From Cellulomonas sp. P24 (GTDB taxonomy: Bacteria; Actinomycetota; Actinomycetes; Actinomycetales; Cellulomonadaceae), in contig NZ_JAJDFX010000002.1 in NCBI RefSeq assembly GCF_024704385.1, forward strand, positions 806,001 to 870,000: DNA of 64,000 bases, in the 5' to 3' direction. Below the pieces are notes generated by a model. It had not been told where the DNA came from and ran no database searches. It worked only from the letters and a program-made list of their open reading frames with translations. Of this stretch, positions 1-64,000 are shown piece after piece (positions within the stretch are counted from its first letter, which is position 1; every line of letters starts with the position of its first letter). The position numbers and the translations under genes are program-made.

Positions 1-136
1 CGAACCGGGCGCCGGTCAACGACGTGCTCACGGCGACGAACCGTTCGAGAAGACTGCGGATGTCGAGATCCCCGGCGAGATCCAGGATGGCCGTCAGGAG
101 TTCTCCGGTGACGTCCTCGGTCGATCCACTGCGCAT
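1..136 (-). CDS. GAF-domain sensor histidine kinase, N-terminal fragment (runs off window start)
   Basis: Only the first 45 codons are inside the window. From the ATG at 136 the peptide contains the run LLTAILDLAGDLDIRSLLER followed by FVAVSTSLTGARF. This spacing (helix, then a GAF start with 'LTGAR') is typical of the DevS/DosT-type actinobacterial sensor kinases. The family senses redox, gas or other small-molecule signals through GAF domains and phosphorylates a NarL-type regulator. The kinase core lies outside the window, so the assignment rests on this N-terminal similarity alone. The codon pattern matches the host. Confidence 0.6.
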   Translation of the reverse strand, partial: MRSGSTEDVTGELLTAILDLAGDLDIRSLLERFVAVSTSLTGARF

Positions 137-283
137 GTGCGCCTGCACCCCTACCTGCGAAATCTGCCCTTACCGCACATCACCGTACGCGATGCGGGAC
201 CAAGGTCCCACATCCCACGCACAGGCGCCACGAGCGCGGACGGGCGTGTCGCGACGCCGTCTGGGTCGACGACGGCCGACGTC

Positions 284-739
284 TCACCAACCAACGGTCG
301 GCGGGCACGGCCACCGGTGCTGCGGGCCCGCGTCGAGGACGACACCGTCGCGTTCGACCCGCACCTCGCACGGACACTCGCCCTCAGGCATCACCGCGGC
401 CGCGAACCTCGAGCCGTACTCCGCGATGAGCGGCGACAGGGTGAGCTCGACCTCGGTCCCCCGGTCCGTGGTCGCGACCGCCCGCGTCACCGAGGCGCCG
501 GTGCGCGCCAGGACGTGCCACGGAAGACCGTCGGCATGCCCGCGCGAGCTCTGCAGCACCGTCCCCCCGAACGACCTGCCGCTGGCGAAGCCGGTCCCTG
601 ACACGTATCGGTCTCGTCGGAAGAGGTTCAGCATGACCAGGAGCGACCCGTCGCTCGCGTCGACGCTCACAACCCAGCGCAGGTTCCCGCTCGCGTCACC
701 CTGCAGCACGGCGATCCCGTCGTACGGTTCATCGGCCAT
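284..739 (-). CDS. Hypothetical protein, 151 aa
   Basis: I do not recognise this protein. The ATG at 739 follows a good ribosome binding site (AGGGGGAC), which decides this start over longer open-frame options. The product has no clear signal peptide or membrane segment. It is rich in beta-type alternating residues, with a central stretch 'GSLLVMLNLFRRDRYVSGTG', and ends in a short Cys-containing segment (GECPCEVRV). It lies in the same orientation as the sensor kinase fragment (about 150 bp before it) and divergent from the DUF5808-like gene, but no functional link can be shown. Confidence 0.6.
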   Translation of the reverse strand: MADEPYDGIAVLQGDASGNLRWVVSVDASDGSLLVMLNLFRRDRYVSGTGFASGRSFGGTVLQSSRGHADGLPWHVLARTGASVTRAVATTDRGTEVELTLSPLIAEYGSRFAAAVMPEGECPCEVRVERDGVVLDAGPQHRWPCPPTVGW

Positions 740-883
740 CACAGTCCCCCTGCAGTGGTGAGCGGTCGAGATCAGTCTGGCCCCACCGCCTCGGTCGCGG
801 GAGTCACCCGTCTGGCCGGTCCGCACGCGCGCGGGCCTGAACAGGTGAATCATGGAGGCGTCATCACCGGCAGGGAGGCCACC

Positions 884-1216
884 ATGGGATCGCGCCACGA
901 CCACGACGTGAAGCACGGGAAGCACGACAAGAAGCAGAGCTTCCAGCAGCTCGTCCGGCTGGTCGCTTTCGGGCTGGCTGTCGCCGCCGTCGTGAAGGAG
1001 AAGCGCCTCCCACCCGAGGAGCGCACCTGGCACGGCGTCGTCGCCGGCTTCGTCCCCTACGACTTCCGGATGCCCACCGTTGCGCGGTTCCGTGAGCGGA
1101 TGTGGAACCCGGACGGCAAGCACCTGATCAACCCGCGCGTCTTCGGCGTCGGGTGGACCATGAACGTCGGCAAGGCCGTCAAGCTCGTCCGCGAGAAGGT
1201 CGCCGAGGTGAGCTGA
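884..1216 (+). CDS. DUF5808-like protein, 110 aa
   Basis: This is a small soluble protein. Its C-terminal half carries the block 'RERMWNPDGKHLINPRVFGVGW', cut here for length, which resembles the DUF5808 family ('W.P.....TP..FG.GW..N'). The N-terminus is very basic and His/Lys rich (HDHDVKHGKHDKK). A hydrophobic stretch (LVRLVAFGLAVAAVV) may be one membrane-associated helix. The ATG at 884 is chosen because GGGAGG lies 5-10 bases upstream. No role is known for this family. It stands alone, convergent with the GntR gene. Confidence 0.6.
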   Translation: MGSRHDHDVKHGKHDKKQSFQQLVRLVAFGLAVAAVVKEKRLPPEERTWHGVVAGFVPYDFRMPTVARFRERMWNPDGKHLINPRVFGVGWTMNVGKAVKLVREKVAEVS

Positions 1217-1225
1217 CCCTGCTGA

Positions 1226-1927
1226 CTACGGCGTGGGTCCACGCAGCGCCGACGACGGCACGAACGCCTCCGGCCCCGCCTCCCCGCCGAGACTCGCGGC
1301 CAACAGCTCCCGGGCCCGCGCCAGGTGCTCGTCGAGCATCGCCGCGGCCCCGGTCGCGTCGCCCGCCGCGATCAGCTCGAGCAACCGGGCGTGCTCGGCG
1401 ACGATGATCTCGGGGCTGAGCTGCTGTCGCCCCTGCAGCTGCGCCATGCAGAGCTTCACCTCGAAGGCCAGCGAGTGGTACATCGCACTGGTCCGCTCGC
1501 TGCCGAGCTCGTCGATCAGGCTCGTGTGGAAGCGCATGTCCGGCTCGACGACGGCGTACGAGCCCTGCGCCCACAGCGCGGCGATCTCGGCGTTGGCCTC
1601 GCGTGCGGCCGCGGGGACGCGGCGGAGGGCGGCCAGGCGGCGCAGCACCTCCGACTCCAGGTAGGTGCGCGTGCGGTAGATGTCCCGCACGTCCTCCGGT
1701 CCGAGGTGCACCACGCGGGCCGTCTTGTGGGTGTTGCGCACAAGGACCTTCTCGGCGGTGAGCCGTTCGATCGCGGCCCGCGCGCTGGCTCGGGCGACCT
1801 CGTACCGGGTCGCGACGTCCAGCTCGGTCAGCGGGGTCCCCGGGGCCAGCACGCCGGACACGACCTGGTTGCGGAGGTCCTCGACGAGAGCGTCGACCAG
1901 GCTCGTCACCACGATCCCGCGCGCCAT
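1226..1927 (-). CDS. GntR-family transcriptional regulator (FCD/FadR subfamily)
   Basis: The protein is 233 aa. It has an N-terminal winged helix (about residues 8-70, with 'LVEDLRNQVVSGVLAPGTPL' and 'VARASARAAIERL') followed by an all-helical FCD ligand-binding domain. The FCD part keeps the metal/acid-binding pattern, including 'DMRFHTSLID' and 'EHARLLELI'. FCD regulators usually sense carboxylic acids and repress the adjacent catabolic genes. The ATG at 1927 is preceded by AAGGAGGG, so the longer upstream frame is not used. The gene is divergent from the FAD/Fe-S dehydrogenase, with a perfect TTGTC-C-GACAA palindrome between them, making that operon its likely target. Confidence 0.88.
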   Translation of the reverse strand: MARGIVVTSLVDALVEDLRNQVVSGVLAPGTPLTELDVATRYEVARASARAAIERLTAEKVLVRNTHKTARVVHLGPEDVRDIYRTRTYLESEVLRRLAALRRVPAAAREANAEIAALWAQGSYAVVEPDMRFHTSLIDELGSERTSAMYHSLAFEVKLCMAQLQGRQQLSPEIIVAEHARLLELIAAGDATGAAAMLDEHLARARELLAASLGGEAGPEAFVPSSALRGPTP

Positions 1928-1992
1928 CACGCCCTCCTTCGCCACCGTGCGGACGAGCCCCACGATCTGGGACTCTTGTCACTTGCGTCTAC

Positions 1993-2003
1993 TTGTCCGA
2001 CAA
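1993..2003. promoter_or_regulatory. Probable GntR/FCD operator (TTGTCCGACAA)
   Basis: This is a perfect 5+1+5 palindrome in the 102-bp gap between the divergent regulator and dehydrogenase genes. It fits the FadR/FCD operator pattern T-N-G-T-N3-A-C-N-A. Its position argues against the in-frame TTG at 1993 being the dehydrogenase start. Confidence 0.6.
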
Positions 2004-2029
2004 TCTAGCGAATCTCGATGAGGAGAACG

Positions 2030-2089
2030 ATGACCTCGACGTCGTTGACCACGCCTGGTGCGCCCGCCCGACCGGCGGCCCGCCCGTGA
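2030..2089 (+). other. Short frame (19 codons) ahead of the dehydrogenase: leader peptide or displaced N-terminus
   Basis: An ATG at 2030 has the best ribosome binding site in the region (AGGAG at 2021-2025). Its frame encodes MTSTSLTTPGAPARPAARP and stops at 2087-2089. That stop overlaps the in-frame GTG (2086) of the large dehydrogenase frame as GTGA. This is either a translationally coupled leader or, equally likely, the true N-terminus separated from the body by a single missing base in the GC-rich stretch 2059-2086. Confidence 0.45.
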
Positions 2090-4941
2090 CCGCCGCCGCA
2101 CCCACGTCGGTCGCGCCCACGCCGGCAACCCTCGGCCTGCTGCTCGCCGACTGCGTCGCGGACCCGGCCCAGATCAGCACCGACGAGCTGACACGCCGCG
2201 CCCTCTCCCACGACGCGTCCCACGTCCTGCTGCTCCCCTCGGCCGTCGTCGCACCGCGCGACGCGCACGAGGTGGCGCGGCTGCTCCAGGCCACCGCCGA
2301 CGCCGGGATCCCGCTGACGTTCCGGTCCGGCGGCACCAGCCTCTCCGGGCAGGCCGGGAGCGACGGTGTGCTGGTCGACGTCCGGCGGCACTTCACCGGG
2401 ATCGAGGTGCTCGACGACGGCGCCCGCGTCCGCGTCGGGCCCGGCGTCACGGTGCGCGCCGTCAACGCCCGTCTGGCCCGGTACGGCCGCAAGCTCGGCC
2501 CGGACCCCGCCAGCGAGGCGGCGTGCACGATCGGCGGCGTCGTCGCCAACAACTCCTCGGGGATGGCCTGCGGCACGGTCGAGAACAGCTACCGCACCCT
2601 CGAGTCCCTGGTGGCGGTGCTGCCGTCGGGCACGGTCGTCGACACCGGCGCAGCGGACGCGGACGACGTGCTCCGCACCCGTGAGCCGGCCCTGCACGCA
2701 GGGCTGCTCTCCCTTCGGCGACGCGTCCTCGACGACCCGGCCTCTCTCGCGACCGTCACCCGGCAGTTCGCGATGAAGAACACCATGGGCTACGGGATCA
2801 ACGCCCTCGTGGACTTCGACTCGGTCCCGGAGATCCTGGCCCACCTGCTCGTCGGCAGCGAGGGCACGCTCGCGTTCCTCGCCTCGGCCACCTTCCGTAC
2901 CGTCCCGGTACGCCCCCACGCCGCCTCGGCGCTGCTCGTGTTCGAGGACCTGTACGCGGCGAACCGCGCGCTGCCGGCCCTCGTGGCGACGGGTGCGGCG
3001 ACGCTCGAGCTGATGGACGCGACCTCCCTGCGGGTCGGCCAGGCCATCCCCGGTGCACCCGCCGTGATCACGACGCTCACGGTGGACCGGCAGGCCGCCC
3101 TGCTGGTCGAGTACCAGGCGACCGACCCCGAGGAGCTCGAGCACCTCACGCGCGCGGCCCGCGCCACGCTCGACGCCCTGCCGCTCGCGGATCCGGTGGT
3201 TCTCAGCACGGACGCGACGATCCGCGGCGAGCTCTGGAAGCTCCGCAAGGGGCTCTACACGTCGGTGGCCGGAGCCCGCCGGAGCGGGACCACCGCCCTG
3301 CTCGAGGATGTCGTCGTCCCGGTGGAACGGCTCGCGGACACGTGCGCCGCCCTGGGCGTGCTGTTCGAGCGCTACGGCTACGAGGACGCGGTGATCTTCG
3401 GCCACGCCAAGGACGGCAACATCCACTTCATGCTCACCGACCGCTTCGAGTCCGCCGACCAGCTCCGGCGGTACACCGAGTTCACCGAGGACCTGGTCGA
3501 CCTCGTCCTCGCGAACGGCGGCTCGCTCAAGGCCGAGCACGGCACGGGTCGCGTCATGGCGCCGTTCGTGCGGCGGCAGTACGGCGACGAGCTGTACGAC
3601 GTCATGCGCGAGGTCAAGCGGCTGATCGACCCGCGGGGCCTGCTCAACCCTGGCGTGGTCCTCACCGACGACCCCGAGGCGCACCTGCAGCACATCAAGC
3701 TCGCGCCGACGGTCGAGGCCGAGGTCGACCGGTGCGTGGAGTGCGGCTACTGCGAGCCGGTGTGCCCCTCGCGCGACCTGACCCTCACACCCCGGCAGCG
3801 CATCGCGATCCGCCGCGAGATCCGGTCCGCCGAGCAGTCCGGCGACACGCGCACCGCCGCGCGGCTCGAGGACGCCTACGCGTACGCAGGCGTCGAGACG
3901 TGCGCGGTGGACGGCATGTGCAGCACGGCGTGCCCGGTCCTGATCGACACCGGCCAGCTCGTCAAGAAGCTCCGGCGCCAGACGGTCCCGGGGCCTGCGG
4001 CTGCCGCGTGGACGACGGCCGCTCGGCACTGGTCGGCCACCACCACCGTCGCCCGGGCGGCCCTCACGGTCACGCACGCACTGCCGGGCCCCCTCGAACA
4101 GGTGCTGCGCGGCGCGAACAAGGCGGCTCGGGCACTCCTGAGCACCGACACCGTCCCGTTGTGGTCCTCCGAGCTTCCGGGTGGGGGCCGTCCGCGACAC
4201 CGCCCGGCGCCTGCCGACGCACCTGTGGCCGTGTACCTGCCCGCCTGCGTCAACGTCATGTTCGGCCCGACGGAGGGACCGGGGGTGCAGGTGAGCGTCG
4301 AGGCCCTCTGCGCCGCGGCCGGCCTCACCCTGCTCGTTCCCGAGGGGATCGATGCGCTCTGCTGCGGGACGCCGTGGTCCTCCAAGGGCGTCGCCGCAGG
4401 TCACGACGCGATGCGAACGGCGGCGCTCGACGCGATCCGCGCTGCGACCGACGGTGGCCGGCTGCCGGTGGTGTGCGACGCGTCGTCGTGCACCGAGGGG
4501 TTCCGGCACCTCGTCGAGAGCGATCCGGAGCTCGACGTCGAGGTGATCGACGTCGTCGCGTTCGTCGCCGAGCACGTGCTTCCGGTGCTCGGGGTGCACC
4601 CGAAGCTCGGTTCGCTCACGCTCCACCCGACGTGCTCCTCGACGCAGATGGGCCTCAACCCCGACCTCGTGACGGTCGCCGAGGCCATCGCCGACGAGGT
4701 CACCGTGCCGCTCGACTGGGGCTGCTGCGCATTCGCCGGCGACCGCGGGATGCTGCACCCCGAGCTGACCGCGTCGGCGACCAGGCGCGAGGCGGCCGAG
4801 GTGGCCCGCGTCGGTTCCGACGCGCATGCGAGCTGCAACCGCACCTGCGAACTGGGCATGACCCGTGCCACCGGCACGCCCTACCGGCACGTGCTCGAGC
4901 TCCTCGCCGAGCACGCCCTCCCGACCTTTCCGCCGAACTGA
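2086..4941 (+). CDS. FAD-binding and Fe-S-binding oxidoreductase (D-lactate/2-hydroxyacid dehydrogenase type)
   Basis: The product is 951 aa from the GTG at 2086. It starts with a PCMH-type FAD-binding domain (residues about 45-225, with the pyrophosphate loop 'RSGGTSLSGQAG' near 79) and an FAD-oxidase C-terminal domain ('GHAKDGNIHF'). Two 4Fe-4S motifs follow: CVECGYCEPVCP near 550 and CAVDGMCSTACP near 606. Two CCG domains end the protein (CCGTPW and GCCAFAG). This is the respiratory DLD layout: 2-hydroxy acid oxidation at FAD, electrons through Fe-S to quinone. The substrate is not shown by sequence. The gene shares an operon with the hydrolase at 4970 (28-bp gap) and is probably controlled by the divergent GntR protein. 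The exact start is uncertain (see the 19-codon frame upstream). Confidence 0.88.
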   Translation: MTAAAPTSVAPTPATLGLLLADCVADPAQISTDELTRRALSHDASHVLLLPSAVVAPRDAHEVARLLQATADAGIPLTFRSGGTSLSGQAGSDGVLVDVRRHFTGIEVLDDGARVRVGPGVTVRAVNARLARYGRKLGPDPASEAACTIGGVVANNSSGMACGTVENSYRTLESLVAVLPSGTVVDTGAADADDVLRTREPALHAGLLSLRRRVLDDPASLATVTRQFAMKNTMGYGINALVDFDSVPEILAHLLVGSEGTLAFLASATFRTVPVRPHAASALLVFEDLYAANRALPALVATGAATLELMDATSLRVGQAIPGAPAVITTLTVDRQAALLVEYQATDPEELEHLTRAARATLDALPLADPVVLSTDATIRGELWKLRKGLYTSVAGARRSGTTALLEDVVVPVERLADTCAALGVLFERYGYEDAVIFGHAKDGNIHFMLTDRFESADQLRRYTEFTEDLVDLVLANGGSLKAEHGTGRVMAPFVRRQYGDELYDVMREVKRLIDPRGLLNPGVVLTDDPEAHLQHIKLAPTVEAEVDRCVECGYCEPVCPSRDLTLTPRQRIAIRREIRSAEQSGDTRTAARLEDAYAYAGVETCAVDGMCSTACPVLIDTGQLVKKLRRQTVPGPAAAAWTTAARHWSATTTVARAALTVTHALPGPLEQVLRGANKAARALLSTDTVPLWSSELPGGGRPRHRPAPADAPVAVYLPACVNVMFGPTEGPGVQVSVEALCAAAGLTLLVPEGIDALCCGTPWSSKGVAAGHDAMRTAALDAIRAATDGGRLPVVCDASSCTEGFRHLVESDPELDVEVIDVVAFVAEHVLPVLGVHPKLGSLTLHPTCSSTQMGLNPDLVTVAEAIADEVTVPLDWGCCAFAGDRGMLHPELTASATRREAAEVARVGSDAHASCNRTCELGMTRATGTPYRHVLELLAEHALPTFPPN

Positions 4942-4969
4942 CCGATCACATCCAGCAAAGGAGCATGCG

Positions 4970-5605
4970 ATGAACCCGGACACCACCGCACTTGTCATGA
5001 TCGAGTTCCAGAACGACTTCACCACCGAGGGCGGCACGCTGCACGACGCCGTGCGGACGTCGATGGAGGCGACCGGCATGCTGGCCAACGCCCGCCGGGC
5101 GCTCGAGGCCTCGCGGGCGGCGGGCGTCACCGTCATCCACAGCCCGATCGCCTTCCAGCAGGGCTACTACGAGATCACCTCGCACCCGTACGGCATCCTC
5201 AAGGGCGTCGTCGACACGTCGTCGTTCATCAAGGGGTCGTGGGGTTGCGAGATCGTCGAGGACGTCGCCCCGACCGACGGCGACATCGTGATCGAGGGCA
5301 AGCGTGGCCTCGACGCGTTCGGCTCGACCAACCTCGACTTCATCCTCCGCTCCAAGGGCATCACCACCGTGGTGCTCGCGGGCTTCCTCACCAACTGCTG
5401 CGTCGAGTCGACCATGCGCTCGGCCTACGAGAAGGGCTTCGAGGTGATCACGCTCACCGATGCCGTCGGTGCGACCTCGATCGCCGAGCACGAGAACGCG
5501 ATCACGTACGACTACCCGATGTTCTCCAAGCCGACCACCGTCGACGAGTACATCGCGGCGCTCCAGGGGTCGGCAGTCTCTGCCGACTCCTCGCGCGGCT
5601 ACTGA
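4970..5605 (+). CDS. Isochorismatase-family cysteine hydrolase
   Basis: A 211-aa protein of the isochorismatase-like fold. The catalytic triad is visible: Asp in 'MIEFQNDF', Lys in 'IEGKRGLDAF' and Cys in 'TNCCVESTMRSAYEKGF'. The family includes nicotinamidases, N-carbamoyl amidohydrolases and ureidoacrylate-type amidases; the sequence does not fix the substrate. The start is the ATG at 4970 with AAAGGAG at 4957-4963. It is 28 bp behind the FAD/Fe-S dehydrogenase and ahead of a strong hairpin, so the two form one operon. Confidence 0.85.
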   Translation: MNPDTTALVMIEFQNDFTTEGGTLHDAVRTSMEATGMLANARRALEASRAAGVTVIHSPIAFQQGYYEITSHPYGILKGVVDTSSFIKGSWGCEIVEDVAPTDGDIVIEGKRGLDAFGSTNLDFILRSKGITTVVLAGFLTNCCVESTMRSAYEKGFEVITLTDAVGATSIAEHENAITYDYPMFSKPTTVDEYIAALQGSAVSADSSRGY

Positions 5606-5896
5606 CCGCGACTGCTGGCTTCGACCACTGACCTGCCCTCCGGCGGTGGCGGCACGTGCCGCCACCGCCGGAGTGCGTCGGGCAGCCGTCGGGCAGGCAT
5701 CGGGCACGGCACGACGTCACAGAACCGTAAGACGAGTGGCCTTGCTCCATGCATTTCCTGGCAGGCAAGGTAGAGGGGCCGAGCCAATTCACCACAAGGC
5801 TCCGAAGAATGACGGACGCCGTCGCGCGGCTGCCACCCGTCAATCAACCGCCCATGGCCGCAAGGCCTATTCCGCCATGCCCATCTGGAGTTCGAC
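5606..5896. other. Intergenic region between hydrolase and beta-propeller genes
   Basis: It holds the terminator hairpin at 5638-5673, then about 220 bp that are less GC-rich than the surroundings. I see no convincing coding frame there. A loose repeat of 'CGTCGGGCAG' type occurs at 5677-5710. The promoter of the next gene must lie here, but no clear -35/-10 pair stands out. Confidence 0.4.
5638..5673. terminator. Perfect 18-bp inverted repeat, likely terminator
   Basis: The left arm is CTCCGGCGGTGGCGGCAC and the right arm is its exact reverse complement with no spacer. It lies 33 bp after the hydrolase stop. There is no T-tract, as is common for hairpin terminators in high-GC actinobacteria. 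Confidence 0.6.
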
Positions 5897-7072
5897 GTGA
5901 ACCTTTCACCCATTCCTTCCCGCTTCCGGCGGCGTTCGGTCGTGACACTCGCCAGCGCATTCACAGCGCTCGCGCTCCTCCCGGTCGGCGCCACGACGGC
6001 GTCCGCCCACGAGCGCCACGACGACTCACGAGGTGCCGTGTTCGTCCAGCTCAACGCGGTGAGCGGCAACGAGATCGCCGCCTACTCGCGGAGCGACGAC
6101 GGCAGCCTGACCTACTCCGCGACCTACCCGACCGGCGGTGACGGCGGGACGCAGGTAGGTGCCCCGCTGGACGCGCTCGCCTCTCAGGGTTCGCTGGTCC
6201 TCGACGCGCCGAACCACCTGCTGCTCGCGGTCAACGCCGGGAGCGACACGATCACGTCCTTCGGCGTGCGCGGCGCACAGCTGGGCCACGCGACCACGGT
6301 GGCGTCGGGCGGCCAGTTCCCGACCAGCGTCGCGGTGCACCACGACCTCGTCTACGTCCTGAACGCCGGTGGTGACGGCAGCATCTCGGGCTTCACGGTC
6401 CGGCACGGCGCGCTCGTCCCCCTCGCGGGGTCCACCCGGTCGCTCGGCCTGGGGAACACGAACCCGCCCGCGTTCCTCCAGTCCCCCGCCCAGATCGGCT
6501 TCAGCCGCGACGGGCGCACGCTGATCGTCACCACGAAGGCGCACAACGAGCTGCTCACGTTCCCGGTCGGCCGGGACGGGCGACCCGCTGCGGCTCCCCT
6601 GGTGACGCCGTCGGCAGGCGCGGTCCCGTTCTCGTTCGTCGTCGACCACACCGGGCGCGTCCTGGTCACCGAGGCCGGCACCGGTGCGATCAGCACCTAC
6701 ACCGTCGCCCGGGACGGCTCGTTGCACCTGGTCGGCTCGTCGGCCGGTGACGGCGGAGCGGCGCTGTGCTGGAACGTCCAGGTCGGACGGACGGTCTACG
6801 GAGCGAACGCCGGCTCTGCGACTCTCTCGGCCTGGAACGTCCCGAACCGTGGCGCCGCCGCGCTGACCTCTCCGGTCGCGACGACCACCGGCGCCGGTCC
6901 GATCGACCTCGCCGCCTCGCGCGACGGACGGTTCCTGTACGTGCAGGAGTCGGTCGCCGGGACCCTCGGCGTCTACGCGGTCGCGCACGACGGATCCCTG
7001 GTACGCACCCAGACCGTGTCCGGGCTGCCGGCCTTCACCACAACCGGCATGGAAGGCCTCGCCGCCAGCTGA
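5897..7072 (+). CDS. Secreted beta-propeller protein (lactonase-like)
   Basis: A 391-aa protein starting at GTG 5897. It has a Sec signal peptide: basic 'SRFRRRS', hydrophobic 'VVTLASAFTALALLPVGA', and a cut near 'ASAHE'. The mature part shows repeated blades with recurring 'S.D.I.SF.V', 'VYVLNAGGDGSISGF', 'ISTYTVARDGSLH' and 'LGVYAVAHDGSL', as in the 6-phosphogluconolactonase/YncE/lactonase seven-blade propellers. No catalytic residues can be assigned, so enzyme activity is unproven; it may be an extracellular binding or lactonase protein. It is a single gene with a hairpin 20 bp downstream. Confidence 0.75.
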   Translation: MNLSPIPSRFRRRSVVTLASAFTALALLPVGATTASAHERHDDSRGAVFVQLNAVSGNEIAAYSRSDDGSLTYSATYPTGGDGGTQVGAPLDALASQGSLVLDAPNHLLLAVNAGSDTITSFGVRGAQLGHATTVASGGQFPTSVAVHHDLVYVLNAGGDGSISGFTVRHGALVPLAGSTRSLGLGNTNPPAFLQSPAQIGFSRDGRTLIVTTKAHNELLTFPVGRDGRPAAAPLVTPSAGAVPFSFVVDHTGRVLVTEAGTGAISTYTVARDGSLHLVGSSAGDGGAALCWNVQVGRTVYGANAGSATLSAWNVPNRGAAALTSPVATTTGAGPIDLAASRDGRFLYVQESVAGTLGVYAVAHDGSLVRTQTVSGLPAFTTTGMEGLAAS

Positions 7073-7092
7073 ACCGGGACGAGTGCTTCGGG

Positions 7093-7122
7093 CCGCGCCG
7101 TCGTGATCCCACGGCGGCGCGG
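7093..7122. terminator. GC-rich hairpin downstream of the propeller gene
   Basis: A 13-bp stem (CCGCGCCGTCGTG paired with CACGGCGGCGCGG, one G-T pair) around the 4-base loop ATCC. It begins 20 bp after the stop codon at 7072. Confidence 0.6.
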
Positions 7123-7346
7123 TCCGCGGTCCGATCCGTGGCGCAGGACGGCGCCGCCTCCCGAACCATGCCGACCGCCGTCGACCACCCGCACACCCGC
7201 GCGAGGTGCTCCTGTCGCCGGCACGGCCGCCCGGAGGATGATCGGTGGCCTGCGCCGGTCCCGTGCCCCGACGCCCGGGTGGACGACGGACCCGGCACGA
7301 CCGCTCAGCATCGGGGCGGCCCGGGACAACGAAGGACGGAGGGCAC

Positions 7347-8023
<677 letters not shown>

Positions 8024-8027
<4 letters not shown>

Positions 8028-9135
8028 GCAGCGCCACCCTCGCCGTGATCGCGATCTCCGCCGGCTGGTCGATCGCCGTGGGGCTCGTCGGTGCCCTCGT
8101 GGCCTGGCTGCTGCGCCGTCGGTCCGTCCGCTGGCTCGCGGCCGTGCTCGGCGTGGTGGCGGTCACCGGCGTCGCAGCCGGCGTGGTCGGCACGGCCCGG
8201 GCCATGTTCCTGTCGGACCACGATCTCACGGTCGTGATCACGGTCTGCGGGGTGTCCGGACTGGTGTCGGTCGGCTTCGCCCTGTGGCTCGCCGGACGGC
8301 TGGGCGGCACGACCCGCCGTCTGCGCGACGCGGCCATCCGGTTCGGGGACGGCGGCGAGTTCGTCGGGCCCGACGACGCGCCACGTGAGCTCGCGGACAT
8401 CTCCCGCGAGCTGACGCGGAGCAGCGTCCGGCTGCGCGAGGCCGCCGAGCGCGAGCGTCGCCTCGAGGAGTCCCGACGCCAGCTGGTCGCCTGGGTGTCC
8501 CACGACCTGCGCACCCCGTTGGCCGGCATCCGTGCGATGGCCGAGGCGCTCGAGGACGGCCTCGCCGTCGACCCGCAGCGGTACCGGGCCCAGATGCGCA
8601 CCGAGATCGACCGGATGGTCACGATGGTCGACGACCTCTTCGAGCTCTCACGCATCCACGCCGGCACCCTCCAGCTGTCCATGGAGACGGTGCTCCTCGG
8701 GGACGTCGTGAGCGACGTGATCGCCGGGGCCGACCCGATCGCGCGGGCGAGGCAGGTGCACCTCGGCGGGCACGTGGACGCGCGCTCGCTGGTGCGAGGC
8801 GACGCGGAGAGCTCTCGTCGCGCGTCGTCTCCAACCTCGTCATGAACGCGATCCGGCACACCCCGGCCGACGGCGCGGTCGTGGTCGAGGCGACCGCCGC
8901 CGACCGGGAGATCACGCTCAGCGTGACCGACGCGTGCGGGGGGATCGCCGAGGACGAGCTCACGCGCGTCTTCGACGTCGCCTGGCGCGGCGGGTCGGCC
9001 CGGACCCCGGGTGCCGACGTCGGAGCAGGTCTCGGGCTCGCGATCGTCAAGGGCCTCGTCGAGGCGCACCACGGGACGGTGTCCGTCCACAACCGGGACG
9101 CGGGCTGCCGGTTCGTGGTGACGCTCCCCGTCTGA
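8024..9135 (+). pseudogene. Sensor histidine kinase, interrupted by a -1 frameshift near 8806
   Basis: The first part (8024-8845 frame) has two N-terminal membrane helices, a HAMP-like linker and an H-box with His160 in 'WVSHDLRTPLAG'. The second part (frame through 9135) has the N-box 'NLVMNAIRHTP' and the ATP-lid G-box 'GAGLGLAIVKGLVEAHHG'. The frames switch at 'GACGCGGAGAG': adding one G at 8806-8807 restores a continuous protein (DAGELSSRVVSNLVMNAIRH). It would be about 370 aa and partner the upstream regulator. Either a real inactivating mutation or a base lost in sequencing would explain this; the flanking halves are otherwise intact, which favours a recent event or an error. Confidence 0.85.
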
Positions 9136-9233
9136 CGGCGTCGACGTCGCGGGCGGCCCGCCGACCCGGTCGAGGACGCGGGCCGGCGCGTCAGGGCCGC
9201 CCTGGCCGCGTCGCAGGCCCGGGCGCCGGCACG

Positions 9234-11066
9234 ATGCGGGATCATGCGGTCATGAACCACCTCGTGGCGGGACCTCCGGGGCACGTGATCGTGCACGGGC
9301 TCGAAGGCCTCGGCCTGCGGGTCGTCGAGCACCTCGTCGCGCTGGGGCTGGAGGTCGTCGCCGTCGACGACGGCGCCCGACCGGGTGCCGTGCAGGCTGC
9401 GAGCGCCCTGGGGGCGACCGTCGTCCCGCACCACGACGGCGCCGCCGCCGCGCTCGGCGCCGCGGGTCTTCGCGACGCGCGCGCGGTCGTCTGCCTGTCC
9501 TCGACCGACCTCGGGGCGCTGGAGACCGCGTTGCTCGCGCGTCGCCTCCGTCCGGAGCTGACGGTCGTCGCGCAGATCCGCAACCAGGCCGTCGCCCGTG
9601 CGGTGCGCGCCGACGCCGGCATCCTGGTGCTCGACGTCGCGACCATCGCGTCGCCCGCGATCGTCGAGGCGTACCTCGGCGAGCGGGGGCACGGGCTACG
9701 GATCGCCGACGAGGTCGTCCAGGTGCGCACGGTCGCGGCACCGCGGGACGGCCTGCTGCGGGACCTGTTCGGCGAGGTCCTCGTCCCGTTGTCCGTGCAG
9801 CGGACCGACGGGACGAGCGATCCGGTCGTCTGCCCCGGACGCGATCTCGAGGTGCATGCAGGCGACGCGGTGAGCCTGCTCGGTCCGGCCGCCACCTGGG
9901 ACGAGGTCGTCCCGTCGACCCGGACGCCGGTCCCGCCGGCGTCCGCGAGGCGGTCGGCGGGTCAGCCGCGTGGCGAGCACGGCCCGTCCGGCGCGGTGCG
10001 GCGATGGGGCCGGGCCGTCGCGCGGGCCACCGACACCCGGTTGCGGCGTGCGCTGGCGACGCTGCTCGGTCTCGGGCTGACCTCGATCATCGTGCTGATG
10101 GCGGGCTACCGCGAGGCGGACGGCACGAGGATGACCCCGCTCGACGCCCTGTACTTCACCGCGGAGACCATCGGCACGATCGGCTACGGCGACTTCAGCT
10201 TCCGTGCCCAGCCGAGCTGGCTGCGGGCCTACGCCGTGCTCCTCATGCTCGCGGGCGCGGTCCTCGCGGCCCTCGTGTACGCCCTCCTGACCAACCTGCT
10301 CGTCTCGCAGCGCCTGCAGGAGTCGCTCGGCCACGGACAGGTCACCGATCTGCGCGGGCACGTGATCGTCGTCGGTCTCGGGTCGGTCGGGGTGCGCGTG
10401 GTCGAGTCGGTGACGGCGACCGGGGTGCCCGTCGTGGTCGTGGAGACGGACGAGACCAACCGGTACCTGGCACAGGTGCGTGGGCTGGGCGCGAAGGTCG
10501 TCCTCGGTGACGCCACCCTCGCCCGCACCCTCGAGCTCGTGAACCTCGACCGGGCGCGGGCCGTGGCCGTGCTGACGTCCGACGACCTGACGAACCTCGA
10601 GGTCGCGCTCGCGGTGCGCGACTGGCTCGGCGAACGCACCGACGTCCCGGTCGCGCTGCGGCTCGCCGACCGGCGGCTCGCGTCCACCGTGCGGCAGGCG
10701 TTCGGCTTCACGCACGTGCGCTCCACCGACGAGCTCGCGGCGCCGTGGTTCGTCGGCGCGACCCTCGGGCTGGAGGTCCTCGGCACGTTCTTCGCCGGCG
10801 ACGTCCCCCTGCTCTACGCGCGCGTCCAGGTCACCCCCGGCGGGGGCCTGGACGGCGCCCGTCTCGACGCCCTCACCGGGCGCAACCGCGTGCTGTCGGT
10901 ACGCCACAGCGGTGAGCACGAGGTGCACCGCGTCGTCCGACGGTGGACGACGCTCCAGGCGGACGACGAGGCGTTCGTCGTCGGACCGCATGACGAGCTG
11001 CTCGGCCTGCTCCGCCAGGACGCGCTGCCACCCGCCCGGCGCCCCGGCGCACCGACGGGCCCCTGA
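9234..11066 (+). CDS. Potassium channel with two RCK (TrkA-N) domains
   Basis: About 610 aa. Residues about 9-230 form an N-terminal Rossmann/RCK unit ('HVIVHGLEGLGLRVVEHL', then a TrkA-C-like part). Next come a first membrane helix (LATLLGLGLTSIIVLMAG), a pore with the selectivity filter TIGYGD, and a second helix (LLMLAGAVLAALVYALL). A second RCK unit follows with the canonical GLGSVG nucleotide loop. One subunit thus has one pore, so a tetramer is expected in the plasma membrane, gated by nucleotide or ions through the RCK ring. RCK before the pore is unusual. Starts at 9234 or 9252 are both possible; neither has a strong ribosome binding site. Confidence 0.88.
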   Translation: MRDHAVMNHLVAGPPGHVIVHGLEGLGLRVVEHLVALGLEVVAVDDGARPGAVQAASALGATVVPHHDGAAAALGAAGLRDARAVVCLSSTDLGALETALLARRLRPELTVVAQIRNQAVARAVRADAGILVLDVATIASPAIVEAYLGERGHGLRIADEVVQVRTVAAPRDGLLRDLFGEVLVPLSVQRTDGTSDPVVCPGRDLEVHAGDAVSLLGPAATWDEVVPSTRTPVPPASARRSAGQPRGEHGPSGAVRRWGRAVARATDTRLRRALATLLGLGLTSIIVLMAGYREADGTRMTPLDALYFTAETIGTIGYGDFSFRAQPSWLRAYAVLLMLAGAVLAALVYALLTNLLVSQRLQESLGHGQVTDLRGHVIVVGLGSVGVRVVESVTATGVPVVVVETDETNRYLAQVRGLGAKVVLGDATLARTLELVNLDRARAVAVLTSDDLTNLEVALAVRDWLGERTDVPVALRLADRRLASTVRQAFGFTHVRSTDELAAPWFVGATLGLEVLGTFFAGDVPLLYARVQVTPGGGLDGARLDALTGRNRVLSVRHSGEHEVHRVVRRWTTLQADDEAFVVGPHDELLGLLRQDALPPARRPGAPTGP

Positions 11067-11198
11067 GGTCCCGCTACGCCTGCTGCGGTTGCGGGGACGC
11101 GTTGAGGTGCGGCGGCGAGTCGCGTGCCTTCGGTCGGACCGAGACGATGTCGGCAGACACGGTCGGACCCATGCTGCCGACCGCGTCGGGCTGACCTC

Positions 11199-11873
11199 TC
11201 AGTACGTGGCGCGTCCACCGCTGATGTCGTAGACGCTGCCGGTCGAGAAGCTGCACTCGTCGGACGCGAGCCAGGAGATCAGGGCGGCGACCTCCTCGGC
11301 CGTCCCGAGGCGGCGCATCGGGATCAGGCTGATCAGGTGCTCCAGGACGTCGGGGGCGGTCGTCGCGTTCATGGGCGTCGCGATGACCGCCGGTGCGATG
11401 GCGTTGACGAGGACGCCGCTGGTGGCCAGCTCCTTGCCGAGGGACTTCGTCAGTCCGATCACCGCGGCCTTCGACGCCGAGTACGCGCTGAGGTTCGGGT
11501 TGCCGTCCTTGCCCGCCATGCTCGCGATGTTGACGATCCGACCCCAGCCCTGCTCGCGCATCCCCGGCACCACGGACCGACACATGGAGAAGATGCCGTT
11601 CACGTTGACGTCGAAGGTCGTGCGCCACTCGGCGTCGGACACCTCCCACAGGGGCTTGTTCGGGCCGACGATCCCGGCGCTGTTCACCAGGATGTCGACC
11701 GGTCCCACCGATGCGACCGCGCGCGCGACGTCCTCCGGGACGGTGACGTCGACGACCACGTCGGCACCGGGTGAGCGGTCGAACGTGACGACGCGGACGC
11801 CGTCGGCGCGCAGTCGCGTGGCGCACGCCTCACCGAGCCCGCTGAGCCCACCTGTGACGATCGCTGTTCTCAT
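11199..11873 (-). CDS. Short-chain dehydrogenase/reductase (sugar-acid pathway)
   Basis: A 224-aa classical SDR. The cofactor loop is 'VTGGLSGLGEA', the structural 'NSAG' and the catalytic Ser in 'NIASMAGKDG' are present, and the YxxxK pair is in 'YSASKAAV'. Asp at the end of beta-2 ('VVTFDRS') suggests NAD preference. The start ATG 11873 has AGGAGG close upstream. It lies 151 bp behind the IlvD-type dehydratase in the same orientation. By analogy with the L-fucose/L-rhamnose oxidative route it could oxidise a 2-keto-3-deoxy sugar acid, feeding the FAH-family enzyme encoded nearby. Confidence 0.85.
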   Translation of the reverse strand: MRTAIVTGGLSGLGEACATRLRADGVRVVTFDRSPGADVVVDVTVPEDVARAVASVGPVDILVNSAGIVGPNKPLWEVSDAEWRTTFDVNVNGIFSMCRSVVPGMREQGWGRIVNIASMAGKDGNPNLSAYSASKAAVIGLTKSLGKELATSGVLVNAIAPAVIATPMNATTAPDVLEHLISLIPMRRLGTAEEVAALISWLASDECSFSTGSVYDISGGRATY

Positions 11874-12024
11874 GAGTTCCTCCTGGTCGTCGAGGCGACC
11901 GCGACGCGGTCGTGCACCTCGGGGATCGTGCGGGTAGGGCTGTGTGGTCACCGCGCCGTGCCGGGTGGCATCAGGCCGCGGCAGGTCAGCGCAGCGTCGG
12001 CGCTCGGAGCGCTCAGTGGGACGC

Positions 12025-13743
12025 TCAGTGGGACTCGCGGTGGATGGTGTCCCCGCTCGAGCCGACGAGGAAGTCCAGGTCGACCCCGGTGTCGGCCTGC
12101 TGCACGTGGTCGACGTAGAGCCGCTCCCACCCGCGGACCGGCGCCGCGTAGGCCGCCGTGCTCGCCGCCGTCGCACTCCTGGCCGCGAGCTCGGCGTCCG
12201 GGACGTCCAGGTGCAGGCGCCGCGCCGCGACGTCGAGCTCGATCTCGTCGCCGGTCCTGACCAGGGCGAGCGCACCGCCGGCAGCGGCCTCAGGGGCAAC
12301 GTGCAGCACGACTGTGCCGTAGGCGGTGCCGCTCATCCGCGCGTCGCTGATCCGGACCATGTCGCGCACGCCCTGCTCGAGCAGCTTGCGCGGCAGCGGC
12401 ATGTTCCCGACCTCGGGCATGCCGGGGTACCCACGTGGACCGCATCCGCGCAGGACGAGGACGGAGTCGGCGGTGACCTCGAGGTCGGGGTCGTCGATCC
12501 GGGCCCGCAGGTCCTCGATGCTGTCGAACACCACGGCCGGGCCCCGATGGTGCAGCAGCTCGGCGCTGGCCGCGGCGGGCTTGATGATGGCACCACGCGG
12601 CGCGAGGTTGCCGCGCAGCACCGCGATGCCCGCATCGACCATGAGCGGTTCGTCGCGAGGCCGGATGACCGTCGGGTCGAACACCGGGTTGTCCGCGAGG
12701 TGGTCGACCAGCGGCGCGCCGGTGACCGTGATCGCCTCGGGCCGGAACAGCTCCCGCACCTGGGCGAGCGCGGCGAGCACCCCGCCGGCCCGGTGCAGGT
12801 CGTCCATGAGGAACTCACCGGACGGCTGCAGGTTCACCAGCAGCGGCACACCTCGGCCGACCTCGTCGAAGTCCTCGAGGGTCAGGTCCACCCCGAGCCG
12901 CCCGGCGATCGCCAGCAGGTGGAGCACGGCGTTGGTCGACCCGCCGACGACGGCGACGGCGACGATCGCGTTGAGGAACGCCTCCCGGGTCATGACGTCG
13001 CTCGGGCGCCGGTCCTGGGCGACCATGTCGACGATCAGCCGCCCGGTCTCGTGCGACATCGACAGGAGCCGCGCATCGGGGGCCGGGATGCCGGCGAACC
13101 CGGGGATCGTCATCCCCAGCGCCTCCGCGACCACTGCCATGGTCGAGGCGGTGCCCATCGTGTTGCAGTGCCCCTTGCTGCGGATCATGGAGCTCTCGGA
13201 GCGCGTGAAGTCCTGCTGCGAGAGCGCGCCGCCGCGGACCTCCTCGCTCAGCCGCCAGACGTCGGTCCCGCACCCGAGCGCAGTGCCGCGGAACGTGCCG
13301 GTCAGCATCGGCCCTCCGGGCACGACGACGGCCGGCAGGTTCACCGACGCGGCCGCCATGAGCAGCGCGGGGATCGTCTTGTCGCAGCCGCCGAGGAGCA
13401 CCACGCCGTCGATCGGGTTGGCGCGCAGCATCTCCTCGATCGCCATCGCGGCCATGTTCCGCCACAGCATCGCGGTCGGCTTGACCTGGGTCTCTCCGAG
13501 CGAGACGACCGGGAGGTTGTACGGGACCCCACCGGCCTCCCAGATGCCCTGCTTGACCGCGTCCGCCACCTCGTTGAGGTGCATGTTGCACGGCGTCAGG
13601 TCTGACGCCGTGTTGGCGATGGCGATCTGCGGCCTGGTCGAGTCGAGCGCGGAGTCCGGCAGGCCTCTTCGCATCCAAGCCCGGTGGATGTAGGCGTTCC
13701 GGTCCTGCCCGTCGTACCAGTCGGCACTCCGAAGGTGATCCAC
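12025..13743 (-). CDS. IlvD/Edd-family sugar-acid dehydratase (arabinonate/fuconate-type)
   Basis: A 572-aa protein of the dihydroxy-acid/sugar-acid dehydratase family, which uses an Fe-S cluster and Mg. Cluster-ligand cysteines are in 'LTPCNMH', 'LLGGCDKT' and 'KGHCNTMGT'. The C-terminal active-site region has 'SDARMSGTAYGT'. The family length is 570-600 aa. The sugar-acid branch is favoured over IlvD proper because of the pathway neighbours. It removes water from an aldonic acid to give a 2-keto-3-deoxy acid. The GTG at 13743 with GAGGATC upstream is chosen; an ATG at 13794 is also in frame. It is divergent from the SMP-30 lactonase. Confidence 0.88.
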   Translation of the reverse strand: MDHLRSADWYDGQDRNAYIHRAWMRRGLPDSALDSTRPQIAIANTASDLTPCNMHLNEVADAVKQGIWEAGGVPYNLPVVSLGETQVKPTAMLWRNMAAMAIEEMLRANPIDGVVLLGGCDKTIPALLMAAASVNLPAVVVPGGPMLTGTFRGTALGCGTDVWRLSEEVRGGALSQQDFTRSESSMIRSKGHCNTMGTASTMAVVAEALGMTIPGFAGIPAPDARLLSMSHETGRLIVDMVAQDRRPSDVMTREAFLNAIVAVAVVGGSTNAVLHLLAIAGRLGVDLTLEDFDEVGRGVPLLVNLQPSGEFLMDDLHRAGGVLAALAQVRELFRPEAITVTGAPLVDHLADNPVFDPTVIRPRDEPLMVDAGIAVLRGNLAPRGAIIKPAAASAELLHHRGPAVVFDSIEDLRARIDDPDLEVTADSVLVLRGCGPRGYPGMPEVGNMPLPRKLLEQGVRDMVRISDARMSGTAYGTVVLHVAPEAAAGGALALVRTGDEIELDVAARRLHLDVPDAELAARSATAASTAAYAAPVRGWERLYVDHVQQADTGVDLDFLVGSSGDTIHRESH

Positions 13744-13792
13744 GGCGATCCTCGGTTTCCAAGAGTTAGAAGATCCGTCTAGTATTCGGAAC
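13744..13792. promoter_or_regulatory. Divergent promoter region between dehydratase and lactonase genes
   Basis: This 49-bp gap serves both transcripts. It contains TAGA (13767-13770) and TCTA (13778-13781), inverted with 7 bases between, and is AT-richer than its flanks. It is a candidate site for the IclR-type regulator at 16717, but this is inference. Confidence 0.35.
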
Positions 13793-14752
13793 ATGCTACA
13801 GGAACTCGGCGCGACCCCGCCGAACCCGTCGGGCCTGTCAGGACCGCCGGTCCTGCCGACGCCGTATCCCTCGCGCCAGGCGACCGGACCGGAGTTCGAG
13901 CTCGCCGAGGGGATCCTCTGGGACGACCGCCGCCACGAGGTGGTGTGGGTCGAGATCCTCAGCGGCGAGGTCCACGTCGCCGGCTTCGACGGGAACACCC
14001 TTGCCCCTCACCGGGTGCTGACCGTCGGACCGACCGTGGGCGCCGTCGCGCTCGCCGAGGACGGCGGGTACCTCCTCGCCGGATCGCGCGGCCTCGCCAC
14101 CCTCAGCCCTGACGCCGTCCTCCAGCGCGGGCCCGACCTGCTCGGCGATCGGCAGGATGTCCGACTGAACGACGGCACCGTCGACCCGCAGGGCCGGTTC
14201 CTCGTCGGCACGTTGTCGTTGACCGGTCCGACCGGGCTGGAAAGGCTCCTGCGCATCTCGCCCGACGGCACCGTCGAGACGGTGCGCACCGGGCTGAGCC
14301 TCAGCAACGGGGTGGCGTTCTCTCCCGACGGCGCGACGGTCTACCACGTCGACACCCTGCGCCACAGCGTGGAGTCGCACTCCTACGGGCCGGGTGACAT
14401 CGACCTGGACGAGCCCTGGGTCCCCATCCGCGCCGCGTTCGCCGGTCTCCCCGACGGGATGGTCGTCGACACCGAGGGTCTGCTCTGGATCGCCCAGTGG
14501 GGCGCCGGCCGCGTCCAGCGCTTCACCCCGGACGGCACGCTCGTCGCGGAGGTTGCCGTCGACGCACCGCACGTCTCCTGCATGGGCTTCATCGGGCCGG
14601 GGAGAGACACGCTCGCCATCACGACGGCCCGCGAGGGGCTCGCCGCGCCCACCCCCGCCTCGGGCGCGCTCTTCCTCGCGGAGGTCGGCGCGACCGGGCT
14701 CCCGGAGCACCGGTGGGCCGGCAGCACCGTCGCGCCCTCCTGGGTCACCTGA
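13793..14752 (+). CDS. SMP-30/gluconolactonase family sugar lactonase
   Basis: A 319-aa six-blade propeller protein. Metal-binding residues of the family are visible: Glu in 'AEGILWDD', Asn in 'LSNGVAFSPDG', Asp in 'GLPDGMVVDTEGLLWIAQW', and the 'RLNDGTVDPQGRFLVGTL' stretch that shapes the pocket. It hydrolyses an aldono-lactone to the aldonic acid, the step between the zinc dehydrogenase and the dehydratase of this cluster. The first ATG at 13793 has no strong ribosome binding site, so a near-leaderless transcript is possible. The FAH-family gene follows 73 bp downstream. Confidence 0.85.
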   Translation: MLQELGATPPNPSGLSGPPVLPTPYPSRQATGPEFELAEGILWDDRRHEVVWVEILSGEVHVAGFDGNTLAPHRVLTVGPTVGAVALAEDGGYLLAGSRGLATLSPDAVLQRGPDLLGDRQDVRLNDGTVDPQGRFLVGTLSLTGPTGLERLLRISPDGTVETVRTGLSLSNGVAFSPDGATVYHVDTLRHSVESHSYGPGDIDLDEPWVPIRAAFAGLPDGMVVDTEGLLWIAQWGAGRVQRFTPDGTLVAEVAVDAPHVSCMGFIGPGRDTLAITTAREGLAAPTPASGALFLAEVGATGLPEHRWAGSTVAPSWVT

Positions 14753-14825
14753 CCACTCTGACCCGATCTGCTTCACCGACGACAGTCCGCCATCACCGCA
14801 CCACCACCACAGAGAGCAGGACCGC

Positions 14826-15698
14826 ATGCGACTCGTCCGACTGGGAACCGCCGGCCACGAAGCACCCGGGGTGCTGGTCGGCGACGACACGTTCGTCGAT
14901 CTCTCCGACGTCGTCGGCGACTTCGACGAGGCGTTCTTCGCCTCCGGAGCACTGTCCGGTCTCGCCGACATCGTCGCGACCCGGGTCGCCGCCGGCGCAG
15001 GAGAACCGGTCGCCGGCCGCCGGTTCGGTGCACCGTTCGCCCGACCTCACCAGATCCTGTGCATCGGGCTGAACTACAGCGATCACGCGGCAGAGACCGG
15101 CCAGGCCGTCCCGGACGAGCCCATCGTGTTCAACAAGGCGCCGAACACCCTCGTCGGTCCCGATGACGACGTCGTCGTCCCGCTCGGCAGCAAGAAGACC
15201 GACTGGGAGGTCGAGCTCGGCATCGTCATCGGCACCCGCGCCTCCTACCTGCCCGACGAGGCGGCAGCGGCCGCGTCGATCGCCGGGTACGTGCTGGTCA
15301 ACGACGTGAGCGAGCGCGCCTGGCAGATGGAACGCGGCGGCCAGTGGGTCAAGGGAAAGTCGGCCCCGACGTTCAACCCGGCCGGCCCGTACCTGGTGAC
15401 CCCCGACGAGGTCGGTGACGTGCTCGACCTGGACATGTGGCTCGAGGTCGACGGCGTGCGCCGTCAGACCGGGTCCACGCGAACCATGCTCTTCAGCCCG
15501 ACGTACATCGTCCACTACCTCAGCCAGTTCATGGCGCTCGAGCCCGGCGACCTGATCAACACCGGGACACCGCCCGGCGTCGGCCTCGGGTTCACCCCGC
15601 CGGTGTTCCTGCGTGCGGGCCAGACCATGACGCTCGGCGTCTCCCGGCTCGGCTCCCAGACCCAGCACGTCGTCGCCCACCCGTCGGCGGTCGGCTAG
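14826..15698 (+). CDS. Fumarylacetoacetate hydrolase (FAH) family protein
   Basis: A 290-aa FAH-fold enzyme. The C-terminal catalytic domain starts near residue 75 ('ILCIGLNYSDHAAETG'). It carries the metal ligands of the family: 'DWEVELGIVIG' (Glu ligands), 'YVLVNDVSER' (Asp ligand) and 'KGKSAPTFNPAGPYLV'. It ends with 'GDLINTGTPPGVGLG'. In oxidative fucose/rhamnose pathways such proteins cleave 2,4-diketo-3-deoxy acids to pyruvate plus lactate; in arabinose pathways relatives act as dehydratases. The context (SDR present) favours the first role. Its TAG overlaps the GTG of the dehydrogenase by one base. Confidence 0.85.
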   Translation: MRLVRLGTAGHEAPGVLVGDDTFVDLSDVVGDFDEAFFASGALSGLADIVATRVAAGAGEPVAGRRFGAPFARPHQILCIGLNYSDHAAETGQAVPDEPIVFNKAPNTLVGPDDDVVVPLGSKKTDWEVELGIVIGTRASYLPDEAAAAASIAGYVLVNDVSERAWQMERGGQWVKGKSAPTFNPAGPYLVTPDEVGDVLDLDMWLEVDGVRRQTGSTRTMLFSPTYIVHYLSQFMALEPGDLINTGTPPGVGLGFTPPVFLRAGQTMTLGVSRLGSQTQHVVAHPSAVG

Positions 15699-16720
15699 TG
15701 CGCGCCCTCGTCGTGACCGGCCCGCGCGAGGCGTCGGTCCAGGAGGTCCCGGCGCCGGTACCGGCACCCGGAGAGCTGCTCGTCGAGGTGGAACGGGTCG
15801 GCATCTGCGGTACCGACGTCGAGCTCTACACCGGCGAGATGGCGTACTTCGGTCAGGGCGTCACGCACTTCCCGATCCGGCTCGGTCACGAGTGGGCCGG
15901 GCGGGTGATCGCCACGGGATCGGAGTCCGACGCGGACTGGCTCGGGAAGCGGGTCACCGGCGACACCATGCTCGGCTGCGGTCGCTGCGAGTACTGCCTC
16001 CGGGGGGTTCACCACGTCTGCCCCGACCGGTTCGAGGTGGGGATCCGGGACGGGTGGCCCGGTGCTCTCGCCGAGCAGACGCTCGTCCCGACGCGGTTCG
16101 CGCATGTCGTCCCGGAGAACGTCAGTGTCACGTCGGCCGCGCTCGTCGAGCCGGCAGGCAACTCCCTGCGGTCCGTCTGGGCCGCCGACCTGAGCGCCGG
16201 GGACCGGCTGCTCGTCCTCGGCTCCGGGACGATCGGCCTCCTGGCCGCCCAGCTCGCCCTGGCGCACGGGATCGAGGTGCACGTCGCGGGGAAGCGTCCA
16301 CGATCACTGGAGCTGGCGCAGCAGCTCGGCGTGCCGCACGTGCGGACCCTCGACTCCCTCGGCGACGCCGATGCGAATACCTTCGATGCCGTGATCGATG
16401 CGACGAGCCTCACCGACGGGCCCGCGCTCGCCGCACGGCTGGTCAAGCCGCACGGACGGATCGTCCTGGTGGGCCTGTCCGGCACGCCGAGCCTCGTCGA
16501 CACCCGTGACGTGGCGCTCAAGGACGTGACCGCCGTCGGCATCCTCTCGGCATCGCCGGGGCTGGCGGGCGCGATCGCGGAGCTCGCCTCGGGTGGCGTC
16601 GTCCCCGACGCGATCGTCAGCGAGGTCATCACGCTCGAGGACGTGCCGGACCGACTCGACGGGCACCGCGGCGCCGAGGCAGGCCCGGGCCCCAAGGTCC
16701 ACGTCGACCCACGCGCATGA
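15698..16720 (+). CDS. Zinc-dependent sugar/alcohol dehydrogenase (MDR family)
   Basis: A 340-aa medium-chain dehydrogenase. Catalytic zinc ligands lie in 'GICGTDVELY' and 'RLGHEWAG'. The structural zinc loop is 'GCGRCEYCLRGVHHVC', and the Rossmann loop is 'LVLGSGTIGLLAAQ'. It probably oxidises the free sugar at C1 to the lactone and so opens the pathway finished by the lactonase, dehydratase, SDR and FAH proteins. GTG 15698 overlaps the previous stop, and the TGA at 16718-16720 overlaps the next ATG. The three genes are thus translationally linked. Confidence 0.88.
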   Translation: MRALVVTGPREASVQEVPAPVPAPGELLVEVERVGICGTDVELYTGEMAYFGQGVTHFPIRLGHEWAGRVIATGSESDADWLGKRVTGDTMLGCGRCEYCLRGVHHVCPDRFEVGIRDGWPGALAEQTLVPTRFAHVVPENVSVTSAALVEPAGNSLRSVWAADLSAGDRLLVLGSGTIGLLAAQLALAHGIEVHVAGKRPRSLELAQQLGVPHVRTLDSLGDADANTFDAVIDATSLTDGPALAARLVKPHGRIVLVGLSGTPSLVDTRDVALKDVTAVGILSASPGLAGAIAELASGGVVPDAIVSEVITLEDVPDRLDGHRGAEAGPGPKVHVDPRA

Positions 16721-17535
16721 CGAGCCGACAGGAGTCGGTGGCTTCCGACCAGCCGCACCCCGACGACGAGCGCCTCGTCGGGGCCGACCGTGTGCTCGCG
16801 GTGCTGGTCGAGCTCGCCGGCCACCCCGACGGGGTCACGCTCGACGAGCTCGCCCAGACCCTCAACGGCACCAAGCCCACGATCCACCGTGCCCTCGTGT
16901 CCCTGCGCAAGGCCGGGCTGGCGGACCAGATCGGGCGCGGTCACTACCTCCTCGGCGACGAGTTCCTCCGGCTCGCGTTCCGCAACCACGAGGCGCGGCC
17001 CGACGCGACCCGCATCGAGCCTCTGCTCCGAGCCCTCGCGGACGAGTTCGGGGAGACCGCGCACTACGCCGTGCTGAACGGCACCGACGTGGTCTACCGC
17101 GCCAAGGTCGACCCGCCCGCTGGAGCGATCCGTCTGACCTCGACGATCGGCGGCCGCAACCCGGCGTACCGGACGGCGGTCGGCAAGGCACTCCTCAGCC
17201 GGTCGATCACGAGCGAGGCCGCCCTGCGCGACTGGCTCGGCACCACCACGCTCGAGCGCCGAACCCCGCGCACCCTCACCACCGTCCCGGCGCTGTTCGA
17301 GGACCTCGCGCGTAGCCGCGACCGCGGATACGCCGTCGACGACCAGGAGAACGAGGCGTCCGTCAACTGCGTGGCGATCCCCGTGCACCTCAGCGGCAGC
17401 GCGATGCCGACCGGTGCCGTGAGCGTCAGCGGCCTCACCTTCCGAACCCCGCTCGCGACCCTGGTCGAGGCGGTGCCGCGCATCCGCGCGATGATCGAGG
17501 AGCACCTCGGTACCGGCGCCTGCGGACCGCTCTGA
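16717..17535 (+). CDS. IclR-family transcriptional regulator
   Basis: A 272-aa protein. The N-terminal winged helix (about residues 20-85) has 'VLAVLVELAGHPDGVTLDE' and recognition-helix text 'GTKPTIHRALVSLRKAG'. The IclR effector domain follows ('ETAHYAVLNGTDVVYRAKV', 'AYRTAVGKALL', 'SVNCVAIPV'). It is the last gene of the sugar-oxidation operon and overlaps the dehydrogenase by ATGA. It is the natural candidate to control the divergent promoter at 13744-13792, sensing a pathway intermediate. The effector cannot be read from sequence. Confidence 0.9.
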   Translation: MTSRQESVASDQPHPDDERLVGADRVLAVLVELAGHPDGVTLDELAQTLNGTKPTIHRALVSLRKAGLADQIGRGHYLLGDEFLRLAFRNHEARPDATRIEPLLRALADEFGETAHYAVLNGTDVVYRAKVDPPAGAIRLTSTIGGRNPAYRTAVGKALLSRSITSEAALRDWLGTTTLERRTPRTLTTVPALFEDLARSRDRGYAVDDQENEASVNCVAIPVHLSGSAMPTGAVSVSGLTFRTPLATLVEAVPRIRAMIEEHLGTGACGPL

Positions 17536-17623
17536 ACCGTGGTGCCCGAGCATCGCCCCGGCTCAACCGCATCCGCGAGCGCGAGGATCCCGCGGGCTGC
17601 CGCAACGGGCCTCACGCCTGCCG

Positions 17624-19747
17624 TCACCCCTCGATCAGGATGCGGACGTCCCACGGCCCGAGCGGGACCTGGTGGTCACGCTCGACGACCTCGCCGGACA
17701 GCGCGTCCCGCACGGCGACCGGGACGGTGACGTCGACGGGCTCCCAGGACCAGTTGTGCAGGAACCGCAGCCGTCGACCCGCACCCGAGGTTGCCGAGTA
17801 CACGGTCACCGAGCCGGTCGCGAGCGCGCGCCAGGCGTCGTCGGCCACCGGCACGAGCCACTCGACGAGTGCCTGCGCGAGCTCGGCGTCGGGCACGGTA
17901 CCGATGGTCGTGATGCGCCCGTCACCGTGCGCGGACGTGGTGACGGCGGCCCACCTCCCGAGGAACGGGTGCTCGTAGGCGGCGACCACCTCGGCCCCGG
18001 CGGGGACGAGGCCGTCCGCCCACCCCGTCGCACGGGCGCTCGACGGCAGGTCGAGCGCGCCGCCGACGGCGTGGACCGGGACGGGTTCCGCCAGCGTGGC
18101 GAACTCCTGGTAGGACACACCGGCCGCATCCGACAGCAGCGCCGGTTTGACCGTGAGGCGTGCGCGCGCCTCCTCGTCGGCGTACGCGGAACGAGGGCCG
18201 AGCACGAGGTGACCGCCGGCGGCGGCGTAGCGCCGCAACCACTCGAGGAGGCGGTCGGACGCGATGTAGAGGGCAGGAACGAGAAGGACCGGCAGGTCCC
18301 GAGCGACCTCGGCGGGGTCCATCAGGTCCGTCTCGTCCTGCACCAGCTGGGCGTCGTGCACCATCCGGACGGTGACCCGCGCGTCGAAGGTGCCGCGGTA
18401 GAACGCGTCGAAGATCCGCTGGTAGGAGGTGGCGTCGGGCTCCGCGCCGCGCGTCAGGACGGGCTGCGCGGCCAGTCCCCACGCCGAGGCGTGGGAGTAG
18501 AGCATCCCGACCTGGGCATCGGGGGTGAGACCCGCCACCAGGTCGCCGGCCTGTTTCAGCTCCGCCCCGAGAGCGGACAGCTGCTCGTAGACGCGGCCGG
18601 GTACCTGGTCGTGCGGGAGGATGCCGATCCAGTAGGTCTCCGTGCCGTAGTGCAGCGTGTGCCAGTTCCAGTACTCGATCATCTGGGCGCCGCGGGCGAT
18701 CATCGCCCAGGCCACCTGACGCCACTGCCCGTCGTAGGCCGGGAAGTTCATCGACGACCCGCCGATCGCCCCGGCGTCCGTCTCGGTCACCAGGAACCGC
18801 TCCTGGCGCGAGGCGTACATGCGGTCGGCGCTCTCCAGGACGCTCCACGTCCCGGCCATCGCCCAGCCCTGCCCCTCGATGCCCTGGTCGGGAACGGCCA
18901 GCGCGTCCTGCATCGCGTAGTACGGGTTGCCCGCAGCGACGTCGAGCACCGCGGTCAGCGCTCGGTCGTCCACCGCGGGCCGGCTGTAGGCGAGGCAGGT
19001 GGTGACGAACTGGTCGGGTCGGGCGATCTCCCGCACGATGCCGACCTGCCAGGCGATGAAGTCGGTCGTCAGCTGGGCCTGGAACCGTCGCCAGGCGAGA
19101 TCGTACTGCGGTTGGGCGTTGCCATCGGGGGTCCAGAGGTCGGCCCAGGTGGACAACCGGTGCGACCAGTACGTCAGTCCCCACTCGCGGTTGAGGGTCT
19201 CGACGTCGCCGTAGGTGTGTCGCAGGTGGTCGACGAACGTCGCGAAGATGCCCCTGTTCTGCAGCAGCTCGAGACCCGGTTCGTTGTCGACCTGCACGCC
19301 GATCACCGCAGGGTGGTCCGCGTACCGGCCGACGACCGCGCGGATGATGCGTTCCGCGTGGAAGCGGAACGCCGGGTGCGTGAAGTCGGCCTCCTGGCGG
19401 GCGCCCCACGGGATCCGCTGCCCGGTCACCCGCTCTCCGGCGATCTCGGGGTACTTGCGCGAGAGCCACGGCGGCACCGCGTACGTGGGTGTGCCGAGGA
19501 TGACGTGGATGCCTCGCTCGGCCGCGCCGTCCACGACGGGCGCCAGCCACTCCAGGTCGAGGACACCGTCCTCGGGCTCCCACGTCGACCAGGTCGACTC
19601 CCCGACGCGGATGACCGAGAAGCCGGCCGCGGCCATGAGGTCGAGGTCCTTCTCGAGCCGCGGAGCCGGTTGGTACTCGTGGTAGTACGCGGCGCCGAAG
19701 AGGACGGGCCGGGGAAGTTCGCGCATCGGGAGCTGCTGCCCTTTCAT
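17624..19747 (-). CDS. Glycoside hydrolase family 42 beta-galactosidase
   Basis: A 707-aa protein with the GH42 layout: a TIM barrel (about 10-390), a trimerisation-type middle domain and a C-terminal beta domain. The acid/base is Glu156 in 'VQVDNEPGLE'; the nucleophile is probably Glu322 in 'FLVTETDAG', followed by 'MIEYWNWHTL'. There is no signal peptide, so it acts in the cytoplasm on imported beta-galactosides or arabinopyranosides. It is the last gene of the LacI-controlled transport operon, 16 bp behind the second permease. ATG 19747 or 19726 could start it. Confidence 0.92.
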   Translation of the reverse strand: MKGQQLPMRELPRPVLFGAAYYHEYQPAPRLEKDLDLMAAAGFSVIRVGESTWSTWEPEDGVLDLEWLAPVVDGAAERGIHVILGTPTYAVPPWLSRKYPEIAGERVTGQRIPWGARQEADFTHPAFRFHAERIIRAVVGRYADHPAVIGVQVDNEPGLELLQNRGIFATFVDHLRHTYGDVETLNREWGLTYWSHRLSTWADLWTPDGNAQPQYDLAWRRFQAQLTTDFIAWQVGIVREIARPDQFVTTCLAYSRPAVDDRALTAVLDVAAGNPYYAMQDALAVPDQGIEGQGWAMAGTWSVLESADRMYASRQERFLVTETDAGAIGGSSMNFPAYDGQWRQVAWAMIARGAQMIEYWNWHTLHYGTETYWIGILPHDQVPGRVYEQLSALGAELKQAGDLVAGLTPDAQVGMLYSHASAWGLAAQPVLTRGAEPDATSYQRIFDAFYRGTFDARVTVRMVHDAQLVQDETDLMDPAEVARDLPVLLVPALYIASDRLLEWLRRYAAAGGHLVLGPRSAYADEEARARLTVKPALLSDAAGVSYQEFATLAEPVPVHAVGGALDLPSSARATGWADGLVPAGAEVVAAYEHPFLGRWAAVTTSAHGDGRITTIGTVPDAELAQALVEWLVPVADDAWRALATGSVTVYSATSGAGRRLRFLHNWSWEPVDVTVPVAVRDALSGEVVERDHQVPLGPWDVRILIEG

Positions 19748-19763
19748 GTGGTGAACCGTGAGG

Positions 19764-20708
19764 TCACTGCTTGACGCCGCCGGTGGCGAGCCCGGACTGC
19801 CAGTACCGCTGCAGGAACAGGAACGCGACGACGAGCGGGATGATCGAGACGAGTGATCCGGTGATCACCATGGAGAAGAGCGCCTGCGACCCGGACCCTG
19901 CCGAGGAGGTCGCCTGCCACTGCGCGAGCCCGACGGTGAGCGGGAAGTACTGCGGGCTGCTGAGCATGATCAGCGGCAGGAAGTAGTTGTTCCACGTCGC
20001 GACGAGCGCGAACAGCAGCACGGTGACGAATCCCGGCGCGAGCAGTCGGAGCGCGACGCTGAAGAAGATGCGGGCCTCGCCTGCTCCGTCCACGCGGGCC
20101 GCCTCGAGGAGCGAGTCGGGGATCGATCCCGCGGCGTAGACGCGCATCAGGTACACGCCGAACGGGCTGACCAGGGACGGCAGGATGATCGCCCAGGGTG
20201 TGTCGGTGAGCCCGACCTTGGCGAACAGCAGGTAGGTCGGGATCGCCAACGCGGTCAACGGGACCATGATCGCGCCCATGACGATCGCGAACAGGCCGTT
20301 GCCTCCCGGGAAGTACAGCTTGGCGAAGGCGTAGCCGGCCGCCGTCGCGAGAGCGGCCGCACCGACCCCGCTCGCCACGGCGTACACGATCGTGTTCCGC
20401 AGCCACGAGAGGTAGATCCCGTCCTGGAACGTGAACACGTCCAGCAGGTTCTCGGCGAGGTTGACGTGCGAGAACCACAGCCCGAACGTCGAGAACAGGT
20501 CCGCGTTCGACTTGGTGGAGGCGATGACGAGCCAGGCGAGCGGAAGGAAGAAGTAGGCGGCGCAGGCGAGCAGGGCGATCGTGAGCACGTTGCTGCGTCG
20601 GCTTCCCACCTGTCGGCGGCGTCTCGTCCGGGTAGGCCGTGCGCCTGCCGCAGTCGAGTTCCGTACGGCGACGGTGCGCAGCTGGCCGGCGAGGGGTCCT
20701 GAGGTCAT
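19764..20708 (-). CDS. ABC sugar transporter permease, MalG type
   Basis: A 314-aa membrane protein with six predicted helices. The EAA loop that docks to the ATPase is clear ('LLEAARVDGAGEARIF'). The N-terminus is long and basic. It works with the preceding permease and the binding lipoprotein to import an oligosaccharide. No ATPase gene is in the cluster, so a shared MsiK-like ATPase elsewhere is expected, as known for actinobacterial CUT1 systems. ATG 20708 overlaps the stop of the upstream permease (ATGA). Confidence 0.92.
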   Translation of the reverse strand: MTSGPLAGQLRTVAVRNSTAAGARPTRTRRRRQVGSRRSNVLTIALLACAAYFFLPLAWLVIASTKSNADLFSTFGLWFSHVNLAENLLDVFTFQDGIYLSWLRNTIVYAVASGVGAAALATAAGYAFAKLYFPGGNGLFAIVMGAIMVPLTALAIPTYLLFAKVGLTDTPWAIILPSLVSPFGVYLMRVYAAGSIPDSLLEAARVDGAGEARIFFSVALRLLAPGFVTVLLFALVATWNNYFLPLIMLSSPQYFPLTVGLAQWQATSSAGSGSQALFSMVITGSLVSIIPLVVAFLFLQRYWQSGLATGGVKQ

Positions 20709-21649
20709 GAGCGACGCTCCCGTCGAAGCGCGCCGAGCTGGACCGCGTAGGAGGCGATCATGATGACGATCCCCAGGAGGAACGCGACTGCGGCGGCATA
20801 GTTGATGTCCTGGTTGACGAACGCGAGGTTGTAGACGTAGAGGTTCGGCGAGTAGCCCACCCCGATGACGTTCGGTGCGAGGGACCGCAGCAGGTTCGGC
20901 TCGTTGAAGAGCTGGAACCCGCCGATCACCGAGAAGATCGTGGTGAGCAGCAAGGCAGGCTTGAGCGCGGGGATCTTGATCGACCACGCCACCCGGAGCT
21001 CGCCCGCGCCGTCGACCCGGGCCGCCTCGTAGAGCTCGGTGGGGATGGACCGCAGGGCGGCGTACAGGATGATCATGTTGTAGCCGACGAAGCTCCAGGT
21101 GACGATGTTCATGATCGAGCCGAGCATCCACTGGCTGCCGAGGAAGGGTGGTGCCGGCAGGCCGATCGCTCGGGCGGCCTGGGCGAACGGCCCGAAGTCC
21201 GGGCCGTAGAGGTATCCCCACATGAGCGCGGCGATCACCCCGGGCACCGCGTACGGCATGAAGATCGTCAGCCGGATCACCCTCTGCAGCCGCAGACGAC
21301 CGCTGTCGAGGGCGAGGGCGAACAGCAGCGCCAGGCTGAGCATGATGGGCACCTGGATGAGCAGGAACTTCAGCATCCGCAGCAGACCCTCGAGGAACAG
21401 CGGGTCCTGCACGGCGCGCATGTAGTTGCCGAGCCCGGCGAAGACGGTGCCCCCCACGAGCTGGTCACGGAAGAGCGAGAGGTAGCCGGCGTAGACCAGG
21501 GGCAGCACCAGCATCGTCAGGAACACCAGGAAGAACGGCGCGACCAAGAGGTACGAGGCGATGGCCTGGCGCCGCTTGAGCCCTCCACGCCGGTGCGGGC
21601 GCACCGCGACCAGCTCCGGTCCGCGCCGCGTCAGGGCGATCTGGGACAT
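20705..21649 (-). CDS. ABC sugar transporter permease, MalF type
   Basis: A 314-aa six-helix permease. The first helix is 'ASYLLVAPFFLVFLTMLVLP', and the EAA loop is 'LYEAARVDGAGELRVAW'. It is the first permease of the operon. It is separated by 135 bp from the binding-protein gene, with a strong hairpin in that gap. This arrangement usually lets the binding protein be made in excess of the permeases. Confidence 0.92.
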   Translation of the reverse strand: MSQIALTRRGPELVAVRPHRRGGLKRRQAIASYLLVAPFFLVFLTMLVLPLVYAGYLSLFRDQLVGGTVFAGLGNYMRAVQDPLFLEGLLRMLKFLLIQVPIMLSLALLFALALDSGRLRLQRVIRLTIFMPYAVPGVIAALMWGYLYGPDFGPFAQAARAIGLPAPPFLGSQWMLGSIMNIVTWSFVGYNMIILYAALRSIPTELYEAARVDGAGELRVAWSIKIPALKPALLLTTIFSVIGGFQLFNEPNLLRSLAPNVIGVGYSPNLYVYNLAFVNQDINYAAAVAFLLGIVIMIASYAVQLGALRRERRS

Positions 21650-21745
21650 GTCCTGTCCACCTCCTCGGTGGGGTGTGCGTGCTCGGGGGCTGGCGATCGG
21701 CTGAGGCCGCGGGCGTGGTGAGCCGGCGAGATGGGCCGGGGCTGC

Positions 21746-21774
21746 GGGCGGGCCGGATCCTCACCGGCCCGCCC
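21746..21774 (-). terminator. Hairpin between binding-protein and permease genes (attenuator/stabiliser)
   Basis: Perfect 11-bp stem GGGCGGGCCGG / CCGGCCCGCCC with a 7-base loop, 11 bp after the binding-protein stop at 21785. It is probably a partial terminator or RNA-stabilising structure within the operon. Confidence 0.6.
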
Positions 21775-21784
21775 GAACGTGGGG

Positions 21785-23140
21785 CTACTTGACCGTGAAG
21801 CCCTGCTGGGTGGCGTAGGTCGTGAGCGCTGTCTGCCACGCCTTCAGCCCGGCGGCGAGGTCCGTCCGGTCGGCGACCGCCTTGCCCATGGTCTCGTTGT
21901 ACGACGAGTACGCGTAGTCCATGAACGGCAGCCACGAGAAGTCCGGCACGACGGTCGCGGAGATCGCAGCGAACTCCTTGTTGACCTGCTGGCCGCCGTA
22001 GAACTCCGACTTCTCGTCGATGAAGGCCGGGTCCTTGAGGATCGACGTCGAGGCCGGGAAGAGGAACTGCTTGGTGGCCAGCATCAGGGACGGCTCGTGC
22101 TGGGTGTTGAGCCACAGGGCGAGCTGCGCGGCGGCGATCGGGTTCTTCGTCGACTTCATCACGGCCGTGGTGGAGCCTCCCCAGTTGCCTGAGGTCGGCT
22201 TGCTGGCGTCCCACTGCGGCAGGGGCGCCGCGCGCCAGAGCCCGGACGTCTTGGCCGCGGTGCCCTGGAGGAACACCGGGCCCCACGCGGCGGTCTGCCA
22301 GGAGGCGTACCGACCGTTGGCGATGCTCTGATACCACTGGTCGGTGAAGTCGGGGTCGACCGCAACGACGCCGTCCTTGACCAGCGGGTTCCAGAAGTTG
22401 ACGACCTTCTCCGCCTCCGGGGACTCCAGGTTGATCGTCACGGTCTTCTTGCCGTCGTACCCGAAGGGACGCGCACCGGCCTGCCACAGCAGGCCCACGA
22501 ACGCACCGGCGTCGTTGCCCGGGTAGTCCGTGAAGTACTTGTCGGGGTTGGCCGCACGGTAGGCGCGAGCATCCGCGGCGAACTCGTCCCAGGTGGTGGG
22601 CGGGGTGATCCCGGCCGCCGACAGGAGGTCCTCGCGGTAGAGGTTGCCCATCGGGCCCACGTCCTGCGGGATCGCGTAGACGGCGCTCCCGTTGGAGACC
22701 TGGGACCAGATCCAGCTCGCGTAGTCGCCGGAGGCCTTCGCGGCACCGTACGGCGCCAGGTCGAGCAGCGAGTTCCCCTGGGTGAACGAGGGCAGGTACT
22801 GGTACTCGATCGCGGCGACGTCGGGCGCACCGGTGCCCGCCTTGATCGCGGTGCGCAGCTTCGTGTAGTGCGCGCTCCCCTCGTTGACGACGGTGACGTG
22901 GATGGCCGGGTACTTCTTCTCGAACAGGTCGATCTCGTCCTGGATGTTCGGGACCCAGGTCCAGAACGTCAGGTCGGTCTTGGTCGTCATCGCGGCGTCG
23001 ATCGCCGCCTGGGAGACCGCACTGGGGGCGGCGGTCGTGGGGGTCGTGCTCGCCCCGCCCGAGCACGCCGACAGGGCAAGAGCTGCCACGATCGTCGTCG
23101 CAGCGAGGCCTGCTGCCGGACGCTTCGTGAACGGACGCAT
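21785..23140 (-). CDS. ABC transporter sugar-binding lipoprotein
   Basis: A 451-aa extracytoplasmic binding protein. It has a lipoprotein signal with lipobox 'LSAC' (Cys26), then a Ser/Thr/Pro linker. The family 1 solute-binding fold follows ('LTFWTWVPNIQDEIDLFEKK', 'APDVAAIEYQYLPSF', 'WQTAAWGPVFLQG'). It is anchored outside the membrane and hands sugar to the two permeases. The pairing with GH42 suggests a beta-galactoside or related oligosaccharide. It is the first structural gene after the LacI regulator. Confidence 0.92.
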   Translation of the reverse strand: MRPFTKRPAAGLAATTIVAALALSACSGGASTTPTTAAPSAVSQAAIDAAMTTKTDLTFWTWVPNIQDEIDLFEKKYPAIHVTVVNEGSAHYTKLRTAIKAGTGAPDVAAIEYQYLPSFTQGNSLLDLAPYGAAKASGDYASWIWSQVSNGSAVYAIPQDVGPMGNLYREDLLSAAGITPPTTWDEFAADARAYRAANPDKYFTDYPGNDAGAFVGLLWQAGARPFGYDGKKTVTINLESPEAEKVVNFWNPLVKDGVVAVDPDFTDQWYQSIANGRYASWQTAAWGPVFLQGTAAKTSGLWRAAPLPQWDASKPTSGNWGGSTTAVMKSTKNPIAAAQLALWLNTQHEPSLMLATKQFLFPASTSILKDPAFIDEKSEFYGGQQVNKEFAAISATVVPDFSWLPFMDYAYSSYNETMGKAVADRTDLAAGLKAWQTALTTYATQQGFTVK

Positions 23141-23192
23141 AGCGCTACCTACTTCCTTGTGGGTGTGATGCTGTCGTGCACGGATCAGTCGT

Positions 23193-23208
23193 GGCGCCGT
23201 GAGGCGCC
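23193..23208 (-). terminator. Short hairpin after the lacI-type gene
   Basis: GGCGCC-GTGA-GGCGCC, 7 bp after the regulator stop. With only a 6-bp stem it may end or weaken transcription between the regulator and the binding-protein gene. Confidence 0.4.
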
Positions 23209-23214
23209 GGGTAC

Positions 23215-24258
23215 TCAGCTCTGGGCGACCCGCGTCGGTGCGGGGCCCGAGCTCGCGCGGATCACGAGGTCGACGGGCATCTGTGTCACGCCCGGAGTGA
23301 TCTGCTCTCCGTTGATCGCACGGATGAGCTCCGTCACCGCGCGGCTGGTGATCGCGGTGAAGTCCTGGCGCACGGTCGTCAACGGCACCATGAGGAACTC
23401 GGAGTCGGGCGCGTCGTCGAAGCCGACCACCGAGACGTCGCCGGGGATGCTCCGGCCCTTCTCACTGAAAGCCCTCATGAGGCCGATGGCCATCTGGTCG
23501 TTGGCCGCGAGCACGGCTGTCACGTCGGGTCGCTCGGCAAGCTCGAGGCCGGCACGGTAGCCGGATCGGGCGGTCCAGTCCCCGGCGATCGGCTCGTGGA
23601 TCGGTGCGCCGGCCTCACGCAGGGCGTCGCGCCACCCCTCGATCCGATCGGTTGCCGCATGCCACGCCACCGGTCCGGCGACGTGCCACACCGTGCGGTG
23701 CCCGAGCGAGAGCAGGTGCTCGGTGGCCCGCATGACTCCGCCTCGCTGGTCGGCGACGACCGCGGGGCACACGACGCCGTCGGCCACCGGGTCACCGACG
23801 CTGATCGCCGGGATGCCGCGGAAGACCTGGGCGGCGATCCCCTCGACGGCGACGGGTCCGGTGAGCACGATCCCGTCGACGCCCTGGGAGACGAGACGGT
23901 CGATCGCGCGAGCCATCTCCTCACCCGAACCCTCGGCCGCCGAGACGATCACGACGGCGTACCCGGCCGCGGAGGCCGCGTGCTCGACTCCGAAGAGCTG
24001 TGCGGACGGGCCGAAGAGCGCCGTCCCTGCCGTCACGATCCCGATCACGCTGGTGCGCTGGGTCACGAGGGCGCGAGCTGCGGAGTTCGGTCGGTAGCCG
24101 AGGGACTCGATCGCCGCATTGACCTTCTCACGGACGCTCTCCCGGACGTTGGGGGCGTCGTTGATGACCCGCGAGACGGTCTTCTGGGACACCCCGGCAA
24201 GGCGTGCGACGTCGGTCATCACCGGCCTCGACGCCGAGCGGTCCGTGTCCTGAGTCAC
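23215..24258 (-). CDS. LacI-family transcriptional regulator
   Basis: A 347-aa protein. The N-terminal LacI helix-turn-helix and hinge are textbook: 'TDVARLAGVSQKTVSRVIND' and 'LGYRPNSAARALVTQRT'. A periplasmic-binding-protein-like effector domain follows ('VIGIVTAGT', 'GVDGIVLTGP', 'VSVVGFDDAPDSEF'). GTG 24258 is the start. It heads the transport/GH42 operon and most likely represses it and itself through the palindromes just upstream, with release by an imported sugar. Confidence 0.93.
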   Translation of the reverse strand: MTQDTDRSASRPVMTDVARLAGVSQKTVSRVINDAPNVRESVREKVNAAIESLGYRPNSAARALVTQRTSVIGIVTAGTALFGPSAQLFGVEHAASAAGYAVVIVSAAEGSGEEMARAIDRLVSQGVDGIVLTGPVAVEGIAAQVFRGIPAISVGDPVADGVVCPAVVADQRGGVMRATEHLLSLGHRTVWHVAGPVAWHAATDRIEGWRDALREAGAPIHEPIAGDWTARSGYRAGLELAERPDVTAVLAANDQMAIGLMRAFSEKGRSIPGDVSVVGFDDAPDSEFLMVPLTTVRQDFTAITSRAVTELIRAINGEQITPGVTQMPVDLVIRASSGPAPTRVAQS

Positions 24259-24272
24259 CCTGATCCCTCCAA

Positions 24273-24308
24273 TTGACTACGCTGTCAACCCGATGACTAC
24301 GTAGTCAA
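24273..24308. promoter_or_regulatory. Twin LacI-type operators
   Basis: Two related palindromes 15-50 bp upstream of the regulator start: TTGACTACGCTGTCAA (24273-24288, imperfect) and TGACTACGTAGTCA (24294-24307, perfect 7+7). Their half-site TGACTAC is shared, and their centres are 20 bp apart, about two helical turns. This is a strong candidate for cooperative binding by the adjacent LacI protein. Confidence 0.7.
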
Positions 24309-24504
24309 TGCCCCGCCCGCTCTCCCGTCAAGAGCCCGGAACAAGACTTCTTCCGTTTGACCCACCGCGGTGCGGCACACGGGAGGGACTCTGCTCCGCT
24401 CCTCGACACCTGACCTGGGCAGACGCCAACGCCGTGCCGACCGGCCGCCAAGAACCGATCACGCCGTCATTCGTCGGGCGGCACGGTAGGCGTGGTGGGG
24501 GTGA

Positions 24505-25560
24505 TCAGGCCACGCCGAGCACCGCGAGCACAGCGATCAGCACGATCGACACCGCCGTCGACAGCGTCAGCACGCTGCCGATGAACGCCGCGTTCCGCTT
24601 GTAGTACACGGGGATCACGAACGGCGCCGGCAGGACGAACAGCATGACCGCGGCCTTCGCGTACCACACCGAGAAGCCCAGCGCCGGGACGACCAGCAAC
24701 CCGAACCCCAGGCCCAGAGCCAGGCCGACGACCGTCCGCAGCACCACGATCTTCACGATCGCCGGGTCCCTCGGGATCCCGCCGGCCAAGGAGGCTCCGA
24801 TCACCAGGCACACGAGCGGCGTCGTCAGACCACCGATGGTGTCGAAGATCGGTGCCGCGAACCCGTCGGCGCCGGCAAGGCTCGAAGCGAAGCCCGGCGC
24901 GACCAACGAGATCGCCAGTCCCCCGAAGATCGCCCACAGCACCTTCGACGCCAAAATGTCCCGCCACGGGAAGATGATCGATCTCCCGGTGGCACCCCAC
25001 GCACCAGCGCCCGTCGCGACGGCCACCGCACCACCCGTCCCGCCCGGTGACGCGCCGACAGACCCGACGGGCAGCGGTCGACCGACCACGACCTCCTCGC
25101 GCACCCGGTGCTGCTCGAGGACGCTCATCTGCACCATCAGCACGGTGAAGACGTAGACGACCTGCCCCATGTCGAGGGCCGCGAACGAGGAGAGCTCCTC
25201 GTTCCCGTGCAACGCCACGAAGAACGCGTAGCCCAGCATCCCCGCCTCGAACCCCTGGAACAGCAGCCGGGTCTCCGGTCTCGGCAGTCGCACAGCCCGG
25301 GTCAGCACGGCACCGATGCCGGCCATCACCGCGCACGCGGCGAAGACGGCGAGGGCAAGGACGGCGTTCCGCCCCTCCGGCCGGAGCTGGAGGAACGCCC
25401 GGAACAGCAGCAGCGGCAGCGTGAGCGTGGTGATGAGCAGCTTGAGCCCGTCCACCGCGCGCTCCCCCAGCAGCCCTCGCCGGGACATCAGCACACCGGC
25501 GAGGAGGAGGACCCCGATCGACACCAACGACCCGGCGGCCTGCAGCACGGTCAGCCCCAC
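24505..25560 (-). CDS. AEC-family (auxin efflux carrier/malate permease-like) transporter
   Basis: A 351-aa integral membrane protein with about ten hydrophobic helices in two halves, the layout of the AEC/BART group. Typical signatures are 'LLITTLTLPLLLFRAF', the mid-protein 'IGGLTTPLVCLVIGASLAGG' and the C-terminal 'KRNAAFIGSVLTLSTAVS'. A Gly/Ala-rich cytoplasmic loop separates the halves. Family members carry organic acids or auxin-like solutes; the substrate here is unknown. The GTG at 25560 is the longest start and lacks a good ribosome binding site. It is a single gene. Confidence 0.8.
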   Translation of the reverse strand: MGLTVLQAAGSLVSIGVLLLAGVLMSRRGLLGERAVDGLKLLITTLTLPLLLFRAFLQLRPEGRNAVLALAVFAACAVMAGIGAVLTRAVRLPRPETRLLFQGFEAGMLGYAFFVALHGNEELSSFAALDMGQVVYVFTVLMVQMSVLEQHRVREEVVVGRPLPVGSVGASPGGTGGAVAVATGAGAWGATGRSIIFPWRDILASKVLWAIFGGLAISLVAPGFASSLAGADGFAAPIFDTIGGLTTPLVCLVIGASLAGGIPRDPAIVKIVVLRTVVGLALGLGFGLLVVPALGFSVWYAKAAVMLFVLPAPFVIPVYYKRNAAFIGSVLTLSTAVSIVLIAVLAVLGVA

Positions 25561-25691
25561 ATCCTCATCGGTCCGACGCCGTCCGCAGAGGTTCGGTGGC
25601 GTCCGGGTCGCAGGCTACTCGCCGACGGGGTGCGACCGACGCACCGCCCACGCCGCCCGCCGGTCCCGACGGCCGACGATCCGCGCCGGGG

Positions 25692-26165
25692 TCAGAAGCT
25701 GCAGTTCTGGGCCACCCAGACCGCGACCGTGCCGATGTCCGAGGAGTTCCCGGTGAGGGCGTCGGCGATCGCGGTCGACAGCGCGGCCTGGTCGATCGTC
25801 CCGCCCTGGGCGGCCTTGCCGATGGCGTCCATGACGTCCGCATAGGTGGTGGCGGCCTGGAGGATCTCGGCCGGTGCGAACGTCCGCATGTCTGTCGCAG
25901 CCGCGCGGAACTGCGCGCCGACGGTCGCGAGGTCACCCGTCGGGGTCTCGCTCACCGCCTGGAGCTCCTGGAACGCGCCGCAGAAGTCGGTCGCCGTGCC
26001 TCCGGCCACCGGCGCCGGCGTCGTGGGCGGCGCGACCGTCTCCGCGGGCGACGACACGGCGCCCGCGGTCGTGGCGGGAGCGCTCGACGATGAGGGGCTC
26101 GACGACGACGAGCAGCCGGCGAGCGCGACGACCAGGAGCGAGAACAGGACGATGAGGCGCTTCAT
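25692..26165 (-). CDS. Small lipoprotein with Ser/Thr/Pro-rich linker
   Basis: A 157-aa protein. It has a clear lipoprotein signal ('LIVLFSLLVVALAGC', Cys17), then a low-complexity Ser/Pro/Thr/Ala linker of about 35 residues. A small helical domain (about 60-157) contains two cysteines ('DFCGAFQEL' and the C-terminal 'AQNCSF') that could form a disulfide outside the membrane. The function is unknown. GGGGGAGA precedes ATG 26165. It is divergent from the gene at 26303. Confidence 0.8.
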   Translation of the reverse strand: MKRLIVLFSLLVVALAGCSSSSSPSSSSAPATTAGAVSSPAETVAPPTTPAPVAGGTATDFCGAFQELQAVSETPTGDLATVGAQFRAAATDMRTFAPAEILQAATTYADVMDAIGKAAQGGTIDQAALSTAIADALTGNSSDIGTVAVWVAQNCSF

Positions 26166-26302
26166 GGTGTCTCCCCCACATGCCGGACACCTCTGTCCGT
26201 TCCAGCGTAACGCCGGCCTCACCGGACCCGCCTGCCGAACGACGGCGTCCGGCCGAGGCAAAGGCCACGACAGGGACGCTCGCCGAGGTCCACGATGGCC
26301 CG

Positions 26303-27217
26303 ATGTGGACGACGCAGGTTCAGGTTCTCGACGACGTCGCACCCGCGGACTGGCTCGCCCCGCGGCTCGACGGATCGTTCGGGACCGTCGCGCGGACGGT
26401 GCCCCGCGGTTTCGCCGCGTACGCGCGCATCCTGCACCCTGCGTTCGACGAGGACGCAGAACCCGTCCGCTGGTCGGAGGTCGCGATGCGCACCCGCCGT
26501 CAGGTGCACGCCACCGCGCAGTGGCACGCCCTCGTCGGCTCCCCGGACCACTGGGACACCCACGACGGGCTGTGGCCGTACGGACCACCGGAGCAGGGCA
26601 ACCTGCACCTCGACCCGCTCCTCGCGCTCTGCGACGCGCTCGCGAGGCACACCACCGCACCGGACACGTGCTACTTCTGCCTGTGGGAAGGCTGGGGCTG
26701 GATCCACGGAAGCCCTGCGGTCGCCCGCGCCACCTTCGGGTCGGGGAAGGCCGAGCCCGTTCCACCGGCGCTGACACCCGACGAGCTGCAGTCACCCCGG
26801 GTGGTGCACCCCGGCCGGAGCTACCTGCTCCTGCGCGGCCCGCTGTCGGCGACCGAGGCCCTGGCCCGCTACGAGCCGGGACGTTGGGGAACCCAGTCCC
26901 CCAACCTGTTCTGGCCTGCCGACCGGTCGTGGTGCGTGGCCAGCGAGATCGACTTCGACTCGACGCTGGTCGGCGGCAGCACGGCACTCGTCGACGAGCT
27001 GCTGCGGTCACCGGACCTCGAGGCCTGGCCCATCGGCCCCGACGACTCGATAGCGTTCGACGCCGACACGGTCAACGTGCTCCCGGGGCCGGCGGAGGCT
27101 GACGCCGACCCTGGCGCTGGGCGCGTCAGGCGCGCGTGGTTCCGGGCACGTCGCGGCTCACCGCACCGTCGCGAGGACGAGCACGACCGGAGCCGTCCGC
27201 CCCACCCAGGTGCCTGA
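26303..27217 (+). CDS. Hypothetical protein, about 304 aa
   Basis: I do not recognise a named family. It is soluble and Trp-rich ('VLDDVAPADWLAPRLDGSFG', 'CYFCLWEGWGWIHG', 'LFWPADRSWCVASEIDFDST', 'LVGGSTALVDELL'). Actinobacterial proteins of this kind are often annotated only as hypothetical. The ATG at 26303 is preferred because upstream text is compositionally odd. The last about 20 codons overlap the oppositely oriented gene at 27158 and are Arg-rich, so the natural end may be nearer 27130 and the stop displaced. Confidence 0.7.
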   Translation: MWTTQVQVLDDVAPADWLAPRLDGSFGTVARTVPRGFAAYARILHPAFDEDAEPVRWSEVAMRTRRQVHATAQWHALVGSPDHWDTHDGLWPYGPPEQGNLHLDPLLALCDALARHTTAPDTCYFCLWEGWGWIHGSPAVARATFGSGKAEPVPPALTPDELQSPRVVHPGRSYLLLRGPLSATEALARYEPGRWGTQSPNLFWPADRSWCVASEIDFDSTLVGGSTALVDELLRSPDLEAWPIGPDDSIAFDADTVNVLPGPAEADADPGAGRVRRAWFRARRGSPHRREDEHDRSRPPHPGA

Positions 27218-27829
27218 GAGCACGGCCCGTCGTGTCGCCTCGGCTGGTACCAGGGCATCGAGACCCGACGCATCAGGACCCAGCGCGCGGGCGATGACGA
27301 GCGAGAGGTCACCTGCCTCGACGACGGTCACGTCCTGCTCCTGCCGCACGGTGAGCTCCTCGACCGGGACCTGGGACGGCACGGGGGCGTCAGCCGGACC
27401 GCTCCCGGTGACGCGTGCCGTCGGTTCGCGCGTGACGCGCTCGCCGTCGACGTCCAGGTACAGCTCGGCCTGCCGTCCGCCTGTCAGCGCCGCCGTGGCC
27501 ACGGCCTGCACGTACACGGGATCACCGACACCGTCGTACACCCACCGCGGACCCAGCACCGAGTGCTGCATCGTGCCGATGAGCCACTGCTCACCGCCGA
27601 CGAGCGGCGCACCTCGATACGTCAGCGGGACCTGCAGAACCGGGCCGTCACCTGCGCGCACGAGCAGCGTCTCGACGCCCACCTCACCCGCCGGGTCGTC
27701 GAACCGGAACGCCCCGACGCTCGTGAGCGTCGCACCGGACTCCCCGACGTACCACGGCTGGGACGGTGCCCACCCGTCGAGGAGCTCGATCTTGGACGGG
27801 GTCAGCTCGGCCTGGTGAAGGAGTGCCAT
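27158..27829 (-). CDS. Maltokinase N-terminal cap-like domain protein
   Basis: A 223-aa protein resembling the stand-alone N-terminal cap domain of maltokinases. Evidence is the opening 'HQAELTPSKIELLDGW', then 'GAFRFDDPAGEVGVETLLV' and 'QVPLTYRGAPL'. The kinase domain itself is absent, so it cannot phosphorylate maltose; the role of such stand-alone caps is unknown. It overlaps the convergent gene by 60 bp. The start is at ATG 27829. Confidence 0.75.
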   Translation of the reverse strand: MALLHQAELTPSKIELLDGWAPSQPWYVGESGATLTSVGAFRFDDPAGEVGVETLLVRAGDGPVLQVPLTYRGAPLVGGEQWLIGTMQHSVLGPRWVYDGVGDPVYVQAVATAALTGGRQAELYLDVDGERVTREPTARVTGSGPADAPVPSQVPVEELTVRQEQDVTVVEAGDLSLVIARALGPDASGLDALVPAEATRRAVLSGTWVGRTAPVVLVLATVR

Positions 27830-27966
27830 GCCGCCGATGCTACGGCGCGCTCACCCGGTGCAAGGACCGGGCAGGTCGGTCGGTCTCGCGCCGGTCGGAG
27901 GCGGACCGTAGGTTGAGGAGGTCCCCAGCGCGATTCATCCTGCAGTCCATGAGGAGACGTCACCCG

Positions 27967-28287
27967 ATGACCGTCATCAAGATCAATGCCATCACCGTGC
28001 CGGCCGACGGCGGCGACGAGCTCGCACGCCGGTTCGCCGGGCGTGCCGGTGCGGTCGACAACCAGCCGGGCTTCGAGGGGTTCGAGCTGCTCCGACCGAC
28101 AGATGAGCGCACCACCTGGTTGGTCGTCACCCGCTGGGCCGACGAGGAGTCGTTCCAGGCGTGGGCGAGCTCACCGGCGTTCGCGCACGGGCACCGCGGC
28201 GCGGCACCCGATCAGGCCCCGGCGCCGCAGGTCGCTGTCAGCAGCGAGCTGTGGTCCTACGAGCCCGCCGGCGGCTCGACCCACTGA
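27967..28287 (+). CDS. Antibiotic biosynthesis monooxygenase / MhuD-like heme-degrading protein
   Basis: A 106-aa ABM-fold protein. Signature positions include 'INAITVP', 'FAGRAGAVDNQPGFEGFELL', 'WLVVTRWADEESFQAW' and 'HGHR'. It resembles the mycobacterial MhuD/HmoB group, in which Asn in the segment before 'PGFEGFELL' and a His near 75 contact heme; both are present here. Its likely role is cytosolic heme breakdown and iron release. It stands next to katG with a shared terminator between them. Confidence 0.75.
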   Translation: MTVIKINAITVPADGGDELARRFAGRAGAVDNQPGFEGFELLRPTDERTTWLVVTRWADEESFQAWASSPAFAHGHRGAAPDQAPAPQVAVSSELWSYEPAGGSTH

Positions 28288-28318
28288 CTCCCACGCCGGG
28301 AAGTCCCACCCCCTCCGC

Positions 28319-28350
28319 GGGCGCCGAGGTCGAACCTCGCCTCGGCGCCC
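28319..28350. terminator. Bidirectional terminator between the ABM gene and katG
   Basis: Perfect 11-bp stem GGGCGCCGAGG / CCTCGGCGCCC with a 10-base loop, in the 83-bp gap between the two convergent genes. Confidence 0.7.
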
Positions 28351-28370
28351 GCGCTCGGACCTCCGGGAGC

Positions 28371-30638
<2,268 letters not shown>

Positions 30639-30667
30639 TCAGTGCCGGAGAACGAGGTTCCGGAGGA

Positions 30668-31168
30668 CTACGTGCCGGAGGGCTCGGTGCCCGGGGACTC
30701 GGCGCCCGAGGGTTCAGCCCCGGCGGCGAGGCGCGCGCAGGAGGGGCACGTGCCCCAGTAGACGACCTCGGCCTCGTCGATCTCGAAGCCGTGGTCCTGG
30801 GCCGGGGTCAGGCATGGCGCGTGCCCGACGGCGCAGTCGACGTCGCTGATCGACCCGCAGGTGCGGCAGACGACGTGGTGGTGGTTGTCCCCGACCCGCA
30901 GCTCGTAGCGCGCGAACGTGCCCTGCGGCTGGATGCGGCGGACAACGCCACGCTCGGCGAAGGTGTTGAGCGAGTCGTACACAGCCTGGTGCGAGACCTG
31001 TACGGCGCTCGCACGGACGGCCGCGATGATCTGGTCGGTCTCGGCGTGGGGATGCGCGCCGACCGCCTCGAGCACCGCGAGTCGTGGAGCGGTCACCCGC
31101 AGTCCGGCGCTGCGCAACAGGTGCTCGAGGTCGAGCTGCGTGGTGGCCACCTCGTGACCGTAGGCCAC
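30668..31168 (-). CDS. furA: Fur-family regulator (FurA/CatR type)
   Basis: About 166 aa. The winged helix ('SAGLRVTAPRLAVLEAVGAHPHA', 'VSHQAVYDSLNTFAERGVV') is followed by the metal-binding dimerisation domain with 'VGDNHHHVVCRTCGSI' and a second Cys pair 'GTCPSCARL'. The C-terminal tail (after residue about 145) is acidic and Gly/Ser/Pro rich. It is autoregulating by analogy with mycobacterial FurA and represses katG. GTG 31168 sits 3 bases after a Fur-type palindrome, which suggests a leaderless transcript; GTG 31150 is the alternative start. Confidence 0.9.
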   Translation of the reverse strand: MAYGHEVATTQLDLEHLLRSAGLRVTAPRLAVLEAVGAHPHAETDQIIAAVRASAVQVSHQAVYDSLNTFAERGVVRRIQPQGTFARYELRVGDNHHHVVCRTCGSISDVDCAVGHAPCLTPAQDHGFEIDEAEVVYWGTCPSCARLAAGAEPSGAESPGTEPSGT

Positions 31169-31170
31169 AA

Positions 31171-31187
31171 TCTTGAATGATTCAAGA
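31171..31187. promoter_or_regulatory. Fur box in the furA promoter
   Basis: TCTTGAATGATTCAAGA is a perfect 8+1+8 palindrome, AT-rich in a very GC-rich setting. It lies directly upstream of the regulator start, matching the FurA autoregulatory site seen in mycobacteria and Streptomyces. Confidence 0.8.
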
Positions 31188-31315
31188 GAACTCGCGGACC
31201 CGCGTGTCTCCGAGCATCCTCCGCCGCGGTTCGGACCCGTCCCACCGGAGCGTGCGCTTGAGGAGCTTCCCGGTCGCCGTCGTCGGCACCGACGGGCTCG
31301 CGAACCGCTGAGTGG
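31182..31315 (-). pseudogene. Remnant of an acyl-CoA ligase C-terminus
   Basis: The minus strand encodes 'VPTTATGKLLKRTLR', the conserved last motif (A10 lysine loop) of acyl-CoA ligases. It matches the end of the complete ligase at 33324 ('LPTTATGKILKRKLR') at both protein and nucleotide level. The match covers about 48 bases (31246-31293); upstream text has no ligase signal. It reads as the trace of a duplicated ligase gene, left beside the furA promoter. Confidence 0.65.
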
Positions 31316-31349
31316 TGCACCACCGGCCGGCCGATCTAGGTTCGACGGC

Positions 31350-32336
31350 ATGACCATCCGCTTGGGTTACCAGATCCCCAACTTCACCTACCCCGGTCGG
31401 GTCCCCGCCGAGATCGTGCCGACCGTCATCCGGCAGGCACGCGAAGCCGAGGCGGCCGGTGCGGACGCCGTGTTCGTGATGGACCACTTCTACCAGCTGC
31501 CCGGCATCGGCGACCCGGACGATCCGATGCTCGAGGCGTACACGCTGCTCGGGGCGCTCGCGACGGCCACCGAGCGCGTGCAGCTGTCGACGCTCGTGAC
31601 CGGGAACACCTACCGCAACCCGACGCTGCTGGCCAAGGCCGTCACCACGCTCGACCTGGTCAGTGCCGGTCGCGCGGTCCTCGGCCTCGGGGCCGGCTGG
31701 TTCGAGCTCGAGCACCAGCAGCTCGGGTTCGAGTTCGGCACGTTCACCGATCGGTTCCATCGCCTCGAGGAGGCGCTCGCGATCATCCTCCCGATGCTGC
31801 GCGGTGAACGTCCCACCGTCTCCGGCGAGTGGTACCGCACCGAGCAGGCGATCAACGAACCGCGCCTGCGCGACGACCTGCCCCTGCTGATCGGCGGCGG
31901 CGGGGAGAAGAAGACGTTCCGCTACGCGGCGCGGCACGCCAACCACCTCAACCTGATCTGCAACGCCTCGGACGTGCCGCGCAAGCTCGACGCGCTCGAC
32001 GCGCGGTGCGACGAGGAGGGTCGGGACCGCTCGACGCTCGAGACCAGCTTCCTCGGCTTCGTGATCGTCGACGAGGACGGCGATGCCGCACGCCGGATGC
32101 ACACCGAGATGCTCGCCTCGCGCGGCATCGTGCTGGACACGATGGACGCCGCCACCCGCCGGCTCGCCACCGACCGGCACTTCGTCGGCTCGCCCGAGGA
32201 CGTCGCGGAACAGGTGAAGACCCGGGTGCTCGACGCAGGCGTCGACGGCTTCGTCTTCAACCTGGTGGCCAACGGGCACGTGCCCGGTGTCGTCGCGATG
32301 GCCTGCGAGGCGTTGAGCCCGCTGGTCAGGCCCTGA
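31350..32336 (+). CDS. LLM-class F420-dependent oxidoreductase
   Basis: A 328-aa TIM-barrel flavin-like enzyme of the luciferase-like monooxygenase class. Typical text is 'YQIPNFTYPG', 'AGADAVFVMDHFYQLPGIG', 'LSTLVTGNTYRNPTLLAK', 'AVLGLGAGWFELEH' and 'LLIGGGGEKKTFRYAARHA'. In actinobacteria this subfamily uses coenzyme F420; the substrate is unknown. The ATG at 31350 matches family N-termini. Its end overlaps the convergent hydrolase by 11 bp. Confidence 0.85.
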   Translation: MTIRLGYQIPNFTYPGRVPAEIVPTVIRQAREAEAAGADAVFVMDHFYQLPGIGDPDDPMLEAYTLLGALATATERVQLSTLVTGNTYRNPTLLAKAVTTLDLVSAGRAVLGLGAGWFELEHQQLGFEFGTFTDRFHRLEEALAIILPMLRGERPTVSGEWYRTEQAINEPRLRDDLPLLIGGGGEKKTFRYAARHANHLNLICNASDVPRKLDALDARCDEEGRDRSTLETSFLGFVIVDEDGDAARRMHTEMLASRGIVLDTMDAATRRLATDRHFVGSPEDVAEQVKTRVLDAGVDGFVFNLVANGHVPGVVAMACEALSPLVRP

Positions 32337-33198
32337 GGAGCTCGTCGAGGATCTGGGCCGTGACCGCCGGGTCCTCCTCGTTGGGGCAGTGACCGGTGGC
32401 GGGCACCACGCGCACCGGCGCACCGAGCCGAGCCGCCATCGTCCGCTGCCAGTCCTGGGGCCACGCGTCGTCGTTCTCGCCGTGCACGACGGCGGTCCGC
32501 AGGCCGGTGGCGGCGAGCTCGGCGGTCCGGTCGGTGGGGTCCGCGAGATGGTCGATCGCGGCCACGAGCTGGTCCGGGTGGGTGAGCTCGGCGCGAAGCC
32601 GAAGGAACGCGTCGTCCGGGGAGAGGTCGAGGTCGTCCAGGTGAGCGCGCTCGGGGTTCCGCAGCCGCCACAGGTCGATGTGCGGGTTGGCGAGGAGCGC
32701 GGCGCGGTCGTCGGCGTTGCGACCCGCCCAGCCGTGCGGGCCCGAGCAGAGCAGCGTCAGCGAGGCGAACCGTTCCGGGTAGGCGATCGCTGCCGCCCGC
32801 GCGACCAGCCCGCCGAAGCTGTGACCGATCAGATGGAGACGCCCGCCGGCCGCTCCGAGTACGGCGCGCGCGACCTCCTCGACGTCTCCGGCCAGCAGAT
32901 CCATCCCGTAGGACGTTGGCAGGTCCGGACCGGAGGAGTCCCCCTGCCCGCGCTGCGAGAACGACCACGCGTCCCAGCCGCGTCGGGCCAGCTCGGGCAG
33001 CAGCAGCCGGTGGTCCTCCTTGCTGCCGGTGAACCCCGGGACGATCAGCACGGTGCCGGTCGGCGGTCCGTCAGGGGCGTGGTGCAGGGCCGTCAGCGGG
33101 CCGACCTGCGCCCGGATCACGCGCACCTGCGTCCCGAGCTCGAGCGGCAGGTCGCCCAGCGGGATCCCCGGCAGCACAGCCGGCGCGTCGTGAAGCAC
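32326..33198 (-). CDS. Alpha/beta hydrolase
   Basis: A 290-aa alpha/beta-fold hydrolase. The nucleophile elbow is 'GHSFGG' (Ser), the oxyanion region is 'VLIVPGFTGSKEDH', an acid residue lies near 'AVVHGENDDAW' and the catalytic His is in 'VPATGHCPNEEDP'. GTG 33198 with GGAGGA upstream sets the start. The 'cap' is helical, as in esterases and lactone hydrolases. It follows the acyl-CoA ligase in the same orientation (125 bp), so a fatty-acyl or ester substrate is plausible but unproven. Confidence 0.85.
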   Translation of the reverse strand: MLHDAPAVLPGIPLGDLPLELGTQVRVIRAQVGPLTALHHAPDGPPTGTVLIVPGFTGSKEDHRLLLPELARRGWDAWSFSQRGQGDSSGPDLPTSYGMDLLAGDVEEVARAVLGAAGGRLHLIGHSFGGLVARAAAIAYPERFASLTLLCSGPHGWAGRNADDRAALLANPHIDLWRLRNPERAHLDDLDLSPDDAFLRLRAELTHPDQLVAAIDHLADPTDRTAELAATGLRTAVVHGENDDAWPQDWQRTMAARLGAPVRVVPATGHCPNEEDPAVTAQILDELLRA

Positions 33199-33323
33199 CT
33201 GATCCTCCGTCCCGCGTCGGCCCGTCCGGCGCTGCGGCGACGCTAGGCCACGAGGTCGACCGCGGCAAACGCCCGGGCCCCAGCGTGGCTCCGCCCTCGA
33301 CGAGCCCGCGGTGCGGACCCGCC

Positions 33324-34883
33324 TCAGCGGAGCTTGCGCTTGAGGATCTTCCCGGTCGCCGTCGTCGGCAACGACTCGACGACCTCGACCAGGCGCGGGT
33401 ACTTGTACGCAGCCATCTGCTCCTTGCCCCAGGCGACCAGCTCGTCGGGGGTGGCCGAGGCGCCGGGCTTGAGGATGACGAACGCCTTGACCTCCTCGCC
33501 GTACCGCTCGTCCGGGACCCCGATCACCGCGGCCAGGGAGACCGCCGGGTGCGTGAGGAGGACCTCCTCGATCTCGCGCGGGTACACGTTGTAGCCACCG
33601 CGGTTGATCATGTCCTTGGACCTGTCGACGATGTAGTACCAGCCGTCCTCGTCGCGACGTCCGAGGTCGCCCGTGCGGAACCACCCGTCGTGGATGGCCT
33701 CCGCCGTCGCGTCGGGCCGCTTGTAGTAGCCCTTCATGACGTTGTGGCCCTTGATCGCGATCTCACCGATCGCGTCGGGCGAGTCCTGGAGCTCCGCCCA
33801 GCCGACCGGGTCGATGAGCTTCATCTCGACGCCGGGGATCGGCAGCCCGATGGACCCGACCCGCGCCGGTTCCCCGTACACGCTGAAGCTCGCGACGGGT
33901 GAGGTCTCGGACAGCCCGTACCCCTCGAGGATCGTCACACCGAACCTCTGCTCGAAGTTCTTGTGGACCTCCACCGGCAGAGCGGCCCCACCCGAGACGG
34001 CGACCCGGAGGTTCTTCGCGATCGAGGAGATGTCGACGCCCTGCTCCAGTGCACCGAGCAGCGCCCAGTACATCGTCGGGACGCCGGCGAAGAACGTCAC
34101 CCCCGCCTTCAGCATGAGGTCCAGCGCCGTGCCGGCCTCGAAACGCGGCAGCATCACGACCGTGCCGCCGAACGCGCACGCGGTGTTCTGGATCACGGTC
34201 TGCCCGAACGAGTGGAAGAGCGGGAGCACGCACAGGTACGTGTCCGGGGCGTCGACGTCGACGTCGAACAGCGGCCCGCAGGACAACGCGTTGTCGCGCA
34301 TGTTGCGGTGCCGCAGCTCGGCGCCCTTGGGCTGCCCGGTCGTCCCGGACGTGTAGAGGATCACCGCGGTGTCGTCCTCGTCGGTGGCCACGGACTCGAA
34401 CGTCGTCGGCTGGGAGGCCATGGCCTCCCCCAACATCTCGGTGCCGGGGATCGGCGACGCCGCGGTGGGGTCGGCGGTGATCACGAGGAAGTGCTCGCAG
34501 GACTCGACCTCTCCGAACCCTGCGTATCCCTCCGCCCCGATCGGCAGCTCGGGCGTGCCCTGGAAGCAGACGTAGGCCTTCGCCTCCGAGTCGCTCAGGT
34601 GATAGGCCACCTCGCGGCCCTTCAGCAGCACGTTGAGCGGCACCACGGTCGCCCCGGCCTTGAGGATCCCGAAGTAGACGATCGTGAAGTACGGGAGGTT
34701 CGGGCAGCTCAGCGCCACCTTGTCGCCTGGCGCGATCCCCCGCGAGACCAGCAGGTTCGCGACCTGGTTGGCAGCGCCGTCGAGCTGGGCATAGGTGAGA
34801 TGCGTGCTCCCGAAGACGATCGCGTCACGGTCGGGGAACCGGTCCGCACTGTTCTCGAGCAGGGACGCCAGGTTGTACTGCAC
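33324..34883 (-). CDS. Long-chain acyl-CoA ligase (AMP-binding)
   Basis: A 519-aa adenylate-forming enzyme. The phosphate-binding loop is 'ILYTSGTTGQPKGAEL', A5 is 'EGYGLSETSP', A7 is 'GWFRTGDLG', the hinge is 'DRSKDMINRGGYNVYPREIE', and the C-terminal catalytic Lys is in 'LPTTATGKILKRKLR'. It activates a fatty or related acid with ATP and CoA in the cytoplasm. GTG 34883 is the start, with GGAGG 14-18 bases before it. It may pair with the hydrolase downstream. Confidence 0.92.
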   Translation of the reverse strand: MQYNLASLLENSADRFPDRDAIVFGSTHLTYAQLDGAANQVANLLVSRGIAPGDKVALSCPNLPYFTIVYFGILKAGATVVPLNVLLKGREVAYHLSDSEAKAYVCFQGTPELPIGAEGYAGFGEVESCEHFLVITADPTAASPIPGTEMLGEAMASQPTTFESVATDEDDTAVILYTSGTTGQPKGAELRHRNMRDNALSCGPLFDVDVDAPDTYLCVLPLFHSFGQTVIQNTACAFGGTVVMLPRFEAGTALDLMLKAGVTFFAGVPTMYWALLGALEQGVDISSIAKNLRVAVSGGAALPVEVHKNFEQRFGVTILEGYGLSETSPVASFSVYGEPARVGSIGLPIPGVEMKLIDPVGWAELQDSPDAIGEIAIKGHNVMKGYYKRPDATAEAIHDGWFRTGDLGRRDEDGWYYIVDRSKDMINRGGYNVYPREIEEVLLTHPAVSLAAVIGVPDERYGEEVKAFVILKPGASATPDELVAWGKEQMAAYKYPRLVEVVESLPTTATGKILKRKLR

Positions 34884-35041
34884 GGGACCGCACCTCCGCC
34901 ATTGGGGTTGGTGTGGCTAACCTACCCGCGCGGCTCCGGGAGGACGAGAGCCACGCGACGAGCCGACCTCCGGTGCTGGTCGGGTGCACCCGTGGGACGA
35001 TGCGAAGGACTCCAGCATCCGCCGGCGCGCAGGAGGGCACG

Positions 35042-36347
35042 ATGGGAAGCCCCTCGCCGCTCGCCCCCGCCCCGGACGCCGGCCTCGGCACGCGTGACCG
35101 TGTGCTCGACGCGGTCAGGGCCGCCGCACTGGTCGTCGTCGTCATGGGCCACAGCCTCCAGTGGGACACCAGCACCGGGAGCCCGACCGCTGTCCTCGAG
35201 CAGCGACCCGGCCTGGTCTGGGTCACGTGGGTCGCTCAGGTCCTGCCGCTGTTCTTCGCGGCCGGGGCCGTCACCAACGCGATCTCGTGGAGACGCGACC
35301 CCGACGTCGGCGCCTACCTGCGGCGGCGACTGGTACGCCTGTCGACCCCGGGCCTGGTCTACGCGACCCTCTGGACCGTCCTCCTGCTCCCCCCTCACGC
35401 CGCTGTCCACGTCGGTGGGGTTCGCCGGACGGTTCCTGGCCGAGCTCGTGTGGTTCCTCGCCGTCTACGCGACAGCGACGCTCGCTGTCCCCTGGACGAT
35501 CCGCTGGACCCGGCGACCGTGGTTCACGATCGGCCTGTGGTTCGCCGCCGTCGGCGCGGTGGATCTGCTGCGGTGGAACGTCTGGGCACCGCTGGGGTGG
35601 CTCAACCTCGTGCTCGTCTGGGGGCTCGTGCACCAGGTCGGGTACCACCTCCCGGCGCTGCGGGAGGCCCGACGTGCCTGGCTCGTCGCAGGCGGTGTCG
35701 TCGCCGTCGCCGCCGCGATCGGGCTCGGGGTGCTCGGTCCCTACTCGTCGTCGATGGTGTCGTTCGGCGGCGATCCGGAGCCGTCGAACCTGGCGCCCCC
35801 GACGCTCGTCGTCGCGTTGTTCGGGCTCGGCCAGGTGCTGCTTCTCGCGGCGCTCTGGCCGTGGCTGGCGCGGCGGCTCACGGTGGACCGGACGTACCGG
35901 GCGGTCGGCGCGCTCGGGGTCCGGTCGATCGGCATCTACCTGTGGCACATCCCCGTCGTCGCCCTGGTCGCCGGGGCGGCGTGGGTTCTCGACTTCCGGG
36001 CCGAGCCCCTCGGCGCCGTGTGGTGGCTCGCGCACGTGTCGGGGCTCGCCGTCATCCTCTCGGTCGCGTGGGCCGTCGCCGGTCCTGCTGCCGTCGTCGA
36101 CCACCGGGCGCGCGCGTGGGCGGCACGGCGGCGTTCCTGGACGCGCGCGGTGGTGCCGTTCGCCGTGGTGGTCCCCGTCGTGCTCTGCAACATCTCCGTG
36201 ACAGGGTTCGGGACCTGGTGGGGCGCGGGGATGCTCGGTCTGCCGTCCTCGAGCGTGCTCAACCTGGCCGTCCTCGCTCTCGCGTGGTTCGCCCTCGCGG
36301 CACGCGGAGAGCCGAGGCCCTCGGGGGCCGTACCGGGCCCGGCGTGA
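35042..36347 (+). pseudogene. Membrane acyltransferase (acyltransferase-3 family), split by a +1 frameshift at 35389-35394
   Basis: The first frame from ATG 35042 has 'RVLDAVRAAALVVVVMGHSL' and 'VTWVAQVLPLFFAAGAVTNA', the start of an acyltransferase-3 protein with His in TM1. At the run of six C (35389-35394) the good reading shifts frame and continues as 'LTPLSTSVGFAGRFLAELVW' through about eight further helices to 36347. Removing one C gives one 434-aa protein with the expected ten or so membrane helices. It would acylate a cell-surface glycan or lipid. The homopolymer position makes either a sequencing slip or phase variation possible. Confidence 0.8.
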
Positions 36348-36733
36348 TGCCCGGCCCGACGTGATGCCGGGCCCGACGCCCGACCCGAGTCCGGGCCCGA
36401 CGTGCCGGGTGACGTGGCGCGGGCCGCCGGGTGGGAGTGACCGCGGTCGGCGCGGTGCGACCCGTGGGCGGACTCGCGCGCGAACGCCCCGGGACCCGGT
36501 CCTTCACCGGCCTCCGCCCCTCCCCTGGCGATCAGCGTGGCCACGAGCTGTGCCGCCCCCACGCCCAGCATCAGGAGACCGGCGAGCTCGGCACGGTGCA
36601 CGCCGAAGGGACGCCAGGTGCGTCGTGACGCCCTTGTGCCGACCGCTTGGGCATCCTGTGTGCCCCGCGTGCCGACCTCGTGCCGATGGACGGTCGATCC
36701 CCGACGGGCCGTCGCGGGACCTGCACCGTGGCC
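36348..36733. other. Intergenic stretch with GC-rich repeats; no clear gene
   Basis: The first about 70 bp repeat the unit 'CGGGCCCGACG' with 'TGATGC' spacers (36335-36405) and can fold strongly. They may end transcription of the acyltransferase gene. On the minus strand near 36601 an open frame begins with a possible membrane helix (LAGLLMLGVGAAQLVATLIA) but soon turns into low-complexity His/Arg/Gly text. I do not accept it as a gene without more evidence. Confidence 0.4.
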
Positions 36734-37387
36734 ATGATGGATCTCATGGGGGACGAGGCCGCTGGGGTGGAGCAGGGCCGACCGGAGCCCATATCGCGCC
36801 GTGCGACGACGCTGTGGCGGGTCGTCGAGATCGGGTTCGTGGTGGTGACAGCGGCGGCCTGGGTGACCGCCGCATGGCTCCCGAGGTTGCCCGTCACGGA
36901 CGACTCGGGTCGCAGCGTCATGTTCGTCGTCGGGAACCAGCCGAGCGACTTCTGGCTGGGCGCCTCGATCGTCCTGGCCGCCGCCATGTCTCCCGTGACT
37001 GCGGCCGGTCTTCTTGTGTGGATCGTTCGTCGCGTGCCCAGGAGGTGGCGGGTACTGGCGAAGGTGGTCGCCTGGACCGTATGGCTTCTCGGCACGGTGC
37101 CTCTCGCTGTGATGGCCGTGGTGGGGGTCCTGCTGATCGGGATCGCGGAAGAGCAGATGATCGTCCGCGGCGATGACGGTTCACGGGTCATGATCGTGTG
37201 GGGCTTCGACGGTGACGTCGCCGGTGTCTGGCGTCAGGCAACCTCGTTCACCTACCTGCGAGACCCGGGAGAGACGACGATCGATCCCTCGAGCGGGCCC
37301 TGCCACCTTGACCGTGCGATGGCGTCACAGCTGACACTGACCTGCGGCTCCACGTCACAGCTGGTGAGCGATCTCCCTGGGGTCTGA
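36734..37387 (+). CDS. Two-helix membrane protein of unknown function
   Basis: About 217 aa. The cytoplasmic N-terminus is followed by a first helix (VVEIGFVVVTAAAWVTAAWL), an outside loop, a second helix region (IVLAAAMSPVTAAGLLVWIV) and a third (VVAWTVWLLGTVPLAVMAVV). A C-terminal extracytoplasmic tail of about 85 residues holds two cysteines ('GPCHLDRA', 'LTCGSTSQL') that could form a disulfide. No family is recognised. Start choice among ATG 36734, 36737 and 36746 is uncertain; none has a strong ribosome binding site. Confidence 0.65.
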   Translation: MMDLMGDEAAGVEQGRPEPISRRATTLWRVVEIGFVVVTAAAWVTAAWLPRLPVTDDSGRSVMFVVGNQPSDFWLGASIVLAAAMSPVTAAGLLVWIVRRVPRRWRVLAKVVAWTVWLLGTVPLAVMAVVGVLLIGIAEEQMIVRGDDGSRVMIVWGFDGDVAGVWRQATSFTYLRDPGETTIDPSSGPCHLDRAMASQLTLTCGSTSQLVSDLPGV

Positions 37388-37841
37388 ATCGCCCGCCACG
37401 CGAGCCCGACGCTCCCCGGCGCCCGAGGGGGGCGGCGAACCCCGTCGCGACACGAGCCCGACGCGCCCCGTCGCCGCACAGCCCTGCCCCGCGAGACGCG
37501 GCTATGATCGTGCAACGTCACGCCGCCATCCCGTCTGCGGCATGACGAGGGACGTCACGCACGATCGTGGCCCGACCAGGCGTGATCGAGGTGTCCGGCG
37601 GGACGCTCCAGGTTCTCCGGTGACCGGCCGGGGCGCGACCGGGCCCCGCGGTGGTTCACCGTCGGCGCGAGCACGGGCCGACGGGCTGCGCGCGGGAACT
37701 CGACGCGGTGACCTGGCGTCCGCTCGCCGTGCCTGCGCCCAGGTGGTGCATGGCACGGGTACGACGCCCGACCGGTCCCGGGCGACCGCAGCACGACGCG
37801 CTGCACCGTGATCGCGGTGCAGCTGGTGCGAAGGAGGAGAT
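37388..37841. other. Upstream region of the helicase pair with nested repeats
   Basis: No convincing gene is present. It contains TATGAT (37503-37508), which could be a -10 box. Around it sits a nested symmetry: GATCGTGC (37506-37513) and GCACGATC (37559-37566) as an inverted pair, and ACGTCACGC twice as a direct repeat (37515-37523, 37552-37560). This may be the control region of the SNF2 gene. AAGGAGG at 37831-37837 is its ribosome binding site. Confidence 0.4.
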
Positions 37842-40004
37842 GTGGCTCGACCAGGCCGACGCCGGTCCGGCGGTGCACGCACGGACGCCGTCACCCAGCG
37901 CCGCAGCGCCCCCCGTGCCGCCGCCCGACGACCCGACGAGCAAGGGCTCATCCCGGTGCTCGCCGAGGTCGCCCACGACGTCGACAACGCGGTGCGCCGC
38001 CCGCCGACGCGCCCGACGGTTCGCGCGAAGTTCCAGGCCGTGGCGCTGCTCGTCCGCGAGGAGCGCGCTCGGGTGCGGGCCGACACGACCATCACCGAGT
38101 CCCGACGGACCCAACAGCTGCGTCGTCTCGACGGGGTGGCGACGCTGCTGGCCAAGACCGCCGCCCGGGACACCTCGCTGCTCGGTCTGCTCGCCGACGA
38201 CGCCCGGGTCTCCGACGCGGCCCGCGCCTTCAAGGCGACCGTGATGCGTGCCGGCGGCCTGGAACCGCCCGAGGAGCCCGCCCCCGCCGAACCGCCCGCG
38301 CCGACGCCCGGCTCCACGGGCCAGGTGGTGCCCCGGTCGGTGATCTCACGCCAGCTCGCGAACCCGTTCCTGGCCCCCGACTTCGAGGCCGCTGCTGAGC
38401 GGATCGCCGCCCGACCCCGGCTGCTGGCCGGCTGGGAGCTCCTCGAACCGCTCTTCCGGTCCTTCGAGTACGGCACCACCGGCACACCCGCCTGCATGCC
38501 GCTGCCCCGGGCCACCTCGGTGTCCGCTCCCCACGGCCGGGTGCTGATGCCGCACCAGGCCCAGGTCGTCGCGGCGACGGCCGCCGGTCACCGCACGTTC
38601 CTGCTCGCCGACGAGCCCGGGCTCGGCAAGACCGCCCAGGCCCTGCTCGCCGCACAAGCCGCCGACGCCTACCCGCTCCTGGTCGTGGCGCCCAACGTCG
38701 TGAAGACGAACTGGGCGCACGAGGTCGGGCTGTGGACCCCGAACCGCCGGCCCACCGTGGTCCACGGTGACGGCGACGAGGTCGACGGGTTCGCGGACAT
38801 CGTGATCGTGAACTACGAGCTCCTCGACCGGCACGTCGGCTGGCTCGGCAGTCTCGGGTTCCGGGGCATGGTCGTCGACGAGGCGCACTTCATCAAGAAC
38901 AAGGGCTCCCAGCGCTCCCAGCACGTCCTCGCGCTCTCGGAGCGAATCCGTGCCCGCACTGCCCGCCCACTGCTGATGGCACTCACCGGGACCCCGCTGA
39001 TCAACGACATCGAGGACTTCCGCGCGATCTGGCAGTTCCTCGGCTGGATCGACGACAAGATGCCGCTCGGCCGGTTGATGGCCGCGCTCGAGGAGAACGG
39101 GCTCACCCCCGCCGACCCCGGGTTCTACACCGCCGCCCGGACCAGCGTGATCGACATGGGCATCGTGCGTCGCCGCAAGGTCGACGTGGTCGCCGACATC
39201 CCCGCCCGCCGCGTGGCCGACCTGCCGGTCGAGCTCGACGGGGCCGTCGGCCGCTCGATCCGCGAGGCCGAGGCCGAGCTCGCCCGCACGCTGGTCCACC
39301 GCTACCGGTCCGCCCTGGAGGTCCGGACGACGAGCGAGGTCGTCGACGGCATCGACCACGAGCTCGTGCGCCGGGTGGCGGCCGGGGCGCTCAAGGAGTC
39401 GAAGGCGCAGACCGGCGGCGAGAACGTGTTCACGATGGTCCGGCGGATCGGCCAGGCCAAGGCCGGGCTGGCCGCCGACTACGCCGCGCAGCTCGCCCGC
39501 AACGTCGGCAAGGTGGTGTTCTTCGCCAAGCACATCGACGTCATGGACCAGGCCGAACGTACGTTCGCCCAGCGCGGCATCCGCTACGCCTCGATCCGCG
39601 GCGACCAGACGCCCAAGGTCCGCGCCAAGAACATCGCCGCGTTCGTGGACGACCCCGACGTGGCGATCGTCGTGTGCTCCCTGACGGCTGCCGGCGTGGG
39701 GCTGAACCTGCAGGTCGCGTCGAACCTGGTGCTGGCCGAGCTGTCCTGGACCGATGCCGAGCAGACCCAGGCCATCGACCGGATCCACCGGATCGGCCAG
39801 TCCGAGCCCGTCACCGCATGGCGGGTCATCGCCGCGCAGACCATCGACAGCCGGATCGCCGAGCTGATCGACAGCAAGTCGGGGCTGGCCGCCCGGTCGC
39901 TCGACGGCGCGCTCGACGAGGACGCGTCGGGGTCCACGGACGTGCAGCTCGAAGCGCTGGTCGGGCTGCTCACCGACGCGCTCGTCGCCGAGGGCGTGGG
40001 CTGA
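37842..40004 (+). CDS. SNF2-family DEAD-box-like helicase/translocase
   Basis: A 720-aa protein. A basic, low-complexity N-terminus (1-35) and an approximately 200-residue alpha-helical domain precede the SF2 core. Motif I is 'LADEPGLGKTAQALL', motif II is 'VVDEAHFIKNK', motif III is 'LMALTGTPLIN', motifs V/VI are 'AAGVGLNLQ' and 'QTQAIDRIHRIGQ'. The two-lobe layout and short linker resemble the SMARCAL1-like branch. It should be a double-stranded DNA translocase. GTG 37842 follows AAGGAGGAG closely. Together with the next gene (70 bp away, same strand) it forms a two-helicase operon. Confidence 0.88.
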   Translation: MARPGRRRSGGARTDAVTQRRSAPRAAARRPDEQGLIPVLAEVAHDVDNAVRRPPTRPTVRAKFQAVALLVREERARVRADTTITESRRTQQLRRLDGVATLLAKTAARDTSLLGLLADDARVSDAARAFKATVMRAGGLEPPEEPAPAEPPAPTPGSTGQVVPRSVISRQLANPFLAPDFEAAAERIAARPRLLAGWELLEPLFRSFEYGTTGTPACMPLPRATSVSAPHGRVLMPHQAQVVAATAAGHRTFLLADEPGLGKTAQALLAAQAADAYPLLVVAPNVVKTNWAHEVGLWTPNRRPTVVHGDGDEVDGFADIVIVNYELLDRHVGWLGSLGFRGMVVDEAHFIKNKGSQRSQHVLALSERIRARTARPLLMALTGTPLINDIEDFRAIWQFLGWIDDKMPLGRLMAALEENGLTPADPGFYTAARTSVIDMGIVRRRKVDVVADIPARRVADLPVELDGAVGRSIREAEAELARTLVHRYRSALEVRTTSEVVDGIDHELVRRVAAGALKESKAQTGGENVFTMVRRIGQAKAGLAADYAAQLARNVGKVVFFAKHIDVMDQAERTFAQRGIRYASIRGDQTPKVRAKNIAAFVDDPDVAIVVCSLTAAGVGLNLQVASNLVLAELSWTDAEQTQAIDRIHRIGQSEPVTAWRVIAAQTIDSRIAELIDSKSGLAARSLDGALDEDASGSTDVQLEALVGLLTDALVAEGVG

Positions 40005-40074
40005 CGCCGTTCCGCCTCGGTACGGTGCTCACGTACAGCGCCGCGCACGCTGACTCAGGATCTCGGGGGTGATC

Positions 40075-42486
40075 ATGACGGCCACGCCGATCACCCTCAC
40101 GGACGAGTTCACGCGCGCGTTGGCGCTGCTCGACTCGGGGTGCAACTTGTTCCTCACCGGCAAGGCCGGTACGGGCAAGTCGACGCTCATCCGGCACTTC
40201 ATGGCGACCACGGGGAGGCGCGTCGTCGTCGCCGCGCCGACCGGGATCGCGGCGCTCAACGTGGACGGCTACACGATCCACCGGCTGTTCAGCTTCGGGA
40301 CCACGACGAGCCTCGCCGACGTGCTGGAGGGCCGCTACCGCCCCGGTCGGTTCGCCGCGACCCTCGCCGCCCTGGACACCCTCATCCTCGACGAGGCGTC
40401 GATGGTCCGCGCCGACCTGTTCGACATGCTCGTCGCCGCCCTGGAGCGGTTCGGTCCCCGGCCCGGGACGCGGTTCGGCGGGGTGCAGGTGGTCCTGGTC
40501 GGCGACCTCTTCCAGCTCCCGCCGGTCACCACCGAGCGGGAGAAGACGTTCTTCGAGACCCGGTATGCCACGCCGTACTTCTTCTCCGCCGACCGGTTCT
40601 CCCGCGAGGACTTCCCGACGGTCGCGCTCACCACGGTGTTCCGGCAGCTCGGAGACCAGCGCCTGACCCGCCTGCTCAACGCCGTGCGGGAGGGCGTCCT
40701 GGTCGAGCGGGCCCGGGCAGAGCTCAACTCCCGGACCGACCCGGACTTCGAGCCGCCCGACGACGAGTTCTGGCTCACGCTCGCGCCGACCAACCGGGTC
40801 GTCACCGCACGCAACCGTCGCCAGCTGGACCGTCTCCCCGGCGAGGCGGTGGTCCACCACGCCGTCGAGCGCGGCGACCTGAGCCTCTTCGATCCCCCGG
40901 TCGAGCGGACGCTCGAGCTCAAGGTCGGCGCGCAGATCATGATGCTCACCAACGACTCCGCCGATCGCTGGGTCAACGGCACGCTCGGTCGGGTGGTGGA
41001 CCTCTGGCACGATCGCGACGGCCTGGGGATCGAGGTCGAGTTCCGCGACTCGACGACGGCGGAGGTGCGGCCCTACACCTGGGACGCGACCCGCCCGGTG
41101 CCCGAGGGCGGGACCCTGCGGCGAGAGGTCGTCGGCAGCTACACCCAGCTCCCCCTCAAGCTCGCGTGGGCGATCACCATCCACAAGAGCCAGGGGCAGA
41201 CGCTGGACCGCCTGGTCGTGGACCTGCGTGGCGGGGCGTTCGACTACGGGCAGGTGTACGTCGCGCTGAGCCGGTGCACCTCCATGGACGGACTGGTGCT
41301 GACCCGCCCCGTCCTCCCCAAGGACCTCAAGACCGACCGGCGGATCCTGCGCTTCCTGCAGGCGGTGACCGCACCCGAGCAGGCCGCTCGGCGGTGTGCC
41401 CTCGGTATCCTCACGGTCGGCATGGACGGTCGGATGTCCCGGCCACGCCCGGTGGAGATCGCGGTGGCATTCGACGACGGGTCCGCGATCAGCACGCTCG
41501 TGAACCCTCAACGTGACCTCGACGACGCCCGCAGCGCCTTCGGGATCTCCGTGGACGACGTGCTCCTGGCCCCGACGCTCGCGGAGGCGTGGTCGGCGAT
41601 CGCGCCGCTGCTGGACGGCTGCACGCCGGTGGGGTCGGGGATCGACGAGGCCCTGGGGCTCGTCGACTTCGAGCTCAAGCGGCTCGGGTCGGTCGCACCG
41701 CTGCCGATCGGCGTCGAGCTCCCCGCCGGGGCGCTGACACGCGAGGACCTCTGGGGGCTGTCGGGCCCGACGGCGTTGACCCGGGCCCGCGCGGCGATGG
41801 AGGTGCTGAGGCGCGACGACCTCGACACGTCGGGCGGCACGACCTTCGACGTCAGCGGCATGGACGACGAGGGCGGCTCCGCCGTGGACGTCGCGTACCT
41901 GCTCACCAGGGATGTCGAGGTCCGCCCGCCTGCGAGCGCGACGATGCCCACCCTCTCGGCGCTCATGGACACCAGCCGCCTGCTGAGCGGGGTGCTCCTC
42001 GCCGGCGACGTGCCCGCACCGCCGGCCGAGGTGACATCCGATGCGACGGTGGCGGACGTCGTACGCGGGGTCGTGGCCGAGCGTCTCGTGGCGGCTGCGG
42101 CGCGGACGACGGGACTGCCCGCCGCGCTGCTCGAGCGACTGCGTCGGCTGGAGGACGTGCTCGGGATCGGAGTGGTCGACGCGATCCTTGCCGGGATGGC
42201 GGCCGAGCAGGGCTCCCTGGCGGAGGCACTCCCCTCGGGTGCCCGGGTCTGCTTCACCGGCACCGCCGTCGACCCAGCCGGCCGGATCTGGGCCCGAGAG
42301 GAGATGAACGCCGCTGCCGCAGCCCGCGGACTCGTTCCCGTGGGCACGGTCACGAAGACGAGGTGCGACGTCCTCGTCGTCGCCGAGGTCGGCACGCAGT
42401 CCGGCAAGGCGCGGAAGGCGAAGGAGCTCGGCAAGCCGGTGTTCTCGGCGGACGAGTTCTTCGCGTGGCTCGCTGACGGGGCGTGA
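40075..42486 (+). CDS. Pif1/RecD-like helicase fused to a DnaQ-like segment and a BRCT domain
   Basis: About 803 aa. The SF1 helicase core (about 1-400) has Walker A 'LTGKAGTGKSTLIRHF', Walker B 'LILDEASMVRADL', 'VVLVGDLFQLPPV' and the C-terminal motifs 'AITIHKSQGQTLDRLVVDL' and 'QVYVALSRCTSMDGLVL'. Residues about 440-545 read like a DnaQ exonuclease ('RPVEIAVAFDDGS', 'LVNPQRDL', 'FGISVDDVLLAPTLAEAW'), but the metal-binding acidic residues are missing. Residues about 715-803 are BRCT-like ('ARVCFTGTAVDP', 'VTKTRCDVLVVAE', 'KPVFSADEFFAWL'). It unwinds DNA by inference. ATG 40075 is preferred to GTG 40069. Confidence 0.85.
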   Translation: MTATPITLTDEFTRALALLDSGCNLFLTGKAGTGKSTLIRHFMATTGRRVVVAAPTGIAALNVDGYTIHRLFSFGTTTSLADVLEGRYRPGRFAATLAALDTLILDEASMVRADLFDMLVAALERFGPRPGTRFGGVQVVLVGDLFQLPPVTTEREKTFFETRYATPYFFSADRFSREDFPTVALTTVFRQLGDQRLTRLLNAVREGVLVERARAELNSRTDPDFEPPDDEFWLTLAPTNRVVTARNRRQLDRLPGEAVVHHAVERGDLSLFDPPVERTLELKVGAQIMMLTNDSADRWVNGTLGRVVDLWHDRDGLGIEVEFRDSTTAEVRPYTWDATRPVPEGGTLRREVVGSYTQLPLKLAWAITIHKSQGQTLDRLVVDLRGGAFDYGQVYVALSRCTSMDGLVLTRPVLPKDLKTDRRILRFLQAVTAPEQAARRCALGILTVGMDGRMSRPRPVEIAVAFDDGSAISTLVNPQRDLDDARSAFGISVDDVLLAPTLAEAWSAIAPLLDGCTPVGSGIDEALGLVDFELKRLGSVAPLPIGVELPAGALTREDLWGLSGPTALTRARAAMEVLRRDDLDTSGGTTFDVSGMDDEGGSAVDVAYLLTRDVEVRPPASATMPTLSALMDTSRLLSGVLLAGDVPAPPAEVTSDATVADVVRGVVAERLVAAAARTTGLPAALLERLRRLEDVLGIGVVDAILAGMAAEQGSLAEALPSGARVCFTGTAVDPAGRIWAREEMNAAAAARGLVPVGTVTKTRCDVLVVAEVGTQSGKARKAKELGKPVFSADEFFAWLADGA

Positions 42487-42934
42487 GGCCGGGGTCTGTC
42501 GCGGACGTCGTCGTGGGTGTGAGACCGCTGGCGCTGGGTACAGGAAGGGCCGCCATCCCCGGCGAGAGGGATGACGGCCTTCGAGGGCGTGCCGGTCTTG
42601 CGGCCGGACCACGACGTGGGTCAGCGTACCTCGGTGCCGTGATCGCACGATTCTGCCGTCGGCGCGATCGAGTTCGCCGAAACCGCCCCCTTCCCCGTGC
42701 GCCGGGCAGAGATCAGTCGTGCGGAGTAGGAATCACACGGCACGTAAGGCTCCTCCTCCACCTCGTGGTTCACCTCTCGGGACCACCAAGTCCAGGGGCC
42801 CTTGCTGGGCTAGCAGAACGGATCAGCCAGCGCCCTTGGTCAGGTGTCTCTCGATGGTCACCCCCTCCAGGGCCGAGGATGCTCACCGAGAGCACCTCTG
42901 GCTGGGTGTGACCACGCGGGCGTAGCCTCGGTGC
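42487..42934. other. Intergenic region after the helicase operon
   Basis: It holds the terminator at 42549-42578. I see no convincing gene in the rest. The composition is slightly less GC-rich after 42640, and short open frames there lack ribosome binding sites and protein-like text. Confidence 0.4.
42549..42578 (+). terminator. Terminator after the Pif1-like gene
   Basis: GCCGCCATCCC paired with GGGATGACGGC (one mismatch) around an 8-base loop, 63 bp after the stop codon. Confidence 0.6.
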
Positions 42935-43315
42935 GTGGGCGAGGTCGACGCGTATCTCAGCACGATCGATGGGGCGGATCGGGAAGCGCTCGAGCGCGTC
43001 ATCGCGATCGCCCGCGACGTCGTACCCGAAGCCCAGGACGGCATCAGCTACGCCATGCCTGCGCTCCTCTATCGCGACAAGGGTCTCCTTGCGACGGTAC
43101 GCACGAAGAAGTTCCTGTCGCTCTACCCCTACAGCGGTGCCGTTGTCGCGTCAGTCCTCGACGCGCTCAGCGACTTCCAGACCACGACCGGAAGCATCCA
43201 CTACTCCGCGCACCACCAGCTGCCCGACGCCGTCGTGCGGCGCATCGTCGAAGCGCGACGAGCCGAGATCGACGCGACGTCAGGACAGGCATCCGACCGC
43301 GGCGAACCCCGCTGA
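42935..43315 (+). CDS. DUF1801 / YdhG-like protein
   Basis: A 126-aa protein of the DUF1801 family (frataxin-like fold, sometimes named iron chaperone). It shows 'VDAYLSTIDGADREALERV', 'ISYAMPALLYRDKGLLATV', 'KKFLSLYPYSG' and 'TTTGSIHYSAHHQLP'. The start is GTG 42935. It is the last chromosomal gene before the integrated island. Its role in iron handling is suggested for relatives but not shown here. Confidence 0.8.
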   Translation: MGEVDAYLSTIDGADREALERVIAIARDVVPEAQDGISYAMPALLYRDKGLLATVRTKKFLSLYPYSGAVVASVLDALSDFQTTTGSIHYSAHHQLPDAVVRRIVEARRAEIDATSGQASDRGEPR

Positions 43316-43378
43316 GTCACTCACCACGCGGTCCGACCCTAGCGGGTGCTCCACCTTCAGCGGCTCACACCGGCCCCA

Positions 43379-43424
43379 GACACAGCGATAGCCACCCGCA
43401 AAAACGGGTGGCTATCGCTGTGTC
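43379..43424. terminator. Strong hairpin flanking the left att site (former tmRNA terminator)
   Basis: A perfect 20-bp stem (GACACAGCGATAGCCACCCG and its complement) with the 6-base loop CAAAAA. It lies beside the displaced tmRNA 3' end. A related but less perfect hairpin sits at 55099-55144 beside the intact tmRNA. It probably ended tmRNA transcription before the island entered. Confidence 0.7.
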
Positions 43425-43455
43425 AACGTGACCAGCGTTCCCGCAGCTCACAGCT

Positions 43456-43478
43456 GTGGAGGTGGCGGGAATCGAACC
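43456..43478. repeat. Left attachment site (displaced tmRNA 3' end)
   Basis: 23 bases beginning GTGGAGGTGGCGGG and ending ATCGAACC, identical to 55176-55198. Unlike the intact copy, the adjoining bases do not encode the CCA end (CTGTGG instead of TGGTGG), as expected for the displaced half. Confidence 0.8.
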
Positions 43479-43640
43479 AGTTGGGACACCTTGGGACGTC
43501 GTGGCTTGACGCGCTGAACTGCGGCAACGCTTGCGACGCCTTCGGTCTTTGCGGGTCCGATTCGCCGCATGTGTTGACGGCGTCAACGCCAAGCGGTGAT
43601 CGCCGAATAGTGACTCGCTCCCGCCTCCGGCGTCGGCGGC

Positions 43641-46214
43641 TCAGAGTCGGGGGTCGATCGGCTCCGACTCCAGGGCGAGGATCGCGAAGACGGCCTCGTG
43701 TACCCGCCAGATCGGCTCTCCCGCGATGAATCGCTCGAGCGCTTCCTGGCCGAGGGCGTACTCGCGCAGGGCGAGGGATCGCTTGTGGCCGAGGTTGCGG
43801 GATCGCAGCCGCTCGAGGTTGGCCGGCTCCGTGTAGTCGGGGCCGTAGATGATCCGCAGGTACTCGCGTCCGCGGACCTTCACGCCCGGCTGCACCAGCC
43901 GGCGACGGCCCGCGACGAGGTTGTCCACGGGCTTGACCACCATCCCCTCTCCCCCTGCCCCGGTGAGGCTCTCCCACCACTCGACACCGGCCGCGACCGA
44001 GTCGTCGTCGGCGACGTCGACGACCAGGCGACGCGTGGTCTGCAGCAGCCCGGTGGGGTCGGCGGCCACCAGGCGGTCGGCGACGTCCAGGTGCCACAGG
44101 TGGCTTCGGTCAGCGAACGTGGCACCCTCGGCGGCGAGCAGCTGGAACGGGGCCAGGCGGACACCGTCGAGCCCGTCCACCGACCAGACGTAGCGGCGGT
44201 AGGCCTCGACGAACTTGTCGGCGTTCTCCGAGCGGGAGCGCGTCCGGCGAAGCAGGTCATCCACCGGCAGGCCCGCGGCCGCCGCAGCCTCCAGGGCCGA
44301 GACGGCGGCGGGCAGTGCCGTGCGGGCCGCGGCACCCACGCTCGCGTACTGCGTGCGCAGCAGATCCTCGGCCTTGACCGACCAGGGCATCAGCTCGCAG
44401 TCGAGCAGCAACCAGCCGGCCTCGCTGCCGTTGCCCGACACGCTCCACAGGCCTGCTGCGGTCACGGCGTCGCGGACGACGGCGAGGAGCTTCTCGGTGA
44501 GCTCCGGGCCGAAGAACGGCCGCCCCGTTCGGGTGTGCACCACGCCGGTGACACCGTCGGGCATGGCGAAGGTTCCCGCAGCCGTGGCGCGGTCCCGGCA
44601 CACGAGCACCGTGGCACGCGAGCCCATGTGCTTCTCCTCGCACACCACCCGCTCGATACCGTCGGCCCGGTAGTGCGCGAATGCCTCCCGGGGGTGCTCG
44701 AGCAGATCTCCGTCGGGCGCGGTGGCGCACGGGCTCATGGTGGGCGGCAGGTACAGGAGCCAACGCGGGTCGACCGCGAACCGGCTCATCACCTCGAGCG
44801 CACCGACCGCGTTCGCCTCGGCGACGGTGACCCGACCGTGGTGGCGGGTCTCGACGATCCGCTTGCCCAAGACGTCGGTGACATCAAGCACGTCCGGGTC
44901 ACGGCGCCCACCTGCGCCGGCCTCGTCGCCTGCCGGGGGGAACGGCCGGGCAGGCTCGTACCAGACCCGCTCGGCGGGAACCTGGACGATCTCCTTCTCC
45001 GGGTATCGCAGCGCGGTCAGGTGCCCACCGAAGACGCACCCGGTGTCCAGGCACATCGTGTTGTTGACCCAGGTCGTGACCGGGGTCGGCGTATGGCCGT
45101 AGAGCACCACGGCTCGCCCCCGGTACTCCTCCGCCCACGGGAGCCGGACGGGCAGCCCATACTCGTCGGTCTCACCGGTGGTGTCCCCATACAGCGCGAA
45201 GCTCCTGACCCGGCTCGAGGCCCGCCCATGGAAGGCTTCCTTGAGGCCGGCGTGCGCAACGACGAGCCGGCCGTCGTCGAGCACCAGGTGAGCCACCAGC
45301 CCGTCGCAGAACTCCCGCACGACCCGCCGGAACTCGTCGGGCTCACCTGCCAGCTGGGCAAGGGTCTCGCCCAGACCATGGGAGACCTGCACCTGCCGAC
45401 CGTCGAGCGCGCGCACGAGCTTGTTCTCATGGTTGCCGGGCACCGCGAGCGCGTGACCCGCCCCGACCATTCCCATGACGAGGCGCAGCACGCCGGGCGA
45501 GTCCGGGCCGCGGTCGACGAGGTCGCCGAGGAAGAGTGCGCGGCGCCCCTCCGGGTGGCGGGCGTCGACCGGGCGGCCGGCGTCATCACGTACGACGGCG
45601 TAGCCCAGTGCGACCAGGAGCGTCTCCAGCTCGCTTCGGCAGCCGTGCACGTCGCCGATCACGTCGAACGGCCCGTGGTCGTCGCGGTGGTTGCTGCGCA
45701 AGGGGGTGCGCACGATCGTCGCGGCAGCGACCTCCTCACCGGCGCTGAGCACGTGGACCGTGCGGAACCCTTCCCGGCCCAGGGACCGGAGCGAACGGCG
45801 CAGCTGCTGATGCTGTCGGCGGATCACGTGCGTGCCCAGGTCGCGGTCTGTACGGCCCGCGTTCCGCTCGAGACACACGTCCTCGGGCAGGTCCAGGACG
45901 ACGGCGACCGGCAGCGCGTCGTGCTCACGTGCAAGGGTGACCAGGCTCTTGCGTGCTTCCGGCTGCACGTTCGTGGCGTCCACGACGGTGAGCAGCCCGG
46001 CGTCGAGCCGCTTGCCGACGATGACGTGCAGCACCTCGAAGGCGGCCTTGGTCGCGGCCTGCGAGTTCTCGTCGTTGGACACGAGACCGCGGCAGAAGTC
46101 GCTCGAGATCACCTCGAACCGGCCGAAGTGGCGGGCCGCGAACGTCGACTTCCCGGATCCGGACACCCCGACCAGGACGACGAGGGACAGCTCCGGGATC
46201 GTCAGCGCGCTCAT
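43641..46214 (-). CDS. pnkp: Polynucleotide kinase-phosphatase-ligase Pnkp (RNA repair)
   Basis: An 857-aa three-domain protein, the length of Clostridium thermocellum Pnkp (870 aa). The kinase (about 1-190) has P-loop '[17 protein letters not shown]' and 'VVDATNVQPEARK'. The binuclear metallophosphatase (about 195-470) has 'DVIGDVHGCRSE', 'FLGDLVDRGPDSPG', 'VPGNHENK' and 'LYGHTPTP'. The adenylyltransferase/ligase part (about 490-857) has nucleophile Lys in 'CEEKHMGSRATVLV' and 'EGMVVKPVDN'. In the known system it heals 5'-OH and 2',3'-cyclic phosphate RNA ends and, with Hen1, seals them. ATG 46214 overlaps the hen1 stop (ATGA), so the two are translated together. Confidence 0.95.
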   Translation of the reverse strand: MSALTIPELSLVVLVGVSGSGKSTFAARHFGRFEVISSDFCRGLVSNDENSQAATKAAFEVLHVIVGKRLDAGLLTVVDATNVQPEARKSLVTLAREHDALPVAVVLDLPEDVCLERNAGRTDRDLGTHVIRRQHQQLRRSLRSLGREGFRTVHVLSAGEEVAAATIVRTPLRSNHRDDHGPFDVIGDVHGCRSELETLLVALGYAVVRDDAGRPVDARHPEGRRALFLGDLVDRGPDSPGVLRLVMGMVGAGHALAVPGNHENKLVRALDGRQVQVSHGLGETLAQLAGEPDEFRRVVREFCDGLVAHLVLDDGRLVVAHAGLKEAFHGRASSRVRSFALYGDTTGETDEYGLPVRLPWAEEYRGRAVVLYGHTPTPVTTWVNNTMCLDTGCVFGGHLTALRYPEKEIVQVPAERVWYEPARPFPPAGDEAGAGGRRDPDVLDVTDVLGKRIVETRHHGRVTVAEANAVGALEVMSRFAVDPRWLLYLPPTMSPCATAPDGDLLEHPREAFAHYRADGIERVVCEEKHMGSRATVLVCRDRATAAGTFAMPDGVTGVVHTRTGRPFFGPELTEKLLAVVRDAVTAAGLWSVSGNGSEAGWLLLDCELMPWSVKAEDLLRTQYASVGAAARTALPAAVSALEAAAAAGLPVDDLLRRTRSRSENADKFVEAYRRYVWSVDGLDGVRLAPFQLLAAEGATFADRSHLWHLDVADRLVAADPTGLLQTTRRLVVDVADDDSVAAGVEWWESLTGAGGEGMVVKPVDNLVAGRRRLVQPGVKVRGREYLRIIYGPDYTEPANLERLRSRNLGHKRSLALREYALGQEALERFIAGEPIWRVHEAVFAILALESEPIDPRL

Positions 46215-47758
46215 GAGCTCACCGGTGAGGCCGGTACGGCATCGGGTGCAGCGGCAACGCCGGAGGACGCACCGGCATCGACTGCCACGTCGTCGCGGGT
46301 GAACACCGCCATCTGCGTGGGAGGGCCGACCTCGCCGTCCTCGGCGCCCACCGGCCGGAATACGACCGTGTAGCCGTACATGCGAGCCCCGGCCTCGGCC
46401 CACTCTCGGAACTGCGCGCGGTCCCACTCGAACCGGTGGTCATGGTGCCGCACCGTCCCCGCACGGAGGGCGGGGAACCGCACGTTGTACTCCGCGTTCG
46501 GGGTGGTGACGATCAGCGTGCGGGGGCGAGCGTGGCCGAGCACCGCTCGTTCGAGCGCCGGGAGCCGTGGCGGGTCGACGTGCTCGATGACCTCCATGAG
46601 CACCGCCGCGTCGAAGCCGGCGACCCGGGCGTCCCGGTAGGTGACGGACGACTGCACCAGCTCGATCCGACGCCGCTTGACCTCCGGCAGGCTCTCCAGG
46701 TGCAGCCGTCGGGTGGCGAGCTGCAGAGCCCGGAACGACACGTCGACCCCGAGGAGGCGCTCGTACGTCCGGTCGCCCAGAAGTGCAGACAGGAGGGTTC
46801 CCTCACCGCAGCCCAGGTCGACGACGGAGCGTGCGCCCGACTCGGCGATAGCTGCCAGCACGGCGTCGAGGCGTCGGTGCGCGAGCGGCACGGGTGGAGC
46901 GTCGGGTTGCCCGGCGGCGGAGTCGCTGAGGGCGGCGTCCACGCCGACCGGTGACGCGGCGTCAGCCGTCGACCCGTCCGGGACGACGACGGCATCATCG
47001 AGGGCTTCAGAGAGAACGTCGTCCACGTCGGCAAGGCGTTCGAGCGCCGAGGTCGCGAGACCGCGCTGGTTGGCGAGGTACCGATGCACGATGCGCTCAC
47101 GGTCCGGGTGCGTGGCCAACCAGCCCTCGCCTGCACGCATCAGCTTGTCGATCTCCTCGTGCCCGACCCAGTAGTGCTTGTCGGCGTCCAGGGCAGGGAG
47201 CAGGACATAGAGATGACTGAGCGCGTCGGACAACCGCAGAGTGCCGGAGAGTCGCAGGTCGACGTACCGGGAGTCGCCCCAGCGGGGGATCTCCGGGTCG
47301 AGCGGAACCGGTGTCGCATCGACCTGCCAGCCGAGCGGGGCGAACATCTGTTCCGCGACGGCCGCGCCGCCACGGCACGAGACCGCCGGCGCGTGGATCT
47401 CCAACGGGATCGCACATCCAGGAAGCTCGGGACGCGCGTCGCACCGTCCGGCGATCGCCGTCCGATACACCCGGCCGAGAGCGACAGCCAACATCGACGA
47501 CGCGGCGTACGGCCGGTCGTTGACGTACTGCGCCAGACTGAAACCCGCCCGCTGGTCCCCGGACCTGCCGCGGACCAGGGCGATCGGGTCCACCTCGAGA
47601 AGCAGGGCCGCGGTGCAGCGCTCCTCGGTCGCCTCGGGGTAGAAGACGTAGGCCGTACCCACCGAGAGCTCGAACGACTGGACCTTGCCAGGATGCTTGT
47701 GAAGTAGGAAGCCGAGATCCGTCGCCGACGGCGCGGTCGACGTCACGGTGAGCAGCAT
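46211..47758 (-). CDS. hen1: 3'-terminal RNA ribose 2'-O-methyltransferase Hen1
   Basis: A 515-aa protein. The N-terminal half (from 'SATDLGFLLHKHPGKVQSFE') is the bacterial Hen1 domain that binds and activates Pnkp ligase. The C-terminal half is the SAM methyltransferase, with 'VVDLGCGEGTLLSALLG', 'AVLMEVIEHVDPPRL' and 'VRHHDHRFEWDRAQF'. The Glu-x-x-His and His-His pattern needed for metal-assisted 2'-O-methylation is present. It methylates the repaired 3' end so the junction resists being cut again. The start is set at ATG 47758; ATG 47764 is also in frame. It is the first gene of the repair operon and divergent from the NTPase. Confidence 0.95.
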   Translation of the reverse strand: MLLTVTSTAPSATDLGFLLHKHPGKVQSFELSVGTAYVFYPEATEERCTAALLLEVDPIALVRGRSGDQRAGFSLAQYVNDRPYAASSMLAVALGRVYRTAIAGRCDARPELPGCAIPLEIHAPAVSCRGGAAVAEQMFAPLGWQVDATPVPLDPEIPRWGDSRYVDLRLSGTLRLSDALSHLYVLLPALDADKHYWVGHEEIDKLMRAGEGWLATHPDRERIVHRYLANQRGLATSALERLADVDDVLSEALDDAVVVPDGSTADAASPVGVDAALSDSAAGQPDAPPVPLAHRRLDAVLAAIAESGARSVVDLGCGEGTLLSALLGDRTYERLLGVDVSFRALQLATRRLHLESLPEVKRRRIELVQSSVTYRDARVAGFDAAVLMEVIEHVDPPRLPALERAVLGHARPRTLIVTTPNAEYNVRFPALRAGTVRHHDHRFEWDRAQFREWAEAGARMYGYTVVFRPVGAEDGEVGPPTQMAVFTRDDVAVDAGASSGVAAAPDAVPASPVSS

Positions 47759-47908
47759 GTCCATGATCCTGCCACCGTGAGCCGCCAACGAGCTCGGCTT
47801 CTGAACATCGCGTTCAGAGGCGTCTTCGCGCGGTAACCCCGTCGAACCAGCAAGATCGCCCGCTTCCTGTGGTATCCATGACTTACGCTACCCAGTTGGA
47901 GAATCGCC
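47759..47908. promoter_or_regulatory. Shared divergent promoter region, hen1 and NTPase
   Basis: A 150-bp gap lies between the two start codons. It is the only place for both promoters and includes an AT-richer patch (47865-47905). No clear operator palindrome is seen. Joint placement suggests coordinated or mutually exclusive expression, but this is inference. Confidence 0.4.
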
Positions 47909-50506
47909 ATGGATCAGACTCCGAATTTCCTCCCAACCCAGCGCATGCTGGAACGGGTCGAGATCGCACGCAGCGACTCCGATACTGCGTACTTCTTCGA
48001 ACTGCTCTACCTCGGGGAGTTCACGATCAAGCTCATCACGGTGGAACTTCTCGCGGGCCTCCGGGATGACCGAGATCGGCAGCGGTACGCGCTGGAACAC
48101 AGACTCGTGCGTGCCGACGGAATCGGCGCGTGGGCTGAGATCGTAGATGAAGCCCTGACTGGCCCCGCCAGTCAACATTTTGTACCCGACGCACGGGATT
48201 CGCAGACCGCCATCGCGATGACGTTCGGTCCCGGTGACGGCAGTTGGCAACGTCGAGCCGTAGATCACCTCAATGCTGCGTGTCGGTACCTTGAGCCCAC
48301 CTATGGCGACACATCTGCACTAAAGGTCTCTTTGAGGAACTGGATCAGAGATTTCGTGTGGCTGCGCAACCGTACTCGCGGCCACGGTTCCCCGAAACCA
48401 GAAATGCTCTCCACGCTAAGTCCGCGACTCCAGGAATCCCTCGATGCGGTACTGAACGGCTCGCCGACCTTCTCCCGATCGTGGGTGCACCTGAAGCGCG
48501 GACTATCCGGCAAGTACCGAGTGACGCGCTTCGGCGGCGACCGATCACCATTCGCGCATCTCGCCGCAGAGGCCGATCACCAACTCGCGGACGGCATCTA
48601 TGTGGCCCAAGGCGAGCCGAGACGGGTGCAACTACTTTTCACAGATGCCGATCTGACCGACTTCTTTGTGCCAAACGGAGCCTTCCGTGGTGACGTCTTC
48701 GAGGCGGTCTCATATGTTACGGACGATCGTCGGTCGATACCAGGTGCCAGTTGGCTACTGCCCGCGGACGCTGAGCCGCCGAGCGAGACCGCTGCATATC
48801 CGGGACTTGAGGTCGTAGGCGAATCGTTCACAAATATGCCACCACGGCGAAGTGGATACATTTCCCGCCCCACACTCGAATCCGAGTTGGACTCAGTGCT
48901 CTGCGATGATCGGCATCCCGTGATCACGCTCCACGGGCGTGGCGGGGTGGGCAAGACATCGATGGCACTGGAGGTTCTCCACAGAATCGCCGAAGTGAGC
49001 GAGTTCTCTGCGATCGTCTGGTTCAGCGCCCGTGACATTGACCTCCTCCCGGACGGACCTAAGGTCGTTCGCGCGGACGTCCTCTCGATCGACGATATTG
49101 CACGGGACTTCGCTCGACTCCTTACTGGGGCAAAGCCCAAGATCTCCGATGCTCGTCGACTTATAACAGCTGCGCTATCTGGCACGTCCGCGGATGGCCC
49201 GTATCTCTTCGTCTTCGATAACTTTGAAACCATTCGCGCTCAGGGCGAACTCTACGCATATCTGTCAAACGCCGTGCGATTGCCAAACAAAGTGCTCATC
49301 ACAACCCGCAGCCGAGACTTCAAGGCAGACTACCCTGTCGAGGTCGGCGGGATGGCCCGGGAGGAGTACCAACTCCTCGTGCAGGACGTGGCTGGACGGC
49401 TGGGGATATCAAGTCTTCTCGACGAAGAGTACAAAGAGCGCCTATACGAAGAGTCCGATGGACACCCCTATATCACGAAGGTCCTTCTCGGCGAAGTGGC
49501 CCACGCAGGACGAAAGGTCGCATTCAAGCCGGTTGTGGCGACGAAGGCTGCGGTTCTTGACGCGCTATTCGATCGCTCTTTTGCCTCCCTCTCGCTTGCC
49601 GGAAAGCGCGTGTTCCTGACCTTGTGCAGCTGGCGGTCGCTTGTGCCCCGTATTGGCCTGGAGGCGGTACTATTGCGCCCGGGCAACGAGCGATTTGATA
49701 TAGATGCAGCCGTCGCCGAACTGGCGCAAGCATCCCTAATTGAGGAGGTGTGGTCCGAGGAGGACTCTTCGTCATTCCTTTCGGTACCGCTCGCGGCCGC
49801 CGTCTTCGGAAAGAGGAAGCTGGTTGCTTCGCCTCTTAAGATCGCCGTTGAGGCCGATATTGATCTCCTTCACAGCTTCGGAGCGGCGACAGCTGGAGAA
49901 GTTGCGGCCGGATTGGGCCCGCGAGTTGACCGTCTCGCCAAGGTGGTCGCCCAGCGAATCGCCGAGGGCGCGAATCGAGATCAGGAGCTCGCGGTGGTTC
50001 AGTATATTGCCACTGCGTACCCAAAGGCATGGCTGAATGTTGCTCAGATCGAGGAGGACGGCGGCAATCTTGCAGAGGCGGCCGCGTCAGTACGGCGCTA
50101 TCTGGAAGCAAGGCCGGATGACGAAAGCGGGTGGCGCAAGCTTGCGCAGTTGTGTCGCGCGGCAGGGGATTCGCTCGGCGAGGTGAGCGCGCGCATTGAG
50201 TTGGCCGAAAGAGCGAGTACGGACTTCTATGACTTAAGCATGGCTGCTCAGCGACTCAACTACCTTCTGTCGACCAAAGAAGTGAGTCTTGAGGCCGACG
50301 AGCGGCTCATGGCGGTGGGCCGGCTTCGGCTCGTCATCGAGGCGCGGTGGCGCGAGGCCGATGCTACCGACCTTTCGCGACTGGCGTGGCTGTGCATGCA
50401 CGACCACGATCTCGAAGGTGCGAGGCACTGGGCCTCAGTTGGACTCGAGTCGGAGCCGGACAACGAGCACTGCCGTCGACTCGTTGAGCGACTCACGAGT
50501 TCGTAG
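47909..50506 (+). CDS. STAND-type NTPase with HEPN-like N-terminal region and TPR-like C-terminus
   Basis: An 865-aa protein. Residues 1-320 are a helical effector-like region with Arg153-x5-His159 ('WLRNRTRGHG'), the spacing of HEPN ribonuclease active sites. Residues about 320-600 form an NB-ARC/AAA-like NTPase: Walker A 'GRGGVGKTS' (343-351), Walker B 'YLFVFDNFE' and sensor 'VLITTRSRD'. After a winged-helix-like part, residues about 700-860 have TPR-type helix pairs ('NLAEAAASVRRYLEARPDD'). This is the effector-switch-sensor plan of anti-phage STAND proteins. It has lower GC, with TTA and ATA codons, unlike host genes. An RNase role is inference from the motif. Confidence 0.75.
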   Translation: MDQTPNFLPTQRMLERVEIARSDSDTAYFFELLYLGEFTIKLITVELLAGLRDDRDRQRYALEHRLVRADGIGAWAEIVDEALTGPASQHFVPDARDSQTAIAMTFGPGDGSWQRRAVDHLNAACRYLEPTYGDTSALKVSLRNWIRDFVWLRNRTRGHGSPKPEMLSTLSPRLQESLDAVLNGSPTFSRSWVHLKRGLSGKYRVTRFGGDRSPFAHLAAEADHQLADGIYVAQGEPRRVQLLFTDADLTDFFVPNGAFRGDVFEAVSYVTDDRRSIPGASWLLPADAEPPSETAAYPGLEVVGESFTNMPPRRSGYISRPTLESELDSVLCDDRHPVITLHGRGGVGKTSMALEVLHRIAEVSEFSAIVWFSARDIDLLPDGPKVVRADVLSIDDIARDFARLLTGAKPKISDARRLITAALSGTSADGPYLFVFDNFETIRAQGELYAYLSNAVRLPNKVLITTRSRDFKADYPVEVGGMAREEYQLLVQDVAGRLGISSLLDEEYKERLYEESDGHPYITKVLLGEVAHAGRKVAFKPVVATKAAVLDALFDRSFASLSLAGKRVFLTLCSWRSLVPRIGLEAVLLRPGNERFDIDAAVAELAQASLIEEVWSEEDSSSFLSVPLAAAVFGKRKLVASPLKIAVEADIDLLHSFGAATAGEVAAGLGPRVDRLAKVVAQRIAEGANRDQELAVVQYIATAYPKAWLNVAQIEEDGGNLAEAAASVRRYLEARPDDESGWRKLAQLCRAAGDSLGEVSARIELAERASTDFYDLSMAAQRLNYLLSTKEVSLEADERLMAVGRLRLVIEARWREADATDLSRLAWLCMHDHDLEGARHWASVGLESEPDNEHCRRLVERLTSS

Positions 50507-50752
50507 AGCCCCGCGGGGTCCGATCGCAGGTCGGCGCGGCCCGGAGGTGTCGGTCCCCAACGACGCGGTCGCTTCGCGCGTGTGTTGGTCCTGAGGTCGG
50601 CGTGGCCAACGCCTCGGGCAGACACTCCTCGCCGTGGTGCCAGAAGTGTCTACGCCCATTCTGACAACTCGGGTTGTCGTAGACCGGGAGGTCTTCGGGA
50701 GTCGGCACCGAGGCGTCGATCGTTTGGGGCGGGTTCGTGGGATCGTGAGGTC

Positions 50753-51031
50753 GTGAGCGCGCTGACCTGTCCGATGTGCGGAAGTGAGATCGATGCGTCC
50801 GGACCGGGCGTGGCGTCGCATCATCCGGACTACGACCCGTTGCGTGGTTGGGCTTCTTCCTGGGTCCCGTTTGTCGAGGATCTCCGGGGATCGCCGCCGC
50901 GGCTCGTGCATGCCGCATGCTTCGCGAACGAGCAAGGGATCGATGCCCTGATCGAGCTCTTCCACACGCGCGACTTGGCCGTGCGGCAGACGGAGCACGA
51001 ACGGTGGCGGAAGGACCGCGGGATCGCCTGA
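50753..51031 (+). CDS. Small putative zinc-binding protein, 92 aa
   Basis: No family is recognised. The start is GTG 50753 ('SALTCPMCGSEIDASGPG'). A CxxC pair (CPMCG) and a later His/Cys pair ('LVHAACFA') could bind one zinc in a treble-clef or ribbon fold. A histidine pair 'SHHPDYDP' sits between them. The C-terminus is charged (RQTEHERWRKDRG). It follows the NTPase gene by about 250 bp on the same strand. Whether it belongs to the same system is unknown. Confidence 0.5.
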   Translation: MSALTCPMCGSEIDASGPGVASHHPDYDPLRGWASSWVPFVEDLRGSPPRLVHAACFANEQGIDALIELFHTRDLAVRQTEHERWRKDRGIA

Positions 51032-51187
51032 GCCGAGCCGCGCGGACTGTCGCGGCGTGCCGCCAACTTTCTTGGATGCCGAGCGGACGGCGGCCGGCAT
51101 CGTGATGCAAGAAGAGTCTTCGTCTCAGCAACCGTGGTTGTCAGTGGTCAGCACCAGCATGATGGCGAGGGAGCGGCTGGAGGCGCG

Positions 51188-51598
51188 ATGGGCAAGGGAC
51201 GGCGGGAGCGGGAGGAGCGGGCTGCGGCGCGCAGGGCGCCCGCGGCGGGGCCGGCGGAGCAGGTCGCGTGGGACGAGATCGCAGCGCTGCTTCCGCCCCG
51301 CCACGGGCAGGTTCCGCCGACGACAGTGCCGCCTCGGCTGGCAGCTCGTCCGTCGGCTGGCCGCTCGGCAATGTCGGCACGGGCGCCTGCTCGGCGGCCG
51401 CGCGGGCAGCGGGAGTTCGTCGAGCTCGCCCGTCTCGCTGCAGAGCGCGACCAGGTTCGCGAGGTGCTGGCTGCAGCGGAGGCGGCGATCGCCAAGCAGA
51501 TGCATCGGGAGCGTCGGGCAGGCGCGAGCTGGGGCGACATCGGCCAGGCACTGGGCGTGAGCCGCCAGGGTGCTCGTCAGCGGTTCGGCGAGGGGTAG
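51188..51598 (+). CDS. Small HTH protein, 136 aa
   Basis: An Arg/Ala-rich N-terminal half (1-75), then a helix ('FVELARLAAERDQVREVLAAA') and a C-terminal helix-turn-helix ('GASWGDIGQALGVSRQGARQ'). Such short proteins are common in actinobacterial chromosomes and islands and probably bind DNA. ATG 51188 has TGGAGG upstream. No partner gene is evident. Confidence 0.6.
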   Translation: MGKGRREREERAAARRAPAAGPAEQVAWDEIAALLPPRHGQVPPTTVPPRLAARPSAGRSAMSARAPARRPRGQREFVELARLAAERDQVREVLAAAEAAIAKQMHRERRAGASWGDIGQALGVSRQGARQRFGEG

Positions 51599-51974
51599 TC
51601 CACGGGCCCAGGTGATCGGCACGGCGCGCAGATTCGTCGTCGGGCACCTGGGCATCGTGGTCGCCGTCCGCAACCGCTACTCGGTGAGGGCAACGCGTCG
51701 CGCGCCGATCCCGACCGGCCGCGAGGTTCCGTGCGGCGGTCGCGATTCTCGCCCTCGGTACACGCGCCCCGCGGGCGCAGACGACGACGCAGGGTGCGCG
51801 TGATGTGCCTGGTCACGAGGGTGGCGCTCATGTTGGTCGCACTTCCGCATACCTCCTAGTAGGGAGACTGCGCGCGGTCTGCCCGATCGGTCGCCACCGG
51901 TCGTGCCGGTTGACGCGTCTTCTCCCTCCGATCCGCGCACCTCACGGGTGCGCGGCCGACGATGGAAGCCTGCG
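51599..51974. other. Gene-poor stretch before the excisionase gene
   Basis: Open frames in this stretch are Arg/Pro-rich shadows without ribosome binding sites. A short symmetric piece, CCTCC-TAGTA-GGGAG, lies at 51854-51868. Otherwise nothing is recognised. Confidence 0.35.
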
Positions 51975-52355
51975 ATGAACCAGGACGCGACGAGTCGTGA
52001 CGTGATGACGATGACACCGGAGGAGGTCGCCCAGCGGCTGGGGATCTCGGCGTGGTGGGTGCGCGAGCAGATCCGGCGCGGGCGGGTGCCGCATCTGCGC
52101 TTCGGCCGGCGGCGGATCGCGCTGCTGCCCGCACATGTGGACGCGATCATCGAGCTGGTGACCGTGGAGCCGGTGGGGTGGCAGGGGAACGGCGAGAGCG
52201 ACGGACCTGCGTCAGGCTCGGGCGGAGACGCATCGGTCAAGCCGCCGATGGCGTCAGGAACTGCGTCAGTCGACCTGACGGCACTCCATCCGACGGACCG
52301 CTCCGTTCGCGCGCACCGGCGACGGCCCCACGTCCAAGGCGACCAGCTCTTCTGA
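51975..52355 (+). CDS. Excisionase-like helix-turn-helix DNA-binding protein
   Basis: A 126-aa protein. The N-terminal 65 residues are a MerR/excisionase-type winged helix ('MTPEEVAQRLGISAWWVRE', 'QIRRGRVPHLRFGRRRIALL'). The rest is a disordered Gly/Ser/Arg-rich tail. Such proteins steer tyrosine integrases toward excision; its place inside the island supports that. A plain regulator is the alternative. The start is ATG 51975. Confidence 0.7.
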   Translation: MNQDATSRDVMTMTPEEVAQRLGISAWWVREQIRRGRVPHLRFGRRRIALLPAHVDAIIELVTVEPVGWQGNGESDGPASGSGGDASVKPPMASGTASVDLTALHPTDRSVRAHRRRPHVQGDQLF

Positions 52356-52381
52356 CCTGCGGTCGGTCATCGGCCCCGCCA

Positions 52382-53143
52382 TCACGCCGACGCGGCCAGG
52401 CGCCAGGCCTCACGGACGGAGTCAAGCGCGTCAGCGGCGGTCACTCGCAACCTCGTCTGGTGCCCGAGGGCACCGCGCCATACGGTCTCGTCAGGAGCGG
52501 TCTCGAAGACCCAGCTCGCAGGCGGCCGCGCCTGCGGACCCCGGCGGACGAACACCTCGAGCGCGCCGGCGTCAATGAGACCTCGCTCGCCCATCGCCCA
52601 GAGGTCGTAGAGATCACGGGGCGCGTGCCGGTCCATCCACGCGCTGAGCTTGGCACCGGCGAAGCCAGCTGCCGTCAGGGTGCGGAGCCGCGCCGGTGGA
52701 GCGTCGCTGTAGCGCTGCTCGATGTCGCGGACCTCGGTGGGCCAGAGGTAGCCGTCGCCGCTGACGAGCTGAACCTGGACACTTGCGGTCCCCGCGAACA
52801 CGAGCGTCGTCGGCTGGCTGCCTGTTGTCGCGCTCAACGCGGGGCGCCAGGTGGGCCGTCCGTGGCTCCGCGCCAGATCCCGCCGAACGGCCGCCTCGAT
52901 CTGCCCGGCGACGTCGGTGCGCGGAGCGAAAGCGATGAGGTCGACGTCCTCACTGAGCCGGGCATCCGTCAGGAAGGTGCGCGAGAGCGCCGTGCCCCCG
53001 AAGAAGACGACATCGTCGGTAGCGACACCCGTCGAGATCGCCGCGAGGACATGGGAGATGAGGTGGTCGCGGCGCACCTGCTCGAGGTCCGCACCGAATG
53101 CGTCTGCGACAGCCGCCCACTCGTCACGCTGGAGGGAAGTCAT
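52382..53143 (-). CDS. abiEii: AbiEii-type nucleotidyltransferase toxin
   Basis: A 253-aa protein of the AbiEii/AbiGii family. The nucleotidyltransferase signature is present: 'DDVVFFGGTALSRTFL' followed by 'RLSEDVDLIAF' (catalytic Asp-x-Asp), with a later Lys in 'GAKLSAWMDRHAPRDLYDL'. In type IV toxin-antitoxin systems the toxin blocks growth by modifying RNA with nucleotides (shown for AbiEii/MenT relatives). ATG 53143 overlaps the antitoxin stop by 4 bp. It ends only 27 bp from the convergent excisionase gene. Confidence 0.9.
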   Translation of the reverse strand: MTSLQRDEWAAVADAFGADLEQVRRDHLISHVLAAISTGVATDDVVFFGGTALSRTFLTDARLSEDVDLIAFAPRTDVAGQIEAAVRRDLARSHGRPTWRPALSATTGSQPTTLVFAGTASVQVQLVSGDGYLWPTEVRDIEQRYSDAPPARLRTLTAAGFAGAKLSAWMDRHAPRDLYDLWAMGERGLIDAGALEVFVRRGPQARPPASWVFETAPDETVWRGALGHQTRLRVTAADALDSVREAWRLAASA

Positions 53144-53775
53144 CGGCCGACCGCAACGCGCCGAAGCGTCGCACGCATTCTCTGCCGGGCAGCGATCTCC
53201 TCAAGGACTTCGGTGTCGCACTCCGGCCAGAGTGCCGCAATCGCCTCCAGGGCGTCGACGTCCTCGGCCTGCGGGTCGTTCCGGGCGAGGTCCAGCACCG
53301 TCTGCTCGGGTGTGGTGGCGAGCGCCGGGCCGAGGTCGGTCTGGACGAGCACGGCGTCGAGCGTCGTGACGTCGCGCGTGACGAATCTGACGTCGCCGTC
53401 CCGGTCGGCCAGACGCAGCGGACGCCGCCGGGTAGGAACCGCGACATAGCCCGTGCCGATGGCGCGTGGAAGCGCGCGGTGGACTCGCGCAGCGGTGAGG
53501 CCGGTGAGCACCGGAACACGGTCGCCATACAGGGCGGTGGCGACCGCAGCAGTCGCCGCCTCGAGCGTCGGCCGCCACGTCGCGGGGTCACTTTCCGGCG
53601 GAATGGCGCAGTAGATTCCGTGGGCCAGACGGTGCAAGAGGCCACGGCGTTCGAACTCGCGAATCTCCTGCCTCGGATGCGCATAATCGAGCGCAAGCTC
53701 GGCGGTGCGGATCGTGCGCAGCGGCGCGCGAGCGGCGCGCCTGACGACCTCCGTGCGTGCACTCATATCGCACAT
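53140..53775 (-). CDS. abiEi: AbiEi-type antitoxin
   Basis: A 211-aa protein with an N-terminal winged helix ('IRTAELALDYAHPRQEIREF', 'RRGLLHRLAHGIYCAIPP') and a C-terminal antitoxin domain ('TGLTAARVHRALPRAIG', 'VTTLDAVLVQTDLGPALATT'). AbiEi proteins neutralise the toxin and bind two inverted repeats at their own promoter. ATG 53775 has AGGAG 8-12 bases upstream and the repeats described at 53776-53795. It is the first gene of the pair. Confidence 0.88.
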   Translation of the reverse strand: MCDMSARTEVVRRAARAPLRTIRTAELALDYAHPRQEIREFERRGLLHRLAHGIYCAIPPESDPATWRPTLEAATAAVATALYGDRVPVLTGLTAARVHRALPRAIGTGYVAVPTRRRPLRLADRDGDVRFVTRDVTTLDAVLVQTDLGPALATTPEQTVLDLARNDPQAEDVDALEAIAALWPECDTEVLEEIAARQRMRATLRRVAVGR

Positions 53776-53795
53776 AGTAGGCTCCTGAACCTACT
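53776..53795. promoter_or_regulatory. Inverted repeat at the abiE promoter
   Basis: AGTAGG (53776-53781) and CCTACT (53790-53795) face each other across 8 bases, right before the antitoxin start. Known AbiEi proteins bind such repeats to repress the operon. Confidence 0.5.
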
Positions 53796-53882
53796 TTTCG
53801 CACACTGTTCTTCGTGTCGGACCAGTCCCAGAACTGGCCGCCAGGTCACCGCCGGCCGTCGCGGCGACTTCTGTCCCGCTCA

Positions 53883-55097
53883 TCACTTCCTGGCGCCGGC
53901 GCGCCCGTCCAGGTCCGCTGCGGCCCCACCGGGCGCCGCCAACCCGGCCATCGCCCTCCCCGCCGCATCGGCCGCCGCCCGCTGCTGGTCCGGCATCAGG
54001 TGTGCGTAGGTCTCCGTCGTCGTCGTGATCGACTCGTGCCCGAGCCGCCGCTGCAGCACGAACAGGTCCGTTCCGGCAGCGATCATCCAGGACGCGTGCG
54101 TGTGCCGAAGGTCGTGCACGCGTGGTCGCTTCGTCAGCCGGGGCGCGTCGAGGTCGGGCGATCCGTCTGCCAGCCGAGGGTTGCACGCCGCGTCGAGCGC
54201 CGGTGTCCACGTCGTCGTCCAGAACCGCGAAGACGAGAGCTGCGACCCGACCGTGTTGGTGAACAGCAGCTCGTCGGGCGCCTTCCCAGCGACGAGCGGC
54301 AGCAGCACGTCCACGAGGTCATCGGGCAGCGACACCGTCCGCCGCGCCCGCTTCGTCTTGGGCGGCCCGACGTACCAGTGCCGATCGGCGTCACGCTTCC
54401 ACGCCTTCGTCACCCGCAGAGTCGCCGGTCGCGCGGTCAGGTCGACGTCCCCGGCCGTCAGCGCCGTCGCCTCGCCCCACCGCAGCCCCGTCGCCACGAG
54501 CGTGAGCACCAGCGGCTGGTAGTGCGCGGACACCTTCGACAGCAGCAGCCCGAACTCGTCGCGCGTGAGGACTGTCATCTCGTCGCGGGTCGCCACCGAC
54601 TTCGGCAGCTCGACTCCGACGCACGGGTTGTCGGTCCGGTAGCCCAGCCGCGTCGCGGTCGTCATCGCCGCCGACAGCAGCCCGTGCACGTTGGCGATCG
54701 TCTTGGGTGCGAGGCCCTTGTCCGCCATCGCGCGCACCCATCCGGCCACGTGCCGGTACGTGAGGGCGCTGACGGGATAGGACCCGAGGACCGGCGCGAT
54801 GTGCGCCGTCAGCTGCTGGCGATAGTGCGCCCGCGTGTCCGCGCCGACACCCGTGAGCAGGTCGATGTGCTCGGACATGGCCTCGAGCACCGTCGGGCCC
54901 GGTTTCCGCACCGCCTCGGCAATGCGCGCCGCCTCGGCCGCGTGGCCGCCGGCCGCCTCGATGAGCTCTTTCGCGACGCGCGCCTCGCGTTCGTCGTCGT
55001 ACGTGAGCGACGTCTGGCGTCCCGTCTCGGGATCGCGCCACAGCACCGCGAACGAGCGTGTCCCGTCGGCTCGTCGACGCTCCCGCACGCTGGCCAT
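53883..55097 (-). CDS. Tyrosine recombinase (phage-type integrase)
   Basis: A 404-aa integrase. It has an N-terminal arm-binding domain, a SAM-like core-binding domain ('VLEAMSEHIDLLTGVGADTR') and the catalytic domain with Arg in 'LVATGLRWGEATAL', His-x-x-Arg in 'VHDLRHTHASWMI', His in 'RRLGHESITTTTETYAH' and the nucleophile Tyr in 'ETYAHL'. It lies 76 bp from the tmRNA 3' end and reads away from it, the usual layout for islands that use tRNA/tmRNA sites. The start at ATG 55097 is the best of several without a clear ribosome binding site. Confidence 0.92.
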   Translation of the reverse strand: MASVRERRRADGTRSFAVLWRDPETGRQTSLTYDDEREARVAKELIEAAGGHAAEAARIAEAVRKPGPTVLEAMSEHIDLLTGVGADTRAHYRQQLTAHIAPVLGSYPVSALTYRHVAGWVRAMADKGLAPKTIANVHGLLSAAMTTATRLGYRTDNPCVGVELPKSVATRDEMTVLTRDEFGLLLSKVSAHYQPLVLTLVATGLRWGEATALTAGDVDLTARPATLRVTKAWKRDADRHWYVGPPKTKRARRTVSLPDDLVDVLLPLVAGKAPDELLFTNTVGSQLSSSRFWTTTWTPALDAACNPRLADGSPDLDAPRLTKRPRVHDLRHTHASWMIAAGTDLFVLQRRLGHESITTTTETYAHLMPDQQRAAADAAGRAMAGLAAPGGAAADLDGRAGARK

Positions 55098-55098
55098 A

Positions 55099-55144
55099 GA
55101 CACAAAAATAGCCACCCGTGTCAACGGATGGCTATCCCTGTGTC
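55099..55144. terminator. Hairpin between integrase and tmRNA
   Basis: ATAGCCACCCGT (55108-55119) pairs with ACGGATGGCTAT (55124-55135) with one mismatch, and GACACA/TGTGTC extends the stem outward. It is related in sequence to the hairpin at 43379-43424. It probably ends tmRNA transcription. Confidence 0.6.
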
Positions 55145-55175
55145 AACAAGACTTGCGTTCCCGCAGGTCAGAGTG

Positions 55176-55198
55176 GTGGAGGTGGCGGGAATCGAACC
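55176..55198. repeat. Right attachment site (rebuilt tmRNA 3' end)
   Basis: Identical to 43456-43478. It lies inside ssrA and completes its T-arm and acceptor stem. Similarity to the left site continues with mismatches for about 75 bases beyond the repeat on the side away from the tmRNA body. Confidence 0.8.
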
Positions 55199-55408
55199 CG
55201 CGTCCGATGACGCAGAACCAGGACTTCTCCGGGCGCAGACTGCTGCGCTTTTCTCAGCCCCCACGATCTAGCAGACATGCCGTGGACAGGCTCAGTCGCC
55301 TAAGAGTCCCCGCAGCACCGACGACGAATGCTGCGAGCAGTGGCTCTCTAGATGACGCCAGTTACCGAATCGAGAGCGCATTCGGGCTGACGGACTTCGA
55401 AGACTCGC

Positions 55409-55447
55409 TCAGGCGGCGAGTGCGAAGTCGGTGCGCGATGTATTGGC
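55409..55447 (-). other. tmRNA tag reading frame
   Basis: Resume codon GCC at 55447-55445, then codons for ANTSRTDFALAA and stop TGA (55411-55409). The hydrophobic LAA end is the signal for ClpXP-type proteases. Confidence 0.93.
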
Positions 55448-55544
55448 ACCTATTGGTTTGCGCGGATCGTTAACGAGATAACCGTGCGTCCTCGGCCCGC
55501 TTCTCCTGGCTCGACGACCACCGTCGAAACCGATCACCCCCTGT

Positions 55545-55559
55545 GCAGTTGTCAACTGC
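55545..55559. promoter_or_regulatory. Perfect palindrome just upstream of ssrA
   Basis: GCAGTTG-T-CAACTGC, 4 bases before the tmRNA 5' end and so covering the region between -10 and +1. A second GC hairpin (GGCCCC-GA-GGGGCC, 55566-55579) lies next to it. It may be a regulator site or part of a processed leader. Confidence 0.4.
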
Positions 55560-55725
55560 TCGCTCGGCCCCGAGGGGCCACGCGTGCGCTGTCACTCTAC
55601 GGGATCAACGCCGCGGGGCGCCTCATGATTCCTGCGGCCCGGGGGCGTCTGCCACCCACAGGAGACGTCCGGCACGGCCGGTCCCCCCGGTGGCGACGCC
55701 GTCGCGCCGAGAGCACGCTGATGCC

Positions 55726-56283
55726 ATGGACGAGCTCCTGGAACTGCACCGTGTCAACGCCGACCGCTTCACGGGACTGGTCTCGCACATCGGCGACAGG
55801 TGGGACCTGCCCACCCCGTGCGACGAGTGGTCGGTGCGCGACCTCGTGAACCATCTGACCTCGGAACAGCTGTGGGCACCCCGGCTGCTCGCCGGGCGCA
55901 CCGTCGCGGAGGTCGGCGACGCGTTCGACGGCGACGTCCTGGGTGACGACCCGGTCGCGACCTGGCGCTCCGCCATGAGCGCCGCGCTTGCCGCCTTCGC
56001 AGCCGACGGTGCCATCTCGCGCACCGTGAGCCTGTCGCGCGGACCGACACCCGCCCACCAGTACCTCGAGGAGATGGTCATGGACCTGGCGATCCACGGC
56101 TGGGACCTCGCCCGCGCCCTCGGGGTCGACGAGACCATCGACCCGGCGACGGTCGACCGCCTCCTCGTCGCGCTGAGCGCCAACCCTCTCGGGCCCAGCC
56201 GCTACTTCAAGGAGCCGCTTCCGACCACCGAGGACGACGACGAGCAGACGCGGCTCCTGGCCCTCGTGGGCCGCCGCGCCTGA
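55726..56283 (+). CDS. TIGR03086-like metal-binding protein (DinB/MDMPI fold)
   Basis: A 185-aa protein. The maleylpyruvate-isomerase-like fold is marked by 'CDEWSVRDLVNHLTSEQLW' (His ligand) and later 'EEMVMDLAIHGWDLARAL' (His and Asp ligands). The family binds a divalent metal and may use mycothiol; specific substrates are unknown. The start is ATG 55726. It converges with the DUF2207-type gene, with only 10 bp between the stops. Confidence 0.85.
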   Translation: MDELLELHRVNADRFTGLVSHIGDRWDLPTPCDEWSVRDLVNHLTSEQLWAPRLLAGRTVAEVGDAFDGDVLGDDPVATWRSAMSAALAAFAADGAISRTVSLSRGPTPAHQYLEEMVMDLAIHGWDLARALGVDETIDPATVDRLLVALSANPLGPSRYFKEPLPTTEDDDEQTRLLALVGRRA

Positions 56284-56293
56284 CGGCGGACGG

Positions 56294-58204
56294 CTACCAG
56301 CCGCCCACTCCCCCGCCGCCGCCACCGCCGCCGGAGAACCCGCCGCCGCCGAAGCCCGACCCGCCGGACGAGCCGGGCGTCGGCGCCGCGATCGACTCGG
56401 TCGCGAGGTTCGTGAACGTGTCGAGGTTGCTGCCGAACGCGGCGTACGACGCCCAGAACATCCCCGTGTGGAACCCGACACCGCCGTACCAGGTCGGTTC
56501 GGCGACCGCGTAGCCCTGCGCGGCGAGCTCGCCGAACACCCGGGCCCAACGCTCGGCGACACCGAACACGATCGCGTAGGGCAGGTACCGGCTGAAGATG
56601 TCCTCGCCTTCCTCGAACCGGATCTGGTTCGCCTCCGCGGTGGTGAGGTACCGCTGGAACCCGAAGGCCTGCGCGAGGACCGCCGTCCCGGCAGGGGTCC
56701 GCGCCGGTGCCGACTTGGCGACGACGACCATGACAAGGCCCACGATGACCAGGGCCCCCGGCACGAGGGCGATGCCCTTGACGTCGACGACGTTCGCGGC
56801 CGCGAACGCCCCGAACAGCCCGAAGAACGCGAGGATCGCCCCGCCGACCTGCCACCGGCTCCGCACGCTCGCCGGGTTGGCGGAGAACCACCGGTTGTCG
56901 GTGACGTCCTCGTACAGCAGCGTCTGAACCCTGCTCATCGACGATGCGAACGTCGTCTTCAGCGTGCTCAGGTCGACCTGCCGACGTTCGGCGAAGATGT
57001 ACCCGAGCAGCGTCGCCTCGAACATCTTGAGCTCGGGACCGGCCTCGCGGAGCTGGCTCAACGTCCAGTCGTTCGGCTTGCGGCCGGCCTTCTTCGGTGG
57101 GACCTCGTCGATGCGCAGGTAACCGCGCACGGCCAGGTCGATGATCGTGGCCGTGACGTCCTTGGGGTCGGCGACCTCGTCGAGCAACGTGCCTACCTCA
57201 CCGGGGCTGACCCCGGGCGGAGGCGTGAACTGCACGGCCACGGGCGTGCGCTTGTCGCGGTACCCGACCTGCAGCTCCTGTCCCGGTGCCGGCGCCAGTC
57301 CGGGCGTGAGCCCCAGGTACTGGCGGTCGCGCCCGTTCCGCATCACCCGCCGTATCACGAGCACCGAGCCGGCGCCGGCGATCAGCAGCGCGAGCACACC
57401 GGTGACGGCCGTCGGGGTGACCGGGTCGAGCGGGCTGGGCGTCGCGATGATCAGCGCCTTCGCGCCGGTGAACGCCGACGCCGGGTAGTGCACGGCGACC
57501 GTCAGCCCGTTCCCCGGGTTCAGCGTCTGCTGCGTGAAGGCCGCGGTCCCGTCGGGGTTGACCGCCCCGGCGTCGCACGGCGTCGTGCTGTTCGTCGGCC
57601 CGCTGAAGCATGTCGCGCCGTCGGCCGCGACCGGCCCGGCGACCGTCACCGAGACGTCGGAGATCGGGATCGACCCCGCGTCGGCGCCCACGACGTTCCA
57701 GTAGAACTCGGCGTGGTCGCTGAACGGGTTCACCACCGAGCCGATCGTGTACTCGATGTGGTAGCTCTGGACGCCCGAGATCCCGCCTTCGTTCGCGTCA
57801 CCGATCTTCACGATGAGCCACCCGTTGCTGGTCTCCGTGTTGACGCCGGCCGGAGCACCCGTCGAGCTGGAGGCGGTGAGGCCGGAGACCGGGTAGGAGC
57901 GCACGTGCGCGCTGTCACCGGTGATCGCCTGCTGCACCGGGATCGAGATCGTCGGCCCGTGCCCCGGGTCGCCGCCGAAGTCGAAGTCCAGGTCGATCGC
58001 CACGTGCGCGTTGCCACCGGACGTCAGCGTGTACGTCAGGGCGTAGCGCGTGACGTGCCGTCCCCCGGTGTCCGACGCGTGCACCGCGGCCACGGCCGGA
58101 GCGGACGCGAACCCTCCCCAGGCCACGAACAGTCCGGCGAGCAGTCCGACGAGCACGGTCACCACGGCCGCGCGGCGTCGTGGAAGGAGGTGACGCAGGG
58201 GCAT
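56294..58204 (-). CDS. DUF2207-type membrane protein with Gly-rich tail
   Basis: A 636-aa protein. It has a signal/first helix (VVTVLVGLLAGLFVAWGGFA), an extracellular DUF2207 beta domain (about 40-280), and a helix near 290 (TAVTGVLALLIAGAGSVLVI). A cytoplasmic winged-helix-like part follows ('GTLLDEVADPKDVTATIIDL'), then two more helices (about 455-505) and a C-terminal (GGSGFGGGGFSGGG) repeat ending in Trp. The family is widespread in actinobacteria, of unknown function. It lies 6 bp behind smpB in the same orientation. Confidence 0.85.
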   Translation of the reverse strand: MPLRHLLPRRRAAVVTVLVGLLAGLFVAWGGFASAPAVAAVHASDTGGRHVTRYALTYTLTSGGNAHVAIDLDFDFGGDPGHGPTISIPVQQAITGDSAHVRSYPVSGLTASSSTGAPAGVNTETSNGWLIVKIGDANEGGISGVQSYHIEYTIGSVVNPFSDHAEFYWNVVGADAGSIPISDVSVTVAGPVAADGATCFSGPTNSTTPCDAGAVNPDGTAAFTQQTLNPGNGLTVAVHYPASAFTGAKALIIATPSPLDPVTPTAVTGVLALLIAGAGSVLVIRRVMRNGRDRQYLGLTPGLAPAPGQELQVGYRDKRTPVAVQFTPPPGVSPGEVGTLLDEVADPKDVTATIIDLAVRGYLRIDEVPPKKAGRKPNDWTLSQLREAGPELKMFEATLLGYIFAERRQVDLSTLKTTFASSMSRVQTLLYEDVTDNRWFSANPASVRSRWQVGGAILAFFGLFGAFAAANVVDVKGIALVPGALVIVGLVMVVVAKSAPARTPAGTAVLAQAFGFQRYLTTAEANQIRFEEGEDIFSRYLPYAIVFGVAERWARVFGELAAQGYAVAEPTWYGGVGFHTGMFWASYAAFGSNLDTFTNLATESIAAPTPGSSGGSGFGGGGFSGGGGGGGGVGGW

Positions 58205-58209
58205 GGTTC

Positions 58210-58680
58210 TCACCGATCCCGCTTGGAGCGCATGGCCCGTTGGGCCTCGAGGTTGTCCTGCCGTTCGCGGAGCGTCTGGCGCTTGTCGTACTCGCGCTTG
58301 CCGCGTGCCAGCGCGATCTCGACCTTGGCGTACCCGTCCTGGAAGTACAGGGACAACGGGATGATCGTCAGGCCCTTCTCGTGCGAGCGCTGGTCCAGGC
58401 GCTCGATCTCGATGCGGTGCAGCAGGAGCTTGCGCTTGCGCCGTGGCGCGTGGTTGGTCCATGTCCCGTGCGCGTACTCGGGGATGTGCACCCCCTGCAG
58501 CCAGGCCTCGCCGCCCTCGATCTCGCAGAACCCGTCGACCAGCGACGCCCGCCCGGCCCTCAGGGCCTTGACCTCGGTGCCGCTCAGCACGATCCCCGCC
58601 TGGAAGACGTCCTCGATCGTGTAGTCGTGGCGCGCCTTGCGGTTGCTGGCCACGATCGTCCGGCCCTGCTCCTTGGCCAC
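58210..58680 (-). CDS. smpB: SsrA-binding protein SmpB
   Basis: A 156-aa protein of standard length. The signatures are '[20 protein letters not shown]', '[18 protein letters not shown]', '[13 protein letters not shown]' and the basic tail '[14 protein letters not shown]' that enters the ribosomal mRNA channel. It carries tmRNA to stalled ribosomes. GTG 58680 with AAGGTG upstream is the start. It lies about 2.7 kb upstream of ssrA on the same strand. Confidence 0.97.
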
Positions 58681-58840
58681 CACGCACCTTCTCTCGTCCG
58701 ACGGGCATCGCCGCGCACCGCATGATCGGGGTGGGAGGCTGCCGCCCCAGGGTAGAGGACCGCACGCCGCGCGCGTGCATGGTTTGCCGCACCCGCGGAA
58801 CACCCCGGCGCCCGGCGGACGCCACCCGGTCGGTGCCGGC

Positions 58841-60166
58841 TCAGGCCAGGCCGAGCAGCGGTTCCGGGTTCACGACGGCGCCGTTGACGTACGCCTCGAA
58901 GTGCAGGTGGCACCCGGTCGAGACCCCACCGGTCATCCCGGCGTAGCCCACCAGCTGGCCCTGCGACACCGACTCCCCGGCGTGCACCACCACGGTGTTC
59001 ATGTGGTTGTAGCTGCTCATGAGCGAGCTGTTGTTGACGTAGCCGTGGTTGACCATCACCTGGTTGCCGTACCCGTTGACCCACTTCGCCCACTGCACGG
59101 TGCCGGCCCGCGCCGCGTAGATCGGGGTGTTGCAGTACGCGCGGAGGTCGACCCCCGCATGCATCCGGTAGTACTTGAGGATCGGCTGGAACCGCCAGCC
59201 GTAGTGCGACGTGATGAACATGGGGTTCGTCGACGTCGGGTTGGCGAACACGGCACCGTTGATCGGTCCGTGCACCCCCGCCGCCGCCCGCGCCGCGTTC
59301 TGCTTCGCGATGATCTCGGCCAGGCTCGCCGCCAGCGCTGCCGCCTGGGCGTCCAGCTCGGCCTGCTGCGCCTTCTCGGCCGCGAGACGGTCGGCGATGG
59401 TCTGCTTGCTCGCGGTCTGCTCAGCGATGAGGCTCGTGATCTCGGCCGTGCGCTCCTCCGCGTGCACCCGCGCCTGATCGGCCTCGACCACCTTCGCGTC
59501 GGCGTCGGCCTTCAGCTCGGTGATGCGGTCACGCACCGCCACCAGGCGGGCCTGGCTGTTGCGGTTGTCGGCCTGCACCTGCTGCAGCCCTGCGAGCGAC
59601 TGTGCCTGGGCGCGCAACGCGCTCGACACCGCACCGTACGTCGCGATGAACTCGTCGGTGCTCTGCGCCCCGAGGGCCACGCCGAGGCTGGAGATCTCCG
59701 CCCCACCCCGGTACGCCTGACGCGCCATCTCCCCGAGCGCGTTCCGCACGGCCGTGCTGCGCGCCGTGTCGGCCTGGATCGTCTGGGTGATCGACGCCTC
59801 CTGGTCGCGGGCGTCCTGCAGGCGGCCGGCGATGATCGCCGCCTCGCGCTGGGCTGTCGCCAGGTCGTCCTTGGCGGCGGCCAGCTCGGCTTGCGCCTGC
59901 GGCAGCCGCTGCTCGGTCGCCTGCAGGTCCATGGCGGCCTGCGCGAGTGCCTTGTCGGTGTCCTCGAGCGATGCGGCGAGTGCGTCCTGCGCGGCCTTGT
60001 TCGCCGCGGCCTGCGCCTTGTTCTGCGCCACCTGGTTGTCGTAGCTGTCGGCGAATGCCGACGGCGCCGCACCACTGAGCACCGTGAGGAACGTGAGGAC
60101 GACGACGAGCAGCCCCGTCGCGCGGCTGCGGCCTCGCATCGTCACTGTCGACCTGACGGTTCCCAT
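58841..60166 (-). CDS. M23 (LytM) peptidase with coiled coil, FtsEX-associated
   Basis: A 441-aa secreted protein. A signal peptide ([21 protein letters not shown]) is followed by a long Ala/Gln/Glu-rich coiled coil (about 40-290) and a C-terminal M23 domain. Zinc ligands are in '[11 protein letters not shown]' (HxxxD) and '[12 protein letters not shown]' (HxH). It follows ftsX by 4 bp, so by analogy with EnvC/PcsB/RipC it is gated by FtsEX through the coiled coil and cuts septal peptidoglycan. All zinc residues are present, so it is probably catalytic. Confidence 0.92.
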
Positions 60167-60169
60167 GAT

Positions 60170-61084
60170 CTAGACCTTCGTGTAGCGCCGGAGGGTGACC
60201 AACGAGGAGACCGCAGCGAGCAGGATCGCCGCGCCGACGAGGAACGGCGCGACCACCAGGACCTGACGCTCGGTGATGAAGTTGATGGACGTGACGGACG
60301 CGCTCAGCCAGTCGATCACCAGGTACTTCACCCCCAGCCAGAGTCCGCCCACCGCCAGCGCCGCACCCAGGGTCGCCGCGATCGCGCCCTCCAGCATGAA
60401 CGGGAGCTGGATGAACAGGTTCGAGGCGCCGACGAGCCGCATGATGCCGGTCTCGCGCCGTCGACTCATCGCCGACAACCGGATCGTCGTCGTGATGAGC
60501 AGCACCGCCGCCAGCAGCATCACCGCCGCCAACCCGGCCGAGAGCATCGTCGCGCCGTTGAGCACCCGGAACAGCGAGTCGAAGATCTTGCGCTGGTCCT
60601 GGACCTCGTCGACGCCTTGCCTGCCGGTGAGGACGTCGGCGACGACCTGGTACTTCGAGGGGTCGGTGAGCTTGATCCGGTAGGAGGAGTTCATGTCGTC
60701 GACCGTGATCGACGAGGCCCACCACTGGTCGGAGAACATCTTCTGGAACGAGACGAACGCCTGCTGCTTGGACTCGTAGTAGACCTTCTGGATGTACGGC
60801 TTCACGTCCGGGGAGTCGAGCTCCGCCTGGATCGCGGCCTTCTGCGCATCGGTGACCTCACCCGCCGCGCACGTCGGCTTCTGCGACCCCGCGGCGCACA
60901 GGAACACCGACACCTCGACCTTGCCGTACCACTCGTCCTTCATCTGCGAGATCTGCAGCTGCAGCAGTGCCGCGCTGCCGACGAACGTCAGGGACACGAA
61001 GGTCACGAGGATGACCGAGATCGTCATCGCCAGGTTGCGGCGCAGACCGATGCCGATCTCGGAAAGGATGAACTGAGCTCTCAC
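60170..61084 (-). CDS. ftsX: Cell division protein FtsX
   Basis: A 304-aa protein with the FtsX plan: one helix (AMTISVILVTFVSLTFVGSA), an extracellular domain (about 45-175) with a Cys pair ('FLCAAGSQKPTCAAGE'), then three helices (about 180-300). GTG 61084 is the start. It forms a complex with FtsE in the septal membrane and controls the adjacent M23 hydrolase. Confidence 0.96.
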   Translation of the reverse strand: MRAQFILSEIGIGLRRNLAMTISVILVTFVSLTFVGSAALLQLQISQMKDEWYGKVEVSVFLCAAGSQKPTCAAGEVTDAQKAAIQAELDSPDVKPYIQKVYYESKQQAFVSFQKMFSDQWWASSITVDDMNSSYRIKLTDPSKYQVVADVLTGRQGVDEVQDQRKIFDSLFRVLNGATMLSAGLAAVMLLAAVLLITTTIRLSAMSRRRETGIMRLVGASNLFIQLPFMLEGAIAATLGAALAVGGLWLGVKYLVIDWLSASVTSINFITERQVLVVAPFLVGAAILLAAVSSLVTLRRYTKV

Positions 61085-61102
61085 GCGGTGCCCTCGGCCT
61101 TC

Positions 61103-61792
61103 TCAGCGCGCCGAGCCGTACACGCCACGGGACTGGTCACGGACCATCGCCCCGGCGGACAGCTCGACGACGCGCTTGCGCATCTGGTCGACGATCTCGT
61201 CGTCGTGGGTGGCCATGACGACGGTGGTCCCGGTGCGGTTGATCCGGTCGAGCAGCCGCATGATGCCCAGCGACGTCGTCGGGTCGAGGTTTCCGGTCGG
61301 CTCGTCGCACAGCAGGATCGGGGGGCGGTTGACGAACGCGCGGGCGATCGCCACGCGTTGCTGCTCACCACCGGACAGCTCGTGCGGGCGGCGCTTCTCC
61401 TTGCCGGCGAGGCCGACCATCTCGAGCGTGTCCGGCACGGTCGTCATGATGTGGTGCCGCGGCTTGCCGATCACCTGGAGCGCGAACGCGACGTTCTCGT
61501 ACACGGTCTTGTTCGGGAGCAGGCGGAAGTCCTGGAACACGGCGCCGATCTCCCGGCGCATCTGGGGGACCTTCCACGAGGACAGCGTCGTCATGTCCTT
61601 GCCCGCGACGAACACCTTGCCCTCGGTGGGTCGCTCCTCGCGCAGCACCAGCCGCAGGAAGGTCGACTTCCCGGAGCCGGACGCGCCGACCATGAACACG
61701 AATTCGCCCCGCTCGATCTCCAGGGAGATCGAGTCCAGGGCTGGCCTCGCGCCGCGCGCGTAGACCTTGCTGACGTTCTCGAAACGGATCAC
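61103..61792 (-). CDS. ftsE: Cell division ATP-binding protein FtsE
   Basis: A 229-aa ABC ATPase. Walker A is '[15 protein letters not shown]', the Q-loop is '[19 protein letters not shown]', the signature is '[15 protein letters not shown]', Walker B is '[13 protein letters not shown]' and the H-loop is '[10 protein letters not shown]'. The start is GTG 61792. It lies 18 bp ahead of ftsX in one operon, 163 bp behind prfB. Confidence 0.97.
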
Positions 61793-61955
61793 AAGCTCGC
61801 AGGCCAGTCTCGGGGACGGGGGGTAGGACCTACCTGGCCGTCATCGAGCGTAGGCAGACGGTCCGAGCCGATCCGGTCAGACACGCCGCAGCCGGGCCTG
61901 TGAGCCGCCCGATCCCGCCGATCCGGGCGAAACGTCCGGATCGGGCGCCGACCGG

Positions 61956-63071
61956 TCAGTTCTGCTGCCCGCGCCGCCACCGGATGCCGGCCTCGATGAA
62001 CCCGTCGATGTCACCGTCGAACACCGCTGCCGTGTTGCCGACCTCGTACTCGGTGCGCAGGTCCTTGACCATCTGGTACGGGTGCAGCACGTAGGAGCGC
62101 ATCTGGTCGCCCCAGCTCGCCTTGATGTCGCCGGCGAGCGCCTTCTTGGCGGCGTTCTCCTCGGCCTGGCGCTGGAGGAGCAGCCGGGACTGCAGCACGC
62201 GGAGGGCCGCGGCGCGGTTCTGGATCTGCGACTTCTCGTTCTGCATGGACACGACGATCCCGGTCGGGATGTGCGTGAGCCGGACGGCGGAGTCGGTCGT
62301 GTTCACCGACTGGCCGCCGGGGCCCGACGAGCGGAACACGTCGACGCGGATCTCGTTCTCGGGGATCTCGATGCTGTCCGTCTGCTCGATCAGCGGGATC
62401 ACCTCGACCGCGGCGAACGACGTCTGCCGGCGGCCCTGGTTGTCGAACGGCGAGATCCGCACGAGGCGGTGGGTGCCGGCCTCGACGGACAGGTTGCCGA
62501 ACGCGTAGGGCACCTTGACCTCGAAGGTCGCCGACTTCAGGCCGGCCTCTTCCGCGTAGGACGTGTCGAGGACGGCGGTCGGGTAGCCGTGACGCTCGGC
62601 CCACCGCAGGTACATGCGCATGAGCATCTCGGCGAAGTCGGCGGCGTCCACGCCACCGGCGCCGGACCGGATGGTCACGACGGCCTCGCGCTTGTCGTAC
62701 TCGCCGGAGAGCAGGGTCCGGACCTCGAGCTCGCCGAGGTCCTTGCGGATCGAGACGAGCTCGGCCTCGGCCTCGGCGAGGGTCTCGGCGTCGTCGGCGC
62801 CCTCCCCCTCGGTCGCCATCTCCACGAGCGTCTCGAGGTCGTCGATCCGGCCGGTGAACTTCGCGACCCGGTCGAGCTCGGCCTGCGCGTGCGACAGGGC
62901 GGACGTCACGGCCTGCGCGGCCTCGGGGTCGTCCCAGAGGTCGGGCGCGGACGCCTTCTCCGAGAGGTCGGCGATCTGGGCCGTCAGGGCCTCTGGGTCG
63001 GTGACCTTGCGGATCGTGTCCAGGGTGCTCCGGAGGGCGCGGATCTCGCTCGGGAAGTCGGTGGTTGCCAC
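61956..63071 (-). CDS. prfB: Peptide chain release factor 2
   Basis: A 371-aa class I release factor. It has the UGA/UAA-reading tripeptide SPF in 'VRISPFDNQ' and the catalytic GGQ in '[14 protein letters not shown]'. The start is GTG 63071, and the frame is uninterrupted: there is no programmed frameshift site of the kind used by many bacteria. It acts on the ribosome A site. The order prfB-ftsE-ftsX is characteristic of actinobacteria. Confidence 0.97.
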
Positions 63072-63107
63072 GAGGGTCCAGGTTACGCGAGTCGGGCCGG
63101 GGCGGTG

Positions 63108-63566
63108 TCACCAGGCCCGAGCCGACGACTCGACCTGGAGCGCGATCCCGTCCGACCACGGTGCGGTCACCCAGCTCAGGAGCACCGGGTGGGCGAGCGC
63201 GCCGAGGGTGATCTCGGCCGTGCGTCCGTCGTCGGAGGCCCGCGCGTCCACGCTGAGGCCGGTGAAGTCCGCCGCGGCCTCGGGGTTGTCGTGCAGGTAC
63301 TGGTCGACGGCGCGGGCGACGTCGCGGTCGGTCAGCGGGATGGCGGCCCCGGGCTGCGGCGCATGGCCCTGGTCCGCATAGACGGTGGTCGGCTCGAGTG
63401 CGTCCGCGGCCTCGAGCGACAGCGCGTCGGCGAGCGCGAGGAGGCGCTTGCGTTCGAGGTGGACACCGGTCGCCGACACGACCGCGGTGACGAGGAGCAG
63501 GGCGAGCATCGTGAAGAGGATCGCGAGCAGGGTCACCTGCCCGTCGTCGTCCCGCAGCCGCCTCAC
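63108..63566 (-). CDS. TadG-like/pilus-associated membrane protein
   Basis: A 152-aa protein. The basic N-terminus 'VRRLRDDDGQVTLLAI' leads into one hydrophobic helix (LLAILFTMLALLLVTAVVSA) and an extracytoplasmic domain ('ATGVHLERKRLLALADALSL'). This is the form of Flp-pilus TadE/TadG-type minor proteins ('DDGQVT' at the membrane entry). GTG 63566 overlaps the stop of the preceding gene by 4 bp (GTGA), so they form one unit. Confidence 0.8.
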   Translation of the reverse strand: MRRLRDDDGQVTLLAILFTMLALLLVTAVVSATGVHLERKRLLALADALSLEAADALEPTTVYADQGHAPQPGAAIPLTDRDVARAVDQYLHDNPEAAADFTGLSVDARASDDGRTAEITLGALAHPVLLSWVTAPWSDGIALQVESSARAW

Positions 63567-64000
63567 GGTCGCCCCGCGTACGCGTCCACCGGCGCGACGT
63601 GACGCGCGGAGACGGGGACGTGCACCGGGACGACGCTGCGGAGCAGGTCCGGCACGAACGGCAGGTCGACGTCGAACGCCACGACCGTCACGACGTCGCT
63701 CCCCGGTTGCAGGCACGGGTCGGTCGAGCACGTGAGCGTGAGGGCGCGCACCGGGTCGACGTCGTCGAACCCCTGGTCGTGGAGGGCGATGCCGACCGAC
63801 GTGACGGCCCGCGCGGTCGCGTCCGCGGGCCCGTCCGCCGTCGCAGCGGTCCGGCCCGCCTCCCGCGCCGCCCCCTCGGCCGCGAAGGTCGCCGCCTGGA
63901 CCCGGCCCAGGACGAGGGACAGGTACACGACGGGAACGAGCAGCAGGAGTGCCGCCGCCAGGAACTCGACGATCGCGTTGCCGTCGTCGGCCGGCAGGGC
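63563..64000 (-). CDS. TadE-like pilus protein (start beyond window end)
   Basis: The visible 145 codons begin 'ADDGNAIVEFLAAALLLLVP', the TadE-type entry with Glu inside the helix, followed by 'AATFAAEGAAREAGR'. A C-terminal extracytoplasmic domain has one Cys pair ('LTCSTDPCLQ'). Together with the next gene it suggests a tad (tight adherence) pilus or secretion locus continuing beyond the window. Confidence 0.8.
   Translation of the reverse strand, partial: ALPADDGNAIVEFLAAALLLLVPVVYLSLVLGRVQAATFAAEGAAREAGRTAATADGPADATARAVTSVGIALHDQGFDDVDPVRALTLTCSTDPCLQPGSDVVTVVAFDVDLPFVPDLLRSVVPVHVPVSARHVAPVDAYAGRP

Follow-up and report, generated by a model that had tools for sequence, protein, structure and literature searches.

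Little is known about the role of Pif1 helicases in bacteria (PMC9964779). Bacterial Pif1 proteins share an SF1B core. Some consist of this core only, while others, such as DdPif1, SsPif1 and TePif1, also have a WYL domain as a C-terminal accessory domain, and in TePif1 it binds the 5′ end of single-stranded DNA (PMC9964779). The terms "BRCT" and "exonuclease" are absent from the main text of that paper. A 5′–3′ helicase and a DnaQ-fold domain are described in one chain in SaDinG of S. aureus (PMC12345164). The DnaQ-H domain of Maelstrom, a eukaryotic piRNA factor, is described as having lost its DEDHD set and kept the fold (PMC2628886). The PRK06063-like proteins, which match the model PDC-S48, are built from a DnaQ domain, a helical region and a BRCT domain.

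We analyzed a 64,000-nucleotide stretch of DNA from Cellulomonas sp. P24 (the window), which encodes a Pif1-family helicase with a DnaQ-like and BRCT-like tail. The core is shared with the bacterial Pif1s (E=3e-109). In place of the WYL domain found in some of them, the protein has a DnaQ-like domain, predicted to be dead, and a BRCT-like domain, and the fused cores branch apart. A WYL domain was not found in the window tail (Pfam, E≤10) or in 71 tails of the family, window included (E≤0.01). Like SaDinG, the protein has a helicase and a DnaQ fold in one chain; in SaDinG, however, the helicase belongs to SF2, the exonuclease is N-terminal and live, and no BRCT is among the domains described (PMC12345164). 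As in Maelstrom, the catalytic set is lost and the fold is kept, but Maelstrom conserves other residues and has no helicase (PMC2628886). The tail is homologous throughout to the PRK06063-like proteins, which, unlike the fusion, stand alone without a helicase and have an intact catalytic set. The sequence-only reading did not know this fusion as a described system. Among the literature matches listed, from a search with most subscription journals outside its scope, we likewise found no description of a Pif1–DnaQ–BRCT fusion, and the term "PDC-S48" did not occur in the ten papers of one such listing. Numbers with L and G denote loci and genomes, respectively.

Overall architecture and the helicase core

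The open reading frame (ORF) runs on the forward strand from an ATG at 40075 to 42486 and encodes 803 amino acids; a GTG at 40069 is an alternative start and gives 805. The parts of the protein follow one another in the order of Table 1. The ORF is genuine, with relatives at many loci, mostly of full length (80 of 114 kept), which are actinobacterial by the 80 titles listed. The model of the full-length protein has a pLDDT of 86.8. The tail (residues 419–803), modeled with AF2 from a 71-row alignment, has a mean pLDDT of 91.8 and a pTM of 0.89. This alignment (A1) comprises the window and 70 loci with a tail of at least 330 amino acids and mutual identity below 90%, drawn from 78 loci with an ORF. 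The fusion of helicase, DnaQ-like and BRCT-like parts proposed from the letters is thus real.

Table 1. Parts of the fusion gene, with positions in the window.
Feature	Residues	Position	Strand	Basis
Pif1-family SF1B helicase core	1–415	40075..41319	+	Pfam PIF1, PDB Pif1 chains, motif residues
DnaQ-fold domain, predicted to be catalytically dead	437–587	41383..41835	+	Model, VIA-align, hhalign, residue counts
Helical linker	588–716	41836..42222	+	Model; alignment with stand-alone DnaQ-BRCT proteins
BRCT-like domain	717–803	42223..42483	+	Identity to L104, PRK06063, Pfam in relatives
Stop codon		42484..42486	+	ORF reading

The helicase core matches the Pfam family PF05970 (PIF1) with E=1.3e-23 (84.3 bits against a cut-off of 25.9), and solved Pif1 helicases in the PDB match residues 7–443 with E down to 3.2e-109. 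Among these chains, 8bns scores best and probably represents a thermophile Pif1 described in PMC9964779. All the motifs are present in the window protein (Walker A GKAGTGKST, DEAS, GDLFQLPPV, VFRQ, TIHKSQGQT and VALSR), and the SF1 motif residues are nearly all invariant in 40 aligned sequences, window included. The complete Pif1/RecD-like core claimed in the sequence-only reading is therefore borne out. From family membership and the intact motifs, the core is predicted to unwind DNA in the 5′–3′ direction.

An SNF2-type helicase gene (37842–40004, + strand) has the same orientation as the fusion gene and ends 64–70 bases before its start. A conserved operon of the two was rejected, as this SNF2 gene is absent from the 25 largest flank-ORF clusters, which span 7 to 81 loci. 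None of the window neighbors is found in these 25 clusters, made over 81 loci, where the window is represented only by the fusion gene itself and its overlapping frames. Downstream lies a Pnkp–Hen1 RNA-repair pair (43644–47788, − strand) consisting of Pnkp with kinase, phosphatase and ligase (PF16542, 1e-179) and Hen1 (PF12623, 6e-115). Adjoining this pair is an NB-ARC plus TPR protein (47909–50503, + strand), which may be a STAND NTPase belonging to a defence system.

The DnaQ-like domain and its lost active site

A Foldseek search with the tail model gave 13 matches at E≤0.001, each to a bacterial or human chain with a DnaQ-fold exonuclease domain. VIA-align gave a Z score of 14.2 to 8h2f and 2gui, the DnaQ domain of S. 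thermophilus and the epsilon subunit of E. coli, over 145–146 residues with an rmsd of 2.7–2.8 Å. Model residues 19–169 correspond to protein residues 437–587. The VIA-align rows listed span model residues 16–174 only and are silent on folds elsewhere in the tail. The structures 9ii8 and 8zef, which provide the comparison with SaDinG, are among the top fold matches. A search of PDB sequences with the tail profile gave chance matches only, and the link of the tail to DnaQ in the PDB is therefore by fold alone. Residues 440–545 had been read as DnaQ-patterned; the fold is as proposed, whereas the domain is longer, at about 437–587.

Compared profile against profile in hhalign, the domain matches the live DnaQ-BRCT exonucleases with 98.4% and E=4e-15 over 140 columns. 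Matches to single exonucleases of its own genome are weak (0.7% and 14.8%). Pfam RNase_T matches none of the 71 tails at E≤0.01. In an RNase_T search of the window's own genome, the fusion is absent from the matches listed, and three other RNase_T loci are present. The fold, the profile and the whole-length homology rule out an accidental pattern match in the middle region.

The positions of the DEDDh set (D, E, D, H, D) are occupied in the window protein by G444, L446, A526, P565 and R570, so that none of the five catalytic residues is kept. In a joint sequence alignment of 71 + 37 fusion-type tails and 27 stand-alone exonuclease-BRCT proteins, 101 of the 108 tails have none of the five residues and 7 have one, and the set is complete in 27 of the 27 stand-alones, which were selected for similarity to the tail profile, irrespective of their active site. 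The 108 tails are not all independent, because the rows include repeats (L086 and L145 are one gene; the pairs L029/L112 and L073/L116 each seem to come from a single genome) as well as L141, which has no helicase; frames of 400 amino acids or less, and so L144, were excluded. A live fusion as an intermediate was rejected, as none is found among the 108 tails.

The missing acidic metal ligands had already been noticed from the letters, and the alignment agrees. Two findings had been named in advance as speaking against a dead DnaQ-like domain. A lack of any DnaQ fold match is excluded by Foldseek and VIA-align on the tail model, and the sequence alignment to live relatives showed no intact DEDD set. 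From the loss of all five catalytic residues we infer that the DnaQ-like domain of the fusion has no nuclease activity.

Scaffold residues are common to the fusions and the live family (R458, N477-P478, D481, A499-P500, E533 and A567). Another set is conserved in the fusions only (P457, P459, L498, L502, W506, G520, D524, D531 and K535), and this pattern suggests a new surface on the predicted dead domain.

The linker and the BRCT-like domain

The linker is the least conserved part of the tail. It aligns with a central helical region of the stand-alone proteins that is possibly TerB-like; the TerB profile gave E=0.0079 in one stand-alone only, below the cut-off.

Across 87 columns, the BRCT-like domain shares 47% identity with the corresponding BRCT region in the stand-alone protein L104. 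NCBIfam PRK06063 (NF004719) matches the window protein at residues 717–800 only (E=5e-4), with 19 bits, and does not reach its cut-off of 389 bits. The window tail has no Pfam family at E≤10 and hence no BRCT match. Among the 71 tails, 5 match Pfam BRCT at E≤0.01, and only BRCT models match the tails at that E value; L086 is just over the Pfam cut-off (21.6 against 21.3). The BRCT-like C-terminus of the earlier reading is therefore weak in the window sequence itself and clearer through the relatives. T728-G729 and S776-x-K778 are conserved in the domain, and we take them to resemble the BRCT phosphate pocket.

Stand-alone relatives and the origin of the tail

When the tail profile was run against the phylum sample, it also matched helicase-less ORFs, mostly of about 370–480 amino acids. 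Those inspected have a DnaQ domain at the start and a BRCT-like region at the end. RNase_T was matched at E≤1e-19 in the five that were checked (L104, L087, L105, L088 and L106). All 6 stand-alones scanned against NCBIfam have PRK06063 ("DEDDh family exonuclease") as their top model, and because only L095 (479 bits) passes its cut-off, we call the group PRK06063-like. A C-terminal CxxC...CxxC zinc-ribbon-like motif is seen in some stand-alones (L088, L205, L206 and L207).

In a BLAST search of the window's genome with L104, the fusion tail is the top match, with 33% identity over residues 8–380 of 386 and E=1e-22. The next match is confined to the exonuclease part (residues 6–166), and this search found no second protein in the genome that matches L104 over both DnaQ and BRCT. 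Profile against profile, the whole tail matches the stand-alones with 100% over 346 columns (hhalign). Since BLAST and profile homology run from end to end, the tail is related to a whole exonuclease-BRCT protein and not merely to a DnaQ-like patch. The link to actinobacterial DnaQ-BRCT proteins had been suggested before, and it is stronger than was stated.

One branch with an SH-aLRT support of 83 splits 90 fused helicase cores from 21 unfused actinobacterial Pif1s. The latter are the loci with an ORF found by the filter among 25 fetched, and "WYL" or "core" was assigned to them by length; those inspected are core-only or have a WYL-like tail as read from the sequence, and L186 has a longer, seemingly non-WYL tail. 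A second tree separates 28 of the 108 tails from the 27 stand-alones with a support of 100. Both trees are quick and midpoint-rooted and carry long-branch warnings, so that a single origin fits but is not proved. One fusion event is most likely.

Distribution and selection

In the phylum sample, Pif1 was found at E≤1e-40 in 32 of 396 genomes, and 5 of those 32 have the fusion. In the window's order, 33 of 297 genomes carry the full fusion, in addition to a frame-broken copy (G560) and a copy with a decayed tail (G517). The genus of G392, placed as mycobacterial by its position beside named mycobacteria in the tree, has the fusion in 74 of 248 genomes, one of them frame-broken (G745, with the break in the BRCT region); here a full tail match in an open frame of at least 755 amino acids at E≤1e-20, instead of 0.001, was counted as a fusion. 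The full architecture is present in Mycobacteriaceae, Cellulomonadaceae, Dietziaceae, Brachybacterium, Demequina and others. The spread, which had been proposed as a check, thus covers many actinobacterial families and is patchy even inside single genera.

The predicted dead fusion and a live stand-alone occur together in at least two genomes, G474 and G901. A further fusion-bearing genome, G679, has a second BRCT match. The BRCT domain is mostly gone from the fusion L142 (G517). At L141 (2262–3826, − strand; G584), the ORF of a dead-type tail without a helicase lies beside an overlapping short ORF that resembles an internally deleted live DnaQ-BRCT gene. This arrangement could possibly reflect an exchange between the fusion-tail and live DnaQ-BRCT families.

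A plasmid gene was rejected as the source: 25 plasmid records match, none over 80% of the query, and the matches of the 20 listed lie within residues 4–460. A phage gene was rejected as well: search patterns from the helicase part picked up 344 viral contigs, and in the best 80 of these the match stops at or before residue 467. A tail of 51% identity is present at 9942–10988 of a 24-kb unverified "Bacteriophage sp." faecal scaffold (L289, MT835623.1), which is perhaps bacterial DNA filed as phage.

Over 21 disjoint locus pairs of 80–97% identity, the median dN/dS is 0.097 for the helicase, 0.154 for the DnaQ-like domain, 0.238 for the linker and 0.133 for the BRCT-like domain; the value of 0.81 for BRCT in the pair of the window and L002 is an artefact of a contig end. 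The DnaQ-like domain is under purifying selection and behaves as a working part.

Function of the tail

We consider it probable that the protein is a Pif1-family 5′–3′ helicase with a captured exonuclease-BRCT protein that has been stripped of catalysis and now serves as a targeting or regulatory tail. A whole actinobacterial DEDDh exonuclease-BRCT protein would have been captured as the C-terminal half of a Pif1, and catalysis would have been lost afterwards. The helicase core would unwind DNA, and the DnaQ-like domain would cut nothing and yet stay under selection. The BRCT-like domain may anchor the motor to DNA ends or junctions, for instance at 5′-phosphate nicks, gaps or flaps, or may dock it to a partner protein instead. 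Docking on DNA ends is proposed by analogy with RFC, whose isolated BRCT domain is reported to favor 5′-phosphate DNA (PMC9293009). The acidic DnaQ-like domain would then be a rigid protein-docking or gating domain and not a DNA cutter. The median net charge of −5 for this domain would fit protein docking and that of +1.5 for BRCT would fit DNA docking, but charge cannot separate docking from DNA binding because the same domain in the live stand-alones is equally acidic (median −6). As the tail has decayed in some lineages (L142 and L141), it is not required everywhere, and the patchy presence argues against a core replication role. For Candida Pif1, an own 3′–5′ exonuclease activity of the helicase core has been reported (PMC5316945), so that the whole protein may still have nuclease activity even with a dead DnaQ-like domain.

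The same decay could be taken to mean that the tail is a leftover of the fusion, kept only for solubility or stability, and the broken reading frame of G745, within BRCT, also points that way. We regard this as quite improbable, with a dN/dS of about 0.15 in the DnaQ-like domain over the 21 pairs, residues that are invariant in 71 to 108 rows, and a full architecture retained across several families and genera. Still further from probable is that the domain gained another catalytic set after losing DEDDh and is an enzyme to this day. An active-site switch on the DnaQ fold has been proposed for Maelstrom (PMC2628886), and the fusion-specific acidic residues D524 and D531 lie beside the old second motif. 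However, the other invariant acidic residues, E461, D481 and E533, are also invariant in the 12 stand-alones of alignment A5 and are therefore inherited, and inspection of the sequence by eye gave no new His/Cys/Asp cluster.

An accessory anti-phage or conflict protein, that is, a defence helicase that would use its dead nuclease domain to sense invading DNA or dock on it, is in our view unlikely. The exonuclease-BRCT ancestor family is the PADLOC phage-defence candidate PDC-S48, matched by seven stand-alone relatives with E from 1e-74 to 1e-169. Six of these seven cover nearly the whole model in one stretch and L095 in two; the fusion does not, and its best match is in the helical-BRCT part (positions 276–406 of 411), with one further stretch. 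Patchy distribution would suit a defence gene, and some neighborhoods would too. In L029 (300–12295, Isoptericola sp. BMS4), the fusion stands in a defence-island setting between a type I restriction HsdR gene and Fic and HEC-01A-like genes; a Fic protein was found in the control set too. Other flank matches are a GmrSD-like protein (L004, the locus of the Actinotalea fermentans orthologue), AbiEi (L003), PDC-S06 (L045) and PDC-S01 (L046), and in the window the Pnkp–Hen1 pair and the STAND-like NTPase begin less than 6 kb from the fusion gene. Among the 25 flank Pfam families listed, however, most are metabolic or transport families, and the 25 largest flank-ORF clusters include no neighbor from the window.

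At E≤1e-20, 73 PADLOC models were matched in 132 flank proteins of 18 loci (133 called, less the fusion itself, L009). The control, 132 proteins taken from 18 stretches in 13 genomes with the fusion, matched 10 models; 28 of its original 160 proteins, mostly short, had been left out by eye and not at random. Counting models overstates the signal, as 7 proteins at 5 loci account for 41 of the 73 and one protein for 20; these 7 are the matching members of ten flank proteins that were chosen by eye and scanned singly. Viral matches that end by residue 467 (best 80 contigs) and plasmid records that fall short of 80% of the protein also speak against a conflict role. We treat the excess of PADLOC models in the flanks as a lead and not as evidence of function, and a link to phage defence as possible but weak. 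A more specific variant, in which a PDC-S48-type nuclease was domesticated as a dead sensor or decoy on Pif1, is slightly less likely again. Such a helicase might recognise DNA ends that are foreign or damaged and leave them uncut, or might guard the live exonuclease from phage inhibitors.

Conclusion

The protein carries a built-in accessory module whose relatives persist as live enzymes, and it would thus offer a clean test of a dead proofreading-type domain on a helicase. It would also be a bacterial example of a DnaQ domain that outlasted its catalytic function, with the live family at hand for comparison.
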